Assembly (NCBI GenBank): GCA_025463905.1
Contig: JAODBJ010000246.1
Span: 1 to 41,637 of the forward strand
Length of the DNA stretch: 41,637 nt
Reading direction: 5' to 3'
Source of the DNA: Actinomycetes bacterium
Lineage (GTDB): Bacteria; Actinomycetota; Acidimicrobiia; IMCC26256; PALSA-610
The notes under the pieces were generated by a model. It did no database searches and was not told the origin of the DNA. It saw nothing but the letters and a program-made list of their open reading frames with translations. Below are positions 1 to 41,637 of this stretch, in pieces (the first letter of the stretch is position 1; each line of letters opens with the position of its first letter). Position numbers and translations under genes: made by a program.

Positions 1-478
1 GAAGGAACATCCCCTTGACGAACGCGGTGCGCCACGACCCGTCCGTATCGGTTTCCATTTCGTTCGCCGCTTGGCCGAGGAAGGCGGTGAGCGATTCGCT
101 CACGATCGGGGCGGGATCAACCATGACCGCCGCTCGGACCGCACCCGGGCGCGCCGCGCACGCAAGGGCGGTGACGCCGCCGAGGCTGTGCCCGACCACC
201 ACGGGACGATCGAAGCCGGCCGCCTCAGCAACCGCGAGCACGTCGTCGGCGAAGCGATCGATGTCGTACGCGCCGGAGGTCGCGTCGGGCCGGCTGCTTT
301 CGCCGTGGCCGTGCAAGTCGAGGCTCGCGACTGCATGTCCGCCGGCGAAGTGTTCGAACTGCGGCGCGAAGTACGAGCGGTCGCACGCCCACCCGTGCAC
401 GAACACGATCGGCGGATCTCCACTGCCCGCGGTGTCGTAGGCGAGCTCGACGTCGTCGCGTTTCACGAATTCAGGCAC
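1..478 (-). CDS. Alpha/beta hydrolase, partial (C-terminus off the window)
   Basis: The minus-strand frame opens with GTG at 478, with an AAGGAAAGGGG-type ribosome site just upstream, and runs off the left edge after about 159 codons. The translation begins VPEFVKRDDVELAYDT and shows the alpha/beta-hydrolase order: an HGW oxyanion-hole motif near residue 29, a GHGES turn near 57-61 and the nucleophile elbow GHSLGG at about 96-101 (Ser98). The Asp and His of the triad should lie beyond the edge. The fold is clear but the substrate is not; epoxide hydrolases, haloperoxidases and esterases all share these motifs. It is followed on the same strand, 55 nt upstream of its start, by the end of the kinase-oxidoreductase fusion gene, so the two may be co-transcribed. 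Confidence 0.85.
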   Translation of the reverse strand, partial: MPEFVKRDDVELAYDTAGSGDPPIVFVHGWACDRSYFAPQFEHFAGGHAVASLDLHGHGESSRPDATSGAYDIDRFADDVLAVAEAAGFDRPVVVGHSLGGVTALACAARPGAVRAAVMVDPAPIVSESLTAFLGQAANEMETDTDGSWRTAFVKGMFL

Positions 479-533
479 GCGTCCCCTTTCCTTGTCGCGA
501 ACCTCACTGGTCCGCGTACGCGCAAAGTGTGGC

Positions 534-2039
534 TCAACTCGAACACGGGGTCGAGAACGCGTCGATCACCTCGGCGAATCGCTCGATAGGAGCGATCTCG
601 CCGAGGTTGGGGAGGCTCACGATCGCGGTCTGGACGCCGGAGTCGGCGAGCTCGCGGAAGCGGCCGATCTGGTCGAGCACCGTGCCGGCATTGGCGCTCG
701 CTGCGTACCGCTCGCTGCTGTGACGCCGCGGCCGCAGTTGTTCGACGAGCGCCGCGACCTCGGTTGCATCTCCTCCGACGAGCGTCGTGGACAGTTGCGT
801 CACTTCGATCTCGCCGAGATCGCGGCCGAGCGCGTCGCAGTGTTCGTGCAGCACTCGGAGCTTGCGGGCCACGACGTCTGCGTCACCGATGATGTTGCAC
901 GCGTCGGCGTATTTCGCGACGAGACGCAACGTGCGCCGCTCACCGTTGCCGCCCACGAGGATCGGGATGTGCGCTTGCAACGGGCGCGGATAGCAGAGCG
1001 CTTCAGGCACGTTCAACACCGCGCCGTTGAACGCAGGGCTCCCTTTGCCCCAGAGCAGCGGGAGCAGCTGCAGCGCGTCTTCAAGCAGCGCGTAACGTTC
1101 GGCGACCGACGGGAACGGCCAGCCGTACCCGACGTGTTCCGCCTCGAACCACCCGAGCCCGAGTCCACACGCGGCGCGACCACCCGAAAGCACGTCGAGG
1201 GTTGCGATGACCTTGCCGAGGTGCGCCACGTTTCGGTACGTCACACCCGTCACGAGCGTCCCGAGTCGCACCCGTTCGGTAACGGCGGCGAGATACGCAA
1301 GCGTCGTGTAGCTCTCGAGCATGTCGAGCCACGCCGCGCCGAACATCGGGATCTGGCGGAAGTGGTCCATCACCCAGATGCTGGAGAACCCCGCCTGCTC
1401 GGCCGCGACCGCGATCGCCTGCAAGCGCGTGCGTATCGCCGCCGGACCACCCGGCCACGTATGCACGGGCAATTGCAGACCGAACTGCAAACCCACGGGT
1501 TCGTGCAATTGACGTTCGACGAGTGGCGCCGCCTTCGCGATGTTGCGCGGCGCGGTTCGGACCGGGGTCGGTTCGAGCACCACGTGGTAGCCATCGTGCG
1601 CGAGGTTTGGGCGTTGCTCACGCAACTGACGCAGCTGCTGCGAGACGACGCGATCGGGAACGACCTTGTTCCTCTCGCGGTTGCGGGCGCGGCTCTCCGC
1701 GACGGTGGTGTCGAACACGACGCACACCGACGGGAGGTCGTGGCGACGGGCCAACGCGACCCACTGTGAGCGCCGCGCCGCGTCCAGGCCGAGCGTGTCG
1801 ATCACGGTGGTCAGGCGTCGCTGCACGCGACGTTCCACGATCTGCTCCAAGATCGCGAACGCGTCTGTGCTCGCGGCGAGATCGTCTTCGCCGGTACCGA
1901 CCACCGCCCGCAGGCGATCGCTCGACACGATCTGGTCCGCCGCGAAGTGCGCGCCGGCCCACGTGGACTTGCCCGCGCCGCTCGGACCGACCAGAACGAC
2001 CAAGCACGGCGAGGGGAGTACGACTGCCGCATCGGCCAC
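534..2039 (-). CDS. P-loop kinase fused to LLM-class F420-dependent oxidoreductase
   Basis: A 501-residue protein starting at GTG 2039. Residues about 1-170 form a P-loop kinase-like domain of the polynucleotide kinase or zeta-toxin type: Walker A GPSGAGKST at 18-26, then SSDRLR and a long helical part rich in RxxR, as in lid regions. From about residue 181 the protein is a luciferase-like monooxygenase domain starting LQFGLQLPVHTW, with AEQAGFSSIWVMDHF, then GTLVTGVTYRNVAHLGK and GLGLGWFEAEH, which are typical of F420-dependent oxidoreductases. There is no stop or frameshift between the halves, so it reads as a true fusion. Known members of the second family oxidise or reduce small organics with F420 or FMN; the substrate here is unknown. 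The role of the kinase half is also unknown. Confidence 0.88.
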   Translation of the reverse strand: MADAAVVLPSPCLVVLVGPSGAGKSTWAGAHFAADQIVSSDRLRAVVGTGEDDLAASTDAFAILEQIVERRVQRRLTTVIDTLGLDAARRSQWVALARRHDLPSVCVVFDTTVAESRARNRERNKVVPDRVVSQQLRQLREQRPNLAHDGYHVVLEPTPVRTAPRNIAKAAPLVERQLHEPVGLQFGLQLPVHTWPGGPAAIRTRLQAIAVAAEQAGFSSIWVMDHFRQIPMFGAAWLDMLESYTTLAYLAAVTERVRLGTLVTGVTYRNVAHLGKVIATLDVLSGGRAACGLGLGWFEAEHVGYGWPFPSVAERYALLEDALQLLPLLWGKGSPAFNGAVLNVPEALCYPRPLQAHIPILVGGNGERRTLRLVAKYADACNIIGDADVVARKLRVLHEHCDALGRDLGEIEVTQLSTTLVGGDATEVAALVEQLRPRRHSSERYAASANAGTVLDQIGRFRELADSGVQTAIVSLPNLGEIAPIERFAEVIDAFSTPCSS

Positions 2040-2080
2040 GATCAGAACCTACGGCAACCCGCGTCCGGACACCCCTGGGG

Positions 2081-2122
2081 CGAGCGCCGAGCGCCGAGCG
2101 CCGAGCGCCGAGCGGCGAGCGA
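2081..2122. repeat. Heptanucleotide tandem repeat in a divergent promoter region
   Basis: Six head-to-tail 7-mers: four CGAGCGC units, then CGAGCGG and CGAGCGA. They lie in the 168-nt gap between the divergent starts of the kinase-LLM gene (2039, minus) and the DUF6159 gene (2208, plus). The array is not inside a predicted gene. Repeat number could vary by slippage and change promoter geometry, but no promoter elements can be placed with confidence. Confidence 0.85.
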
Positions 2123-2207
2123 ACGCGAGCGCGACCGAGCAAACCGAGGCCCTACGCTGTTGGTGCCCACTCGAAGGGCTTGGCGGGTATCGAAAAGAGG
2201 GCGTGGC

Positions 2208-3050
2208 GTGAATCGGTTCCGGAACTCGTTGGAGCTCGTCCGATCGTCGTGGAAGGTGTTGTCGGCTGACCGGGATCTCATCTGGTTGCCGGTCGTCGCG
2301 ATGATCGCGACGCTGATCGCGGCGGCCTCGTTCGTCGTGCCGGTCGCGGTGCTCAAGGGTTCGACCAACGGGTTTGGCCCTCCCGAGTACCTCCTCGCCG
2401 CCCTCGGCTACTTCGTGCTCGCGTTCATCACCGTGTTCAGCAACGCCGCGCTCATCTTCGGCGCCGACGAGCGCATGCGTGGTGGTGATCCATCGTTCGG
2501 GTCCGCGGTGCGAGGTGCGTGGAGCCGCGTCGGCCGGATCGCCCCGTGGGCGATCGTGAGCGCGTCTGTGTCGCTCGTGCTGCGAGCGATCGAACAGCGC
2601 GGCGGAATCGTCGGGCGCATCGTCGGCTCGCTCGCCGGCATCGCCTGGTCGCTGGTGACATTCCTCGTACTCCCGACGCTCGTCGTCGAGGACGTCGGCG
2701 TGCGCGACGCGATCAAACGCTCGTCGGAGATGTTCCGCCGCACCTGGGGCGAACAAGTGATCGCGAACGCTGGAATCGGGCTCGTCGGATTCCTGGCGAT
2801 CGTCGTCGCGATCCCCGTGGTCCTGCTTGCCGCCGCGGTTGGCGGTCCGGTACTCGTGCTCGGCATCGTTCTGTTCGCGGTTTGGGCGCTCGCCGTCGTC
2901 GCGGTCACCACCGCGCTGTCAGCCGTGTTCCAGACCGCGCTGTACCACTACGCCGCCAACGGCATGCCGCCCGCCGCGTTCGCGACCGCCGATCTCGCCG
3001 GAGCGTTCCGGGCCAAGCGCAGCGGAAGCGGCCGGGGCATGTGGTCGTGA
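2208..3050 (+). CDS. DUF6159 family multi-pass membrane protein
   Basis: A 280-residue protein. I start it at GTG 2208, preceded by GAAAAGAGGG, because the longer open frame upstream runs through the heptamer repeat. The N-terminus VNRFRNSLELVRSSWKVL followed by a hydrophobic segment (DLIWLPVVAMIATLIAA) is characteristic of DUF6159 proteins. At least five membrane segments can be seen, including YFVLAFITVFSNAALIFG and a long C-terminal stretch around residues 185-235. A central cytoplasmic-looking part carries RSSEMFRRTWGEQ. Function of the family is not established; membrane location is the only firm statement. It is convergent with the small ORF at 3053-3328. Confidence 0.8.
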   Translation: MNRFRNSLELVRSSWKVLSADRDLIWLPVVAMIATLIAAASFVVPVAVLKGSTNGFGPPEYLLAALGYFVLAFITVFSNAALIFGADERMRGGDPSFGSAVRGAWSRVGRIAPWAIVSASVSLVLRAIEQRGGIVGRIVGSLAGIAWSLVTFLVLPTLVVEDVGVRDAIKRSSEMFRRTWGEQVIANAGIGLVGFLAIVVAIPVVLLAAAVGGPVLVLGIVLFAVWALAVVAVTTALSAVFQTALYHYAANGMPPAAFATADLAGAFRAKRSGSGRGMWS

Positions 3051-3052
3051 CG

Positions 3053-3328
3053 TCAACGCAGTCGGTTCCCGCGCATCGTCGAGACGCGTTCCCGCCGGCG
3101 CTCACGTAGTTCGCGCCGCATGCCGCGGCGACGCATCATCGTGGCAAGCATCGCGACACGCGCGACGACAAGCGCGAGCAACAACGCGCCGAGTACGACG
3201 TGACCGCGCGCGATCGACACGATCGCGATCGCCGCCGACAGTGCAATCACTGCAATCCGGAATGCCAGCATCACCACCGATCGTGCCGGAAATAGCGGCC
3301 GCCGTACAGCGAGTGTGACAGCCAGCAC
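3053..3328 (-). CDS. Small hypothetical membrane protein
   Basis: A 91-codon minus-strand frame ending 2 nt from the stop of the DUF6159 gene. Two hydrophobic stretches (around MLAFRIAVIALSAAIAIVS and VLGALLLALVVARVAMLA) are followed by a very basic tail rich in Arg (RRRGMRRELRERRRE). This is the pattern of a small inner-membrane protein with a cytoplasmic basic end. Start is uncertain: the ATG at 3328 or the internal Met about 20 codons later. No family recognised. It is included because the strand is otherwise empty here and the hydrophobic pattern looks genuine. Confidence 0.5.
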   Translation of the reverse strand: MLAVTLAVRRPLFPARSVVMLAFRIAVIALSAAIAIVSIARGHVVLGALLLALVVARVAMLATMMRRRGMRRELRERRRERVSTMRGNRLR

Positions 3329-3369
3329 ATCACCGCCGACCGGAACCTCGGCCGCTACCGTCGCTCGGT

Positions 3370-4272
3370 ATGCAGCGTGGAAAGCCCCGGCCGGGGCCCG
3401 ATGAGACCGCTCGGCGCGGCGGCATTCTCGCGGGAGCGATCGACGTTCCGGCTCGCCTCGCGGCCGAGTACCCGGCGTATGAAGCAGCCGAGGGCCTTCC
3501 GGTCGTGCATCGCGCTTCGGGATTCGCGGGCACTGTGGTGAGTCTCGACGCCGACGCGCTGGTGCTGCGCGGTGCCACCGGCCTCGAACGACGCTTCCGC
3601 AACGACCCGGGTGGCTTCATGGTCGACGCGATCGCGGTGCGGCTGGTCGCATCCCGTCCGCGTGAGGACGACGGGAGGGCCGCGCACCTCGAACACGCGC
3701 GGGTGCTCGACACGAAACGCACCGCGTCGGGGAGTCGAGCGGTGGCCGGCGCGAAAGCGCGTGTCGCGAGGGCGAGTCGCATCCTCGTGGAAGGCGTGCA
3801 CGACGCCGAGCTGGTTGAAAAGGTGTGGGGCGACGACCTTCGTATCGAAGGCGTGGTGGTGGAACGCCTCGACGGCGCCGACGTCCTCCCCGATGTCGTT
3901 CGGGCATTCGAACCGTCCAAACCGCGCCGGCTGGGCGTGCTTCTCGACCATCTCGTGGCGGGCAGCAAAGAATCACGCCTTGCCGCCGCCGTCTCGCACC
4001 CGCAGGTGCTCGTTGTCGGCACGCCCTACATCGACGTATGGCAAGCCGTGCGACCGCGCGCCGTCGGCATCGAGGTCTGGCCGGTGGTGCCCAAGGGCGT
4101 GTCGTGGAAAGACGGCGTCTGCGCGGCGCTCGGCTGGCCGGATCCGCGGGCCGCGTGGCGGCGCATCCTCGATTCGGTCACCGACTGGGGCGACCTCGAA
4201 CAGCCATTCGTGGGAGCCGTCGAGTCGCTGATCGATTTCGTCACCGCCGGCGAGGCCTCGTTCACTGATTAA
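3370..4272 (+). CDS. DUF3097 family protein
   Basis: A 300-residue soluble protein from ATG 3370. It matches my recollection of the actinobacterial DUF3097 family: an N-terminal part with a small barrel-like stretch (VVHRASGFAGTVVSLDADAL, about 46-65), then ILVEGVHDAELVEKVWG (about 138-154) and LGVLLDHLVAGSKES (about 188-202), followed by VGTPYIDVWQAV. The VEG-x-x-D motif and the later LLDH motif are spaced like the acidic motifs of TOPRIM domains, so a nucleic-acid role is possible, but that is inference. Function of the family is unknown. Its stop is followed by a 278-nt gap with repeats and a hairpin before the next gene. Confidence 0.8.
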   Translation: MQRGKPRPGPDETARRGGILAGAIDVPARLAAEYPAYEAAEGLPVVHRASGFAGTVVSLDADALVLRGATGLERRFRNDPGGFMVDAIAVRLVASRPREDDGRAAHLEHARVLDTKRTASGSRAVAGAKARVARASRILVEGVHDAELVEKVWGDDLRIEGVVVERLDGADVLPDVVRAFEPSKPRRLGVLLDHLVAGSKESRLAAAVSHPQVLVVGTPYIDVWQAVRPRAVGIEVWPVVPKGVSWKDGVCAALGWPDPRAAWRRILDSVTDWGDLEQPFVGAVESLIDFVTAGEASFTD

Positions 4273-4344
4273 CCCCTCACATCGGGCACCTTGTCGGGTT
4301 TCTCGTTGCGCTCGGGGCCTCTTGCGCCCATCGTGTTCCTATCT

Positions 4345-4396
4345 GACCGCACCACGCGGATGTGGCGCGTGACCGCACCGTTACGGATGTGGCGCG
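4345..4396 (+). repeat. Two-copy direct repeat of about 26 nt in the leader of the next gene
   Basis: The pair GACCGCACC (4345, 4371) and CGGATGTGGCGCG (4357, 4384) repeats with a 26-27 nt period. It lies in the otherwise gene-free 4273-4550 stretch. No function assigned; it could be a duplicated regulator site or a remnant of an upstream coding end. Confidence 0.7.
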
Positions 4397-4508
4397 CGTG
4401 GGGGAGGTCGCCGTCGCTGGGGCGACGGTGATGGCGACCTCGCGCCGGCGGGTGCTCACCTCGTGGCGCCGAGTCGATCCGTTTCGAATGGCCGAACGAG
4501 AGGTACGC

Positions 4509-4532
4509 AGGGCGGATGCTCACACCCGCCCT
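4509..4532 (+). promoter_or_regulatory. GC-rich hairpin just upstream of hydrolase start
   Basis: AGGGCGG (4509-4515) and CCGCCCT (4526-4532) pair perfectly around a 10-nt loop, followed by TTTCG. The structure ends 18 nt before the preferred GTG start at 4551, so it may influence translation or act as a weak terminator. No riboswitch family recognised. Confidence 0.4.
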
Positions 4533-4550
4533 TTCGCGAGGCTCTGCTGC

Positions 4551-5528
4551 GTGACGTTGCCGCCACGCTTCGAAGGAACCGTCGAGCTACCCGACCGGCG
4601 CCGGGTGGGCTACGCCGAGTACGGGCCGCCCGACGGTCGCCCAATCCTCTGGTTCCACGGGTCGCCGGGCGGGCGCGGCCAGATCCCGCCGGTCGCGCGC
4701 ATCGCGGCCAACGAAATGAACGTGCGGTTGATCTCGCTCGAGCGGCCGGGCGTCGGCGCATCGAGCGCATACCTGCACCGCCGGATCGCCGACTACGCGC
4801 AAGACGTGCGCGACTTCACGGATCGCCTCGACATCGAGCGGTTCGGGATCGTGGCGTTATCGGGCGGTGGGCCGTACGCGCTGGCGTGCGCGCACGAACT
4901 TCCGGATCGGGTGGTCGCCGCCGCGGTGCTCGGTGGTGTGGCACCGACGCGCGGTGCTGAGGCGCCGGGCGGTGGCGTCGTCGAACTGACGGCGCGGTTC
5001 CAGTCCGTGATCAGCACGCTGCGGGAACCGCTCGGTGCGGGTCTTTGGATGGCGACGCGCGCGCTGCGACCGCTGGCGAATCAGGCGTTCGGCTTGTACA
5101 TGCGTATGTCGCCCGAGGGGGATCAGCGTGTCTTCGCGCGGCCGGAGATGAAAGCCATGTTCATCGACGACATCGTCGACGGGAGCGAACGGCAATTCCG
5201 CGCCATGGTGTACGACCTCGTGCTGTTCGGCCGTCCGTGGGGCTTCGCGGTGCGCGACATCACAAGACCGATCCGGTTCTGGCACGGCGACTCCGATCAC
5301 ATCGTGCCCCTCGCGCACGGCAAGCATCTCGCAGAACTCGTGCCCGACTCGGAGCTACGAGTGCGCCACGGTGAGAGCCATCTCGGCAGCCTCGATGCGG
5401 CCGAAGAGATTCTCGACATCCTGTTGCAGGTGTGGCGGCGCGACGAGATCGACCAATCCGTCGACGACGCGCAACCCGAGATCGTGCTCGAAGAAACTCG
5501 AGTCGAGACGGCGGACTCGGCGGACTAA
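4551..5528 (+). CDS. Alpha/beta hydrolase
   Basis: A 325-residue protein. The open frame extends to 4362, but I prefer GTG 4551 because the usual N-terminus of this family (LPDRRRVGYAEYG) begins about 13 residues later and a GAGG lies upstream; ATG 4488 is an alternative. Visible motifs: LWFHGSPGGRGQ (oxyanion region), the nucleophile elbow ALSGGGPYALA, the acid in FWHGDSDHIVP and the catalytic His in RHGESHLGS. This triad is complete. The family includes many proteins acting on esters or lactones; substrate is unknown. The C-terminal 35 residues after the triad are acidic and probably disordered. Confidence 0.85.
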   Translation: MTLPPRFEGTVELPDRRRVGYAEYGPPDGRPILWFHGSPGGRGQIPPVARIAANEMNVRLISLERPGVGASSAYLHRRIADYAQDVRDFTDRLDIERFGIVALSGGGPYALACAHELPDRVVAAAVLGGVAPTRGAEAPGGGVVELTARFQSVISTLREPLGAGLWMATRALRPLANQAFGLYMRMSPEGDQRVFARPEMKAMFIDDIVDGSERQFRAMVYDLVLFGRPWGFAVRDITRPIRFWHGDSDHIVPLAHGKHLAELVPDSELRVRHGESHLGSLDAAEEILDILLQVWRRDEIDQSVDDAQPEIVLEETRVETADSAD

Positions 5529-7582
5529 TTCGCGGCGATGCCGACGGTGTCGCGTGGTGAGCCGGGTGGGAATGGCGTGGAGCCGGTGGAGCCGAAGAAG
5601 GGAGCGCCGAAAGCGAAGATGCCGCCGTCGCGGCCGATGAGCCAGTAGCCGTCGCCGTCGGGATCGCCCGCGACGCCCACGACGGGTGCGCCGAGTGGTT
5701 TGCCGCCCATCGAGCCCCGGAAGATGGCGGCGCCGAACGCGAATACGCCGCCGTCGCGCGCGGCGAGGATGTAGCCCTTGCCGTCGGGTGTCGAGGCGAG
5801 GCCGACCACGGGTGACACGAGGCGCAAGTTGCCGGTGGATCCGAAGAACTTCGCGGTGCCGAACGTGAAGACGCCACCGTCGGCCGCGACCAGGCGGTAA
5901 CCGTTGCCGTCGCCAGCGGCCGCGATGCCGACTACGGGTGACGTGAGATGCACCGCACCCATCGAACCGAAGAACTTCGCGGAACCGAACGCGAACACGC
6001 CGCCGTCGGCCGCCGCGAGCCAGTAACCCTTACCGTCAGGCGCCGCGGCCATGCCCACGACCGGTGACACGAGACGCAGGTTGCCGGTGGAGCCGAAGAA
6101 CTTCGAAGAGCCGAACGCGAACACCCCGCCGTCGGACGCGACCGACCACGAACCCTTGCCGGTCGGGTCGTTGGCGATACCGACGATCGGCGCGACGACG
6201 GAACGACCCGCGAACGATCCGCACGGCGGCGCGCTTCCGAACGCGCTCGTGCCACCGTCGGCGCGCACGAGCGAGTAACCCGGTGCGTGCGCGGCGCCGC
6301 TGAGCGCGTACTTCACGAGTAACGAGTCGACGGGCGCGATATCGGAACCGCTGGTGTGCGCGGCGATGACGCCGACGAGCAGACTGTTCCCGAGGATGGC
6401 GCCCGCGGTGGCGAGCGAGGCCTGGTACGGGTTGTTCGCACCCGTGCCCAACAGTTCGGTGAGCACGCGTCCGTTGCACCCGAACGACGGATCGATCTTG
6501 CCGGCCGCGGAGAAGCGGAAGAGCGTCACGAAACTGCGGACGTTCGGGAAGTCGCTGCTGAGCGCGGAACCGCCGATCACGACGAGTCCACCTGAGCCGT
6601 CGACGACGACGTCGAACGCCCGAGTCAGTTCGCCGGCACTCGTGCTCGCGGTGCCGAGCGAGGCGAACGTCGTGTCGATCGCACCCGAAGCGGTGAAGCG
6701 CGCGATGCCAGTGTGGGCAAGGTCGATTGAACCGGCCACGATGAATTGGGAGCCCTGCGCGCGCAGTACATCGCCGGCCGTCAGCGTTGTCGCGCCCGGC
6801 AACGCGTGGCCGGACGTACCGAACCCGCTGTCGAGTGTGCCGTTCGTGCGATAGCGCGCCAACAAGAGCGCGGGATTGCCGTTCGATTGTTGGAACGTGC
6901 CCGCGACCACGACCTTGCCGTCGGGTTGCACGATCGTGTCGCGCGCCTCAGCGTTCGACCCGAAAGTGCCGAGTACGTGGCCGTGGTCGCCGAAGGCGGC
7001 GTCGAGTGCGCCGTTGGTGAGGTACCGCGCGATGCCGACCTTGGTTCCCGCGGCGCGACCCGCGACCACGATCTTGCCGCCCGGTGCGATCGCGACCGCG
7101 ATCGCCGCGTCGGAGCCACCGAAGTCGGTGGTGGCGATTCCGTCCCCGGAAAACGTCGGGTCGAGCGCGCCATCGGTGCGGAATCGCATCACGAGGAAGT
7201 CTGCGAAACCGTTCGCGTCGCCGACCACTACGAGCTTGCCGTCGGGTTGGAGGGTCGCCGCGAGCGCGTTGCCACCCTTCGGCGCGTCGACGCGGGTGGC
7301 ACCGCCGACGCCGAATGTCGCGTCGAGCCGACCGCTCGTGCTCTGGCGGCTGATCACGATGCCCGTCGCGACATCGCCGACCGTAACCACCTTGCCGTTG
7401 GCAGTGGGGAGCACCGCGATGTTGGCGGGCCGGTGGAGCGTGCCGTTCCCCGACGCGCCGAACGTCGACACGATCTCGCCCGGCGTAGCCGCGACAGCCG
7501 TCGCGCTCGCGGCCATTGCCGCGAGCGCGATGCCGAGCGCGGTCGCGACCGCGATCGCAGGGCGAGGAATGAGGGGAGTCAA
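5525..7582 (-). CDS. Secreted beta-propeller-like protein: delta-60 repeats plus DGGVFAFG repeats
   Basis: A 685-residue protein started at TTG 7582, with AGGAGG eight bases upstream; the frame is open further but would include sequence before that site and run into the divergent PAP2 gene. A signal peptide is evident (AIAVATALGIALAAMAASATAVA, residues about 9-31). Residues about 35-440 contain six or so delta-60-type repeats marked by LDATFG, LDPTFS, LDAAFG, LDSGFG, IDTTFA and IDPSFG with DGKLVVVGDA-like strands. From about 470 to the end come six units of roughly 44 residues around GYWLAAADGGVFAFGSAKFFGSMG-like sequence (short segments only quoted). Both halves are expected to form propellers. 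Role is unknown; surface display or envelope binding is inference. The last four nucleotides overlap the stop of the convergent hydrolase gene. Confidence 0.85.
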   Translation of the reverse strand: MTPLIPRPAIAVATALGIALAAMAASATAVAATPGEIVSTFGASGNGTLHRPANIAVLPTANGKVVTVGDVATGIVISRQSTSGRLDATFGVGGATRVDAPKGGNALAATLQPDGKLVVVGDANGFADFLVMRFRTDGALDPTFSGDGIATTDFGGSDAAIAVAIAPGGKIVVAGRAAGTKVGIARYLTNGALDAAFGDHGHVLGTFGSNAEARDTIVQPDGKVVVAGTFQQSNGNPALLLARYRTNGTLDSGFGTSGHALPGATTLTAGDVLRAQGSQFIVAGSIDLAHTGIARFTASGAIDTTFASLGTASTSAGELTRAFDVVVDGSGGLVVIGGSALSSDFPNVRSFVTLFRFSAAGKIDPSFGCNGRVLTELLGTGANNPYQASLATAGAILGNSLLVGVIAAHTSGSDIAPVDSLLVKYALSGAAHAPGYSLVRADGGTSAFGSAPPCGSFAGRSVVAPIVGIANDPTGKGSWSVASDGGVFAFGSSKFFGSTGNLRLVSPVVGMAAAPDGKGYWLAAADGGVFAFGSAKFFGSMGAVHLTSPVVGIAAAGDGNGYRLVAADGGVFTFGTAKFFGSTGNLRLVSPVVGLASTPDGKGYILAARDGGVFAFGAAIFRGSMGGKPLGAPVVGVAGDPDGDGYWLIGRDGGIFAFGAPFFGSTGSTPFPPGSPRDTVGIAAN
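5560..6200 (-). repeat. Internal coding repeats, about 132 nt each
   Basis: Within the preceding gene, about five near-repeated DNA units occur, each containing CCGAAGAACTTC followed some 25 nt later by CCGCCGTCGG-like sequence (plus-strand reading). They encode the 44-residue DGGVFAFG units. High similarity between neighbouring units makes copy-number change by recombination, and assembly collapse, possible. Confidence 0.7.
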
Positions 7583-7671
7583 CGCAAAAGCCTCCTGGAC
7601 CGAGGGCGAGCCCGCCACGGTAGGCAGTTCGTGAGCGTATCGGGGCTCTCTTCGTATTACGGTGACCGCCG

Positions 7672-8289
7672 GTGCTCGCGCGTCGACGATCCGGTGTGCG
7701 TCCCGGCGAAATTGTTGCTGTCGCGGCGGGAGCGGTGCTGTTGGCGGCAAGCTGGGCAATCGTGACGGCGCACGCCGGCGTCCCACGGTGGGAAGCGCAT
7801 CTGTTCCGGCGGGTCAACGATCTTCCTCCGTCGCTGTGGCCGTTCTTGCGCGTGCCCATGCAACTCGGCAGCATCGTCGGGTCGCTCCTGGTCGTCGCAG
7901 CCATCGGCGCGCGCACCCGCGATCTGAGGTTGACGCTCGCCACGCTCGTCGGGAGCCAGGCCGCCTATTGGGGCGCAAAGGTCGTGAAGTCAACGGTTGC
8001 GCGCGGGCGGCCCGACGTGTTGTTGCGCGGCGTGCACGTGCGCGAGCATCCGGCCGGGTTCGGGTATGTGTCGGGCCACAGCAGCGTCGCGTTCGCCCTT
8101 GCCGCGGCGATTGCGCCGTCGCTCGCGGCGCGGTGGCAGGTGGTCGCTGCGCTCCTCGCGATCGTCGTCGCGTTCGCGCGCGTCTACGCGGGCGCGCACT
8201 TTCCCCTTGATGTCGTCGGCGGTGCCGGGCTCGGGCTGCTGTGCGGAACGGTGTCGCGCTGGGTGTTCGGGGTTGGACGCGCGACGTAA
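7672..8289 (+). CDS. PAP2-family membrane phosphatase
   Basis: A 205-residue protein from GTG 7672 with about five to six membrane segments. All three signature motifs of the PAP2/lipid phosphatase superfamily are present: K106-x6-R113-P114 (KSTVARGRP), SGH at 134-136, and R170-x5-H176-x3-D180 (RVYAGAHFPLD). Known members dephosphorylate undecaprenyl pyrophosphate, phosphatidic acid or similar lipids at the outer face of the membrane. Which lipid is used cannot be told. It is divergent from the secreted repeat protein and followed 37 nt later by the cupin gene. Confidence 0.9.
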   Translation: MLARRRSGVRPGEIVAVAAGAVLLAASWAIVTAHAGVPRWEAHLFRRVNDLPPSLWPFLRVPMQLGSIVGSLLVVAAIGARTRDLRLTLATLVGSQAAYWGAKVVKSTVARGRPDVLLRGVHVREHPAGFGYVSGHSSVAFALAAAIAPSLAARWQVVAALLAIVVAFARVYAGAHFPLDVVGGAGLGLLCGTVSRWVFGVGRAT

Positions 8290-8326
8290 CCTGCCCACGC
8301 ACTCGCTCGGGAAGAAGGAGATCGAA

Positions 8327-8785
8327 GTGACCACGTTTGCCAGCGCGCCCGCGGCCCAGCACATCGGTGCCGACGACCTGCCGTTCGTCGAGATCGGCGG
8401 CGGCAACAAGCTCAAGGTTCTGCAAGTCAAAGAGCGTGAAGGTCTCTGGATCGTGGAGAACATCTTCATGAAGGGCTTCGACGTCCAGACGCACCGTCAC
8501 ACCGGACCGGTCTGGGGATACACCACCACGGGCGCGTGGAAGTACCAGGAGTACGACTACGTGAACCGCGCGGGATCGTTCCTCTACGAACCAGCGGGCT
8601 CCGTGCACAGCCTGCACTGCATCGAAGACAACACGCGCGTGTGGTTTCACATGTATGGCGTGAACCTCAATCTCGATGCCGAAGGCAACGTCGAATGGGT
8701 CGCCGATGGCGCCGGCACACTTGCCTTCTACTTCGCGGCGTGCGAAGAGCAGGGCCTTCCGCGCCCGAACGTCCTCGTCGACTGA
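8327..8785 (+). CDS. Cupin protein of the 2,4'-dihydroxyacetophenone dioxygenase-like family
   Basis: A 152-residue protein from GTG 8327, preceded by GAAGGAG. It is a single cupin barrel. Probable metal ligands are in THRHTGPVWGYTTTG (two His near residues 55-57) and EPAGSVHSLHC (His near 95-98). The pattern RHTGPVWGYTTTGAWKYQEYD followed by a GSFLYEPAGSVH strand matches what I know of the dihydroxyacetophenone dioxygenase-type cupins, which cleave a C-C bond using Fe(II). Substrate specificity should not be assumed. The next gene, an SDR, starts about 20 nt later, so the two are likely one operon, as in small catabolic cassettes. Confidence 0.75.
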   Translation: MTTFASAPAAQHIGADDLPFVEIGGGNKLKVLQVKEREGLWIVENIFMKGFDVQTHRHTGPVWGYTTTGAWKYQEYDYVNRAGSFLYEPAGSVHSLHCIEDNTRVWFHMYGVNLNLDAEGNVEWVADGAGTLAFYFAACEEQGLPRPNVLVD

Positions 8786-8806
8786 GTGCGGAGTAGGGCG
8801 TCACGA

Positions 8807-9574
8807 GTGGGCACCATTGCGGTTACCGGCGCGGCCGGCGGTATCGGACGGGCGACGTGTACGCGACTTGAAGCCGACGGTCACCGCGTGATCGGGGTCG
8901 ATGTGCGCGACGCCGACGTGATCGCGGATCTTCGTGACGCCGCCGGGCGCGCCGCGATGCTCGATGGTGTGGCGCGTGCTTGCGAGGGTGGATTGCACGG
9001 CGTGATTGCGGGCGCGGGTGTAATGGGCGACGATCCCGACGTCGTGTCGATCAACTACTTCGGCGCGATCGCGACGCTCGACGGGCTCCGCCCACTCATC
9101 GCTCAATCCGGTGGTGGTGCGGCAATAGCGATCAGTTCAAACTCGACGACCACGCAACCGGGCCTTCCCAATGCGCTCGTCGATGTCATCCTGTCGGGCG
9201 ACGAAGAGGCGGCGCGAGATGCGGTCCCGCGCAATCGGGGCAACGCGTACGCCGCTTCGAAGCTCGCGTTGGCGCGCTGGGTGCGTCACCACGCCGTTAC
9301 GTCCGATTGGATCGGCGCCGGCGTCCAGTTGAACGCGATCGCCCCTGGCTTGATCCATACCCCGATGACGGTGAACGACGTCGATTGGATCATGAACCTC
9401 GGTGACGTGTTCCCCGTACCGATCGGGCGGCCCGGGAAACCCGACGAGATCGCGAGCTTGCTCGCGTACTTGTGTTCACCCGACGCGACGTTCTTCTGCG
9501 GGTCGGTGATCTTCGTCGACGGTGGCACCGACGCGGCGACGCGGGCCGACGATTGGCCCGCGCCTCGCGCCTGA
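8807..9574 (+). CDS. Short-chain dehydrogenase/reductase (SDR)
   Basis: A 255-residue protein. I choose GTG 8807 (GAGTAGGG upstream) over the GTG at 8786 because the Rossmann strand then begins at residue 2. Visible SDR features: TGAAGGIG nucleotide-binding glycine motif near residues 7-14, acidic DVRDAD after strand 2 (NAD preference likely), ISSNSTTTQ as the catalytic Ser strand, and YAASK as the catalytic Tyr/Lys motif. A C-terminal FCGSVIFVDGGTDA matches the usual SDR end. An insertion of about 20 residues (LVDVILSGDEEAARDAVPRNR) separates the Ser and Tyr motifs, as in 3-alpha-hydroxysteroid dehydrogenase-like SDRs. Likely co-transcribed with the cupin. Confidence 0.9.
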   Translation: MGTIAVTGAAGGIGRATCTRLEADGHRVIGVDVRDADVIADLRDAAGRAAMLDGVARACEGGLHGVIAGAGVMGDDPDVVSINYFGAIATLDGLRPLIAQSGGGAAIAISSNSTTTQPGLPNALVDVILSGDEEAARDAVPRNRGNAYAASKLALARWVRHHAVTSDWIGAGVQLNAIAPGLIHTPMTVNDVDWIMNLGDVFPVPIGRPGKPDEIASLLAYLCSPDATFFCGSVIFVDGGTDAATRADDWPAPRA

Positions 9575-9581
9575 CTTCCGC

Positions 9582-11069
9582 TCAGCCTTCGTCGGACGAA
9601 GCGATTTCCTTCTCGGTCGCCGCCTTGCCGTTTTCGCCGGCCTTGCCGTTGCCGTTGGGGCCCGCGAGCACGTTGCGAGCCAGCTGCAGCCCCGCAACGC
9701 CCTGGGAGAGTGCCTGCGCGAGCACTTCCGACAGTCCTTGCGCGCCGTTGAGCACGATCATCTGGTCGACGTTGCCGAACGGCTTCGCCGCTGCTTCGAC
9801 GATCTCGGGCCACCGCTCGGCCAGCTGCTGGCCGATGACGGCGTCCTGGTTCTCGGCCAGCGCGTCGGCACGAGCCTTGATCGCTTCGGCTTCGGCCATG
9901 CCTTTCGCACGTACGGCTTCACCTTCGGCGCGGCCCTTCGCCGTGGTGGCCGCCGCTTCGGCCTCGCCCACTTCACGCGTCGATTGCGCGCGCGCCGACG
10001 CTTCGAGCTTGATGTGTTCGGCCTCGGCAGATGCTGCGACGCGAACCTGCTCGGCGTCGGCGCCGGCTTCGAGCTTCACTCGTTGCGCGTTCGCGGCCGC
10101 TTGCAGTTCCACTTCTTCTTTGTGCGCTTCGGCCTGCGCGATGCGCGCGTCGCGTTCGGCCTTCGACAACGTGACCTGCTGGTACGCCTGCGCGTCGGCC
10201 GGCTTGCGCACCGTGGCCTGCAGGCGTTGCTCCTCTCGCTGGGCCTCGAGCTCGGCGACCTTCGTCTCCTCCACTACCACTTCTTGGCGCGCGGTCGCTT
10301 CCACCAGCGGGCCGGCCTGACGTGCCTTCGCGCTCGCCTGGTCGACCTCGGCCTGGTAACCGGCCTGCTTGATCTGCGAGTCGCGCACTGCCTGCGCTTT
10401 CAGCGCGTCGGCCGCTTGCTCGTTCTGGGTCGCGTCCCGGTCGGCGTGGGCCTGCGCGATACGCGCCTGCGACGCCACGACCGCGGCGTGGGGCTTCCCG
10501 AGGTTCTGGATGTAGCCGGTGGGGTCTTCGATCTCTTGGATCTGGAGCGAGTCGACCACGAGGCCGAGCTTCTCCATTTCGACGCCCGCCGACTCTCGGG
10601 TGAGCTGCGTGAGCTTCTCGCGGTCGCGGATCATCTCCTCGACCGTCATGTTGCCGACGATGGCGCGCAGGTGGCCGGCGAACACGTTGTGGACACGCTG
10701 CTCCATCTGCTTCTGCTGGTCGAGGAAACGTCGCGCCGCGTTGGCGATCGAAACGAAATCGTCACCGACCTTGAAGATGATCACGCCCCGGATCCCGAGC
10801 GGGATCCCTTGGTGGGTGACGCAATCGATGCCCAGTTCGGCTTCACGCAGATCGAGCGACAACTTCCGCACCTGCTGGAGCCCCGGGAGCATGAACACTC
10901 CCTTGCCCGTCACGATCTTGAACCCCATGCTCTCGGCCGCGATCGAGTCGTGGCGGCGCAGACCGGAGATGATCAACGCTTCGTTCGGCTCGGCGACGCG
11001 CCAACAGGCGAAGAACAGCATCACGAGGATGGCGATCGCGCCACCCACGACGATCAGGATTGCCAACAT
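9582..11069 (-). CDS. Flotillin-like SPFH/band 7 membrane protein
   Basis: A 495-residue protein from ATG 11069, with AAGGAGG eight bases upstream. An N-terminal membrane segment (MLAILIVVGGAIAILVMLFFAC) is followed by an SPFH/band 7 domain (about 30-200; PNEALIISGLRRHDS, VVDSLQIQEIEDPTGYIQNLGKP) and a long Ala/Glu-rich coiled coil (about 200-400; repeats such as EAEAIKARADALAENQ). The end has the conserved flotillin segment WPEIVEAAAKPFGNVDQMIVLNG, split here only for description. Flotillins organise membrane microdomains. Its operon partner is the short NfeD-like protein 28 nt upstream, the common arrangement for prokaryotic flotillins. Glycine/Asn-rich C-terminal tail. Confidence 0.95.
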   Translation of the reverse strand: MLAILIVVGGAIAILVMLFFACWRVAEPNEALIISGLRRHDSIAAESMGFKIVTGKGVFMLPGLQQVRKLSLDLREAELGIDCVTHQGIPLGIRGVIIFKVGDDFVSIANAARRFLDQQKQMEQRVHNVFAGHLRAIVGNMTVEEMIRDREKLTQLTRESAGVEMEKLGLVVDSLQIQEIEDPTGYIQNLGKPHAAVVASQARIAQAHADRDATQNEQAADALKAQAVRDSQIKQAGYQAEVDQASAKARQAGPLVEATARQEVVVEETKVAELEAQREEQRLQATVRKPADAQAYQQVTLSKAERDARIAQAEAHKEEVELQAAANAQRVKLEAGADAEQVRVAASAEAEHIKLEASARAQSTREVGEAEAAATTAKGRAEGEAVRAKGMAEAEAIKARADALAENQDAVIGQQLAERWPEIVEAAAKPFGNVDQMIVLNGAQGLSEVLAQALSQGVAGLQLARNVLAGPNGNGKAGENGKAATEKEIASSDEG

Positions 11070-11097
11070 TCGAAACCCCTCCTTGGGGTAACCCCCA

Positions 11098-11307
11098 CTA
11101 CATCGGTGTGACGACGATGGTTCGCGGTGCGAAGTACTCCACCACCACGACCCGCTTCCCCGGTGAGATCGTCACGTCTTCGTCGGCGGCGTAGGCGTGG
11201 AACGCCTCGCTCCCACCGCGTACCGGAACCATCACTTCACCGAGGTGTCCGGGGGAGATAGTGGCCGTGACTCGGCCGAGCTTGCCGACCATCTGATGAT
11301 CTGCCAC
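11098..11307 (-). CDS. Short NfeD-like OB-fold protein
   Basis: A 69-residue protein from GTG 11307, with a GGGGG-rich site upstream (the open frame goes to 11415 but without a ribosome site). The sequence VGKLGRVTATISPGHLGEVMVPVRGG, with a later GKRVVVVEY strand, fits the soluble OB-fold domain of NfeD proteins, without the membrane segments of the full-length form. NfeD domains usually accompany SPFH proteins, and this gene lies immediately upstream of the flotillin on the same strand. The short form without a membrane anchor is the notable point. Family call rests on strand pattern plus context. Confidence 0.7.
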   Translation of the reverse strand: MADHQMVGKLGRVTATISPGHLGEVMVPVRGGSEAFHAYAADEDVTISPGKRVVVVEYFAPRTIVVTPM

Positions 11308-11459
11308 TGCTGCCCCCGGTCGTGTCGCTTGGTGATCGCACCGGCGACAACAGGTATAACGCAATTCTGGCATGCCCCATGCCCGCCTTTGACCACGCCG
11401 CCATGGGGGAAGCAAGGCCGCCGCTCTAACGTTGTGTCACGTTGACGTGAGGAGTCGCG

Positions 11460-12116
11460 ATGCAGTTCGGTAAGGCGAAGTCCCATCTCGTGTCTCCCGA
11501 CGAAGCCCTGCCCGGCCGCGGTTCCCGGCCGTTCACGGTGCCGTCGACCCATTACGTGCTCGGCACGCCGCTGGAGCCGCCTTTCCCCGACGGCTTCGAG
11601 CGGGCGATCTTCGGCATGGGGTGCTTCTGGGGCGAGGAGCGCAAGTTCTGGGAGACGGGCGCGGTGTACACGACCGCGGTCGGTTATGCGGGCGGCTACA
11701 CCCCGAACCCGACCTACGAGGAGGTGTGCAGCGGGCGTACCGGGCACACCGAGGCGGTACTCGTGGTGTTCGACCCGAAGCAGACGTCATTCGACGCGAT
11801 GCTGCGCGTTTTCTGGGAGAACCACGACCCGACGCAAGGGATGCGGCAGGGCAACGACGTCGGCACGCAGTATCGCTCTGCGATCTATTACGTCAACGAC
11901 GCCCAGCGCGCCGCGGCCGAAGCGTCGCGCGCGAGCTACCAGGAGGTGTTGACGCGGGCCGGGTTCGGTGAGATCACCACCGAGATCGCGCCGGCAGGCG
12001 AGTTCTATTACGCCGAGGACTATCACCAGCAGTACCTCGCGAAGAACCCGATGGGCTACTGCGGCATCGGCGGTACCGGAGTCTCCTGCCCGATCGGTGT
12101 CGCGAAGGTCGAGTGA
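11460..12116 (+). CDS. msrA: Peptide methionine sulfoxide reductase MsrA
   Basis: A 218-residue protein from ATG 11460, preceded by GTGAGGAG. It is the long form resembling the E. coli enzyme, with an N-terminal extension ([15 protein letters not shown]). The catalytic motif GCFWG places Cys55; downstream are [29 protein letters not shown]-type core sequence and a C-terminal [11 protein letters not shown] carrying two resolving cysteines. It reduces methionine-S-sulfoxide in proteins using thioredoxin. It is divergent from the NfeD/flotillin pair and followed 49 nt later by coaA. Confidence 0.97.
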
Positions 12117-12165
12117 GCGGTCGCGGCCCGGAGGGTTCGCCCTCAGGAGCAGCTACCGTGCACGC

Positions 12166-13110
12166 GTGAGTGCTCCTGTGGACGCTGCGCCGTACGTCGA
12201 CTTCACTCGAGACGAGTGGAGCACGCTGCGCGCTGCCACCGAGCTCACGCTTTCGTTTGCCGACCTCGAGGCGCTCCGGAGCAATGAACCGATCGCGCTC
12301 GACGAGGTCGAGGCGATCTACCTGCCGCTGTCACGGTTGTTGAGCCTGCGGGTCGAGGCGAGTCGCGAGCTCTTCGCCGCGACGGAGACGTTCCTCGGCC
12401 ATCTGCCCCCGCGCGTCCCGTACGTGATCGGTATTGCCGGCAGCGTCGCCGTCGGGAAGAGCACGATCTCGCGTCTGTTGCAGGCGTTGCTCAGTGCCTG
12501 GCCGCACCACCCGCGCGTCGACTTGGTCACCACCGACGGTTTCTTGTTCCCGAACGCGGTGCTCGAAGCCCGCGGTTTGATGAGCCGCAAGGGGTTCCCC
12601 GAGAGCTACGACGTCCGGCGGCTCCTCCGTTTTCTCGGCGATCTCAAAGCCGGGCACCCCGAGGTGCACGCGCCGCGCTACTCGCACCTCACCTACGACA
12701 TCCTCCCCGGCGACGAAATCATCGTGCGCCAGCCCGACATCGTCATCCTCGAGGGCTTGAACGTGTTGCAGGCACCGACGACGCGCGCCGGTATCGGCGA
12801 ACAGCTCGTGGTGTCGGACTTCTTCGACTTCTCGATCTATGTCGACGCCGAAGAGCAGCACTTACAGGCGTGGTACGTCGACCGGTTTCTGTCGCTGCGC
12901 GAAACCGCGTTCCAAGACCAACGCTCGTTCTTCCACCACTTCACCGCGTACTCCGAGGAAGACTGCCGCGTCATCGCAAAGTCGATCTGGGAAGAGATCA
13001 ACGGCGTGAACCTGCGGGAGAACATCCTCCCGACGCGCGGCCGCGCGAACCTCGTGCTCGAAAAAAATGCCGACCACGGCATCTCGCGGGTGCGGCTCCG
13101 CAAGCTCTGA
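12166..13110 (+). CDS. coaA: Type I pantothenate kinase
   Basis: A 314-residue protein. Start GTG 12166 gives [18 protein letters not shown], the usual N-terminus; AGGAG lies about 15 bases upstream, which is a long spacing. Walker [10 protein letters not shown] is at 92-100, followed by [11 protein letters not shown] and [12 protein letters not shown], both diagnostic of prokaryotic type I CoaA, and by ILEGLNVLQ. The enzyme phosphorylates pantothenate with ATP, the first step of coenzyme A synthesis. The chromosomal neighbours suggest no dedicated operon. Length agrees with the family. Confidence 0.97.
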
Positions 13111-13121
13111 CGCGACGACGA

Positions 13122-13727
13122 TCAGGAGTACTGCGCGGGTGTCGATTCGTCGGCGCGAACACCTCGCAACCCGAACCACGCGAACTCGGCGACCCAGCGC
13201 GCCAGGCGATTCGCGTCGTCTTCCGCATCGGGGTCGCGCACCGCGCGACGCGATACGCCTTCGGCCATCCCGACGAGTGCGTTCGCCAACACCGTTCGTT
13301 GTTCCGACGACCCGCCGATGTCGATGAGTGTCGACACCTCTTCGACCGCGGCGGCGATGGTGCCTTCGACGATGCGCGAGAACTCGGGGTCGTTCCGGAT
13401 CGACGCGCCGAACAGCAACCGAAACGCCGAACGGTTCTGCACCACGAAGCGGAAGTAGGCGGCGAAGCCTTCCTCCACCCGCTCGCGCCCGGTGGTGGCT
13501 CGCCGCGTCGCCTGCTCGAGATTTCGCAGAAGGTGCCCGCCGGTGTCCTGGAGCAGTTCGATGTAGAGCGCCCGCTTCGACGGGAAATGCTGGTAGACGA
13601 CCGGCTTCGTCACACCGGCCGCCAGCGCAACTTCGTCCATCGACGTCGCGTGGAAACCGCGCTCCGAGAAGACGTCTCGCGCGACGTCGATGAGTTGCTG
13701 GCGGCGTTGATCGGCGGGCAGACGCAT
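13122..13727 (-). CDS. TetR/AcrR family regulator
   Basis: A 201-residue protein. The N-terminal helix-turn-helix (about 8-55) reads RRQQLIDVARDVFSERGF, then TSMDEVALAAGVTKPVVYQHF, a textbook TetR pattern. The C-terminal ligand/dimer domain has a FRLLFGASIRNDPEF segment. It lies 22 nt downstream of the aldo-keto reductase gene on the same strand and so is probably co-transcribed; the reductase may be part of what it controls. No operator is obvious. Ligand unknown. Confidence 0.92.
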   Translation of the reverse strand: MRLPADQRRQQLIDVARDVFSERGFHATSMDEVALAAGVTKPVVYQHFPSKRALYIELLQDTGGHLLRNLEQATRRATTGRERVEEGFAAYFRFVVQNRSAFRLLFGASIRNDPEFSRIVEGTIAAAVEEVSTLIDIGGSSEQRTVLANALVGMAEGVSRRAVRDPDAEDDANRLARWVAEFAWFGLRGVRADESTPAQYS

Positions 13728-13749
13728 GAGCCGCGGCAGCGTAATGGCT

Positions 13750-14760
13750 CTAGACGCTCGACTTGAGTGGCATCACGTACCGGTCTTCGTGATCGAAGTT
13801 GCGCGACCACAGGCTGTCGAGCTCGTGGCGCTCGGCGTCCGTGAGCGGCAGTTCCGATGCGCCGGCGTACTCGGTCACTTCTTGCGCGCTGACGACAGTC
13901 GGCACGACGTTGGTGAACGCCAAGTTGGCCAGGATGCCCGCCATCGCGGCCTGACCCATCGTGCGTCCGGTCTCCGGTGCCCAGAGGAACGCGAGCGTGT
14001 CGGCCTTGTCGAAGTTGTCGAGCATGTTGTCGCGGTTGCGGTGAGCTCGGTGGTCGGTCGGGTCGAGCACCGAGTCGCGTGCGAGCTTGCCGGAAAGCGT
14101 GTCGGAGGCGTGGGGGACCCGAGCCATCAACGAGACTTCGCCGCGCTCGACACGAGTGCGCTTCGCGAACGTCAGCCCCGGTTCCTGTTCGAGCACGTTG
14201 AACACCGTTTGCAGCGACACGATCGGCCGGTCGTCGATAGCACGGTTGCCTTCCTCGACCCACCCGATCGCCGGACCGAGAGCCACGCCGAGTTCGCGCA
14301 CCTTGCCCGCGCTGCGCAGCGACTCCAGCTCCGCCCACAGGTCGTCGGCCAGGATCGGCTCAATGCGCGGGTTGTGCAATTGGTAGAGGTCGATGCGGTC
14401 CGTACCGAGGCGGCGGAGTGAGTCTTCGCACTGCTGGCGGATCGATTCGGGCCGCCAGTCGTGCGGGCGTTCCGACTGGCCGGGGTTCTTGCGCTCCGCC
14501 GCGAGGTCGTAGCCGCATTTCGTCGTGAGCACGATCTCGTCACGGCGAGACGCGAGCAACGGGGCGAGCAGCGTTTCGCCCGCGCCTTCTTTCCCGTACA
14601 CCGGCGCGGTGTCGAAGAAGTTGATGCCGGCGTCGAGCGCGGCGGTGATCATCGTGTCGGCGTCGTCGACCGTTCCCCACCAGTCGCTCGCGATGGTCCA
14701 TGTTCCGAAGCCGACCTCTGAAACGACGAGATCACTGTTGCCGAAGCGGCGGTACCGCAT
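13750..14760 (-). CDS. Aldo/keto reductase
   Basis: A 336-residue protein. ATG 14760 is preferred over the in-frame start at 14784 because GAGGAGGAC sits 3 bases ahead of it, and the protein then begins MRYRRFGNSDLVVSEVGFG, the usual AKR start. The catalytic tetrad is visible: Asp and Tyr in FFDTAPVYGKE, Lys in VLTTKCGYD and His in YQLHNPRIE. A GRTMGQAAMAGILANL-type segment forms the C-terminal barrel. It uses NADPH to reduce aldehydes or ketones; substrate unknown. Co-oriented with the TetR gene downstream. Confidence 0.92.
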   Translation of the reverse strand: MRYRRFGNSDLVVSEVGFGTWTIASDWWGTVDDADTMITAALDAGINFFDTAPVYGKEGAGETLLAPLLASRRDEIVLTTKCGYDLAAERKNPGQSERPHDWRPESIRQQCEDSLRRLGTDRIDLYQLHNPRIEPILADDLWAELESLRSAGKVRELGVALGPAIGWVEEGNRAIDDRPIVSLQTVFNVLEQEPGLTFAKRTRVERGEVSLMARVPHASDTLSGKLARDSVLDPTDHRAHRNRDNMLDNFDKADTLAFLWAPETGRTMGQAAMAGILANLAFTNVVPTVVSAQEVTEYAGASELPLTDAERHELDSLWSRNFDHEDRYVMPLKSSV

Positions 14761-14821
14761 GCCGTCCTCCTCTTTCGGACCCATTCTGCTCCGCGCCTGC
14801 CGTCGGATCAGAACGGGCCGC

Positions 14822-15079
14822 TCAAGGTCTGCGGGTAGCGCGTTCTTCCCTCTCCGCGGCGCGCACGCCGTACCCGAGCACGATAGGTAACGGCAGGATC
14901 ACGAACGACGCCACCAGCGCCACGATGGTGGTGGTCACGGCCCACGCCGGGAAACTGGTGGCGAGCCCCACGAAGAACGCCACGATTCCCACGAGGAGCG
15001 CGCCGTAGCCGACCCGCTTCGCGATACCAACCCAGTGCGCAATGCGCGCCCGTCGGTGGTGAATCGGGTCGCTCACCAT
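14822..15079 (-). CDS. Small two-helix membrane protein
   Basis: An 85-residue protein starting at ATG 15079 inside the last codons of the glycosyltransferase gene (the ATGGTGA overlap). Two hydrophobic segments, YGALLVGIVAFFVGLATSF and ITTTIVALVASFVILPL-like sequence, are flanked by a basic N-terminus (HHRRARIAHWVG) and a charged tail (RAAEREERATRRP). The overlap strongly suggests translational coupling with the upstream glycosyltransferase. No family recognised. Confidence 0.75.
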   Translation of the reverse strand: MVSDPIHHRRARIAHWVGIAKRVGYGALLVGIVAFFVGLATSFPAWAVTTTIVALVASFVILPLPIVLGYGVRAAEREERATRRP

Positions 15080-16164
15080 CTCCATTCGACCTTTTCGAAG
15101 AGGTCGGCAAGGTCGGCCGGAAGTTCCGTCAGCGCGTACGAGAGCCGGGCCCGGCGCAGGTTCACGTCGAAGTATCGGTCCCGCACCTCGCCAGACTCGC
15201 GCAGGAATCGAGCGACCGTGACCGGGTCCGACGTCGAGAAGAACCGCACGCCGGTCGCGAGGATCTCGGCGAGCACCGGATAGCTGAACGCGGCGAGCGG
15301 ACGCCGCGCCACAATCGACTCGATCGTCGGGTTCCCGAAGCCTTCCCATGTCGATGGCAACACCACCACGTCACTGGCGGCGTATGCGTCGATCGACGTC
15401 GTGGCGCGCCCGAGGGTGACGGGCACCGTGGCTCGTTCGAGCACTCGTTCGAGGGTCGGCGCATATCCATCTTCGGCCGGTCCCGACAACCAGTAGTGCA
15501 CCCGTTGTTCGGGACGGTGCCGCGCAAGCTCGGTCGCGAACCGCACTCCGCCGGGCACGTTCTTGCGTTCGATCGCGCGCGACGGTTGCAGTACCACCAA
15601 CTCGTCGGGAGCGAAGCCGAGCTGCGCCCGGGTCGCGTCCCGCGCGCCCGGGGCGGCGTCGAGATCGAACCGGTTCTGGATCGCGACCACCGGCGAGTAC
15701 CCGCGCGCTTCCAGTTCGCGTCGCGACCGCAAGTTGACGGTTACGTGGAGCGCGCCCCTGATGCGAGGCGGGAACTCGTTCGCGAACGACACGAACGTGC
15801 GTCGCTGCCACGGCAGATCGTGATGGTGGAACACGACTCGACCGGGGAAGCGCTCGAGCGCACGCGCAACGACCCGAGCGGCGCCGGCGTTGATCGGCAG
15901 CGAACACATGTTCTCGACGACAACGAGATCGCTGCGCGCGAGCGCCGCGGCCAGTGGCGCGGTGTCGCCGGGTTCCTCGGCCGAGTCCAGCGCCAACCAC
16001 GGCAGGACGACATCGTTCGGCCCGCCGTCGTCTTCGATCGCTCCGGCGACCCGCCGCACGTCGAAACCGAGTTGGTCGAGCGCCCAGGCCCATTTGCGGG
16101 CCTCGACGGCGACGCCGTCGGCACCGCCGAGCCGGAATGAAAGGAACGTCGCGACGGGCGCCAC
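15073..16164 (-). CDS. Glycosyltransferase, GT4-like (GT-B fold)
   Basis: A 363-residue protein from GTG 16164, 10 nt after the stop of the upstream gene. The only other canonical in-frame start, at 16311, would overlap that gene by 137 nt, so 16164 is preferred, although the first beta strand (VTVVAPVATFLSFRLGGADG) then loses two to three residues and no good ribosome site is seen. C-terminal GT4 marks are clear: LQPSRAIERKNVPGGV, then SDVVVLPSTWEGFGNPTIES with the E-x7-E pattern. It should transfer a sugar from a nucleotide donor in the cytoplasm; acceptor unknown. Linked by overlap to the small membrane protein. Confidence 0.88.
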   Translation of the reverse strand: MAPVATFLSFRLGGADGVAVEARKWAWALDQLGFDVRRVAGAIEDDGGPNDVVLPWLALDSAEEPGDTAPLAAALARSDLVVVENMCSLPINAGAARVVARALERFPGRVVFHHHDLPWQRRTFVSFANEFPPRIRGALHVTVNLRSRRELEARGYSPVVAIQNRFDLDAAPGARDATRAQLGFAPDELVVLQPSRAIERKNVPGGVRFATELARHRPEQRVHYWLSGPAEDGYAPTLERVLERATVPVTLGRATTSIDAYAASDVVVLPSTWEGFGNPTIESIVARRPLAAFSYPVLAEILATGVRFFSTSDPVTVARFLRESGEVRDRYFDVNLRRARLSYALTELPADLADLFEKVEWRW

Positions 16165-16174
16165 GACGGTGACG

Positions 16175-16888
16175 TTACGAAAATCGCCCGCCTGCGACCG
16201 AATGTTCCAGGTTGTGCGGTGGCGTGGGGCCCCATGCGAGGCGCCGGTTGGTGGCGTCGAGCACGGCTCGGGCGATCGCGTCGGCGTCTTGCTGGGTGCG
16301 CACGATGGCACTCCCTACGACCACGTGCTCGGAGGGGGGAGCGATGAACACGATGGTGACGACCGCGGCGTCGTGGTTCCCCACCCGCACGATCTGCGCG
16401 TGGTCGACGTCGATCGACGCCGCCGACGGTTCCAACTGGCGCAGTGCGTCGATGGTGGCGCTGGCGACGAGCCGGTTACGGGCCGTGGTCGCCACTGACC
16501 CTTCGGCGTAGCCGACCGCTTCTTCGGAATCGCGCGTCAGCGTGACGCGGACGAGCGATCGCAGGCCACTCGACTCTGCGGTGATCCCGACGATTGTGGG
16601 ACGGTGCATGTCGGGCGCGGGATGCGCCTGCACGTCGCCGTCGAGTTGCACGACCGAGACGATCCGGCGATCAATTTCCAAGCCGAACGATGCCAGCGCG
16701 ACCGACTGCACGTCGCGCACGATCTGCTTCGGATGTTTGCCGGCGTGCGCGACGATGTGAACCTCTGTCACGCGTCCGGTCGGGTCTGCGACAATCCGCG
16801 CAACGGAGACATCCGGAAGACGACAAATCTCCCGTTCCACCTCGGTGAGGTCGATGTTTTCCAAACCGCCCCTCACGGTCCGCGGCAT
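16175..16888 (-). CDS. Conserved hypothetical two-domain protein
   Basis: A 237-residue soluble protein of no family I can name. The first domain (about 10-80) reads LTEVEREICRLPDVSVARIV with VHIVAHAGKHPKQIVRDVQS, an alternating alpha/beta pattern resembling small ligand-sensing or ferredoxin-like folds. The second domain (about 95-205) has RSLVRVTLTRDSEEAVGYAEG, an ARNRLVASATIDALRQL helix and a VRVGNHDAAVVTIVFIA strand, reminiscent of an alpha/beta sandwich. Start is uncertain: ATG 16888, or a TTG ten codons later that has GAGGGG just upstream. It is followed by the glycosyltransferase, so the two probably form an operon. Confidence 0.7.
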   Translation of the reverse strand: MPRTVRGGLENIDLTEVEREICRLPDVSVARIVADPTGRVTEVHIVAHAGKHPKQIVRDVQSVALASFGLEIDRRIVSVVQLDGDVQAHPAPDMHRPTIVGITAESSGLRSLVRVTLTRDSEEAVGYAEGSVATTARNRLVASATIDALRQLEPSAASIDVDHAQIVRVGNHDAAVVTIVFIAPPSEHVVVGSAIVRTQQDADAIARAVLDATNRRLAWGPTPPHNLEHSVAGGRFS

Positions 16889-16984
16889 GCATGCCTAGGC
16901 CGTGACGTCAGGATACGACGCGTGCGCGCGCAGCGCGCGGCATTCGTCGAAATGGGGCCACCAATTCACATTCGGACGTTCGAC

Positions 16985-17872
16985 TCAGCTGCGATACACC
17001 CGCAGGACTCGGTCGTCGTCGCTGGGCTCGAGGCCGTCGTAGAACGCGGTCGGATGTGACAGCGGCGGTGGCTCGAACTGCATCTCTGCGGGCTCTTCGG
17101 CGACCGGTTCGAATACCCCGGGCCGTCGAACGTCGAGCAACAACGCGTGGTCGTCGGTGGGCTCGTCGATATCCACGACTTCGTCCGCCGCATATACCGC
17201 GTCGACGTCGTCGACGGGTTCAAACGGTTCCAGTGCATCGATGGACTCGACGTCGTCGTCGATCGATTCGTCGATCGCGATGTCCGGCATCGTCTCGGGA
17301 CCGCGCGGTTGCGTGCGAGCTTTGGTGCGGTCGCGCACCACATGTGGGCGCCGGCGGGCGCGCCGGCTGGCCCGGTACGTCACGTCTGAGAGGCCCACCG
17401 CGAGGATGAGGTCACCGAACGACAGCACAGTGTTGAACGGCGATCGCAACACGATGATGTCGGTGAGCGCAAGGAGGTGGTCGCCGGGCTCACGGGGATG
17501 GTGCTTGATGCTCGCCGCGACCCGATGGTTGCGCTGCCAATCGGGTGGGACGTTCACGGGCATGCCCTGGTCCAGCGTGATCACGAACGCGTTCAGGAAC
17601 ACGCCGATGCACACGATCGACATGCCCGTGATCAGCGTGTTACGGCCGCAGAACCCGAGCAGCAGCACGTACGAAGCGACGAGAAGACCGAAGCCGATGT
17701 CGTGCCAGTGGGACTTGGGGATCGGGGCAATGTCGAGCACGAGTTGCATGCCGAGCCCGGCGACGAGGAACGACCCCCACCGCCACGGTTTTTCGAGCAA
17801 CCGTGCGTAGCTGCCTCCCGTGATCACGGGCACGAGGAGCGCCACGCCGAGCGCGAGAACAGTCCACAACAT
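16985..17872 (-). CDS. DUF5317-like membrane protein with an acidic C-terminal tail
   Basis: A 295-residue protein from ATG 17872; the upstream open frame runs through the tandem repeats at 17934-18195 and is not credible. Residues 1-175 have about five membrane segments (LWTVLALGVALLVPVITGG, WGSFLVAGLGMQLVLDI, a GLLVASYVLLLGF segment), then NAFVITLDQGMPVNVP, as in DUF5317 proteins. A basic stretch (RASRRARRRPHVVRDRTKA) leads into an unusually acidic tail of about 95 residues, with IDESIDDDVESIDALEPFE and similar. Role of the family is unknown. The tail is probably disordered and cytoplasmic. Confidence 0.78.
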   Translation of the reverse strand: MLWTVLALGVALLVPVITGGSYARLLEKPWRWGSFLVAGLGMQLVLDIAPIPKSHWHDIGFGLLVASYVLLLGFCGRNTLITGMSIVCIGVFLNAFVITLDQGMPVNVPPDWQRNHRVAASIKHHPREPGDHLLALTDIIVLRSPFNTVLSFGDLILAVGLSDVTYRASRRARRRPHVVRDRTKARTQPRGPETMPDIAIDESIDDDVESIDALEPFEPVDDVDAVYAADEVVDIDEPTDDHALLLDVRRPGVFEPVAEEPAEMQFEPPPLSHPTAFYDGLEPSDDDRVLRVYRS

Positions 17873-17933
17873 GGCGCGACGGAGGGTAGTGACTCGCCGC
17901 GCGTATTTCGCGGACCGTTTACGATCCGAACAC

Positions 17934-18020
17934 ATGACCCAGGCGCAGATCCGGAGGTGCGGACGGTGTGGCGTTACGCAACGCGTGCGTGATCGAGCGC
18001 CGGAGGTCGTAGCCGCATGA
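17934..18020 (+). CDS. Micro-ORF copy 1 (28 aa, CxxC)
   Basis: ATG 17934, stop TGA 18018-18020 which overlaps the next ATG as ATGA. The product begins MTQAQIRRCGRCG and ends APEVVAA; it has one CxxC pair and is very basic. A TACGAT at 17920-17925 is a possible -10, which would give a nearly leaderless transcript, but no convincing -35 is seen. Coding status is inferred from ATGA coupling and frame preservation, not from homology. Confidence 0.5.
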   Translation: MTQAQIRRCGRCGVTQRVRDRAPEVVAA

Positions 18021-18106
18021 GCGCCCAGGCGCAGATCCGGAGGTGCGGACGGTGTGGCGTTACGCAACGCGTGCGTGATCGAGCGCCGGAGGTCGTAGCC
18101 GCATGA
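18017..18106 (+). CDS. Micro-ORF copy 2 (29 aa, CxxC)
   Basis: ATG 18017 within the stop of copy 1, with GGAGGT nine bases upstream. The body is identical to copy 1; the N-terminus is one codon longer (MSAQAQIRRC instead of MTQAQIRRC). Its stop overlaps the next ATG at 18103. Confidence 0.5.
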   Translation: MSAQAQIRRCGRCGVTQRVRDRAPEVVAA

Positions 18107-18195
18107 GCGCGGCCCAGGCGCAGATCCGGAGGTGCGGACGGTGTGGTGATACGCAACGCGTGCGTGTTCGAGCGCCGGAGGTCGTAGCCGCATGA
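18103..18195 (+). CDS. Micro-ORF copy 3 (30 aa, CxxC)
   Basis: ATG 18103, again one codon longer (MSAAQAQIRRC). Compared with the others it carries Val to Asp and Asp to Val changes plus one silent change. Its stop overlaps the crotonase ATG at 18192, making the crotonase the fourth member of the coupled chain. Confidence 0.5.
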   Translation: MSAAQAQIRRCGRCGDTQRVRVRAPEVVAA

Positions 18196-18974
18196 GTGTC
18201 GTCACGTACGAGGTCAGCGCGTCGATCGCTCGAGTGACGATCAATCGGCCGGAGCGGCGGAATGCGATGTCGTACGGCGTGATGCAAGGTTTGCGCGACG
18301 CCATGGCGCGTGCGCGCGACGACACCGACGTTCGGGTGGTTGTGCTCACCGGTGCCGGTGACCGCGCGTTCTGCGCCGGTGCGGATCTCGGCGGAGGTGG
18401 CATCGGCGACAACGCCGGCGCCGCCGCCGCACACGACGGCCGGGGTCTGCTCGCCGACTTGTTCCGCGAGATGTGGGCGCTGGGCAAACCGATCATCGCC
18501 CGGGTTCGCGGCTTCGCGCTGGCGGGTGGCTTCGGCCTCGCGTGCGCGTGCGACTTCATCATCGCTTCGGACGACGCGCAGTTCGGCACACCCGAGATCA
18601 ACGTCGGCCTCTGGCCGTACATGATCACCGTGCCGTTGCTGCGATCGATGTCGCCCAAGAAGGTCCTCGAACTCATGACCACCGGTCGCCGCGTCGACGC
18701 CGCGGAAGCGGAGCGCATCGGGTTCGTGAACCGCGTGGTCGAAGTGGAACAACTCGATGCGGCCGTCGACGAACTCGCGACACAGCTTGCATCGAAGTCG
18801 CCGGTGATCATGCGCTGGGGTCGGGACGCGTTTTACCGGGTGCTCGATATGGACGCCGACGACGCGCTCGCGTATTTGCAGACCATGCTCACCATCACCA
18901 CGCTCACAGAGGATTCGGCTGAAGGTGTCGCGGCGTTCGCCGAGAAGCGTGTTCCCGAATGGAAAGGTCGGTAA
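18192..18974 (+). CDS. Enoyl-CoA hydratase/isomerase (crotonase) family protein 1
   Basis: A 260-residue protein from ATG 18192, overlapping micro-ORF 3 (ATGA) with GGAGGT upstream. Crotonase hallmarks: RVTINRPERRNAMSYG at the N-terminus, GAGDRAFCAGADLGG forming the first oxyanion hole, and RGFALAGGFGLACACDF for the second. The C-terminal segment SAEGVAAFAEKRVPEWKGR is typical. It should hydrate or isomerise an enoyl-CoA. It lies 6 nt ahead of an acyl-CoA carboxylase beta subunit, so a role in branched-chain amino acid or odd-chain acyl-CoA catabolism is likely. Confidence 0.93.
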   Translation: MSVVTYEVSASIARVTINRPERRNAMSYGVMQGLRDAMARARDDTDVRVVVLTGAGDRAFCAGADLGGGGIGDNAGAAAAHDGRGLLADLFREMWALGKPIIARVRGFALAGGFGLACACDFIIASDDAQFGTPEINVGLWPYMITVPLLRSMSPKKVLELMTTGRRVDAAEAERIGFVNRVVEVEQLDAAVDELATQLASKSPVIMRWGRDAFYRVLDMDADDALAYLQTMLTITTLTEDSAEGVAAFAEKRVPEWKGR

Positions 18975-18980
18975 CCGACC

Positions 18981-20573
18981 GTGCCCGACAAGCCGGTTTC
19001 GCACGAGGGTGGGAACGTGCACGCGTGGGGTCCGCTCGTGGATGCGCTCACCGAGCGTAAGGAGCGCGCGTTCGGCATGGGGGGCGACGCCCTGGTCGAA
19101 CGGCAGCATTCGCTCGGCAAGCTGACCGTCCGCGAACGTCTCGAGCTCTTGCTCGACCCCGGTACGTGGGTGGAGTACGGATTGCTCGCCGACCACATGG
19201 ACGCGGGGCTGGGCGACCGCTTCCTCGCGGCCGACGGTGCCGTCACCGGCGTCGGTGACATCGACGGCCGGAAGGTCGCGATCGCGGCCTACGACTTCAC
19301 CGTGATGGCGGGCTCCATGGGCAAGGTCGGGGAAGACAAGATCGGGCGGATGCGCGCGCACGCGGTCGCGCAACGCATCCCGATGGTCTGGCTACTCGAC
19401 TCGGCCGGCGCGCGGATCCAATCGACGAGCGGATCATCGTTCGCGGGCGCGGGTGCGCTGTTCCGTGAACAGGTCGCGATGAGCGGTGTTGTGCCGATGG
19501 TCGCCGCGATCCTCGGCCACTGTGCGGCGGGTACGGCGTACATCCCTGGGCTCGCCGACTTCGTGCCGATGGTGAAAGGCACGTCGTCGATGGCGTTGGG
19601 CGGCCGCCACCTCGTGAAGGCGGCGGTGGGCGAGGACGTGACCGAGGAGGAGATGGGCGGCTCCGCGGTGCACACCAAGGTCAGCGGCGTGGCCGACCTC
19701 GAAGTGGCCGACGACAAGGAATGCCTTGAAGTCGTGCGGCGCTATCTGTCGTTCTTCCCGCAGCACAACGGCGACGCGCCGCCCGTGCGTGAGTGCACTG
19801 ACCCGGTCGACCGCCGCGTCGAGGAGCTCTACGACCTCGTGCCGACCGCACCGCGCCGCGCCTACGACATGCGCCGCGCGGTCGCGGCCATCGTCGACGA
19901 CCACGACGTGTTCTGGATGAAACCCGAATGGGCCAAGAACATCGTCACCGCGCTGGCGCGTATCGGTGGCCAGCCGGTGGGGATCGTGGCCAACCAACCG
20001 ATGGTGCTCGGTGGCGCGCTCGACGTGAACGCGGCCGACAAGGCGGCGCGTTTCGTGTGGTTGTGCGACGCGTTCAACATCCCGCTCGTGTTCCTGCACG
20101 ACGTACCGGGCTTCATCGTCGGTTCGGCGGTCGAGAAGCAGGGCATCATCCGCCACGGCGCAAAGATGCTCTTCGCCGTGTCGGAGGCAACCGTTCCGAA
20201 GATCAGCGTGGTGTTGCGCAAGAGCTACGGCGCGGGCTACTTCGTGATGAACGGACTGGCGTACGAAGCCGACTACATCGTGGCGTGGCCGACGGCGGAG
20301 ATCGCGGTGATGGGCCCCGACGGCGCGGTGAACATCATCCACCGCCGCACCCTGGAAGCCATCGAAGACGACAAGGAGCGGGCGCAGCGGCGGCTCGAAC
20401 TCGCGGAGGAGATCCGCCAGAACATCGATCCCTACGTGGCCGCGGGCCATGCGCAGGTCGACGATGTGATCGATCCCGCCGACACGCGCCGCGCGGTCGC
20501 ACGCGGCCTGGCGGTAAGCCGCGACAAGCGGGTTTCCCGCCCGGCCCGCAAGCACGGCGTGCTGCCGGTCTGA
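18981..20573 (+). CDS. Acyl-CoA carboxylase carboxyltransferase (beta) subunit
   Basis: A 530-residue protein from GTG 18981. It has the two crotonase-like carboxyltransferase halves of the propionyl-/methylcrotonyl-/acetyl-CoA carboxylase beta family: GKLTVRERLELLLDPGTW near the start, LLDSAGARIQ and AAGTAYIPGLADFV in the N half, FLHDVPGFIVGSAVEKQGII and RKSYGAGYFVMNGLAYE in the C half. It transfers a carboxyl group from biotin to an acyl-CoA. Its biotin carrier is encoded 23 nt downstream; no biotin carboxylase is in the window. Acyl-CoA substrate cannot be fixed from the sequence. Confidence 0.93.
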   Translation: MPDKPVSHEGGNVHAWGPLVDALTERKERAFGMGGDALVERQHSLGKLTVRERLELLLDPGTWVEYGLLADHMDAGLGDRFLAADGAVTGVGDIDGRKVAIAAYDFTVMAGSMGKVGEDKIGRMRAHAVAQRIPMVWLLDSAGARIQSTSGSSFAGAGALFREQVAMSGVVPMVAAILGHCAAGTAYIPGLADFVPMVKGTSSMALGGRHLVKAAVGEDVTEEEMGGSAVHTKVSGVADLEVADDKECLEVVRRYLSFFPQHNGDAPPVRECTDPVDRRVEELYDLVPTAPRRAYDMRRAVAAIVDDHDVFWMKPEWAKNIVTALARIGGQPVGIVANQPMVLGGALDVNAADKAARFVWLCDAFNIPLVFLHDVPGFIVGSAVEKQGIIRHGAKMLFAVSEATVPKISVVLRKSYGAGYFVMNGLAYEADYIVAWPTAEIAVMGPDGAVNIIHRRTLEAIEDDKERAQRRLELAEEIRQNIDPYVAAGHAQVDDVIDPADTRRAVARGLAVSRDKRVSRPARKHGVLPV

Positions 20574-20596
20574 AGGTCCTTGTACCCTGCGCCCAC

Positions 20597-20815
20597 ATGC
20601 ACGAGATTCGGGCCGAGATCACCGCGAACGTCTGGCAGGTCGTCGCCGAAGAAGGCCAGATGGTGGCCGAGGGTGACGAGCTCGTGATCCTCGAGTCAAT
20701 GAAGATGGAGATCCCGGTGGTCACGGAGGTGCCTGGTGTCGTCCGCGAGATCCACGTCGAACCGGAGCAGACGGTCCAAGAAGGGGACCTCATCGCGCTC
20801 ATCGACGAGTCGTAG
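20597..20815 (+). CDS. Short biotin carboxyl carrier protein
   Basis: A 72-residue protein from ATG 20597, consisting of a biotinyl domain only. The biotinylated lysine is in ESMKME (Lys36), with PVVTEVPGVVREI completing the barrel. Size and sequence resemble the mycobacterial stand-alone biotin carrier TB7.3. It should carry carboxybiotin to the carboxyltransferase encoded immediately upstream. Its 3' end overlaps the only canonical start of the next gene. Confidence 0.93.
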   Translation: MHEIRAEITANVWQVVAEEGQMVAEGDELVILESMKMEIPVVTEVPGVVREIHVEPEQTVQEGDLIALIDES

Positions 20816-21578
20816 CGGTTCCGAGCACATCCGATTCGAGCCGCGAGGTTCCGTCGGCCTGCTCACGATCGACCGCCAGGACCGGCGCAACGCGCTCAAC
20901 GGCGAATTGTGCGACGCGATCCGCGCCGAACTGCGCTCGAATAGAGATCTGCGCGCGGTCGTCATCACGGGCGCGGGTTCGGCGTTCTGTTCGGGTGCCG
21001 ATCTCGTGACGCGTTTCGACGGTGAAGGCGGCGACACATTCCGTCCCGCGTTCGAGAAGATGCTCGACGCCGTCGTCGATTACGCCGCGCCCGTGATCGC
21101 GGCGATCAACGGGCCGGCCATGGGCGCGGGTATGCAACTCGCGGTCGCATGCGACATCCGTGTCGCGGCGCTCGGCGCGCGGCTCGCGATCCCGGGTGGG
21201 AAGCTCGGCGTCCACTTGAGCGCGAAGAACATCTGGCGCCTCGCATCGCTCGTCGGTCACGGCAACGCCCGCGACTTCTTGCTCGCGGGTCGGGTAGTGA
21301 ACTCGGACGAGGCATTGCACATGGGTCTCGTGCAGCGGTTGTCGGACGACGCGCTCGGCACCGCGCTCGGTATCGCGGGCGAGATCGCCGCGTTCGCGCC
21401 CCTCACGGTGCAGGGCCACAAGCGTTCCTTGAACCTCGTCGCGGAGGCGACGGCGTTGAACAAGCGAGCGCGCGACGAGATCGAGCGACTCGAAGAGCAA
21501 GCGTTCGCGAGCGCCGACCTGCGAGAAGGCATGGCTGCCTTCACGGAGAAACGCAACCCGAACTTCACCGGCGAATAG
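20736..21578 (+). CDS. Enoyl-CoA hydratase/isomerase (crotonase) family protein 2
   Basis: The crotonase core begins about 20814 (SEHIRFEPRGSVGLLTIDR) and has GAGSAFCSGADLV, NGPAMGAGMQLAVACDI and a C-terminal LREGMAAFTEKRNPNF. Between the biotin-carrier gene and this core there is no ATG, GTG or TTG in frame. The only canonical start is GTG 20736, which overlaps the carrier gene by 80 nt and would add a Ser/Arg-rich tail of about 28 residues (SSARSTSNRSRRSKK...). Either that extension is real, a non-standard start (for example ATC near 20826) is used, or there is a sequencing error. Function: hydratase or isomerase on a CoA thioester, in the same operon as the carboxylase. Confidence 0.85.
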   Translation: MSSARSTSNRSRRSKKGTSSRSSTSRSGSEHIRFEPRGSVGLLTIDRQDRRNALNGELCDAIRAELRSNRDLRAVVITGAGSAFCSGADLVTRFDGEGGDTFRPAFEKMLDAVVDYAAPVIAAINGPAMGAGMQLAVACDIRVAALGARLAIPGGKLGVHLSAKNIWRLASLVGHGNARDFLLAGRVVNSDEALHMGLVQRLSDDALGTALGIAGEIAAFAPLTVQGHKRSLNLVAEATALNKRARDEIERLEEQAFASADLREGMAAFTEKRNPNFTGE

Positions 21579-21585
21579 CGCTCGC

Positions 21586-22521
21586 CTACCAGGGCAGCGC
21601 GTCGAGGTCGACGTTCCCGCCGCTCAGGATGATGCCGACCCGGTCGCCGTCGAGGCCGGCTTCGCGCGCGGCCGCGACGGCGACCGCCGCGCTTGGCTCG
21701 ATCACGAACTTCATGCGTTCCCACACGAAGCGCATCGCGGCGACGGTGGCGGTGTCGGGCACCGTAACGATGCGTTCCAGGTGGTTCGACAGCACGCCGA
21801 ACGTTCGCTCCGACAACGACGTGCGCAACCCGTCGGCGACCGTGTCGGGCGCGAGCTGCGGGACGACGTGCCCCGCGGCGAGCGAGCGAGCGGCGTCGTC
21901 CGCGCCGGTCGGTTCGGCACCGATCACGCGGATGCGCGGATCGATGCCGTGCGCGGCCACGCACGTGCCCGAAGCGAGCCCGCCGCCCCCGACGGGCGTG
22001 ACGATCACATCCAACCGGTCGATCGCGTCGAGGAGTTCGAGCGTGGCAGTCCCGGCGCCGGCAATCACGCGGTCGTCGTCGTAGGGATGCACGACGTACG
22101 CACCGGTTTCTGCCACGACTTCGGTCAGTTTCGCTTCGCGCGCGGCGAGGGTCGGCGCGCACTCGATCACGTGAGCGCCGTAGGCCTCGATCGCGGCGCG
22201 TTTCGGTGGTGACGCGTTCGCCGGCACGATGATGAACGCCTCCGCACCTCGTTCGCGCGCGGCCAGCGCGAGCGCGGCGCCATGGTTCCCCGACGAGTGG
22301 GTAGCGACGCCGCGTGCGGCTTCATCGTCAGAGAGCAATTGCACGGCGTTCGTCGCGCCGCGGAACTTGAATGCACCGGCGCGCTGCAGATGCTCGGCCT
22401 TGCAGAACGTTCGGGTGCCGAGCCACGCGTCGAGCGAACGTGACGTGCACACCGGCGTACGGTGCACGAACGGTTCGATCCGGGCGGCGGCCGCGCGCAC
22501 GTCGTCGATCGACGGCTCCAC
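21586..22521 (-). CDS. PLP-dependent threonine/serine dehydratase-like enzyme
   Basis: A 311-residue protein from GTG 22521, 10 nt after the sortase stop on the same strand. Fold-type II PLP features: the Schiff-base lysine in GAFKFRGA (Lys52), the substrate loop SSGNHGAA (about 76-83), the phosphate-binding VGGGGLASG and a C-terminal IILSGGNVD with the Ser that contacts the pyridine ring. There is no regulatory ACT domain, so it resembles catabolic threonine dehydratases and serine racemase rather than IlvA. Convergent with crotonase 2. Confidence 0.9.
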   Translation of the reverse strand: MEPSIDDVRAAAARIEPFVHRTPVCTSRSLDAWLGTRTFCKAEHLQRAGAFKFRGATNAVQLLSDDEAARGVATHSSGNHGAALALAARERGAEAFIIVPANASPPKRAAIEAYGAHVIECAPTLAAREAKLTEVVAETGAYVVHPYDDDRVIAGAGTATLELLDAIDRLDVIVTPVGGGGLASGTCVAAHGIDPRIRVIGAEPTGADDAARSLAAGHVVPQLAPDTVADGLRTSLSERTFGVLSNHLERIVTVPDTATVAAMRFVWERMKFVIEPSAAVAVAAAREAGLDGDRVGIILSGGNVDLDALPW

Positions 22522-22531
22522 TGTCGGTCCG

Positions 22532-23545
22532 TCAGTAGTTCGCTGGGAGCATGCGCTCGAGGTACACGTAGAACACGAACAGCACCGCGAGGAACGGCAC
22601 GACGCCGGCGAGCCACGTGAGCGGATGGCGGTAGCGACGGAAACTCCACCACCACACCCCGCCGATCGCGAGCGCGATGAACCCCCACAGCAGTGCGGGG
22701 ATCCGGCTCGACACGTCGCCGGACAAGCCCTCCGAGAGCGCTTTCGCAGTCTCGGTCTTGGACTGGCCCTTGAAGTTCACCGCGCTGACCGCCCCCGACG
22801 ACTTCGGCGCGTTCTTTGGCTTGTGGTTCGGATTGATCAGTTCGGCGAGGATCACGATGCGTTCGCGGGCTGAGTAGCGCGGGTTGCAGCTCGTGAGCGT
22901 GAGGTAGGCCTTCTTCGCGTCGAGCTTCAAACCGGTGTGTTGCAGCTGCTGCTCGGGCAGCGTCATCGGGCCCGCGACCCACGTATCCGACGGCTTCACG
23001 GTTCGCACGTCGATCACTTCGAACGCGTGGTCGCCGATGAGCGTCTGCGTCACGATGTAATCGCCGCGGTGGTCTTTGGTGCGGGGCTGCAGGGCGTCGA
23101 TGTTGTAGAACGGCGCGCCGTGGGTGGTGCGGTGGCCGGCGATCGCCGCGTTGCCGACCTGGCCCGGGAACGGCGTCGAGGGGTAGTGGCCCGGCCCCTT
23201 GGCGAGGTCGTCCCGTTCGGTGCCCTGCACGAACACCCAGTTCACGCCGGCCTTCGGGATGATGAGCTTTCCGAGGGGGTCGCCCGGATTGATGGGCGGC
23301 AGCTGCAGCGCCGCCGGCGGGCCCGTCGTGGTGGGGGTGGAGTTCTTCGACGTCGTTGCAGTGGTGCCGGTTGTGCTGGTGGTGGCGTCGACAGCTTGGG
23401 TGAGCCGCTGGAGTTGGTGCCTGAGCTTCGACTGCGCCCGGGCCGTGAAGACGTCGGTGCCCCAGAGCTGGTAGCCCACGAACAGCAGGATCAGTAGCCC
23501 AAGAGTGATGAGGGTGCGGCCGATGCCCGCCACCGTTCTACGCAC
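22532..23545 (-). CDS. Sortase, class E-like, with Thr-rich linker and C-terminal membrane helices
   Basis: A 337-residue protein from GTG 23545 (longer starts are open to 23665 but overlap the divergent ccmA leader). One N-terminal membrane segment (TLITLGLLILLFVGYQLWG) is followed by a Thr/Ser-rich linker (about 52-75) and a sortase domain with all catalytic residues: His138 in AGHRTTHG, Cys220 in LTLTSCNPRYS and Arg229 in ARERIV. After the domain, two further membrane segments occur (LLWGFIALAIGGVWWW and LTWLAGVVPFLAVLFVFYV). Sortases anchor surface proteins through a sorting motif. The extra C-terminal helices fit class E-like sortases. Substrate not in this window. Confidence 0.9.
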   Translation of the reverse strand: MRRTVAGIGRTLITLGLLILLFVGYQLWGTDVFTARAQSKLRHQLQRLTQAVDATTSTTGTTATTSKNSTPTTTGPPAALQLPPINPGDPLGKLIIPKAGVNWVFVQGTERDDLAKGPGHYPSTPFPGQVGNAAIAGHRTTHGAPFYNIDALQPRTKDHRGDYIVTQTLIGDHAFEVIDVRTVKPSDTWVAGPMTLPEQQLQHTGLKLDAKKAYLTLTSCNPRYSARERIVILAELINPNHKPKNAPKSSGAVSAVNFKGQSKTETAKALSEGLSGDVSSRIPALLWGFIALAIGGVWWWSFRRYRHPLTWLAGVVPFLAVLFVFYVYLERMLPANY

Positions 23546-23667
23546 GACGGGGGATGGTAACCATGCCGCCTGAGCCCGCTCGCGCACTGCGTGCTCGCGC
23601 ATTCGGCGTCGTCGGCGCGTGGTCCGTAAACTTCGTGCGTACTTTTCCCTGCGCCCGGAGGGCACCG

Positions 23668-24354
23668 TTGCCCGTCGTGTCGATGCGGTCGGCCGTCTGT
23701 CTCCTCGGCCGTTTCCCGGCGCTCGCCGGTGCCGATCTCGACGTTGACGAGGGCGACATCCTGCTGCTCTCGGGCCCGAACGGCGCCGGCAAGACCACCC
23801 TTTTGCGGTGCGTCGCCGGCCTCGTCCCGCTGCACTCGGGCACCGCGTTCGTGTTCGGCCACGACCTCGCGTTCGACCGGCGTACCGCGCGCCACGAACT
23901 CGCGCTCGTGGGTCACGAGACGTTCTGTTACGACGACCTCACGGTGCGCGAGAACTTGCGCTTCGCCGCCGCCGCGGCACGCCGGCCAAACGCCGCGGCC
24001 GACGCGGCCCTCGAACGCCTCGACCTCGGCCGGGTCGCCGACATTGCGCACAGCCGGCTCTCGGCGGGGCAGCGGCGACGCCTGTCACTCGCGGTCGCGC
24101 TGGCGCGCGAGGCGCGTCTGCTCCTGCTCGACGAACCGCACGCGGGTCTCGACCCCACCACACGCGAGACGCTCGACGCGATCCTCCTCGGCGCGGCGAG
24201 TGAGGGTCGCACCGTGGTGCTCGCGTCACACGAACTCGTGTACGCGCGCGCGATCGCCACGCGCGAAGCGCGTGTCGTCGCGGGGCTCGTGCAGGGCGGG
24301 CTCGCGCCCGCAACCACCAAACCGGAACCGAAACCGCTCGAGGTGCGCGCGTGA
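23668..24354 (+). CDS. ccmA: Heme exporter ATP-binding protein CcmA
   Basis: A 228-residue ABC ATPase. I choose TTG 23668 with GGAGGG six bases upstream; GTG or ATG a few codons later are alternatives, and the frame open to 23554 is too long. Walker A GPNGAGKTT is at 36-44, signature LSAGQRRRLSLA and Walker B LLLLDEPHAGLD follow. It is first of the ccm operon. With CcmB it powers release of holo-CcmE from the CcmC complex in System I cytochrome c maturation. Confidence 0.9.
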   Translation: MPVVSMRSAVCLLGRFPALAGADLDVDEGDILLLSGPNGAGKTTLLRCVAGLVPLHSGTAFVFGHDLAFDRRTARHELALVGHETFCYDDLTVRENLRFAAAAARRPNAAADAALERLDLGRVADIAHSRLSAGQRRRLSLAVALAREARLLLLDEPHAGLDPTTRETLDAILLGAASEGRTVVLASHELVYARAIATREARVVAGLVQGGLAPATTKPEPKPLEVRA

Positions 24355-24364
24355 GCGAGCCGGC

Positions 24365-25039
24365 ATGAGCATCTTGCGCGAAGCGCGCCTCGTCGCGGCC
24401 AAAGACCTGCGCATCGAACGACGCTCCAGGGTTGCGTTGCAACAGATCGTCCCGTTCGGCGTGATCGTTCTCGTGTTATTCGCGTTCGCGATCGATCCCG
24501 ACCGCGGCTTGTTGCCCCGTCTGGCGCCGGGCCTGTTCTGGGCCGCCTTGTTGCTGGCGTCCATCCTCGCGGTGAACCGGTCCTTCGCGGTGGAGGAAGC
24601 CAATGGAGCGCGCGACGGGCTGCGGCTCTCCGGGCTCGACGGCGCCGCGATCTTCCTCGGGAAGGCGGCGGCGATCGCCGCGGAACTGGCGCTGCTCGAA
24701 CTGGTGCTCGGTGTCGGGGTGATCGTGCTGTACGACGTCACTCCCCGAAACGCGCTCGTGTTGTTCCTCACCGCCGTGGCCGCGACCATTGCGCTGGCGG
24801 CGACCGGTACGGTCTACGGCATCGTGGCCGCCGGCCTACGCGTACGCGAAACGCTCGTGCCGTTGCTCGTGCTGCCGGCGGTGACGCCGGTGATGCTCGG
24901 CGCGACTCGAGCGTTCGAGTCTGCGTTGGGCGGCGTCCCGTCAGAAGCATGGCCGTGGGTTCAGCTGCTCGGCGCGTGTGCAGTGTTGTCGGTGATCGTG
25001 GGCGTGCTGGCCTTCGGCCCGCTGCTGGAGGAATCGTGA
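24365..25039 (+). CDS. ccmB: Heme exporter membrane protein CcmB
   Basis: A 224-residue protein from ATG 24365 with about six membrane segments. The N-terminal RLVAAKDLRIERRSR and the later FAVEEANGARDGLRLSGLDGA, then PLLVLPAVTPVMLGA, are CcmB marks. Its stop overlaps the next start as GTGA. It pairs with CcmA as an ABC-type complex in heme delivery to CcmE. Confidence 0.92.
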   Translation: MSILREARLVAAKDLRIERRSRVALQQIVPFGVIVLVLFAFAIDPDRGLLPRLAPGLFWAALLLASILAVNRSFAVEEANGARDGLRLSGLDGAAIFLGKAAAIAAELALLELVLGVGVIVLYDVTPRNALVLFLTAVAATIALAATGTVYGIVAAGLRVRETLVPLLVLPAVTPVMLGATRAFESALGGVPSEAWPWVQLLGACAVLSVIVGVLAFGPLLEES

Positions 25040-25770
25040 GCCGGAACGCAAGACGGGTGTTCGGTGGCGTCACGCTCGTGCTCCTCGCGATCACCGCGGT
25101 GCTTGCCCTCTGGGTGTCCCCGGCCGATAAGGAGCAGGGGGACGCGATGCGCCTCCTGTATCTCCATGTGCCCACTGCATGGCTCGCGTACCTTGCGTTC
25201 TTCGTCACCGCGCTCGCGTCAGCGCTGTGGCTGTGGCCGCGCACCCGCTCCACCACGTGGGACCTCCTCGCCGGCGCGTCGGCTGAGGTCGGCGTGCTCT
25301 TCACCGGGCTCATGCTCATGCTCGGCTCGCTCTGGGGCCGACCGATCTGGGGCACCTGGTGGGAGTGGGACGCTCGCCTCACCACGACCGCGGTCTTGTT
25401 CTTCCTTTATCTCGGTTACCTCGCGTTGCGCCGCACCGCCGACACGTCCGAGCAGCGAGGGAAGCGCTGCGCGATCGCCGCGTTGATCGCATTCGCCGAC
25501 GTGCCGATCGTGCACTTCTCGGTCAACTGGTGGCAGACGCTGCATCAGACTGGCACCGTGTTCAACCCGAAGCTCGACGTGCAGATACACGGCACGATGG
25601 CGGTGACGCTGCTCCTCAGCGTGCTCTCGTTCACGATGCTGTACGTGTGTCTCACGTTGTCGCGTCTCAGGCTCGCCGAGCTCGAAGAAGGGCGTGAGCA
25701 GCGCGAACTCGAACTCGCGATCGCGGAACGGATTGCGGCGGAGCACCCCGAGCCGGCGGTGACGGTGTAA
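25036..25770 (+). CDS. ccmC: Heme exporter protein CcmC
   Basis: A 244-residue protein from GTG 25036 (GTGA overlap with ccmB). Six membrane segments and the tryptophan-rich heme-handling motif WGTWWEWDARLT at about 105-116 mark it as CcmC. The paired heme ligands are expected at His44 in LYLHVPTAW and the His in PIVHFSVNWWQTLH. It loads heme onto CcmE. The charged C-terminal tail (LEEGREQRELELAIAE) is longer than usual and looks helical. Confidence 0.93.
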   Translation: MSRNARRVFGGVTLVLLAITAVLALWVSPADKEQGDAMRLLYLHVPTAWLAYLAFFVTALASALWLWPRTRSTTWDLLAGASAEVGVLFTGLMLMLGSLWGRPIWGTWWEWDARLTTTAVLFFLYLGYLALRRTADTSEQRGKRCAIAALIAFADVPIVHFSVNWWQTLHQTGTVFNPKLDVQIHGTMAVTLLLSVLSFTMLYVCLTLSRLRLAELEEGREQRELELAIAERIAAEHPEPAVTV

Positions 25771-25895
25771 TGGACCACAACTGGGGTTACGTCGCAGCGG
25801 GATACGGCATCACGACGGGCGCGCTCCTCGTATACGGCGGTTGGCTGTGGAACCGTCTGCGTCGCGCGCAGCAATCCGCGACCGACGGGGATTGA
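25770..25895 (+). CDS. ccmD: CcmD-like small membrane protein
   Basis: A 41-residue ORF, ATG 25770 overlapping the ccmC stop (TAATG) and ending in TGATG with ccmE. It begins MDHNWGYVAAGYG, has one membrane segment (ITTGALLVYGGWLWN) and a basic end (RLRRAQQ). Size, place and pattern fit CcmD, which holds holo-CcmE on the CcmABC complex. Assignment rests mainly on position and topology. Confidence 0.8.
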   Translation: MDHNWGYVAAGYGITTGALLVYGGWLWNRLRRAQQSATDGD

Positions 25896-26341
25896 TGACC
25901 GATACACAGTTGCCGCCGGTGCGGCCGAAGCAACGTATGCATCTGCGCTACACCCTGGCCGCGGTCGCGTGTCTCGCGATCGTCGCGTGGATGTTCACGG
26001 AATTGCGAGGCGCAGTCGTATATCTGCGTCCTGTGTCGTACGCGGTGTCGCACCGCTCGGCACAGGGCACGCGCACGTTCCGCATGGGCGGCACCGTCGT
26101 GCCCGGCACCATCGCGAAGTCGAGCGACGGCGCGCGCTTCGAAGTGATGGAAGGCGGCGCGAAGGCGCAAGTCGACTATTCGGGTGGCCCGCGCGACCTG
26201 TTCCGCGATTGCGCGCCGGTCGTGGTGGAAGGCCACTGGGCCGGCAACGTGTTCACCGCGAGTCGCCTGCTGATCCGCCACGGCTCCGCATACGACGCGA
26301 GCAAGCGTGCCGACGCCAACTGCCGGGCCTCCACGTCGTGA
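25895..26341 (+). CDS. ccmE: Cytochrome c maturation protein CcmE (heme chaperone)
   Basis: A 148-residue protein from ATG 25895 (TGATG overlap). A single N-terminal membrane anchor (YTLAAVACLAIVAWMF, about 19-34) is followed by the OB-fold domain (about 45-130). The covalent heme-binding motif is H129-G-S-A-Y133, matching the HxxxY spacing of E. coli CcmE (His130, Tyr134). The usual proteobacterial HDENY signature is replaced by HGSAY. It is the histidine type and not the CxxxY variant. The stop overlaps ccmF. Confidence 0.93.
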   Translation: MTDTQLPPVRPKQRMHLRYTLAAVACLAIVAWMFTELRGAVVYLRPVSYAVSHRSAQGTRTFRMGGTVVPGTIAKSSDGARFEVMEGGAKAQVDYSGGPRDLFRDCAPVVVEGHWAGNVFTASRLLIRHGSAYDASKRADANCRASTS

Positions 26342-28362
26342 GAGCGGCGCTCGGTTACGGATTCATCGCGCTCGGGGCCTCAGCGAGCCTCCTCGGCATC
26401 GTGGTACTCGCGGTAGGTCTGCAACTCGGCCGTGCCGATCTGCTGCAAACCGGGCGGCGCTTCGTCGCGGTCGTACTCGCTTCCGCGCTGGCCGCCTTCG
26501 CGACGATGGAGTGGGCGCTCTTCTCGCACGACTACTCGATCAAGTACGTCGCCGAGAACGTGGCGCGCTCAACGCCGGGCCTGTACACGTTCACCGCGTT
26601 ATGGGGCGCGCTGCAGGGTTCGATCCTGCTCTGGGGCCTGGTGCTGTCGATCTACCTCGCGTTCACCGCGTGGCGGTTCCGCCACCGCGCCACCGACCCG
26701 CTCGTCGCGTGGGCGTTGGTCGTGGGGCTCGGTGTCGCATTGTTCTTCTTCGCGTTGATGATGTTCGCGGCGAACCCGTTCGAACCGATCAGGGGCGCGG
26801 TACCGCTCGACGGCAGTGGCCCGAATCCTTTGTTGCAGAACCACCCGTTGATGGCGTTCCACCCGCCGATGCTCTACGCCGGGTACGTCGGGTTCACGAT
26901 CCCGTTCTCGTTCGCGGTCGCCGCGTTGATCACCGGTCGATTCGGCGAAGGTTGGCTGGCCGACGTTCGGCGCACGACGTTGATTGCGTGGGGCTTCCTC
27001 ACGATCGGCATCGTGCTCGGCGCATGGTGGAGCTACGAAGTGCTCGGTTGGGGCGGCTACTGGGCGTGGGACCCGGTGGAGAACGCGTCGCTGCTCCCGT
27101 GGCTCACGGGGACCGCGTTCATCCATTCGGTGATCGTGCAAGAACGTCGCGGGATGCTGCGGGTGTGGAACCTGTCGCTCGTGATCGCGACGTTCTGCCT
27201 CACGATCCTCGGCACGTTTCTCACCCGTTCTGGCGTCATCAACTCGGTCCATTCCTTCACCAAGTCGTCGATCGGGCCGGCGTTGCTCGGCTTCCTCGGG
27301 TTCGTGGCGATCGGTGGTCTCGTGCTGATTGCGTGGCGCGGCGATCGCCTCCGAACGCCGGGACGGATCGACTCGGCGGTGTCGCGCGAGTCGGCGTTCC
27401 TGCTGAACAACTTGCTGTTCGCGGGCTTCGCGTTCGTGGTGCTCACCGGCACGGTGTTCCCGTTGCTCGTCGAGTCGTTGCAGAACCGGCAGATGACGGT
27501 GGGGGAGCCGTACTTCGACCGGATGACGATCCCGATCGGCGTCGCGCTCTTGTTCCTTATGGCGGTCGCGCCTGCGCTGCCCTGGCGGGCCACGAGCGGC
27601 GAACTGTTGCGCAACCGGTTGCTCGTGCCGGCGTGGGTGGGTGTGATCACGGTGGTTGTCACGCTGTTCTTCGGCGCGCACGGCATCGCCGACGTGCTCA
27701 CCTTCGGGCTGGCCGCGTTCGCGCTCACCGGCATCGCGCGGCAGATGTGGGTCGGGGTTCGCGCGCGTCGCCAAGCCCACGCGGAGAACGTGTTGGTCGC
27801 GGCGGGCCGCACTGTGCGCAGCAACCCGCGGCTCTACGGCGGGCTCGTCGTGCATTCCGGCGTGGTGATCATCGCGGTCGCGATCGCGGTGTCGTCGGGC
27901 TACGTCACCAAGCGGCAAGTGACGCTCACGCGCGGCGATCGGGCGACGGTACGCGACTACACCGTGACGTACGTCGGCCGGTCGGTGAACGCCACCAAGC
28001 AGAAGACAACCATCACCGCTCGCATCCGGGTGGAACGCAACGGACAAAACCTGGGCGTGTACGCGCCCGCCATCTCGACGTTCCCCAACGCGAACGGCGG
28101 GATCGGCACACCCTCGGTGCGTACCAGCTGGCGTGAAGACCTCTACCTCACGCTTGTTTCGTCACCTACCGCCGCCGATCGCGTGACGATCGGCGTCGCG
28201 GTGAATCCGTTGATTCTTTGGCTCTGGCTGGGCGGCGGCGTGATGGCGATCGGCACGCTCCTCGCGCTGACGCCGACGCGCCGTCGGAGATCGGGCCCGA
28301 CGCTGGCGGCCGACCCGCTGCCACCGGAGCGAACCGAACGCGAAGAGGTGCCCGTCGGGTGA
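26338..28362 (+). CDS. ccmF: Cytochrome c heme lyase subunit CcmF
   Basis: A 674-residue, many-helix protein from GTG 26338 (GTGA overlap with ccmE; earlier starts are out of place). The WWD domain is at about 230-249, with GAWWSYEVLGWGGYWAWDP; conserved MEWALFSHDYS near 57 and FHPPMLYAGYVG near 175 are typical. A soluble exported part lies at about 525-625 before the final helix. It ligates heme to apocytochrome together with CcmH. The tail overlaps ccmG by 4 nt. Confidence 0.95.
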   Translation: MRAALGYGFIALGASASLLGIVVLAVGLQLGRADLLQTGRRFVAVVLASALAAFATMEWALFSHDYSIKYVAENVARSTPGLYTFTALWGALQGSILLWGLVLSIYLAFTAWRFRHRATDPLVAWALVVGLGVALFFFALMMFAANPFEPIRGAVPLDGSGPNPLLQNHPLMAFHPPMLYAGYVGFTIPFSFAVAALITGRFGEGWLADVRRTTLIAWGFLTIGIVLGAWWSYEVLGWGGYWAWDPVENASLLPWLTGTAFIHSVIVQERRGMLRVWNLSLVIATFCLTILGTFLTRSGVINSVHSFTKSSIGPALLGFLGFVAIGGLVLIAWRGDRLRTPGRIDSAVSRESAFLLNNLLFAGFAFVVLTGTVFPLLVESLQNRQMTVGEPYFDRMTIPIGVALLFLMAVAPALPWRATSGELLRNRLLVPAWVGVITVVVTLFFGAHGIADVLTFGLAAFALTGIARQMWVGVRARRQAHAENVLVAAGRTVRSNPRLYGGLVVHSGVVIIAVAIAVSSGYVTKRQVTLTRGDRATVRDYTVTYVGRSVNATKQKTTITARIRVERNGQNLGVYAPAISTFPNANGGIGTPSVRTSWREDLYLTLVSSPTAADRVTIGVAVNPLILWLWLGGGVMAIGTLLALTPTRRRRSGPTLAADPLPPERTEREEVPVG

Positions 28363-28895
28363 GCCGGATCCGTTGGGTCGTGCTCGGCGTCGCTGTGTTC
28401 GTGATCTCGCTCGGGGCGGTGTTCGTCGCATCGGTCGGACGCGGTCCGGTCGCGTCGCACGCCAACCTGCTCGGCAAGCAAGCGCCGGTGGTGAGCCTCA
28501 AGAACCTCGTCGACGGCACGCCCTTGAGCACGGCGCCGAAAGCCGGCCACGTGGTGGTCGTGAACTTCTGGAATTCCTGGTGCATTCCGTGCCGGCAGGA
28601 GCAGCCCGCGCTCAAAGCGTTCTACACCGAGCACCGCAAAGAGGCCGACTTCACGATGATCGGTGTGCTGCGGTCCGACGGCCAGAAAGAGGCGCGCGCG
28701 TACGCCGCGGCCGAAGGCATGAACTGGGCGCTCGCCGCCGACCCGCACGGCGACGCGGCTGTGGCGTTCGGCACCACGGGACAACCGGAGACATACGTGA
28801 TCGGTCCCGATGGTGTCGTCGCCGCGTGGCTGTCGGGCCCCGCCAGCCTCTCTGATTTCGACGCCATGCTCAACCGCGCGAAGCGAATCAACTGA
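28359..28895 (+). CDS. ccmG: Thiol-disulfide oxidoreductase CcmG/DsbE
   Basis: A 178-residue protein from GTG 28359 (overlap with ccmF). An N-terminal membrane anchor (WVVLGVAVFVISLGAVFV) is followed by a thioredoxin fold with active site WCIPC at 74-78, preceded by NFWNS. TTGQPETYVIGPDG carries the cis-proline loop region. It reduces the CxxCH cysteines of apocytochrome c in the exported compartment. The stop overlaps ccmH (TGATG). Confidence 0.92.
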   Translation: MSRIRWVVLGVAVFVISLGAVFVASVGRGPVASHANLLGKQAPVVSLKNLVDGTPLSTAPKAGHVVVVNFWNSWCIPCRQEQPALKAFYTEHRKEADFTMIGVLRSDGQKEARAYAAAEGMNWALAADPHGDAAVAFGTTGQPETYVIGPDGVVAAWLSGPASLSDFDAMLNRAKRIN

Positions 28896-29359
28896 TGCGC
28901 GCCCGAGCGCTCGCACCATGGATCGGGTTGGTCGTCGTGCTCGCGATTTCACTCGTCGTTCTCGTCGGCCGTTCTCAGCCGTCGCATTCGCCCGCCGCGC
29001 GTGCGTCGCGACTCGATCATCAGTTCAAGTGTCCCGACTGCGAGGGCGAATCCATCGCGAACAGTCAGACCGCGGCCGCCATCGCGATCCGCGCCGACGT
29101 GCGGAGGCGCATCGCGCGGGGCGAGACCGACGCGCAGATTCGCGCGTACTACGTCGAGCGCTATCCCGATATCAACTTGCAGCCGGGCAGCAGCGGGATC
29201 AACCTCCTCATCTGGGCCGCGCCGGTGTTGGCGTTGGTCGCGGGTTTTGGCGGCATCGTGATGATGCTCCAGCGAGCGAAGCGCCAGCCTCGACTGACCG
29301 CCACCGCGGACGACGAGCGACTTGTCGCGCGGGCGAGGTCGGGTGAGGCACCCCGATGA
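28895..29359 (+). CDS. ccmH: Cytochrome c maturation protein CcmH
   Basis: A 154-residue protein from ATG 28895. Membrane anchor near 10-25, then FKCPDCEGESIANS, the thiol pair Cys46/Cys49 of the CcmH family (usually LRCxxCxxxS), then YYVERYPD and a second hydrophobic segment (LLIWAAPVLALVAGFGGIV). It helps prepare apocytochrome thiols and works with CcmF. The stop overlaps the next gene (ATGA). Confidence 0.92.
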   Translation: MRARALAPWIGLVVVLAISLVVLVGRSQPSHSPAARASRLDHQFKCPDCEGESIANSQTAAAIAIRADVRRRIARGETDAQIRAYYVERYPDINLQPGSSGINLLIWAAPVLALVAGFGGIVMMLQRAKRQPRLTATADDERLVARARSGEAPR

Positions 29360-30207
29360 GTAGCGACCGCGAGAAGCACGAGAGTCTCGAAGCCGAACGC
29401 GACTTCTTGCTGCGTTCGCTCGACGATCTCGACAACGAACGGGCCGCGGGCAACATCGACGACGCGACGTATGCACGTCTGCACGCGGACTACACGGCGC
29501 GCGCGGCGGCGGTCTTGCGCCAGCTGCGCGACGGGCTCGATCTCGCGCCAACCGTGGCGCGGCCGGTCACCCGCCGGCGCCAGGTGCTCACACTTGGCGT
29601 GATCGCCGTGTTTGCGCTCACGTCGGCCGGCCTGCTCGTGCAGTCGGTGCGTCAACGCGGCCCGGGCGGCTCACTCACCGGCAACAACCCGAACACGACG
29701 GTGCCGGCTAAGCAGCGGGAAGCGACACTCGTGGCCGCGGTGGCGCAACACCCGAAGGACTACGCGGCTCGCATCGCGCTCGCCCGCTATTACCTCGGCA
29801 CCGACCTGCGCAAGGCGGTCGCCGCCTACGACACGGCGGCACAACTCGACCCGACGCAGCCGGAGCCCCTCGCCTACGGTGCCTGGATCCGCGCCATTGC
29901 GGCGAGACAGTTGAAGCCGGGGAACAGGGACCGAACGTTGCTACTGAAGACCGCGTTCGATCGGTTCAACCAGGCGATCAAGATCGGGCCTGGATACGCC
30001 GACACGTTCGTTTACCGCGCCATCGTGTGGCTGCAGCTCGGCAACCCGAAGCGCGCGATCCCCGACTTCCAGCGGTTCTTGCAGCTCGCACCACAAGACC
30101 ACCCGCAACGCGCAATGGTGCTCGGCGCGCTCGCGCAGGCGGAAGCCGCCGTGAACGCCGGTTCCGCCACGACCGCGTCGCCTACGACGCCTACGACCAC
30201 TCGATGA
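29356..30207 (+). CDS. ccmI: CcmI-like protein with TPR domain
   Basis: A 283-residue protein from ATG 29356. The N-terminus (EAERDFLLRSLDDLDNERAAG, then DDATYARL) resembles the coiled segment of CcmI, followed by one membrane helix (QVLTLGVIAVFALTSAGLLV) and TPR-like repeats (PKDYAARIALARYYLG, DTFVYRAIVWLQLGNPKRA). CcmI binds apocytochrome C-termini and delivers them to CcmFH. Usually two N-terminal helices are present; only one is evident here. The tail is Thr/Ala-rich. Confidence 0.75.
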   Translation: MSSDREKHESLEAERDFLLRSLDDLDNERAAGNIDDATYARLHADYTARAAAVLRQLRDGLDLAPTVARPVTRRRQVLTLGVIAVFALTSAGLLVQSVRQRGPGGSLTGNNPNTTVPAKQREATLVAAVAQHPKDYAARIALARYYLGTDLRKAVAAYDTAAQLDPTQPEPLAYGAWIRAIAARQLKPGNRDRTLLLKTAFDRFNQAIKIGPGYADTFVYRAIVWLQLGNPKRAIPDFQRFLQLAPQDHPQRAMVLGALAQAEAAVNAGSATTASPTTPTTTR

Positions 30208-30221
30208 CCCAAGGAGCCAAT

Positions 30222-30692
30222 GTGGCCAAGCAGCCCGAAGCCCAGACCGATGCGACGAAGCTGTACCGAGCGACGATCACCACCGACAAAGGCACGATCG
30301 TGCTCGACCTCGACCCACAGATCGCCCCGAACACCGTGAACAACTTCGTCGGTCTCGCGCGCCAAGGCTTCTACGACGGACTCACGTTCCACCGCGTCGA
30401 GCCGGGATTCGTCATCCAGGGCGGTTGCCCGGAGGGCACGGGCCGCGGTGGGCCGGGCTACAAATTCAACGACGAAACCGTGCAGGGCCAGTACCGCGCC
30501 GGTTCGGTTGCCATGGCGAACTCGGGCGCCAATACCAACGGCTCGCAGTTCTTCGTGTGCCTCGACGACCAACCGAGTTTGCCGAAGAAGTACAACCTGT
30601 TCGGTTCGGTGGTCGAGGGCATGGACGTGGTGCGTTCCGTCGGCGTCGGCGACGTGATGCGCACGGTCACCATCGAAGAACACGACGCCTAA
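30222..30692 (+). CDS. Cyclophilin-type peptidyl-prolyl cis-trans isomerase
   Basis: A 156-residue protein. GTG 30222 has AAGGAG six bases upstream and is preferred; ATG 30204 would overlap the ccmI stop as ATGA. Cyclophilin core motifs are intact: FHRVEPGFVIQGG (catalytic Arg), GSVAMANSGANTNGSQFF and LFGSVVEGMDVV. No signal peptide is seen, so it is probably cytoplasmic. It closes the plus-strand ccm cluster and is convergent with cysA. Confidence 0.93.
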   Translation: MAKQPEAQTDATKLYRATITTDKGTIVLDLDPQIAPNTVNNFVGLARQGFYDGLTFHRVEPGFVIQGGCPEGTGRGGPGYKFNDETVQGQYRAGSVAMANSGANTNGSQFFVCLDDQPSLPKKYNLFGSVVEGMDVVRSVGVGDVMRTVTIEEHDA

Positions 30693-30717
30693 CAGAGAGC
30701 GGTTTTACGCGCCGCCT

Positions 30718-31704
30718 TTAGCCGCTGGCGGCGGGGGTCGCTATCGACGGCACCGCGGGGCGGATGGCGGTTTCCGACGCGCGTACATACACCGTCGATC
30801 CGGAGTGCAACTCCAACCGTTCGCTGCTGTCGCGCGTCACCTGCACCCACACATCCGAACCGTTCACCAGCAGCTCGACCCGCACTTCGAAACCGAGGCG
30901 TACGACTCGCACCACCGACGCTTCCACGGCCCCCGGGGCCGCGGAAGCGAGCAACTCCAGGTCGTGGGGGCGCACCAGGCGCCCGTTGAGACGCGTCACC
31001 GGCCCGAGGAAGCTCATCACGAAATCGTTCGCGGGACGTTCGTAGAGCTCGTCGGGCGAGCCGATCTGCTCGATGCGCCCACCGGCCATCACCACGATCT
31101 CGTCGGCGACGTCCATCGCCTCTTCCTGGTCGTGGGTGACGAACACGGTGGTGACATGCACCTCGTCGTGCAGCCGGCGTAACCACACTCGGAGTTCCTT
31201 ACGCACCTGCGCGTCGAGGGCGCCGAACGGTTCGTCGAGCAGCAGCACGTTCGGTTGCACCGCGAGCGCGCGGGCGAGCGCCATGCGCTGACGCTGACCC
31301 CCCGAGAGTTGCGACGGCAGCCGGTCGGCGAACGCTTCGAGGTGCACCAGTTCGAGCAGCTCCTGCACGCGCTGTTTGATCTCGCGCTTCGGTCGTTTGC
31401 GGATCTCGAGCCCGAAGGCCACGTTGCGGAACACCGACATGTGCTTGAACGCGGCGTAGTGCTGGAACACGAACCCGACGTTGCGTCGCTGCGGCGGCAG
31501 TTTCGTGGCGTCGTTGCCGTTGATCGTGACGGTGCCGCTATCGGGTTGTTCGAGCCCGGCGATCACGCGCAGCAACGTCGACTTGCCGCCGCCGCTCGGG
31601 CCGAGCAGTGCGGTCAACGAACCGTCGGCGATTTCGACCGTCACGTCGTCGAGTGCGACGAAGTCGCCGAAGCGTTTGTCGATGTGCGAAACGTCGATGG
31701 CCAC
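30718..31704 (-). CDS. cysA: Sulfate ABC transporter ATPase CysA
   Basis: A 328-residue protein from GTG 31704, one base after the cysW stop. Walker [10 protein letters not shown] (35-43), signature [15 protein letters not shown], Walker [12 protein letters not shown] and switch [11 protein letters not shown] are all present, then a short C-terminal regulatory barrel ending near [12 protein letters not shown]. It drives sulfate/thiosulfate uptake with CysT and CysW. Last gene of the four-gene importer operon. Confidence 0.93.
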
Positions 31705-31705
31705 G

Positions 31706-32500
31706 TCAGCGCTCCTTCGGTCGGAACAGGGTCATGGCGATGAGCGTGACAATGGCAATCATCGCGAGCATCACCGACACGGCGTACGCGCCTGTCTTGT
31801 CGAAGTTCTGGTACTGCTGCTCGACGTAGAGCGTCAGCGTCTGCGTCTGCCCCACGACTTTCCCCGACACCACCGCCACCGCGCCGAACTCACCGAGCGA
31901 ACGGGCGAGCGCGAGCACGATGCCATAGGCAAGCGCCCAACGAATCGCGGGCAGCGTGATGCGGCGGAACGTCTGCGGCGCCGACGCGCCGAGCGTCCAC
32001 GCCGCTTGCTCTTGTTCGGTGCCGATCTCTTCGAGCACGGGCACGAGTTCGCGTACGACGAGTGGCAGCGAGACGAACACCGTCGCGATGACCATGCCCG
32101 GAAGGGCGAAGATCACGTTGACGCCCTGGTGGCCGAGCCATCCGCCGATTGGCGTGAGGCGACCGTATATGAGGATGAGCGCGAGGCCGGCCACGACCGG
32201 CGACACCGCGAGTGGAAGGTCGATGAGCGCGTTGAGCAGCCGTTTGCCCGGGAAGGCGTGCCGCACGATGAGGAGCGACGCAGTGATGCCGAACACGGTG
32301 TTCAGCACGGTCGCGGTGATCGCCACTTCGAGCGTGACCCGCAGCGCGTGTAGCGCTTCGTGCGTGGTGATCGAGTGCCAAAACGGTGAGAAACCGTGTT
32401 GGAACGTGCGCCAGAAGATGAGCCCCACCGGGACGATCAACAACAACGCCAGATAGAGCAGCGCGACGAGCCGCAGCGCCCATTTCGTTTTCGTCGTCAC
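31706..32500 (-). CDS. cysW: Sulfate ABC transporter permease CysW
   Basis: A 264-residue, six-helix permease from GTG 32500, overlapping the cysT stop (GTGA). The EAA-loop motif ([21 protein letters not shown]) contacts Cys[17 protein letters not shown] is a strong CysW mark. Works as a heterodimer with CysT. Confidence 0.93.
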
Positions 32501-33321
32501 CGCCGCACCGACCACCGCTGGATCACGCCGATCGCGAGCAGCACGATCAGCGACACACCGAGCAGCACGGTTGCGACGGCCGCCGCGCCGGTCACGTTGT
32601 CGTTCTCGATCTGGTTGAAGATGTGCACGGACGCGACTTGGGTCTTGAACGGGATGTTCCCCGAGATCAACACCGTCGAGCCGTATTCGCTCAAAGCCCG
32701 CGCGAACGACAGCGCCCCTCCGGCCAGGATCGCAGGCATGAGATTCGGCAGCACGATTCGCCGGAAGATCGTGATACGGCTCGCGCCGAGCGACGCCGCA
32801 GCCTCTTCCATGTCGCGGTCGAGCTCGATGAGCACCGGCTGTACCGTGCGGACGCAGAAGGGAAGCGTCACGAACAGGAGCGCGACGAACACGCCCGGCC
32901 GCGTGTAGGCGAGCGTCACGTGGATCGGGCTCGTCGGCCCGTAAAGCGTGAGGAGCACCAGGCCCGCGACGATCGTCGGCAGCGCGAACGGCAAGTCGAT
33001 CAGTACGTCCATAACGCGTTTGCCGGGGAACGAGTCGCGCACGAGTACCCATGCGATCAACGTGCCCATCACGATGTTCGTCAACGCGACCGCGATCGAC
33101 AACAAGATTGTGAGCTTCATCGTCGACCACGCTTCCGGTGTGGTGACGTCGGCCCAGAAGCCCGACCAGCCCGCTTGGTGCGCTTTCCAGACGATCGCGC
33201 TCAGCGGCAGCAGGACGATGATGCTCATGTAGAGCGTCGCGAAACCGAGGCCCAGCGCGGTGCCGGCACCCGCCCGTGTGCGTTGCCCGGGGGCCGACCC
33301 CGGCCGCGGTGCCGGGGGCAC
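32497..33321 (-). CDS. cysT: Sulfate ABC transporter permease CysT
   Basis: A 274-residue permease from GTG 33321, 16 nt after the sbp stop; a few residues at the Pro-rich start may be non-coding. Six membrane segments, the EAA-type loop (EEAAASLGASRITIFRRIVLP) and FARALSEYGSTVLISGN identify CysT/CysU. The stop overlaps cysW, so the two permeases are translationally coupled. Confidence 0.93.
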   Translation of the reverse strand: MPPAPRPGSAPGQRTRAGAGTALGLGFATLYMSIIVLLPLSAIVWKAHQAGWSGFWADVTTPEAWSTMKLTILLSIAVALTNIVMGTLIAWVLVRDSFPGKRVMDVLIDLPFALPTIVAGLVLLTLYGPTSPIHVTLAYTRPGVFVALLFVTLPFCVRTVQPVLIELDRDMEEAAASLGASRITIFRRIVLPNLMPAILAGGALSFARALSEYGSTVLISGNIPFKTQVASVHIFNQIENDNVTGAAAVATVLLGVSLIVLLAIGVIQRWSVRR

Positions 33322-33337
33322 CGCGACCGCGATCGTG

Positions 33338-34381
33338 TCACTTGCCAGTGGACACGCCCTTGCCGCGCTCCACGTCGGCCATGATGCTCTTCGTCGGGTC
33401 GAAGAACTTCGTCATCACTGCGGACCAGCCGCTGAAGTCCTTAATGGTGAACAGCGTCTTGGGCGTCGGGAAGTTGTTCCCGCTCCCGCTCGCCGCGCTC
33501 GCCACGATCGGCCGGTAACCGTTCTTGGCGAAGATCTTCTGGGCCGGATCGGTGAACACGTAGTCGTAGAACGCCTTTGCCGCAGTGTTCTTCACGCCGG
33601 TGCTCGTGAGCGCGACCGGGTTCTCGATCAAGATCGTCTGGTCCGGCACGACGTAGTCGATCGCTTCACCCTTTTGCTGGGCGAAGATCGCGTCGTTCTC
33701 GTATCCGAGAAGCACGTCACCCTTGCCGCCGGTGAATGTCTGCAAGGCGGCGCGGGCGCTGCTGTCCTGCACGCTCACGTTCTTGTAGAGGTCGGTGAGG
33801 TACTGCGTCGCTTCGGCTTCGGTCTTGCCCTGCTTGATCTGCGCGCCGTAGGCCGCCATCACGTCCCAGCGAGCACCGCCGGACGTGAACACGTTCGGCA
33901 CGAGTACGTCGATGCCGGGCTTGGTGAGGTCGCTCCAACCCGTGATGTGCTTCGGGTTGCCCTTGCGCACGGTGAGCACGACGACCGAGTTGGTGACCAT
34001 GCCCTTCGTCGCGTTCTGGTCCCAGTTGCCGGCGACCTTGCCGTCCTTCACGAGACGCGTGATGTCGGGTTCGAGCGAGAAGCCCACGTAGTCGGCCGCG
34101 AGGCCCGAGTCGACGGCACGGCTCTGGTCGCCCGATGCGCCGAATGACTCTTTGAATTTCACGCCGTTGCCGCTCGACGTCTTGTTGAACTCTTTGATGA
34201 TGGCGTCGTACGCCGTCTGCGGAGTCGAGTACGCGACGAGCGAAACGTTGCCGCCTCCGCCGCTCCCGCTCCCGCTACTGGTTGGCGAGCTGGACGATTT
34301 ACTGCTGCCGCACGCGGCGAGCACGAGGCTCAACGCAAGCAGGATCGGCATCCCCAGCCATGTTCGGGCGCGCGCGTCCAA
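33338..34381 (-). CDS. sbp: Sulfate-binding lipoprotein
   Basis: A 347-residue protein started at TTG 34381, with AGGAAG eight bases upstream. Lipobox LVLAAC places lipidated Cys24, followed by a Ser/Gly linker. The periplasmic-binding fold shows VSLVAYSTPQTAYDAIIKEF, FGASGDQSRAV and NVFTSGGARWDVMAAYGA, all typical of the sulfate/thiosulfate-binding family. First gene of the importer operon. The operator-like palindrome at 34472-34507 lies 91 nt upstream, shared with the divergent Rrf2 gene. Confidence 0.94.
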   Translation of the reverse strand: MDARARTWLGMPILLALSLVLAACGSSKSSSSPTSSGSGSGGGGNVSLVAYSTPQTAYDAIIKEFNKTSSGNGVKFKESFGASGDQSRAVDSGLAADYVGFSLEPDITRLVKDGKVAGNWDQNATKGMVTNSVVVLTVRKGNPKHITGWSDLTKPGIDVLVPNVFTSGGARWDVMAAYGAQIKQGKTEAEATQYLTDLYKNVSVQDSSARAALQTFTGGKGDVLLGYENDAIFAQQKGEAIDYVVPDQTILIENPVALTSTGVKNTAAKAFYDYVFTDPAQKIFAKNGYRPIVASAASGSGNNFPTPKTLFTIKDFSGWSAVMTKFFDPTKSIMADVERGKGVSTGK

Positions 34382-34471
34382 GGGGTCTTCCTCCCGGGTT
34401 TCGATTCATGTGGTCGATCTCGAATGCAGGGCGACGGTCACGATGTGTTGCGTTCGGCTGTCGCCTACAGC

Positions 34472-34507
34472 CATACTCTACTAAAGCGATTGAGAAAGTA
34501 GAGTATG
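34472..34507. promoter_or_regulatory. Rrf2 operator candidate A (perfect 11-bp inverted repeat)
   Basis: CATACTCTACT (34472-34482) and AGTAGAGTATG (34497-34507) are exact inverted copies around a 14-nt spacer. The site lies between the divergent sbp (start 34381) and rrf2-1 (start 34545) genes. The same core occurs at site B, next to the other Rrf2 gene. Confidence 0.75.
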
Positions 34508-34544
34508 ACGAGCGAGCCCGTCAAGGCGTTCGGATGACCGTCCG

Positions 34545-35000
34545 ATGAAGGTGAGCGCGAAGAGCGACTATGCGATTCGCGCGGCGGTGCACATCGCTGC
34601 CGCAAACGGCTCGCGGGTGAAGGCCGAAGAGTTGGCCGCCGCGGCCGGCATCCCCCGGCAGTTCCTCGAGAACATCCTCGCCGAGCTGCGCAGGGGCGGC
34701 GTCGTGCGGGCGCGACGAGGGAGCGAAGGCGGCTACGAACTGGCCCGACCCCCTACCGAGATCGACGTCGGCATGGTGCTCGCAGCCATCGGCAGTCCGC
34801 TCGCCGACGAACCCGGAGCACCGGGAGCCGGCGAACCCGGGCTCCCCGTACAACCGGTACAGGACGTGTGGCTCGCGTTGCGGTCCTCGACGCGGACCCT
34901 CCTCGAACGCGTCACGCTCGCCGACCTCGTCAGCGGTTCGCTTCCCGACGACGTGCGGCTACTCGCCCGCGAAGAACGCCTACGCCAAACCGGCGTGTAG
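34545..35000 (+). CDS. Rrf2 family regulator 1
   Basis: A 151-residue protein from ATG 34545. Winged helix typical of Rrf2: KSDYAIRAAVHIA, IPRQFLENILAELRRGGVV, RGSEGGYELARP. It contains no cysteine at all, so it cannot bind the [Fe-S] cluster used by IscR, NsrR and RirA; in this it resembles CymR, the cysteine-metabolism regulator. The Pro/Gly-rich stretch at 88-105 replaces the cluster loop. Divergent from the sulfate importer. It is a paralogue of the regulator at 36085. Confidence 0.92.
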   Translation: MKVSAKSDYAIRAAVHIAAANGSRVKAEELAAAAGIPRQFLENILAELRRGGVVRARRGSEGGYELARPPTEIDVGMVLAAIGSPLADEPGAPGAGEPGLPVQPVQDVWLALRSSTRTLLERVTLADLVSGSLPDDVRLLAREERLRQTGV

Positions 35001-35022
35001 ACGGCCCGCCGCGTTCAGTGGG

Positions 35023-35970
35023 TCAGGTGCCGGCGGTGGGCGCGAGCTCGGGATCGGAGTTCATACCGGCCGGTTGCGCGGGAGTGCGCGTCGTCGGCAC
35101 TTCGGCGTCGCGACGCCGTCGCACGACGGTGATGGCGACGAGCCCGATACCGATGACCGCGCTTGTGATGATGACGCCGAACAGCACGTCGTTCGACACG
35201 TTCAACAACTTCAGCGCCGAGATCGTCAGTACCGCGACCAACACGGGCCGGATGTATTTGTCGCTCGCTCGAGCGGAGACGTGGGCACCGAAGAACACGC
35301 CGGGAATGGCGCCCACGAGCACCGACGTCGTCGTGTCGAAGCTCGCGTGCCCGAACACCAGATGGCCGAGCGCGGCCGACGCGACGAGCGGGATTGCTTG
35401 CACCAGGTCGGTGCCGACCATCTCGCGGGCGGAGAGTTGCGGGTAGAGGAGCATCAGCAACACGATCATGAGTGAGCCCGAACCCACCGACGTCATGCCC
35501 ACGATCAGACCACCGAAGATGCCGATCAGAAGTGTGGGGAGCGGGCGCACGGCGTCGGCCCCGAGCAGGTGACCGGTCGGCCCGTTCTTACGTCGGGCCT
35601 GGATCGTGATCTTTGCGAGCATCGCGCCGGCCGCGATCATGAGGACCACGCCGAGGATCGTCTTGATCGTGTTCCCGCCGTTCACGCCGACGATGCGCGA
35701 GATCAGGTACGCGCCGAGGAACGCGCTCGGCACCGAGCCGAGCATCAACCAGCGCACGAGCCGGAAGTTCACCGTTCCGTGGCGCAGGTGCACGCCACCG
35801 CCGATCGGCTTGAGCACCACCGAGGCCACGACGTCGGAGGAGATTGCCGCGCCGGGGTTGACGTGGAAGAGGAGAACGAGCACCGGCGTCATGAGAGCGC
35901 CGCCGCCCATGCCGGTGAGGCCGATGACGAAGCCGACGATGAGGCCGGCGAGCGCAATGTCCCACTGCAT
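35023..35970 (-). CDS. TauE/SafE-family sulfite/organosulfonate exporter
   Basis: A 315-residue protein from ATG 35970 with about eight membrane segments in two inverted halves. The first reads LIVGFVIGLTGMGGGALMTP, then ISSDVVASVVLKPIGGGVHL; the second has GLIVGMTSVGSGSLMIVLL and MVGTDLVQAIPLVASAALGHL. These are hallmarks of TauE/SafE. Family members export sulfite or sulfoacetate, or take up related anions. The position between two Rrf2 genes and near a sulfite-oxidase-like enzyme supports a sulfur role. Divergent from rrf2-2. Confidence 0.9.
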   Translation of the reverse strand: MQWDIALAGLIVGFVIGLTGMGGGALMTPVLVLLFHVNPGAAISSDVVASVVLKPIGGGVHLRHGTVNFRLVRWLMLGSVPSAFLGAYLISRIVGVNGGNTIKTILGVVLMIAAGAMLAKITIQARRKNGPTGHLLGADAVRPLPTLLIGIFGGLIVGMTSVGSGSLMIVLLMLLYPQLSAREMVGTDLVQAIPLVASAALGHLVFGHASFDTTTSVLVGAIPGVFFGAHVSARASDKYIRPVLVAVLTISALKLLNVSNDVLFGVIITSAVIGIGLVAITVVRRRRDAEVPTTRTPAQPAGMNSDPELAPTAGT

Positions 35971-36006
35971 GTTCGGTCGGATCCCCCGGTTCGTCCGGTC
36001 CGTGAA

Positions 36007-36037
36007 TCTCTACTAACTCGATCGACAAGGTAGGTAA
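36007..36037. promoter_or_regulatory. Rrf2 operator candidate B
   Basis: CTCTACTAA, then CGAT, GA, AA and GTAG, spaced as in site A (most bases of the 26-nt core agree). It lies between the divergent TauE gene (35970) and rrf2-2 (36085). Dyad symmetry is weaker than at site A. Confidence 0.65.
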
Positions 36038-36084
36038 CTCGGCGGCTCCCGTCAAGCCTGGGTCGAATCCGGCAGACTGACTGC

Positions 36085-36543
36085 GTGAGGATCTCCGCGA
36101 AGGCCGACTATGCCGTCCGGGCGTTGGCCGAACTGGCCGCCACGGAATCGGGTCATCCGGTGAAGGGTGAGGTCCTCGCGACGCGCCAAGGCATCCCGCT
36201 CAACTTCCTCGAGAACATCCTGCGCGAACTCCGACATGCGGGCATTGTGCGGACGCAGCGGGGCGCCGACGGCGGGTATCTCCTCGCCCGGCCGGCGGCG
36301 CAGATCAACCTGGCCGAGATTCTCCGCGCCGTCGAAGGGCCGCTCGCCGCGGTGCAGGGCACGCGCCCCGACGAACTGGTCTACGACGGCGCGGCCGCCA
36401 GCCTGGTCGAGGTGTGGGTGGCGGTGCGTGCGAACCTGCGCGCGGTGCTCGAGCGGGTAACGCTCGCCGACCTGGCCAAGGGGACGCTGCCGGCGGCCGT
36501 ACGGAAGATCGCCGCGAAGCCCGATTCTTGGCTGCCCCACTAG
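36085..36543 (+). CDS. Rrf2 family regulator 2
   Basis: A 152-residue protein from GTG 36085. The N-terminal domain reads KADYAVRALAELA, IPLNFLENILRELRHAGIV and RGADGGYLLARP, very like regulator 1. Again no cysteines, so no [Fe-S] cluster. The C-terminal half (VEVWVAVRANLRAVLERVTLADL) also matches regulator 1. Its stop is 19 nt before the molybdopterin oxidoreductase, which is probably in the same transcript. Confidence 0.92.
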   Translation: MRISAKADYAVRALAELAATESGHPVKGEVLATRQGIPLNFLENILRELRHAGIVRTQRGADGGYLLARPAAQINLAEILRAVEGPLAAVQGTRPDELVYDGAAASLVEVWVAVRANLRAVLERVTLADLAKGTLPAAVRKIAAKPDSWLPH

Positions 36544-36562
36544 CGCGGACGTTGCAGGCGCA

Positions 36563-37174
36563 ATGGGTTTCTTCGAACGCAACCGCGACGAACTCGCACG
36601 CCGCGGGGTGGACCCGGCGCGGCTGCCGCCGGGCCAGTACTTCACCGAGCGCTTCCCGGTACTGCACGTCGGCGACGTCCCGACGATCAGTCGTGAGCAA
36701 TGGACGTTGCGGCTCTTCGGCGAGGTCCGCGAGGAACGCACCTTGCGCTTCGACGAACTGGCCGCGCTCCCGCACACCGATGTCGTCTGCGACATCCACT
36801 GTGTCACCAAATGGTCGAAGTTCGATACGCGCTGGACCGGCGTGCGCTTTCGCGACGCGATGGCGTTGGTGGAAGTTGCACCGAGCGTCACGCACGTTGT
36901 CGAACACGCGGAGTACGGCTACACCACGAACGTGCCGCTCGCGCCACTCCTCGCCGACGACGTGCTTCTCGCGTGGGAGTTCGACGGCGAACCGCTGACC
37001 GCGGAGCACGGTGGCCCCGTGCGTCTGATGTTGCCGAGCCTCTACTTCTGGAAGTCGGCGAAATGGCTGCGCGAGATCGAGTTCGTTACCGGCGACCGTC
37101 CCGGTTTTTGGGAACGCAACGGCTACCACAACGAAGGTGACCCCTGGCGCGAGCAGCGCTACTGGGGCGACTGA
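36563..37174 (+). CDS. Molybdopterin-dependent oxidoreductase (sulfite-oxidase fold)
   Basis: A 203-residue protein from ATG 36563, containing only the molybdopterin-binding domain of the sulfite oxidase/YedY superfamily. The molybdenum-ligating cysteine is Cys80 in CDIHCVTKWSKFDTRW. Other marks are YGYTTNVPL and EHGGPVRLMLPSLYFWKSAKW. No signal peptide is seen, so it is probably cytoplasmic, unlike YedY/MsrP. The reaction cannot be fixed; sulfite oxidation or sulfoxide reduction are candidates given the sulfur neighbourhood. Confidence 0.88.
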   Translation: MGFFERNRDELARRGVDPARLPPGQYFTERFPVLHVGDVPTISREQWTLRLFGEVREERTLRFDELAALPHTDVVCDIHCVTKWSKFDTRWTGVRFRDAMALVEVAPSVTHVVEHAEYGYTTNVPLAPLLADDVLLAWEFDGEPLTAEHGGPVRLMLPSLYFWKSAKWLREIEFVTGDRPGFWERNGYHNEGDPWREQRYWGD

Positions 37175-37189
37175 CGGCGACGGTCGCAG

Positions 37190-37873
37190 ATGGCGTTCGC
37201 AGGCCTCATCGTCGTTGTCGCCACGTTGGTCGCGGGCGCGGCGTACCTCCGCTACCAGGCGCAACAGAAACGCAGAGCCGCACTGTTCGTCGTCGCCAAC
37301 GGCCTCGGCTTCCAATACTCCGCCGAGGATCCCAATGCCACGATCGGATTGCCGTTCGCATTGTTCGGGCGCGGCGACGGTCGAGGCATCGACGACGTGA
37401 TGTGGGGCGATCACGAACACGTGCCGATGCGCCTGTTCGACTATTGGTATTACGACGAGAGTTCCGACTCGCGGGGCAACCGATCGCGTCGCTATCACCG
37501 CTTCACGTGCGCGGCGCTCACGATCGCGGCCGACTGCCCAACGTTGCGCATCGGTCACGAAGGGTTCTTCTCGCGCGTCGGCAACACGCTCGGGTTCAAA
37601 GACATGGAACTCGAGTACGAAGACTTCAACCGCGAGTTCCGCGTGCGCTGCGAAGATCAACAGTTCGGGTTTTCGTTGCTCGACGGGCGCATGATGGAGT
37701 GGCTGTTGAAGATGCGCAGCATCGAGACGATCGAAGTGGTAGGCCCGTTCGTGTTGCTGGCAACCGGAAAGCTGCAACCCGAGAAGTGGACGGCGCTCGC
37801 GCGAGTTGCGGGCGAGTTCCACGCGCACATCCCTCACGTCGTGTGGACGACATGGCCGCGAGGTAGCGCGTGA
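37190..37873 (+). CDS. Hypothetical membrane-anchored protein
   Basis: A 227-residue protein from ATG 37190 with one N-terminal membrane segment (AGLIVVVATLVAGAAYL), a basic stop-transfer (RYQAQQKRR) and a soluble domain of about 190 residues rich in aromatic residues (MRLFDYWYYDESSD, LEYEDFNREFRVRCEDQ). No family recognised. Its stop overlaps the lemA start (GTGA), so it probably works with LemA. Confidence 0.8.
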   Translation: MAFAGLIVVVATLVAGAAYLRYQAQQKRRAALFVVANGLGFQYSAEDPNATIGLPFALFGRGDGRGIDDVMWGDHEHVPMRLFDYWYYDESSDSRGNRSRRYHRFTCAALTIAADCPTLRIGHEGFFSRVGNTLGFKDMELEYEDFNREFRVRCEDQQFGFSLLDGRMMEWLLKMRSIETIEVVGPFVLLATGKLQPEKWTALARVAGEFHAHIPHVVWTTWPRGSA

Positions 37874-38424
37874 TAGCGCTCTATGTCGTCGCCGCGGTCG
37901 TCGTGCTCGCGCTCGGTTCGCTCGGCGTCTCGTACAACCGCTTTGTGCGCCAGCGGAACCTCGTGCGCAACGCCTGGCACAACATCGACACCGAGTTGCA
38001 GCGCCGCTATGACCTCGTGCCCAACCTGGTGGAGACCGTTCGCGGTTACGCAACGCACGAGGCGGCTGTGTTCGAATCAGTGGCCGCGGCACGGACGGCG
38101 GCGATCGCTTCGCAAGGCGCGCCCGACGAGCAGGAGGCCCCTGAGCGCGCGCTGGTGGGTGAGCTGCGCGGCCTGTTCGCGGTGGCGGAGCGCTACCCCG
38201 ACTTGAAGGCCAGCGAGCACTTCCTCGAGCTGCAACAGCAGCTCGCCGACACGGAAGACCGCATTCAGGTCGCCCGCCGTATCTACAACGCCAACGTGCG
38301 GGCGCTGAACACGCGGGTGGAGTCGTTCCCGTCGTTGCTGGTCGCCCGCCGGTTCGGGTTCGAGCGCCAGCCCTCTTTCGAGGTCGACGCCGCCATCACG
38401 ACTCCGGTTGTGCGGCTGCAATAG
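37870..38424 (+). CDS. lemA: LemA family protein
   Basis: A 184-residue protein from GTG 37870, overlapping the upstream stop. One N-terminal membrane helix, then the LemA core: YNRFVRQRNLVRNAWHNIDTEL-like helix, RRYDLVPNLVETVRGYA, YPDLKASEHFLELQQQLADTE and RRIYNANVRALNTRVESFPS. LemA proteins are membrane-anchored helical proteins of poorly known role. Length matches the family. Confidence 0.93.
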   Translation: MIALYVVAAVVVLALGSLGVSYNRFVRQRNLVRNAWHNIDTELQRRYDLVPNLVETVRGYATHEAAVFESVAAARTAAIASQGAPDEQEAPERALVGELRGLFAVAERYPDLKASEHFLELQQQLADTEDRIQVARRIYNANVRALNTRVESFPSLLVARRFGFERQPSFEVDAAITTPVVRLQ

Positions 38425-38432
38425 ACGTGCGC

Positions 38433-38471
38433 TAGTTGTACGACTCATCCAATACAGGTACAATACAACTA
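38433..38471. promoter_or_regulatory. Leaderless promoter within a GntR-type dyad
   Basis: TTGTAC (38436-38441), a 17-nt spacer and TACAAT (38459-38464) form a -35/-10 pair; the -10 ends 6 nt before ATG 38471, so transcription should begin at or next to the start codon. TAGTTGTA (38433-38440) and TACAACTA (38464-38471) are perfect inverted arms; an inner pair TTGTAC/GTACAA shares the same site. A repressor bound here would cover the promoter. Confidence 0.7.
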
Positions 38472-39214
38472 TGCGGTACCTGGAACTTGCCGACGCCCTG
38501 CGAGCCCGCCTCGCGATCGGCCGCCATGCGGCCGGCGGGGCGTTGCCGAGCGAGGCCCAGCTGGGCCAGGAGTACGCAGTCAGCCGGGTCACGGTCCGCC
38601 GGGCACTCGAACTACTGCGCGGCGAAGGCCTGGTGGTCAGCCGGCGGGGTGCGGGGTGGTTCGTCGCCCTCGACCCGGTGCGCCAGCCTCTCGGGCGCAT
38701 CACCACGATCGAGGCGGCCTTGGAGGCCGCCGGTGCCGTCGCTCGACGCGAGGTGGTCGAATTCCGTTTCGAGGCGGCGCCGGCACCGGTGGCGGCCGCG
38801 CTGGCAGTCGGTCCGGGTGTCGAGGTGTTGCGGGTCAAGCGGTTGGTGCGAGCCGACGGCGAACCGTTCGCCGTGGTCACCGTATGGGTGCCGGGCGACC
38901 TCGGCGCCGATCTCAGCCGCGCCGACGTCGAACGCTCGCCCTTCTACGACCTGTTGCCGATACGGGGCGTCGAGCTCGGCCGGGCGACCCAGACGATCGA
39001 CGCCGACGCCGTCGATGCCGCCGACGCGCAGCTGCTCGGTGTGCCCGCCGGCGCGCCGGTTCTGGTGGTCAATCGGGTCACATATGCCGCGAGCGGACGT
39101 CCGGTCCTCGCATCTGAACACCGCTACCCGTCCGGCCGCACGCATCTCGAAATCGAATTCCCGTCGGTAGCCTTCGAAGCACCGCGTGACGATGGAGCCA
39201 CGAGCCATGCCTGA
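38471..39214 (+). CDS. GntR family (HutC/UTRA) transcription regulator
   Basis: A 247-residue protein from ATG 38471, which has no ribosome site because the transcript is probably leaderless. The N-terminal winged helix (about 1-65) has [22 protein letters not shown] and [15 protein letters not shown]; the C-terminal UTRA effector domain (about 80-240) has [19 protein letters not shown] and [14 protein letters not shown]. Effector unknown. The gene overlaps aconitase by 8 nt, so the two are coupled and likely self-regulated from the dyad. Confidence 0.92.
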
Positions 39215-41546
39215 AACCATTGAAGGTCCGTCGACACCCGCCGAACTCGTCGAGGCGGTGTACTCCCGATTCGCCGAGCGCGTCGCCATCGCGCGCGAAC
39301 GTCTCGGGCGACCGCTCACGTTCGCCGAGAAGATCTTGTTCACGCACGCCGACGACGTCCGCACGATCGGACTCGGCCGCGGTGCCGACTACGCCGACTA
39401 CCGCCCCGACCGCGTCGCGATGCAGGACGCGACCGCGCAGATGGCGTTGCTGCAATTCATGCTGGCGCGACTCCCGCGCGTCGCGGTGCCCACCACGGTG
39501 CACTGCGACCACCTGATCCAGGCGCACACCGGAGCCGCACCAGATCTCGCAGTCGCGCTCAACGTCAACAGCGAGGTATACGAGTTCCTCCGTTCGGTGT
39601 CGGAGAAGTACGGCATCGGCTTCTGGAAGCCCGGCAGCGGGATCATCCACCAAGTCGTGCTCGAGCACTACGCGTTCCCCGGCGGAATGATGATCGGCAC
39701 CGACTCGCACACGCCGAACGCCGGCGGGCTCGGGATGATCGCGATCGGTGTCGGCGGAGCAGATGCAGTCGACGTGATGGCCGGATGGCCGTTCAACACG
39801 CGCGTGCCGAAATTGATCGGCGTGCACCTCAAGGGCGCGTCGTCGGGCTGGACCGCGTCGAAAGACGTCATCCTGAAGGTCGCGGGCATCCTCACCGTGA
39901 AGGGTGGCACCGGAGCGATCGTCGAGTACTTCGGGCCCGGCGCGGAATCGATCTCCGCCACCGGCAAGGCCACGGTGTGCAACATGGGCGCGGAGATCGG
40001 CGCGACGTGCTCGATCTTCCCGTATGACTCGAGTTCGCAGCGCTACCTCAAGGCCACTGGTCGCGAAGCGATCGCCGACCTTGCCGATCGCCATGCCGAT
40101 TACCTGCGCAACGACCCTGAGGTCGACGCCGACCCCGAGCGGTTCTACGACCGCGTAATCGAGATCGACCTCACGACGCTGGAGCCCCACCTGGTCGGTC
40201 CCCACACCCCCGACCTCGACCGGCCCATTTCGGCGATGAAGGAAGCGGTGGTTACCGAGAACTATCCCGTACACATCTCGACTGCACTGGTGGGGTCGTG
40301 TACCAACTCGTCCTACGAAGACATCGGGCGCGCCGCGAGTGTCGCCCGCCAGGCGTCGGCCAAGGGCCTGCGGGTGCAGACGCCGTTGATGATCACGCCC
40401 GGTTCGGAGCAGGTGCGCGCGACGATCGAGCGCGACGGCTTGCTCGCCGACCTCGAAGCCATCGGCGCAACGGTGCTCGCGAACGCGTGTGGCCCCTGCA
40501 TCGGGCAGTGGCAGCGCGACGACATCACCACCGGTGAGCGCAACACGATCGTGACGTCGTTCAACCGGAACTTCCCGCGCCGTAACGACGGCAACCCCGA
40601 CACGCTCGCGTTCATCGGGTCGCCCGAGACCGTGGTGGCGCTCGCGCTGTCCGGCCGGCTCGACTTCGACTTCACCAAGGACCCCCTCGTCGCCGCCGAC
40701 GGTACGGAGGTGCTCCTCACGCCGCCGCACGCCGACGAGTTGCCGTCGAAGGGTTTCGACGAGGGCGACATGGGCTTCCAGCCTCCGGCGCCCGACGGGT
40801 CGAACATCAATGTGGTGGTGACGCCCGGCTCGGACCGCCTCGAGTTGTTGCAACCGTTCCCCGCATGGGACGGCAAGGACATCACCGGCCTGCAGGTGCT
40901 GTTGAAGGCGCAGGGCAAATGCACCACCGACCACATCTCGCCGGCGGGCCCGTGGCTGAAGTACCGCGGCCACCTCACCAACATCTGCGGGAACCTGTTC
41001 ATCGGCGCCAACAACGCGTTCACGCCGGGTGAACCGGGAACTGGTGTCGACACGCGCGACGGTTCGCATACGCCGCTGCCCGATCTCGCCCGCGAGTACA
41101 AGAGCGCGGGCCTGCAATGGGTCGCAGTGGGAGACGAGAACTACGGCGAAGGATCGTCGCGTGAACACGCGGCGATGGAACCGCGCTACATGAACGGTCG
41201 AGCAGTGATCGTGCGGTCGTTCGCGCGCATCCACGAAGCGAACCTGAAGAAGCAAGGTGTGCTCCCGCTTACGTTTGCGAACGGCGCCGACTACGACACC
41301 GTGCGCGTCGACGACACTGTCGACATCGTCGGCCTCTCGAAACTCGCGCCCGGCCAACCGGTGACGGTCGTGTTACGCCACGCCGACGGTACGAGCGATG
41401 AGATCGAAACGACGCACACGATGTCTCCCGAGCACATCGAGTGGTTCAAAGCCGGCTCAGCCCTCAACCTCCTCGCCGCAGGGCGTGCGTCGATAGGTGA
41501 CAATATATGTCCCCTAAACACGCAAGCCCTGCGGCGAGCAGTATGA
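39207..41546 (+). CDS. acn: Aconitate hydratase (mitochondrial-like type)
   Basis: A 779-residue protein. ATG 39207 has GGAG nine bases upstream and overlaps the gntR stop. The [4Fe-4S] cluster cysteines are in [11 protein letters not shown] and [10 protein letters not shown]. The swivel domain has [19 protein letters not shown] and a [19 protein letters not shown] segment. It interconverts citrate and isocitrate in the TCA cycle. The expected C-terminus is near [14 protein letters not shown]; here a further 18 residues ([18 protein letters not shown] plus AV) come from the quasi-palindrome at 41417-41593, which is unusual. Confidence 0.93.
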
Positions 41547-41593
41547 GGCCACTTCCGGCTTTGAACCAATCGATGTGATCGGCAGACATCGTG
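41417..41593. repeat. 177-nt quasi-palindrome at the aconitase 3' end
   Basis: Bases 41417-41504 and the reverse complement of 41506-41593 align without gaps, with 70 of 88 positions identical by my count. The strongest part is CTCGCCGCAGGGCGTGCGT (41472-41490) against ACGCAAGCCCTGCGGCGAG (41520-41538), one mismatch in 19. Both arms encode an aconitase C-terminus in the same frame. Confidence 0.9.
41464..41589 (-). pseudogene. Inverted fragment of an aconitase C-terminus (41-codon ORF)
   Basis: On the minus strand, ATG 41589 opens MSADHIDWFKAGSG, matching aconitase [14 protein letters not shown] at 41421 onward, then [20 protein letters not shown] lies nine codons upstream, so no full aconitase can be read. 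The Ser codon changes from TCA to AGT, and two Glu become Asp, indicating that the arms diverged as coding sequence. It is either a broken second aconitase copy, a small membrane protein ORF, or a chimeric contig end. Confidence 0.5.
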
Positions 41594-41637
41594 AGCGAAC
41601 ATAACAACTCAACTCACGTACCGACGTCCTGGAGAAA

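Follow-up and report, generated by a model that had tools for sequence, protein, structure and literature searches.

The window analysed here, a 41,637-nt stretch of DNA from an Actinomycetes bacterium, carries three near-identical units at positions 17934-18195, each running from ATGA to ATGA, upstream of a gene for an enoyl-CoA hydratase/isomerase (a crotonase; 18192-18974, plus strand; Pfam PF00378, E 2.9e-59) that is followed in the operon by a carboxyltransferase gene (18981-20573, plus strand; Pfam PF01039, E 1.5e-158). With unit starts at 17934, 18017 and 18103, followed by the crotonase ATG at 18192, the spacings are 83, 86 and 89 nt, as a first-pass annotation of this DNA had described. 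Each unit has, as that annotation also stated, its own GGAGG (18002-18006, 18088-18092 and 18177-18181) and a short open frame ending in the next ATGA. In particular, the micro-ORFs of unit 1 (17934-18020, plus strand; MTQAQIRRCGRCGVTQRVRDRAPEVVAA), unit 2 (18017-18106, plus strand) and unit 3 (18103-18195, plus strand) are all open, comprise 28, 29 and 30 amino acids, respectively, and stop at the TGA of the following ATGA. Units 1 and 2 are identical along 87 nt, counted from CCCAGG, rather than along the 81 nt first reported, and unit 3 differs from them by the expected three substitutions. The array received a score of 472 from Tandem Repeats Finder, and an Rfam search of the array region returned no match. 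A divergent DUF5317 gene (PF17248) lies on the minus strand directly upstream of the array (upstream of window position 17877). Another tandem array, with a period of 126 bp, 3.5 copies and 74% matches, is present at window positions 5727-6281, probably within a coding region.

With the array as query, seven further places were found in its own genome. These loci share the ends of the array (CCAGGCGCAG... and ...GGAGGTCGTAGCCGCATGA) and not its middle, and most of them lie exactly 5' of the starts of other genes, namely fabF (after acpP), metK, efp, prcA and kdpF. (The fabF, metK, efp and prcA genes were identified by Pfam; kdpF and acpP are our presumptive names, given on reading the translations.) A covariance model, R1, was built on 44 copies and used alongside pattern searches; unit 1 of the window scores 75.6 bits with it. 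The family so defined numbers about 110 copies, spread over seven genomes of a single actinobacterial family, with 65 matches in genome G001, 17 in G008, 13 in the window genome, 11 in G013, 4 in G011 and one each in G002 and G005, and the same searches found no copies in seven other genomes of that taxonomic family. Only three matches lay outside it, in two of 395 genomes of the class, and in a phylum-wide sample no R1 matches were found in other genomes. The three outlying copies (L255 in G036 and L285 in G170) come from two other families of the order, have no ATGA start context, and may be decayed copies, products of transfer or the result of mis-binned contigs. Tandem arrays of two to four units occur at several loci with unit lengths of 86/86, 80/80, 80/77 or 86 repeated; growth by one codon per unit, to which the first-pass annotation had drawn attention, thus holds in the window array but not elsewhere.

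The copies sit at start codons of the form DTGA, in the orientation of the gene that follows. Ninety-nine of 113 terminate in ATGA, and 77 of 113 lead into an open reading frame of at least 60 codons, with many of the others leading into a next unit. Empty sites were found in relatives for the crotonase gene (six), efp (13), metK (12), fabF (12) and prcA (seven); the metK and fabF sites are empty in all relatives seen, and three genomes, namely G000, G002 and G008, have the prcA site occupied. Comparison of the crotonase locus across relatives, a check that the first-pass annotation had proposed, yielded six orthologues that do not carry the element, all of which keep TACGAT or TACCAT 6-9 nt 5' of the start codon. 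The window keeps TACGAT (17920-17925, plus strand; a probable -10 box, judged from its spacing) 8 nt before the first ATGA, which then opens the three units. Because the hexamer lies so close to the start codon in these relatives, the native crotonase start is probably leaderless. Left TGAs closed upstream genes in 71 of 87 cases, compared with 66 of 174 control frames, which is weak evidence because high G+C content makes open frames common.

The letters that follow the left DTGA also resemble those that follow the right ATGA. Across 63 loci the match was 1.70, against 1.04 +/- 0.10 when permuted (0 of 20,000), a significance that is optimistic because the copies share ancestry. The left start codon begins with A at 48 of these loci and with G at 15, a mix like that of native genes, and the right start codon begins with A at 62 of 63, so the left start codon appears to be native and the right ATG appears to have been brought by the element. 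In the window copy the match after ATGA is no longer than one letter (ATGAGCGC versus ATGAGTGT). At efp (L004 1440-1640, G000:C14) the duplication greatly exceeds the few bases seen as a rule: the gene begins GTGAGC or GTGAGT in 13 of 13 relatives, and in the window genome the native GTG and the first ~50 nt of efp come before the element, after which follow ATGAGCATCTC and the full gene, with GTG as the left start and ATG as the right. A second cut that varies, or a repair event, may lie behind this.

A length of 2 mod 3 is the condition that puts the stop of the micro-ORF on the ATGA. This length was found in 69 of the 82 copies that have both a left DTGA and a right TGA (P 3e-21), and in 24 of 37 when the two commonest lengths were set aside (P 9e-5), both P values again being optimistic because of shared ancestry. 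Within the 69 in-frame copies there are no stops in 1,899 codons, compared with 27 and 13 stops per 1,830 codons in the other two frames. The conserved 5' block is nevertheless read in a different frame in 11 of the 69 (58, 6 and 5 copies in the three frames), so that one copy yields MKQPGADRRRG... where another yields MSSQAQTAGAV..., the frame being restored by compensating indels. Open frames combined with a 5' block that is read in varying frames point to selection on translation up to the ATGA and not on the product; it seems, in other words, that translating the unit matters and the peptide does not. The suggestion made in the first-pass annotation that coupled micro-ORFs may pass ribosomes downstream is consistent with these frame and stop counts for the whole family. 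Out-of-frame lengths occur in 13 copies that have both ends. Some of these are in-frame fusions with the host gene; others terminate at the TAG of GTCGTAG, which lies a few bases 5' of the ATG, and termination there would also permit coupling. Where a copy is fused in frame or lends its first codons (L062, second copy; L100; L275; L109, second copy; L110; L090), element sequence is now the N terminus of the host protein, as in MSMSQAQNGGADKKIEIYD... and MSNEAQIDLDH....

The ends of the element are terminal inverted repeats of ~18 nt. In unit 1 the left arm (GGCGCAGATCCGGAGGTGC) occupies 17942-17960 and the right arm, which contains the Shine-Dalgarno (SD) sequence, 17997-18014, both on the plus strand; the arms of unit 2 lie at 18028-18046 and 18083-18100, and those of unit 3 at 18117-18135 and 18172-18189. 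RNAalifold returned the consensus GGC-3-GACC-3-GGCGC / GCGCC-3-GGTC-3-GCC, in which 95.0% of cells pair across 113 copies in an alignment fitted to the structure, compared with 19-52% for slid versions. Cells with double changes numbered 83, against 18.7 after shuffling, and fell in 10 of 12 pairs (113 copies), and a MAFFT alignment of 44 copies, made independently, likewise shows covarying ends. A transposase could recognise such ends in the DNA, or they could act as RNA. The central ~17 nt (in G001) are mostly constant in length and common to tandem neighbours, and are near random between loci, with an identity of about 0.26-0.42 per column for an expectation of 0.29. The G001 copies L059-L092 and L256-L277 display conserved arms around such a centre. 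The near-random match between loci led us to consider that the centre may be swapped at each jump. Since 86% of the centre is common to the two members of the paralogous pair L098/L101, and the orthologous pairs of G008 and G013 have retained theirs, drift combined with selection on the arms may also have produced this pattern.

If the inverted repeats acted as RNA, the left arm might hide the SD sequence until a ribosome translating the micro-ORF opens it, so that coupling would be strict and the unit would be a regulatory leader and not mainly a mobile element. The GGTC of the right arm does overlap the SD sequence and pair with the GACC of the left arm, and the covariation is strong and includes paired changes at single loci (GATC/GATC and GTCC/GGAC). 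However, the terminal repeats of a mobile element may covary too, single units fold no better than shuffles (z -0.75 to 0.23), and accessibility of the SD sequence did not depend on the left arm (0.336 unpaired, versus 0.356 with the arm shuffled; P 0.39). Moreover, the host genes (efp, metK, prcA, fabF and others) are unrelated and thus make up no regulon, and we regard a regulatory leader as quite unlikely. It is also unlikely, in our judgement, that the number of tandem units is under selection as a dial for expression, through dosage or a ribosome relay. The arrays found at several loci would suit such a dial, as would the precedent of Mtb-fpg1, in which longer repeat arrays are accompanied by more mRNA (PMC2734929), but the near-identity of units within an array is what neutral tandem duplication would leave, and a single unit is present at most G001 loci.

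Two further proposals draw on features of the window units themselves. The motif RRCGRCG is present in the peptides of all three, whose frames are open, and the first-pass annotation had raised a metal- or thiol-binding peptide and a cysteine attenuator. The CxxC motif is, however, specific to this locus and not common to the others; the reading frame of the peptide varies between copies, with the 5' block occurring in all three frames and the frame restored elsewhere; the copies precede unrelated genes; and Rfam offers no match. A functional basic CxxC peptide, or a cysteine-sensing leader peptide, is thus already contradicted at the level of the family and is very improbable here. The dyad ACGCA-ACGCG-TGCGT, which had been read as possible operator DNA, is indeed found three times in the window array, but it falls in the centre of the unit, which is specific to each locus and matches between loci at a near-random level, and it is not common to other loci. 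Since the position of the copies is fixed to start codons and not to promoters, we give a role as an operator, or as other protein-binding DNA, hardly any credence.

Mycobacterial interspersed repetitive units (MIRUs), which are in wide use for strain typing, offer the comparison on which our own reading draws; there is, to our knowledge, no settled account of their movement or of their function. A 2025 review (PMC12548453), with reference to Supply et al. 1997, describes MIRUs as apparently mobile elements that are inserted at start codons and whose internal ORF is coupled to the gene at a spacing of -4 nt. The tandem chain of the window, which had seemed of an unfamiliar type, is therefore matched by published tandem, start-codon-inserted, coupled micro-ORF repeats. 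A MIRU core pattern, run on 397 genomes, was found in six genomes of one genus with up to 28 copies, and not in the window genome. This genus, which the MIRU match leads us to take to be Mycobacterium, shares only the phylum with the window genome and belongs to another class. Among the measurable MIRUs, 20 of 22 have lengths of 2 mod 3 (an example peptide is VTRAGDDAERSDEEERRR), mostly 50 or 53 nt as opposed to 80 or 86 nt in the window family, and the target match after the TGA was 2.29 versus 0.52 when permuted, or ~1.7 when two within-array comparisons were left out. One MIRU tandem array (L245 in G533) overlaps through TTGA instead of ATGA. Like MIRUs, the window family consists of short repeats that are both interspersed and tandem (113 copies, several arrays of 2-4), inserts at start codons with the stop of the micro-ORF overlapping the next start, obeys the 2 mod 3 length rule, makes a short target duplication from the TGA and has its own SD-like sequence near the right end. 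Unlike MIRUs, it has another sequence and another lineage, a right start that is almost always ATG, and a hypervariable centre. R1 did not match at MIRU positions, its sole hit with E <0.01 in MIRU loci lying away from the MIRU, and we rejected the unit as a MIRU homologue because the covariance model detected no sequence homology. Given the same length rule, site and duplication but no R1 match and a different host, the window family works like a MIRU and is not one by sequence or host; the two may be either distant relatives or convergent. A literature search, for which subscription journals were mostly out of reach, found no MIRU-like elements outside mycobacteria.

The family also resembles MITEs and other non-autonomous inverted-repeat elements in being small and dispersed, with terminal inverted repeats, a target duplication and no transposase gene, but differs from them in sitting at a start codon and in having an interior that is open in one frame. 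A longer parent was sought through left arms that lack a full unit (G000:C131, G001:C33 and G001:C57), and no second arm or transposase was found in the DNA read. Another parallel is offered by natural leader ORFs with coupled translation and by bicistronic expression designs (PMC12548453), in which the stop of a short ORF likewise overlaps the next start and ribosomes are delivered to the gene that follows; the window family, in contrast, is dispersed by insertion and tandemly repeated.

Taken together, we consider it likely, with a probability of roughly 0.8, that the array represents three tandem copies of a non-autonomous, MIRU-like mobile element of an independent family. The finding adds a distinct family to a kind already known; it is not new as a category, nor is it an isolated regulatory oddity. 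This reading rests on dispersal, precise insertion at start codons, empty sites, short duplications, conservation of frame and stop in the absence of a conserved peptide, and covarying ends, all of them read from DNA. The element would consist of terminal inverted repeats, a short locus-specific centre, and an SD sequence with ATGA at its right end, and would be inserted at a native start that reads DTGA, by an enzyme presumably supplied in trans, with duplication of the start codon and the few bases that follow. The native start codon would then open a micro-ORF of 26-30 codons whose TGA stop overlaps the ATG that the element supplies to the host gene; with an SD sequence just upstream, the terminating ribosome, or another nearby, could start at that ATG. 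At the window locus, unit 1 would inherit the leaderless start that the crotonase gene probably had, units 2 and 3 and the crotonase gene would be translated by coupling, and the tandem copies would have arisen by local duplication. Handing the ribosome on to the gene in this way would make insertion harmless.

It is conceivable, although we think it rather improbable, that start-codon-targeting mobile micro-ORFs form a general class in the Actinomycetota that includes MIRUs and the window family as independent or very distant members, uses shared DTGA-recognising machinery and tunes host expression through unit number. A second family with another sequence but with the same site, 2 mod 3 length and duplication separates the needs of the mechanism (a start codon, DTGA, an open frame and an SD sequence close to the right end) from what is accidental in the sequence. 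Here a mobile element sits at the starts of genes expected to be essential, such as metK, efp and enolase, with no apparent damage, and its dozens of loci in metagenome-assembled genomes constitute a natural test of translational coupling.
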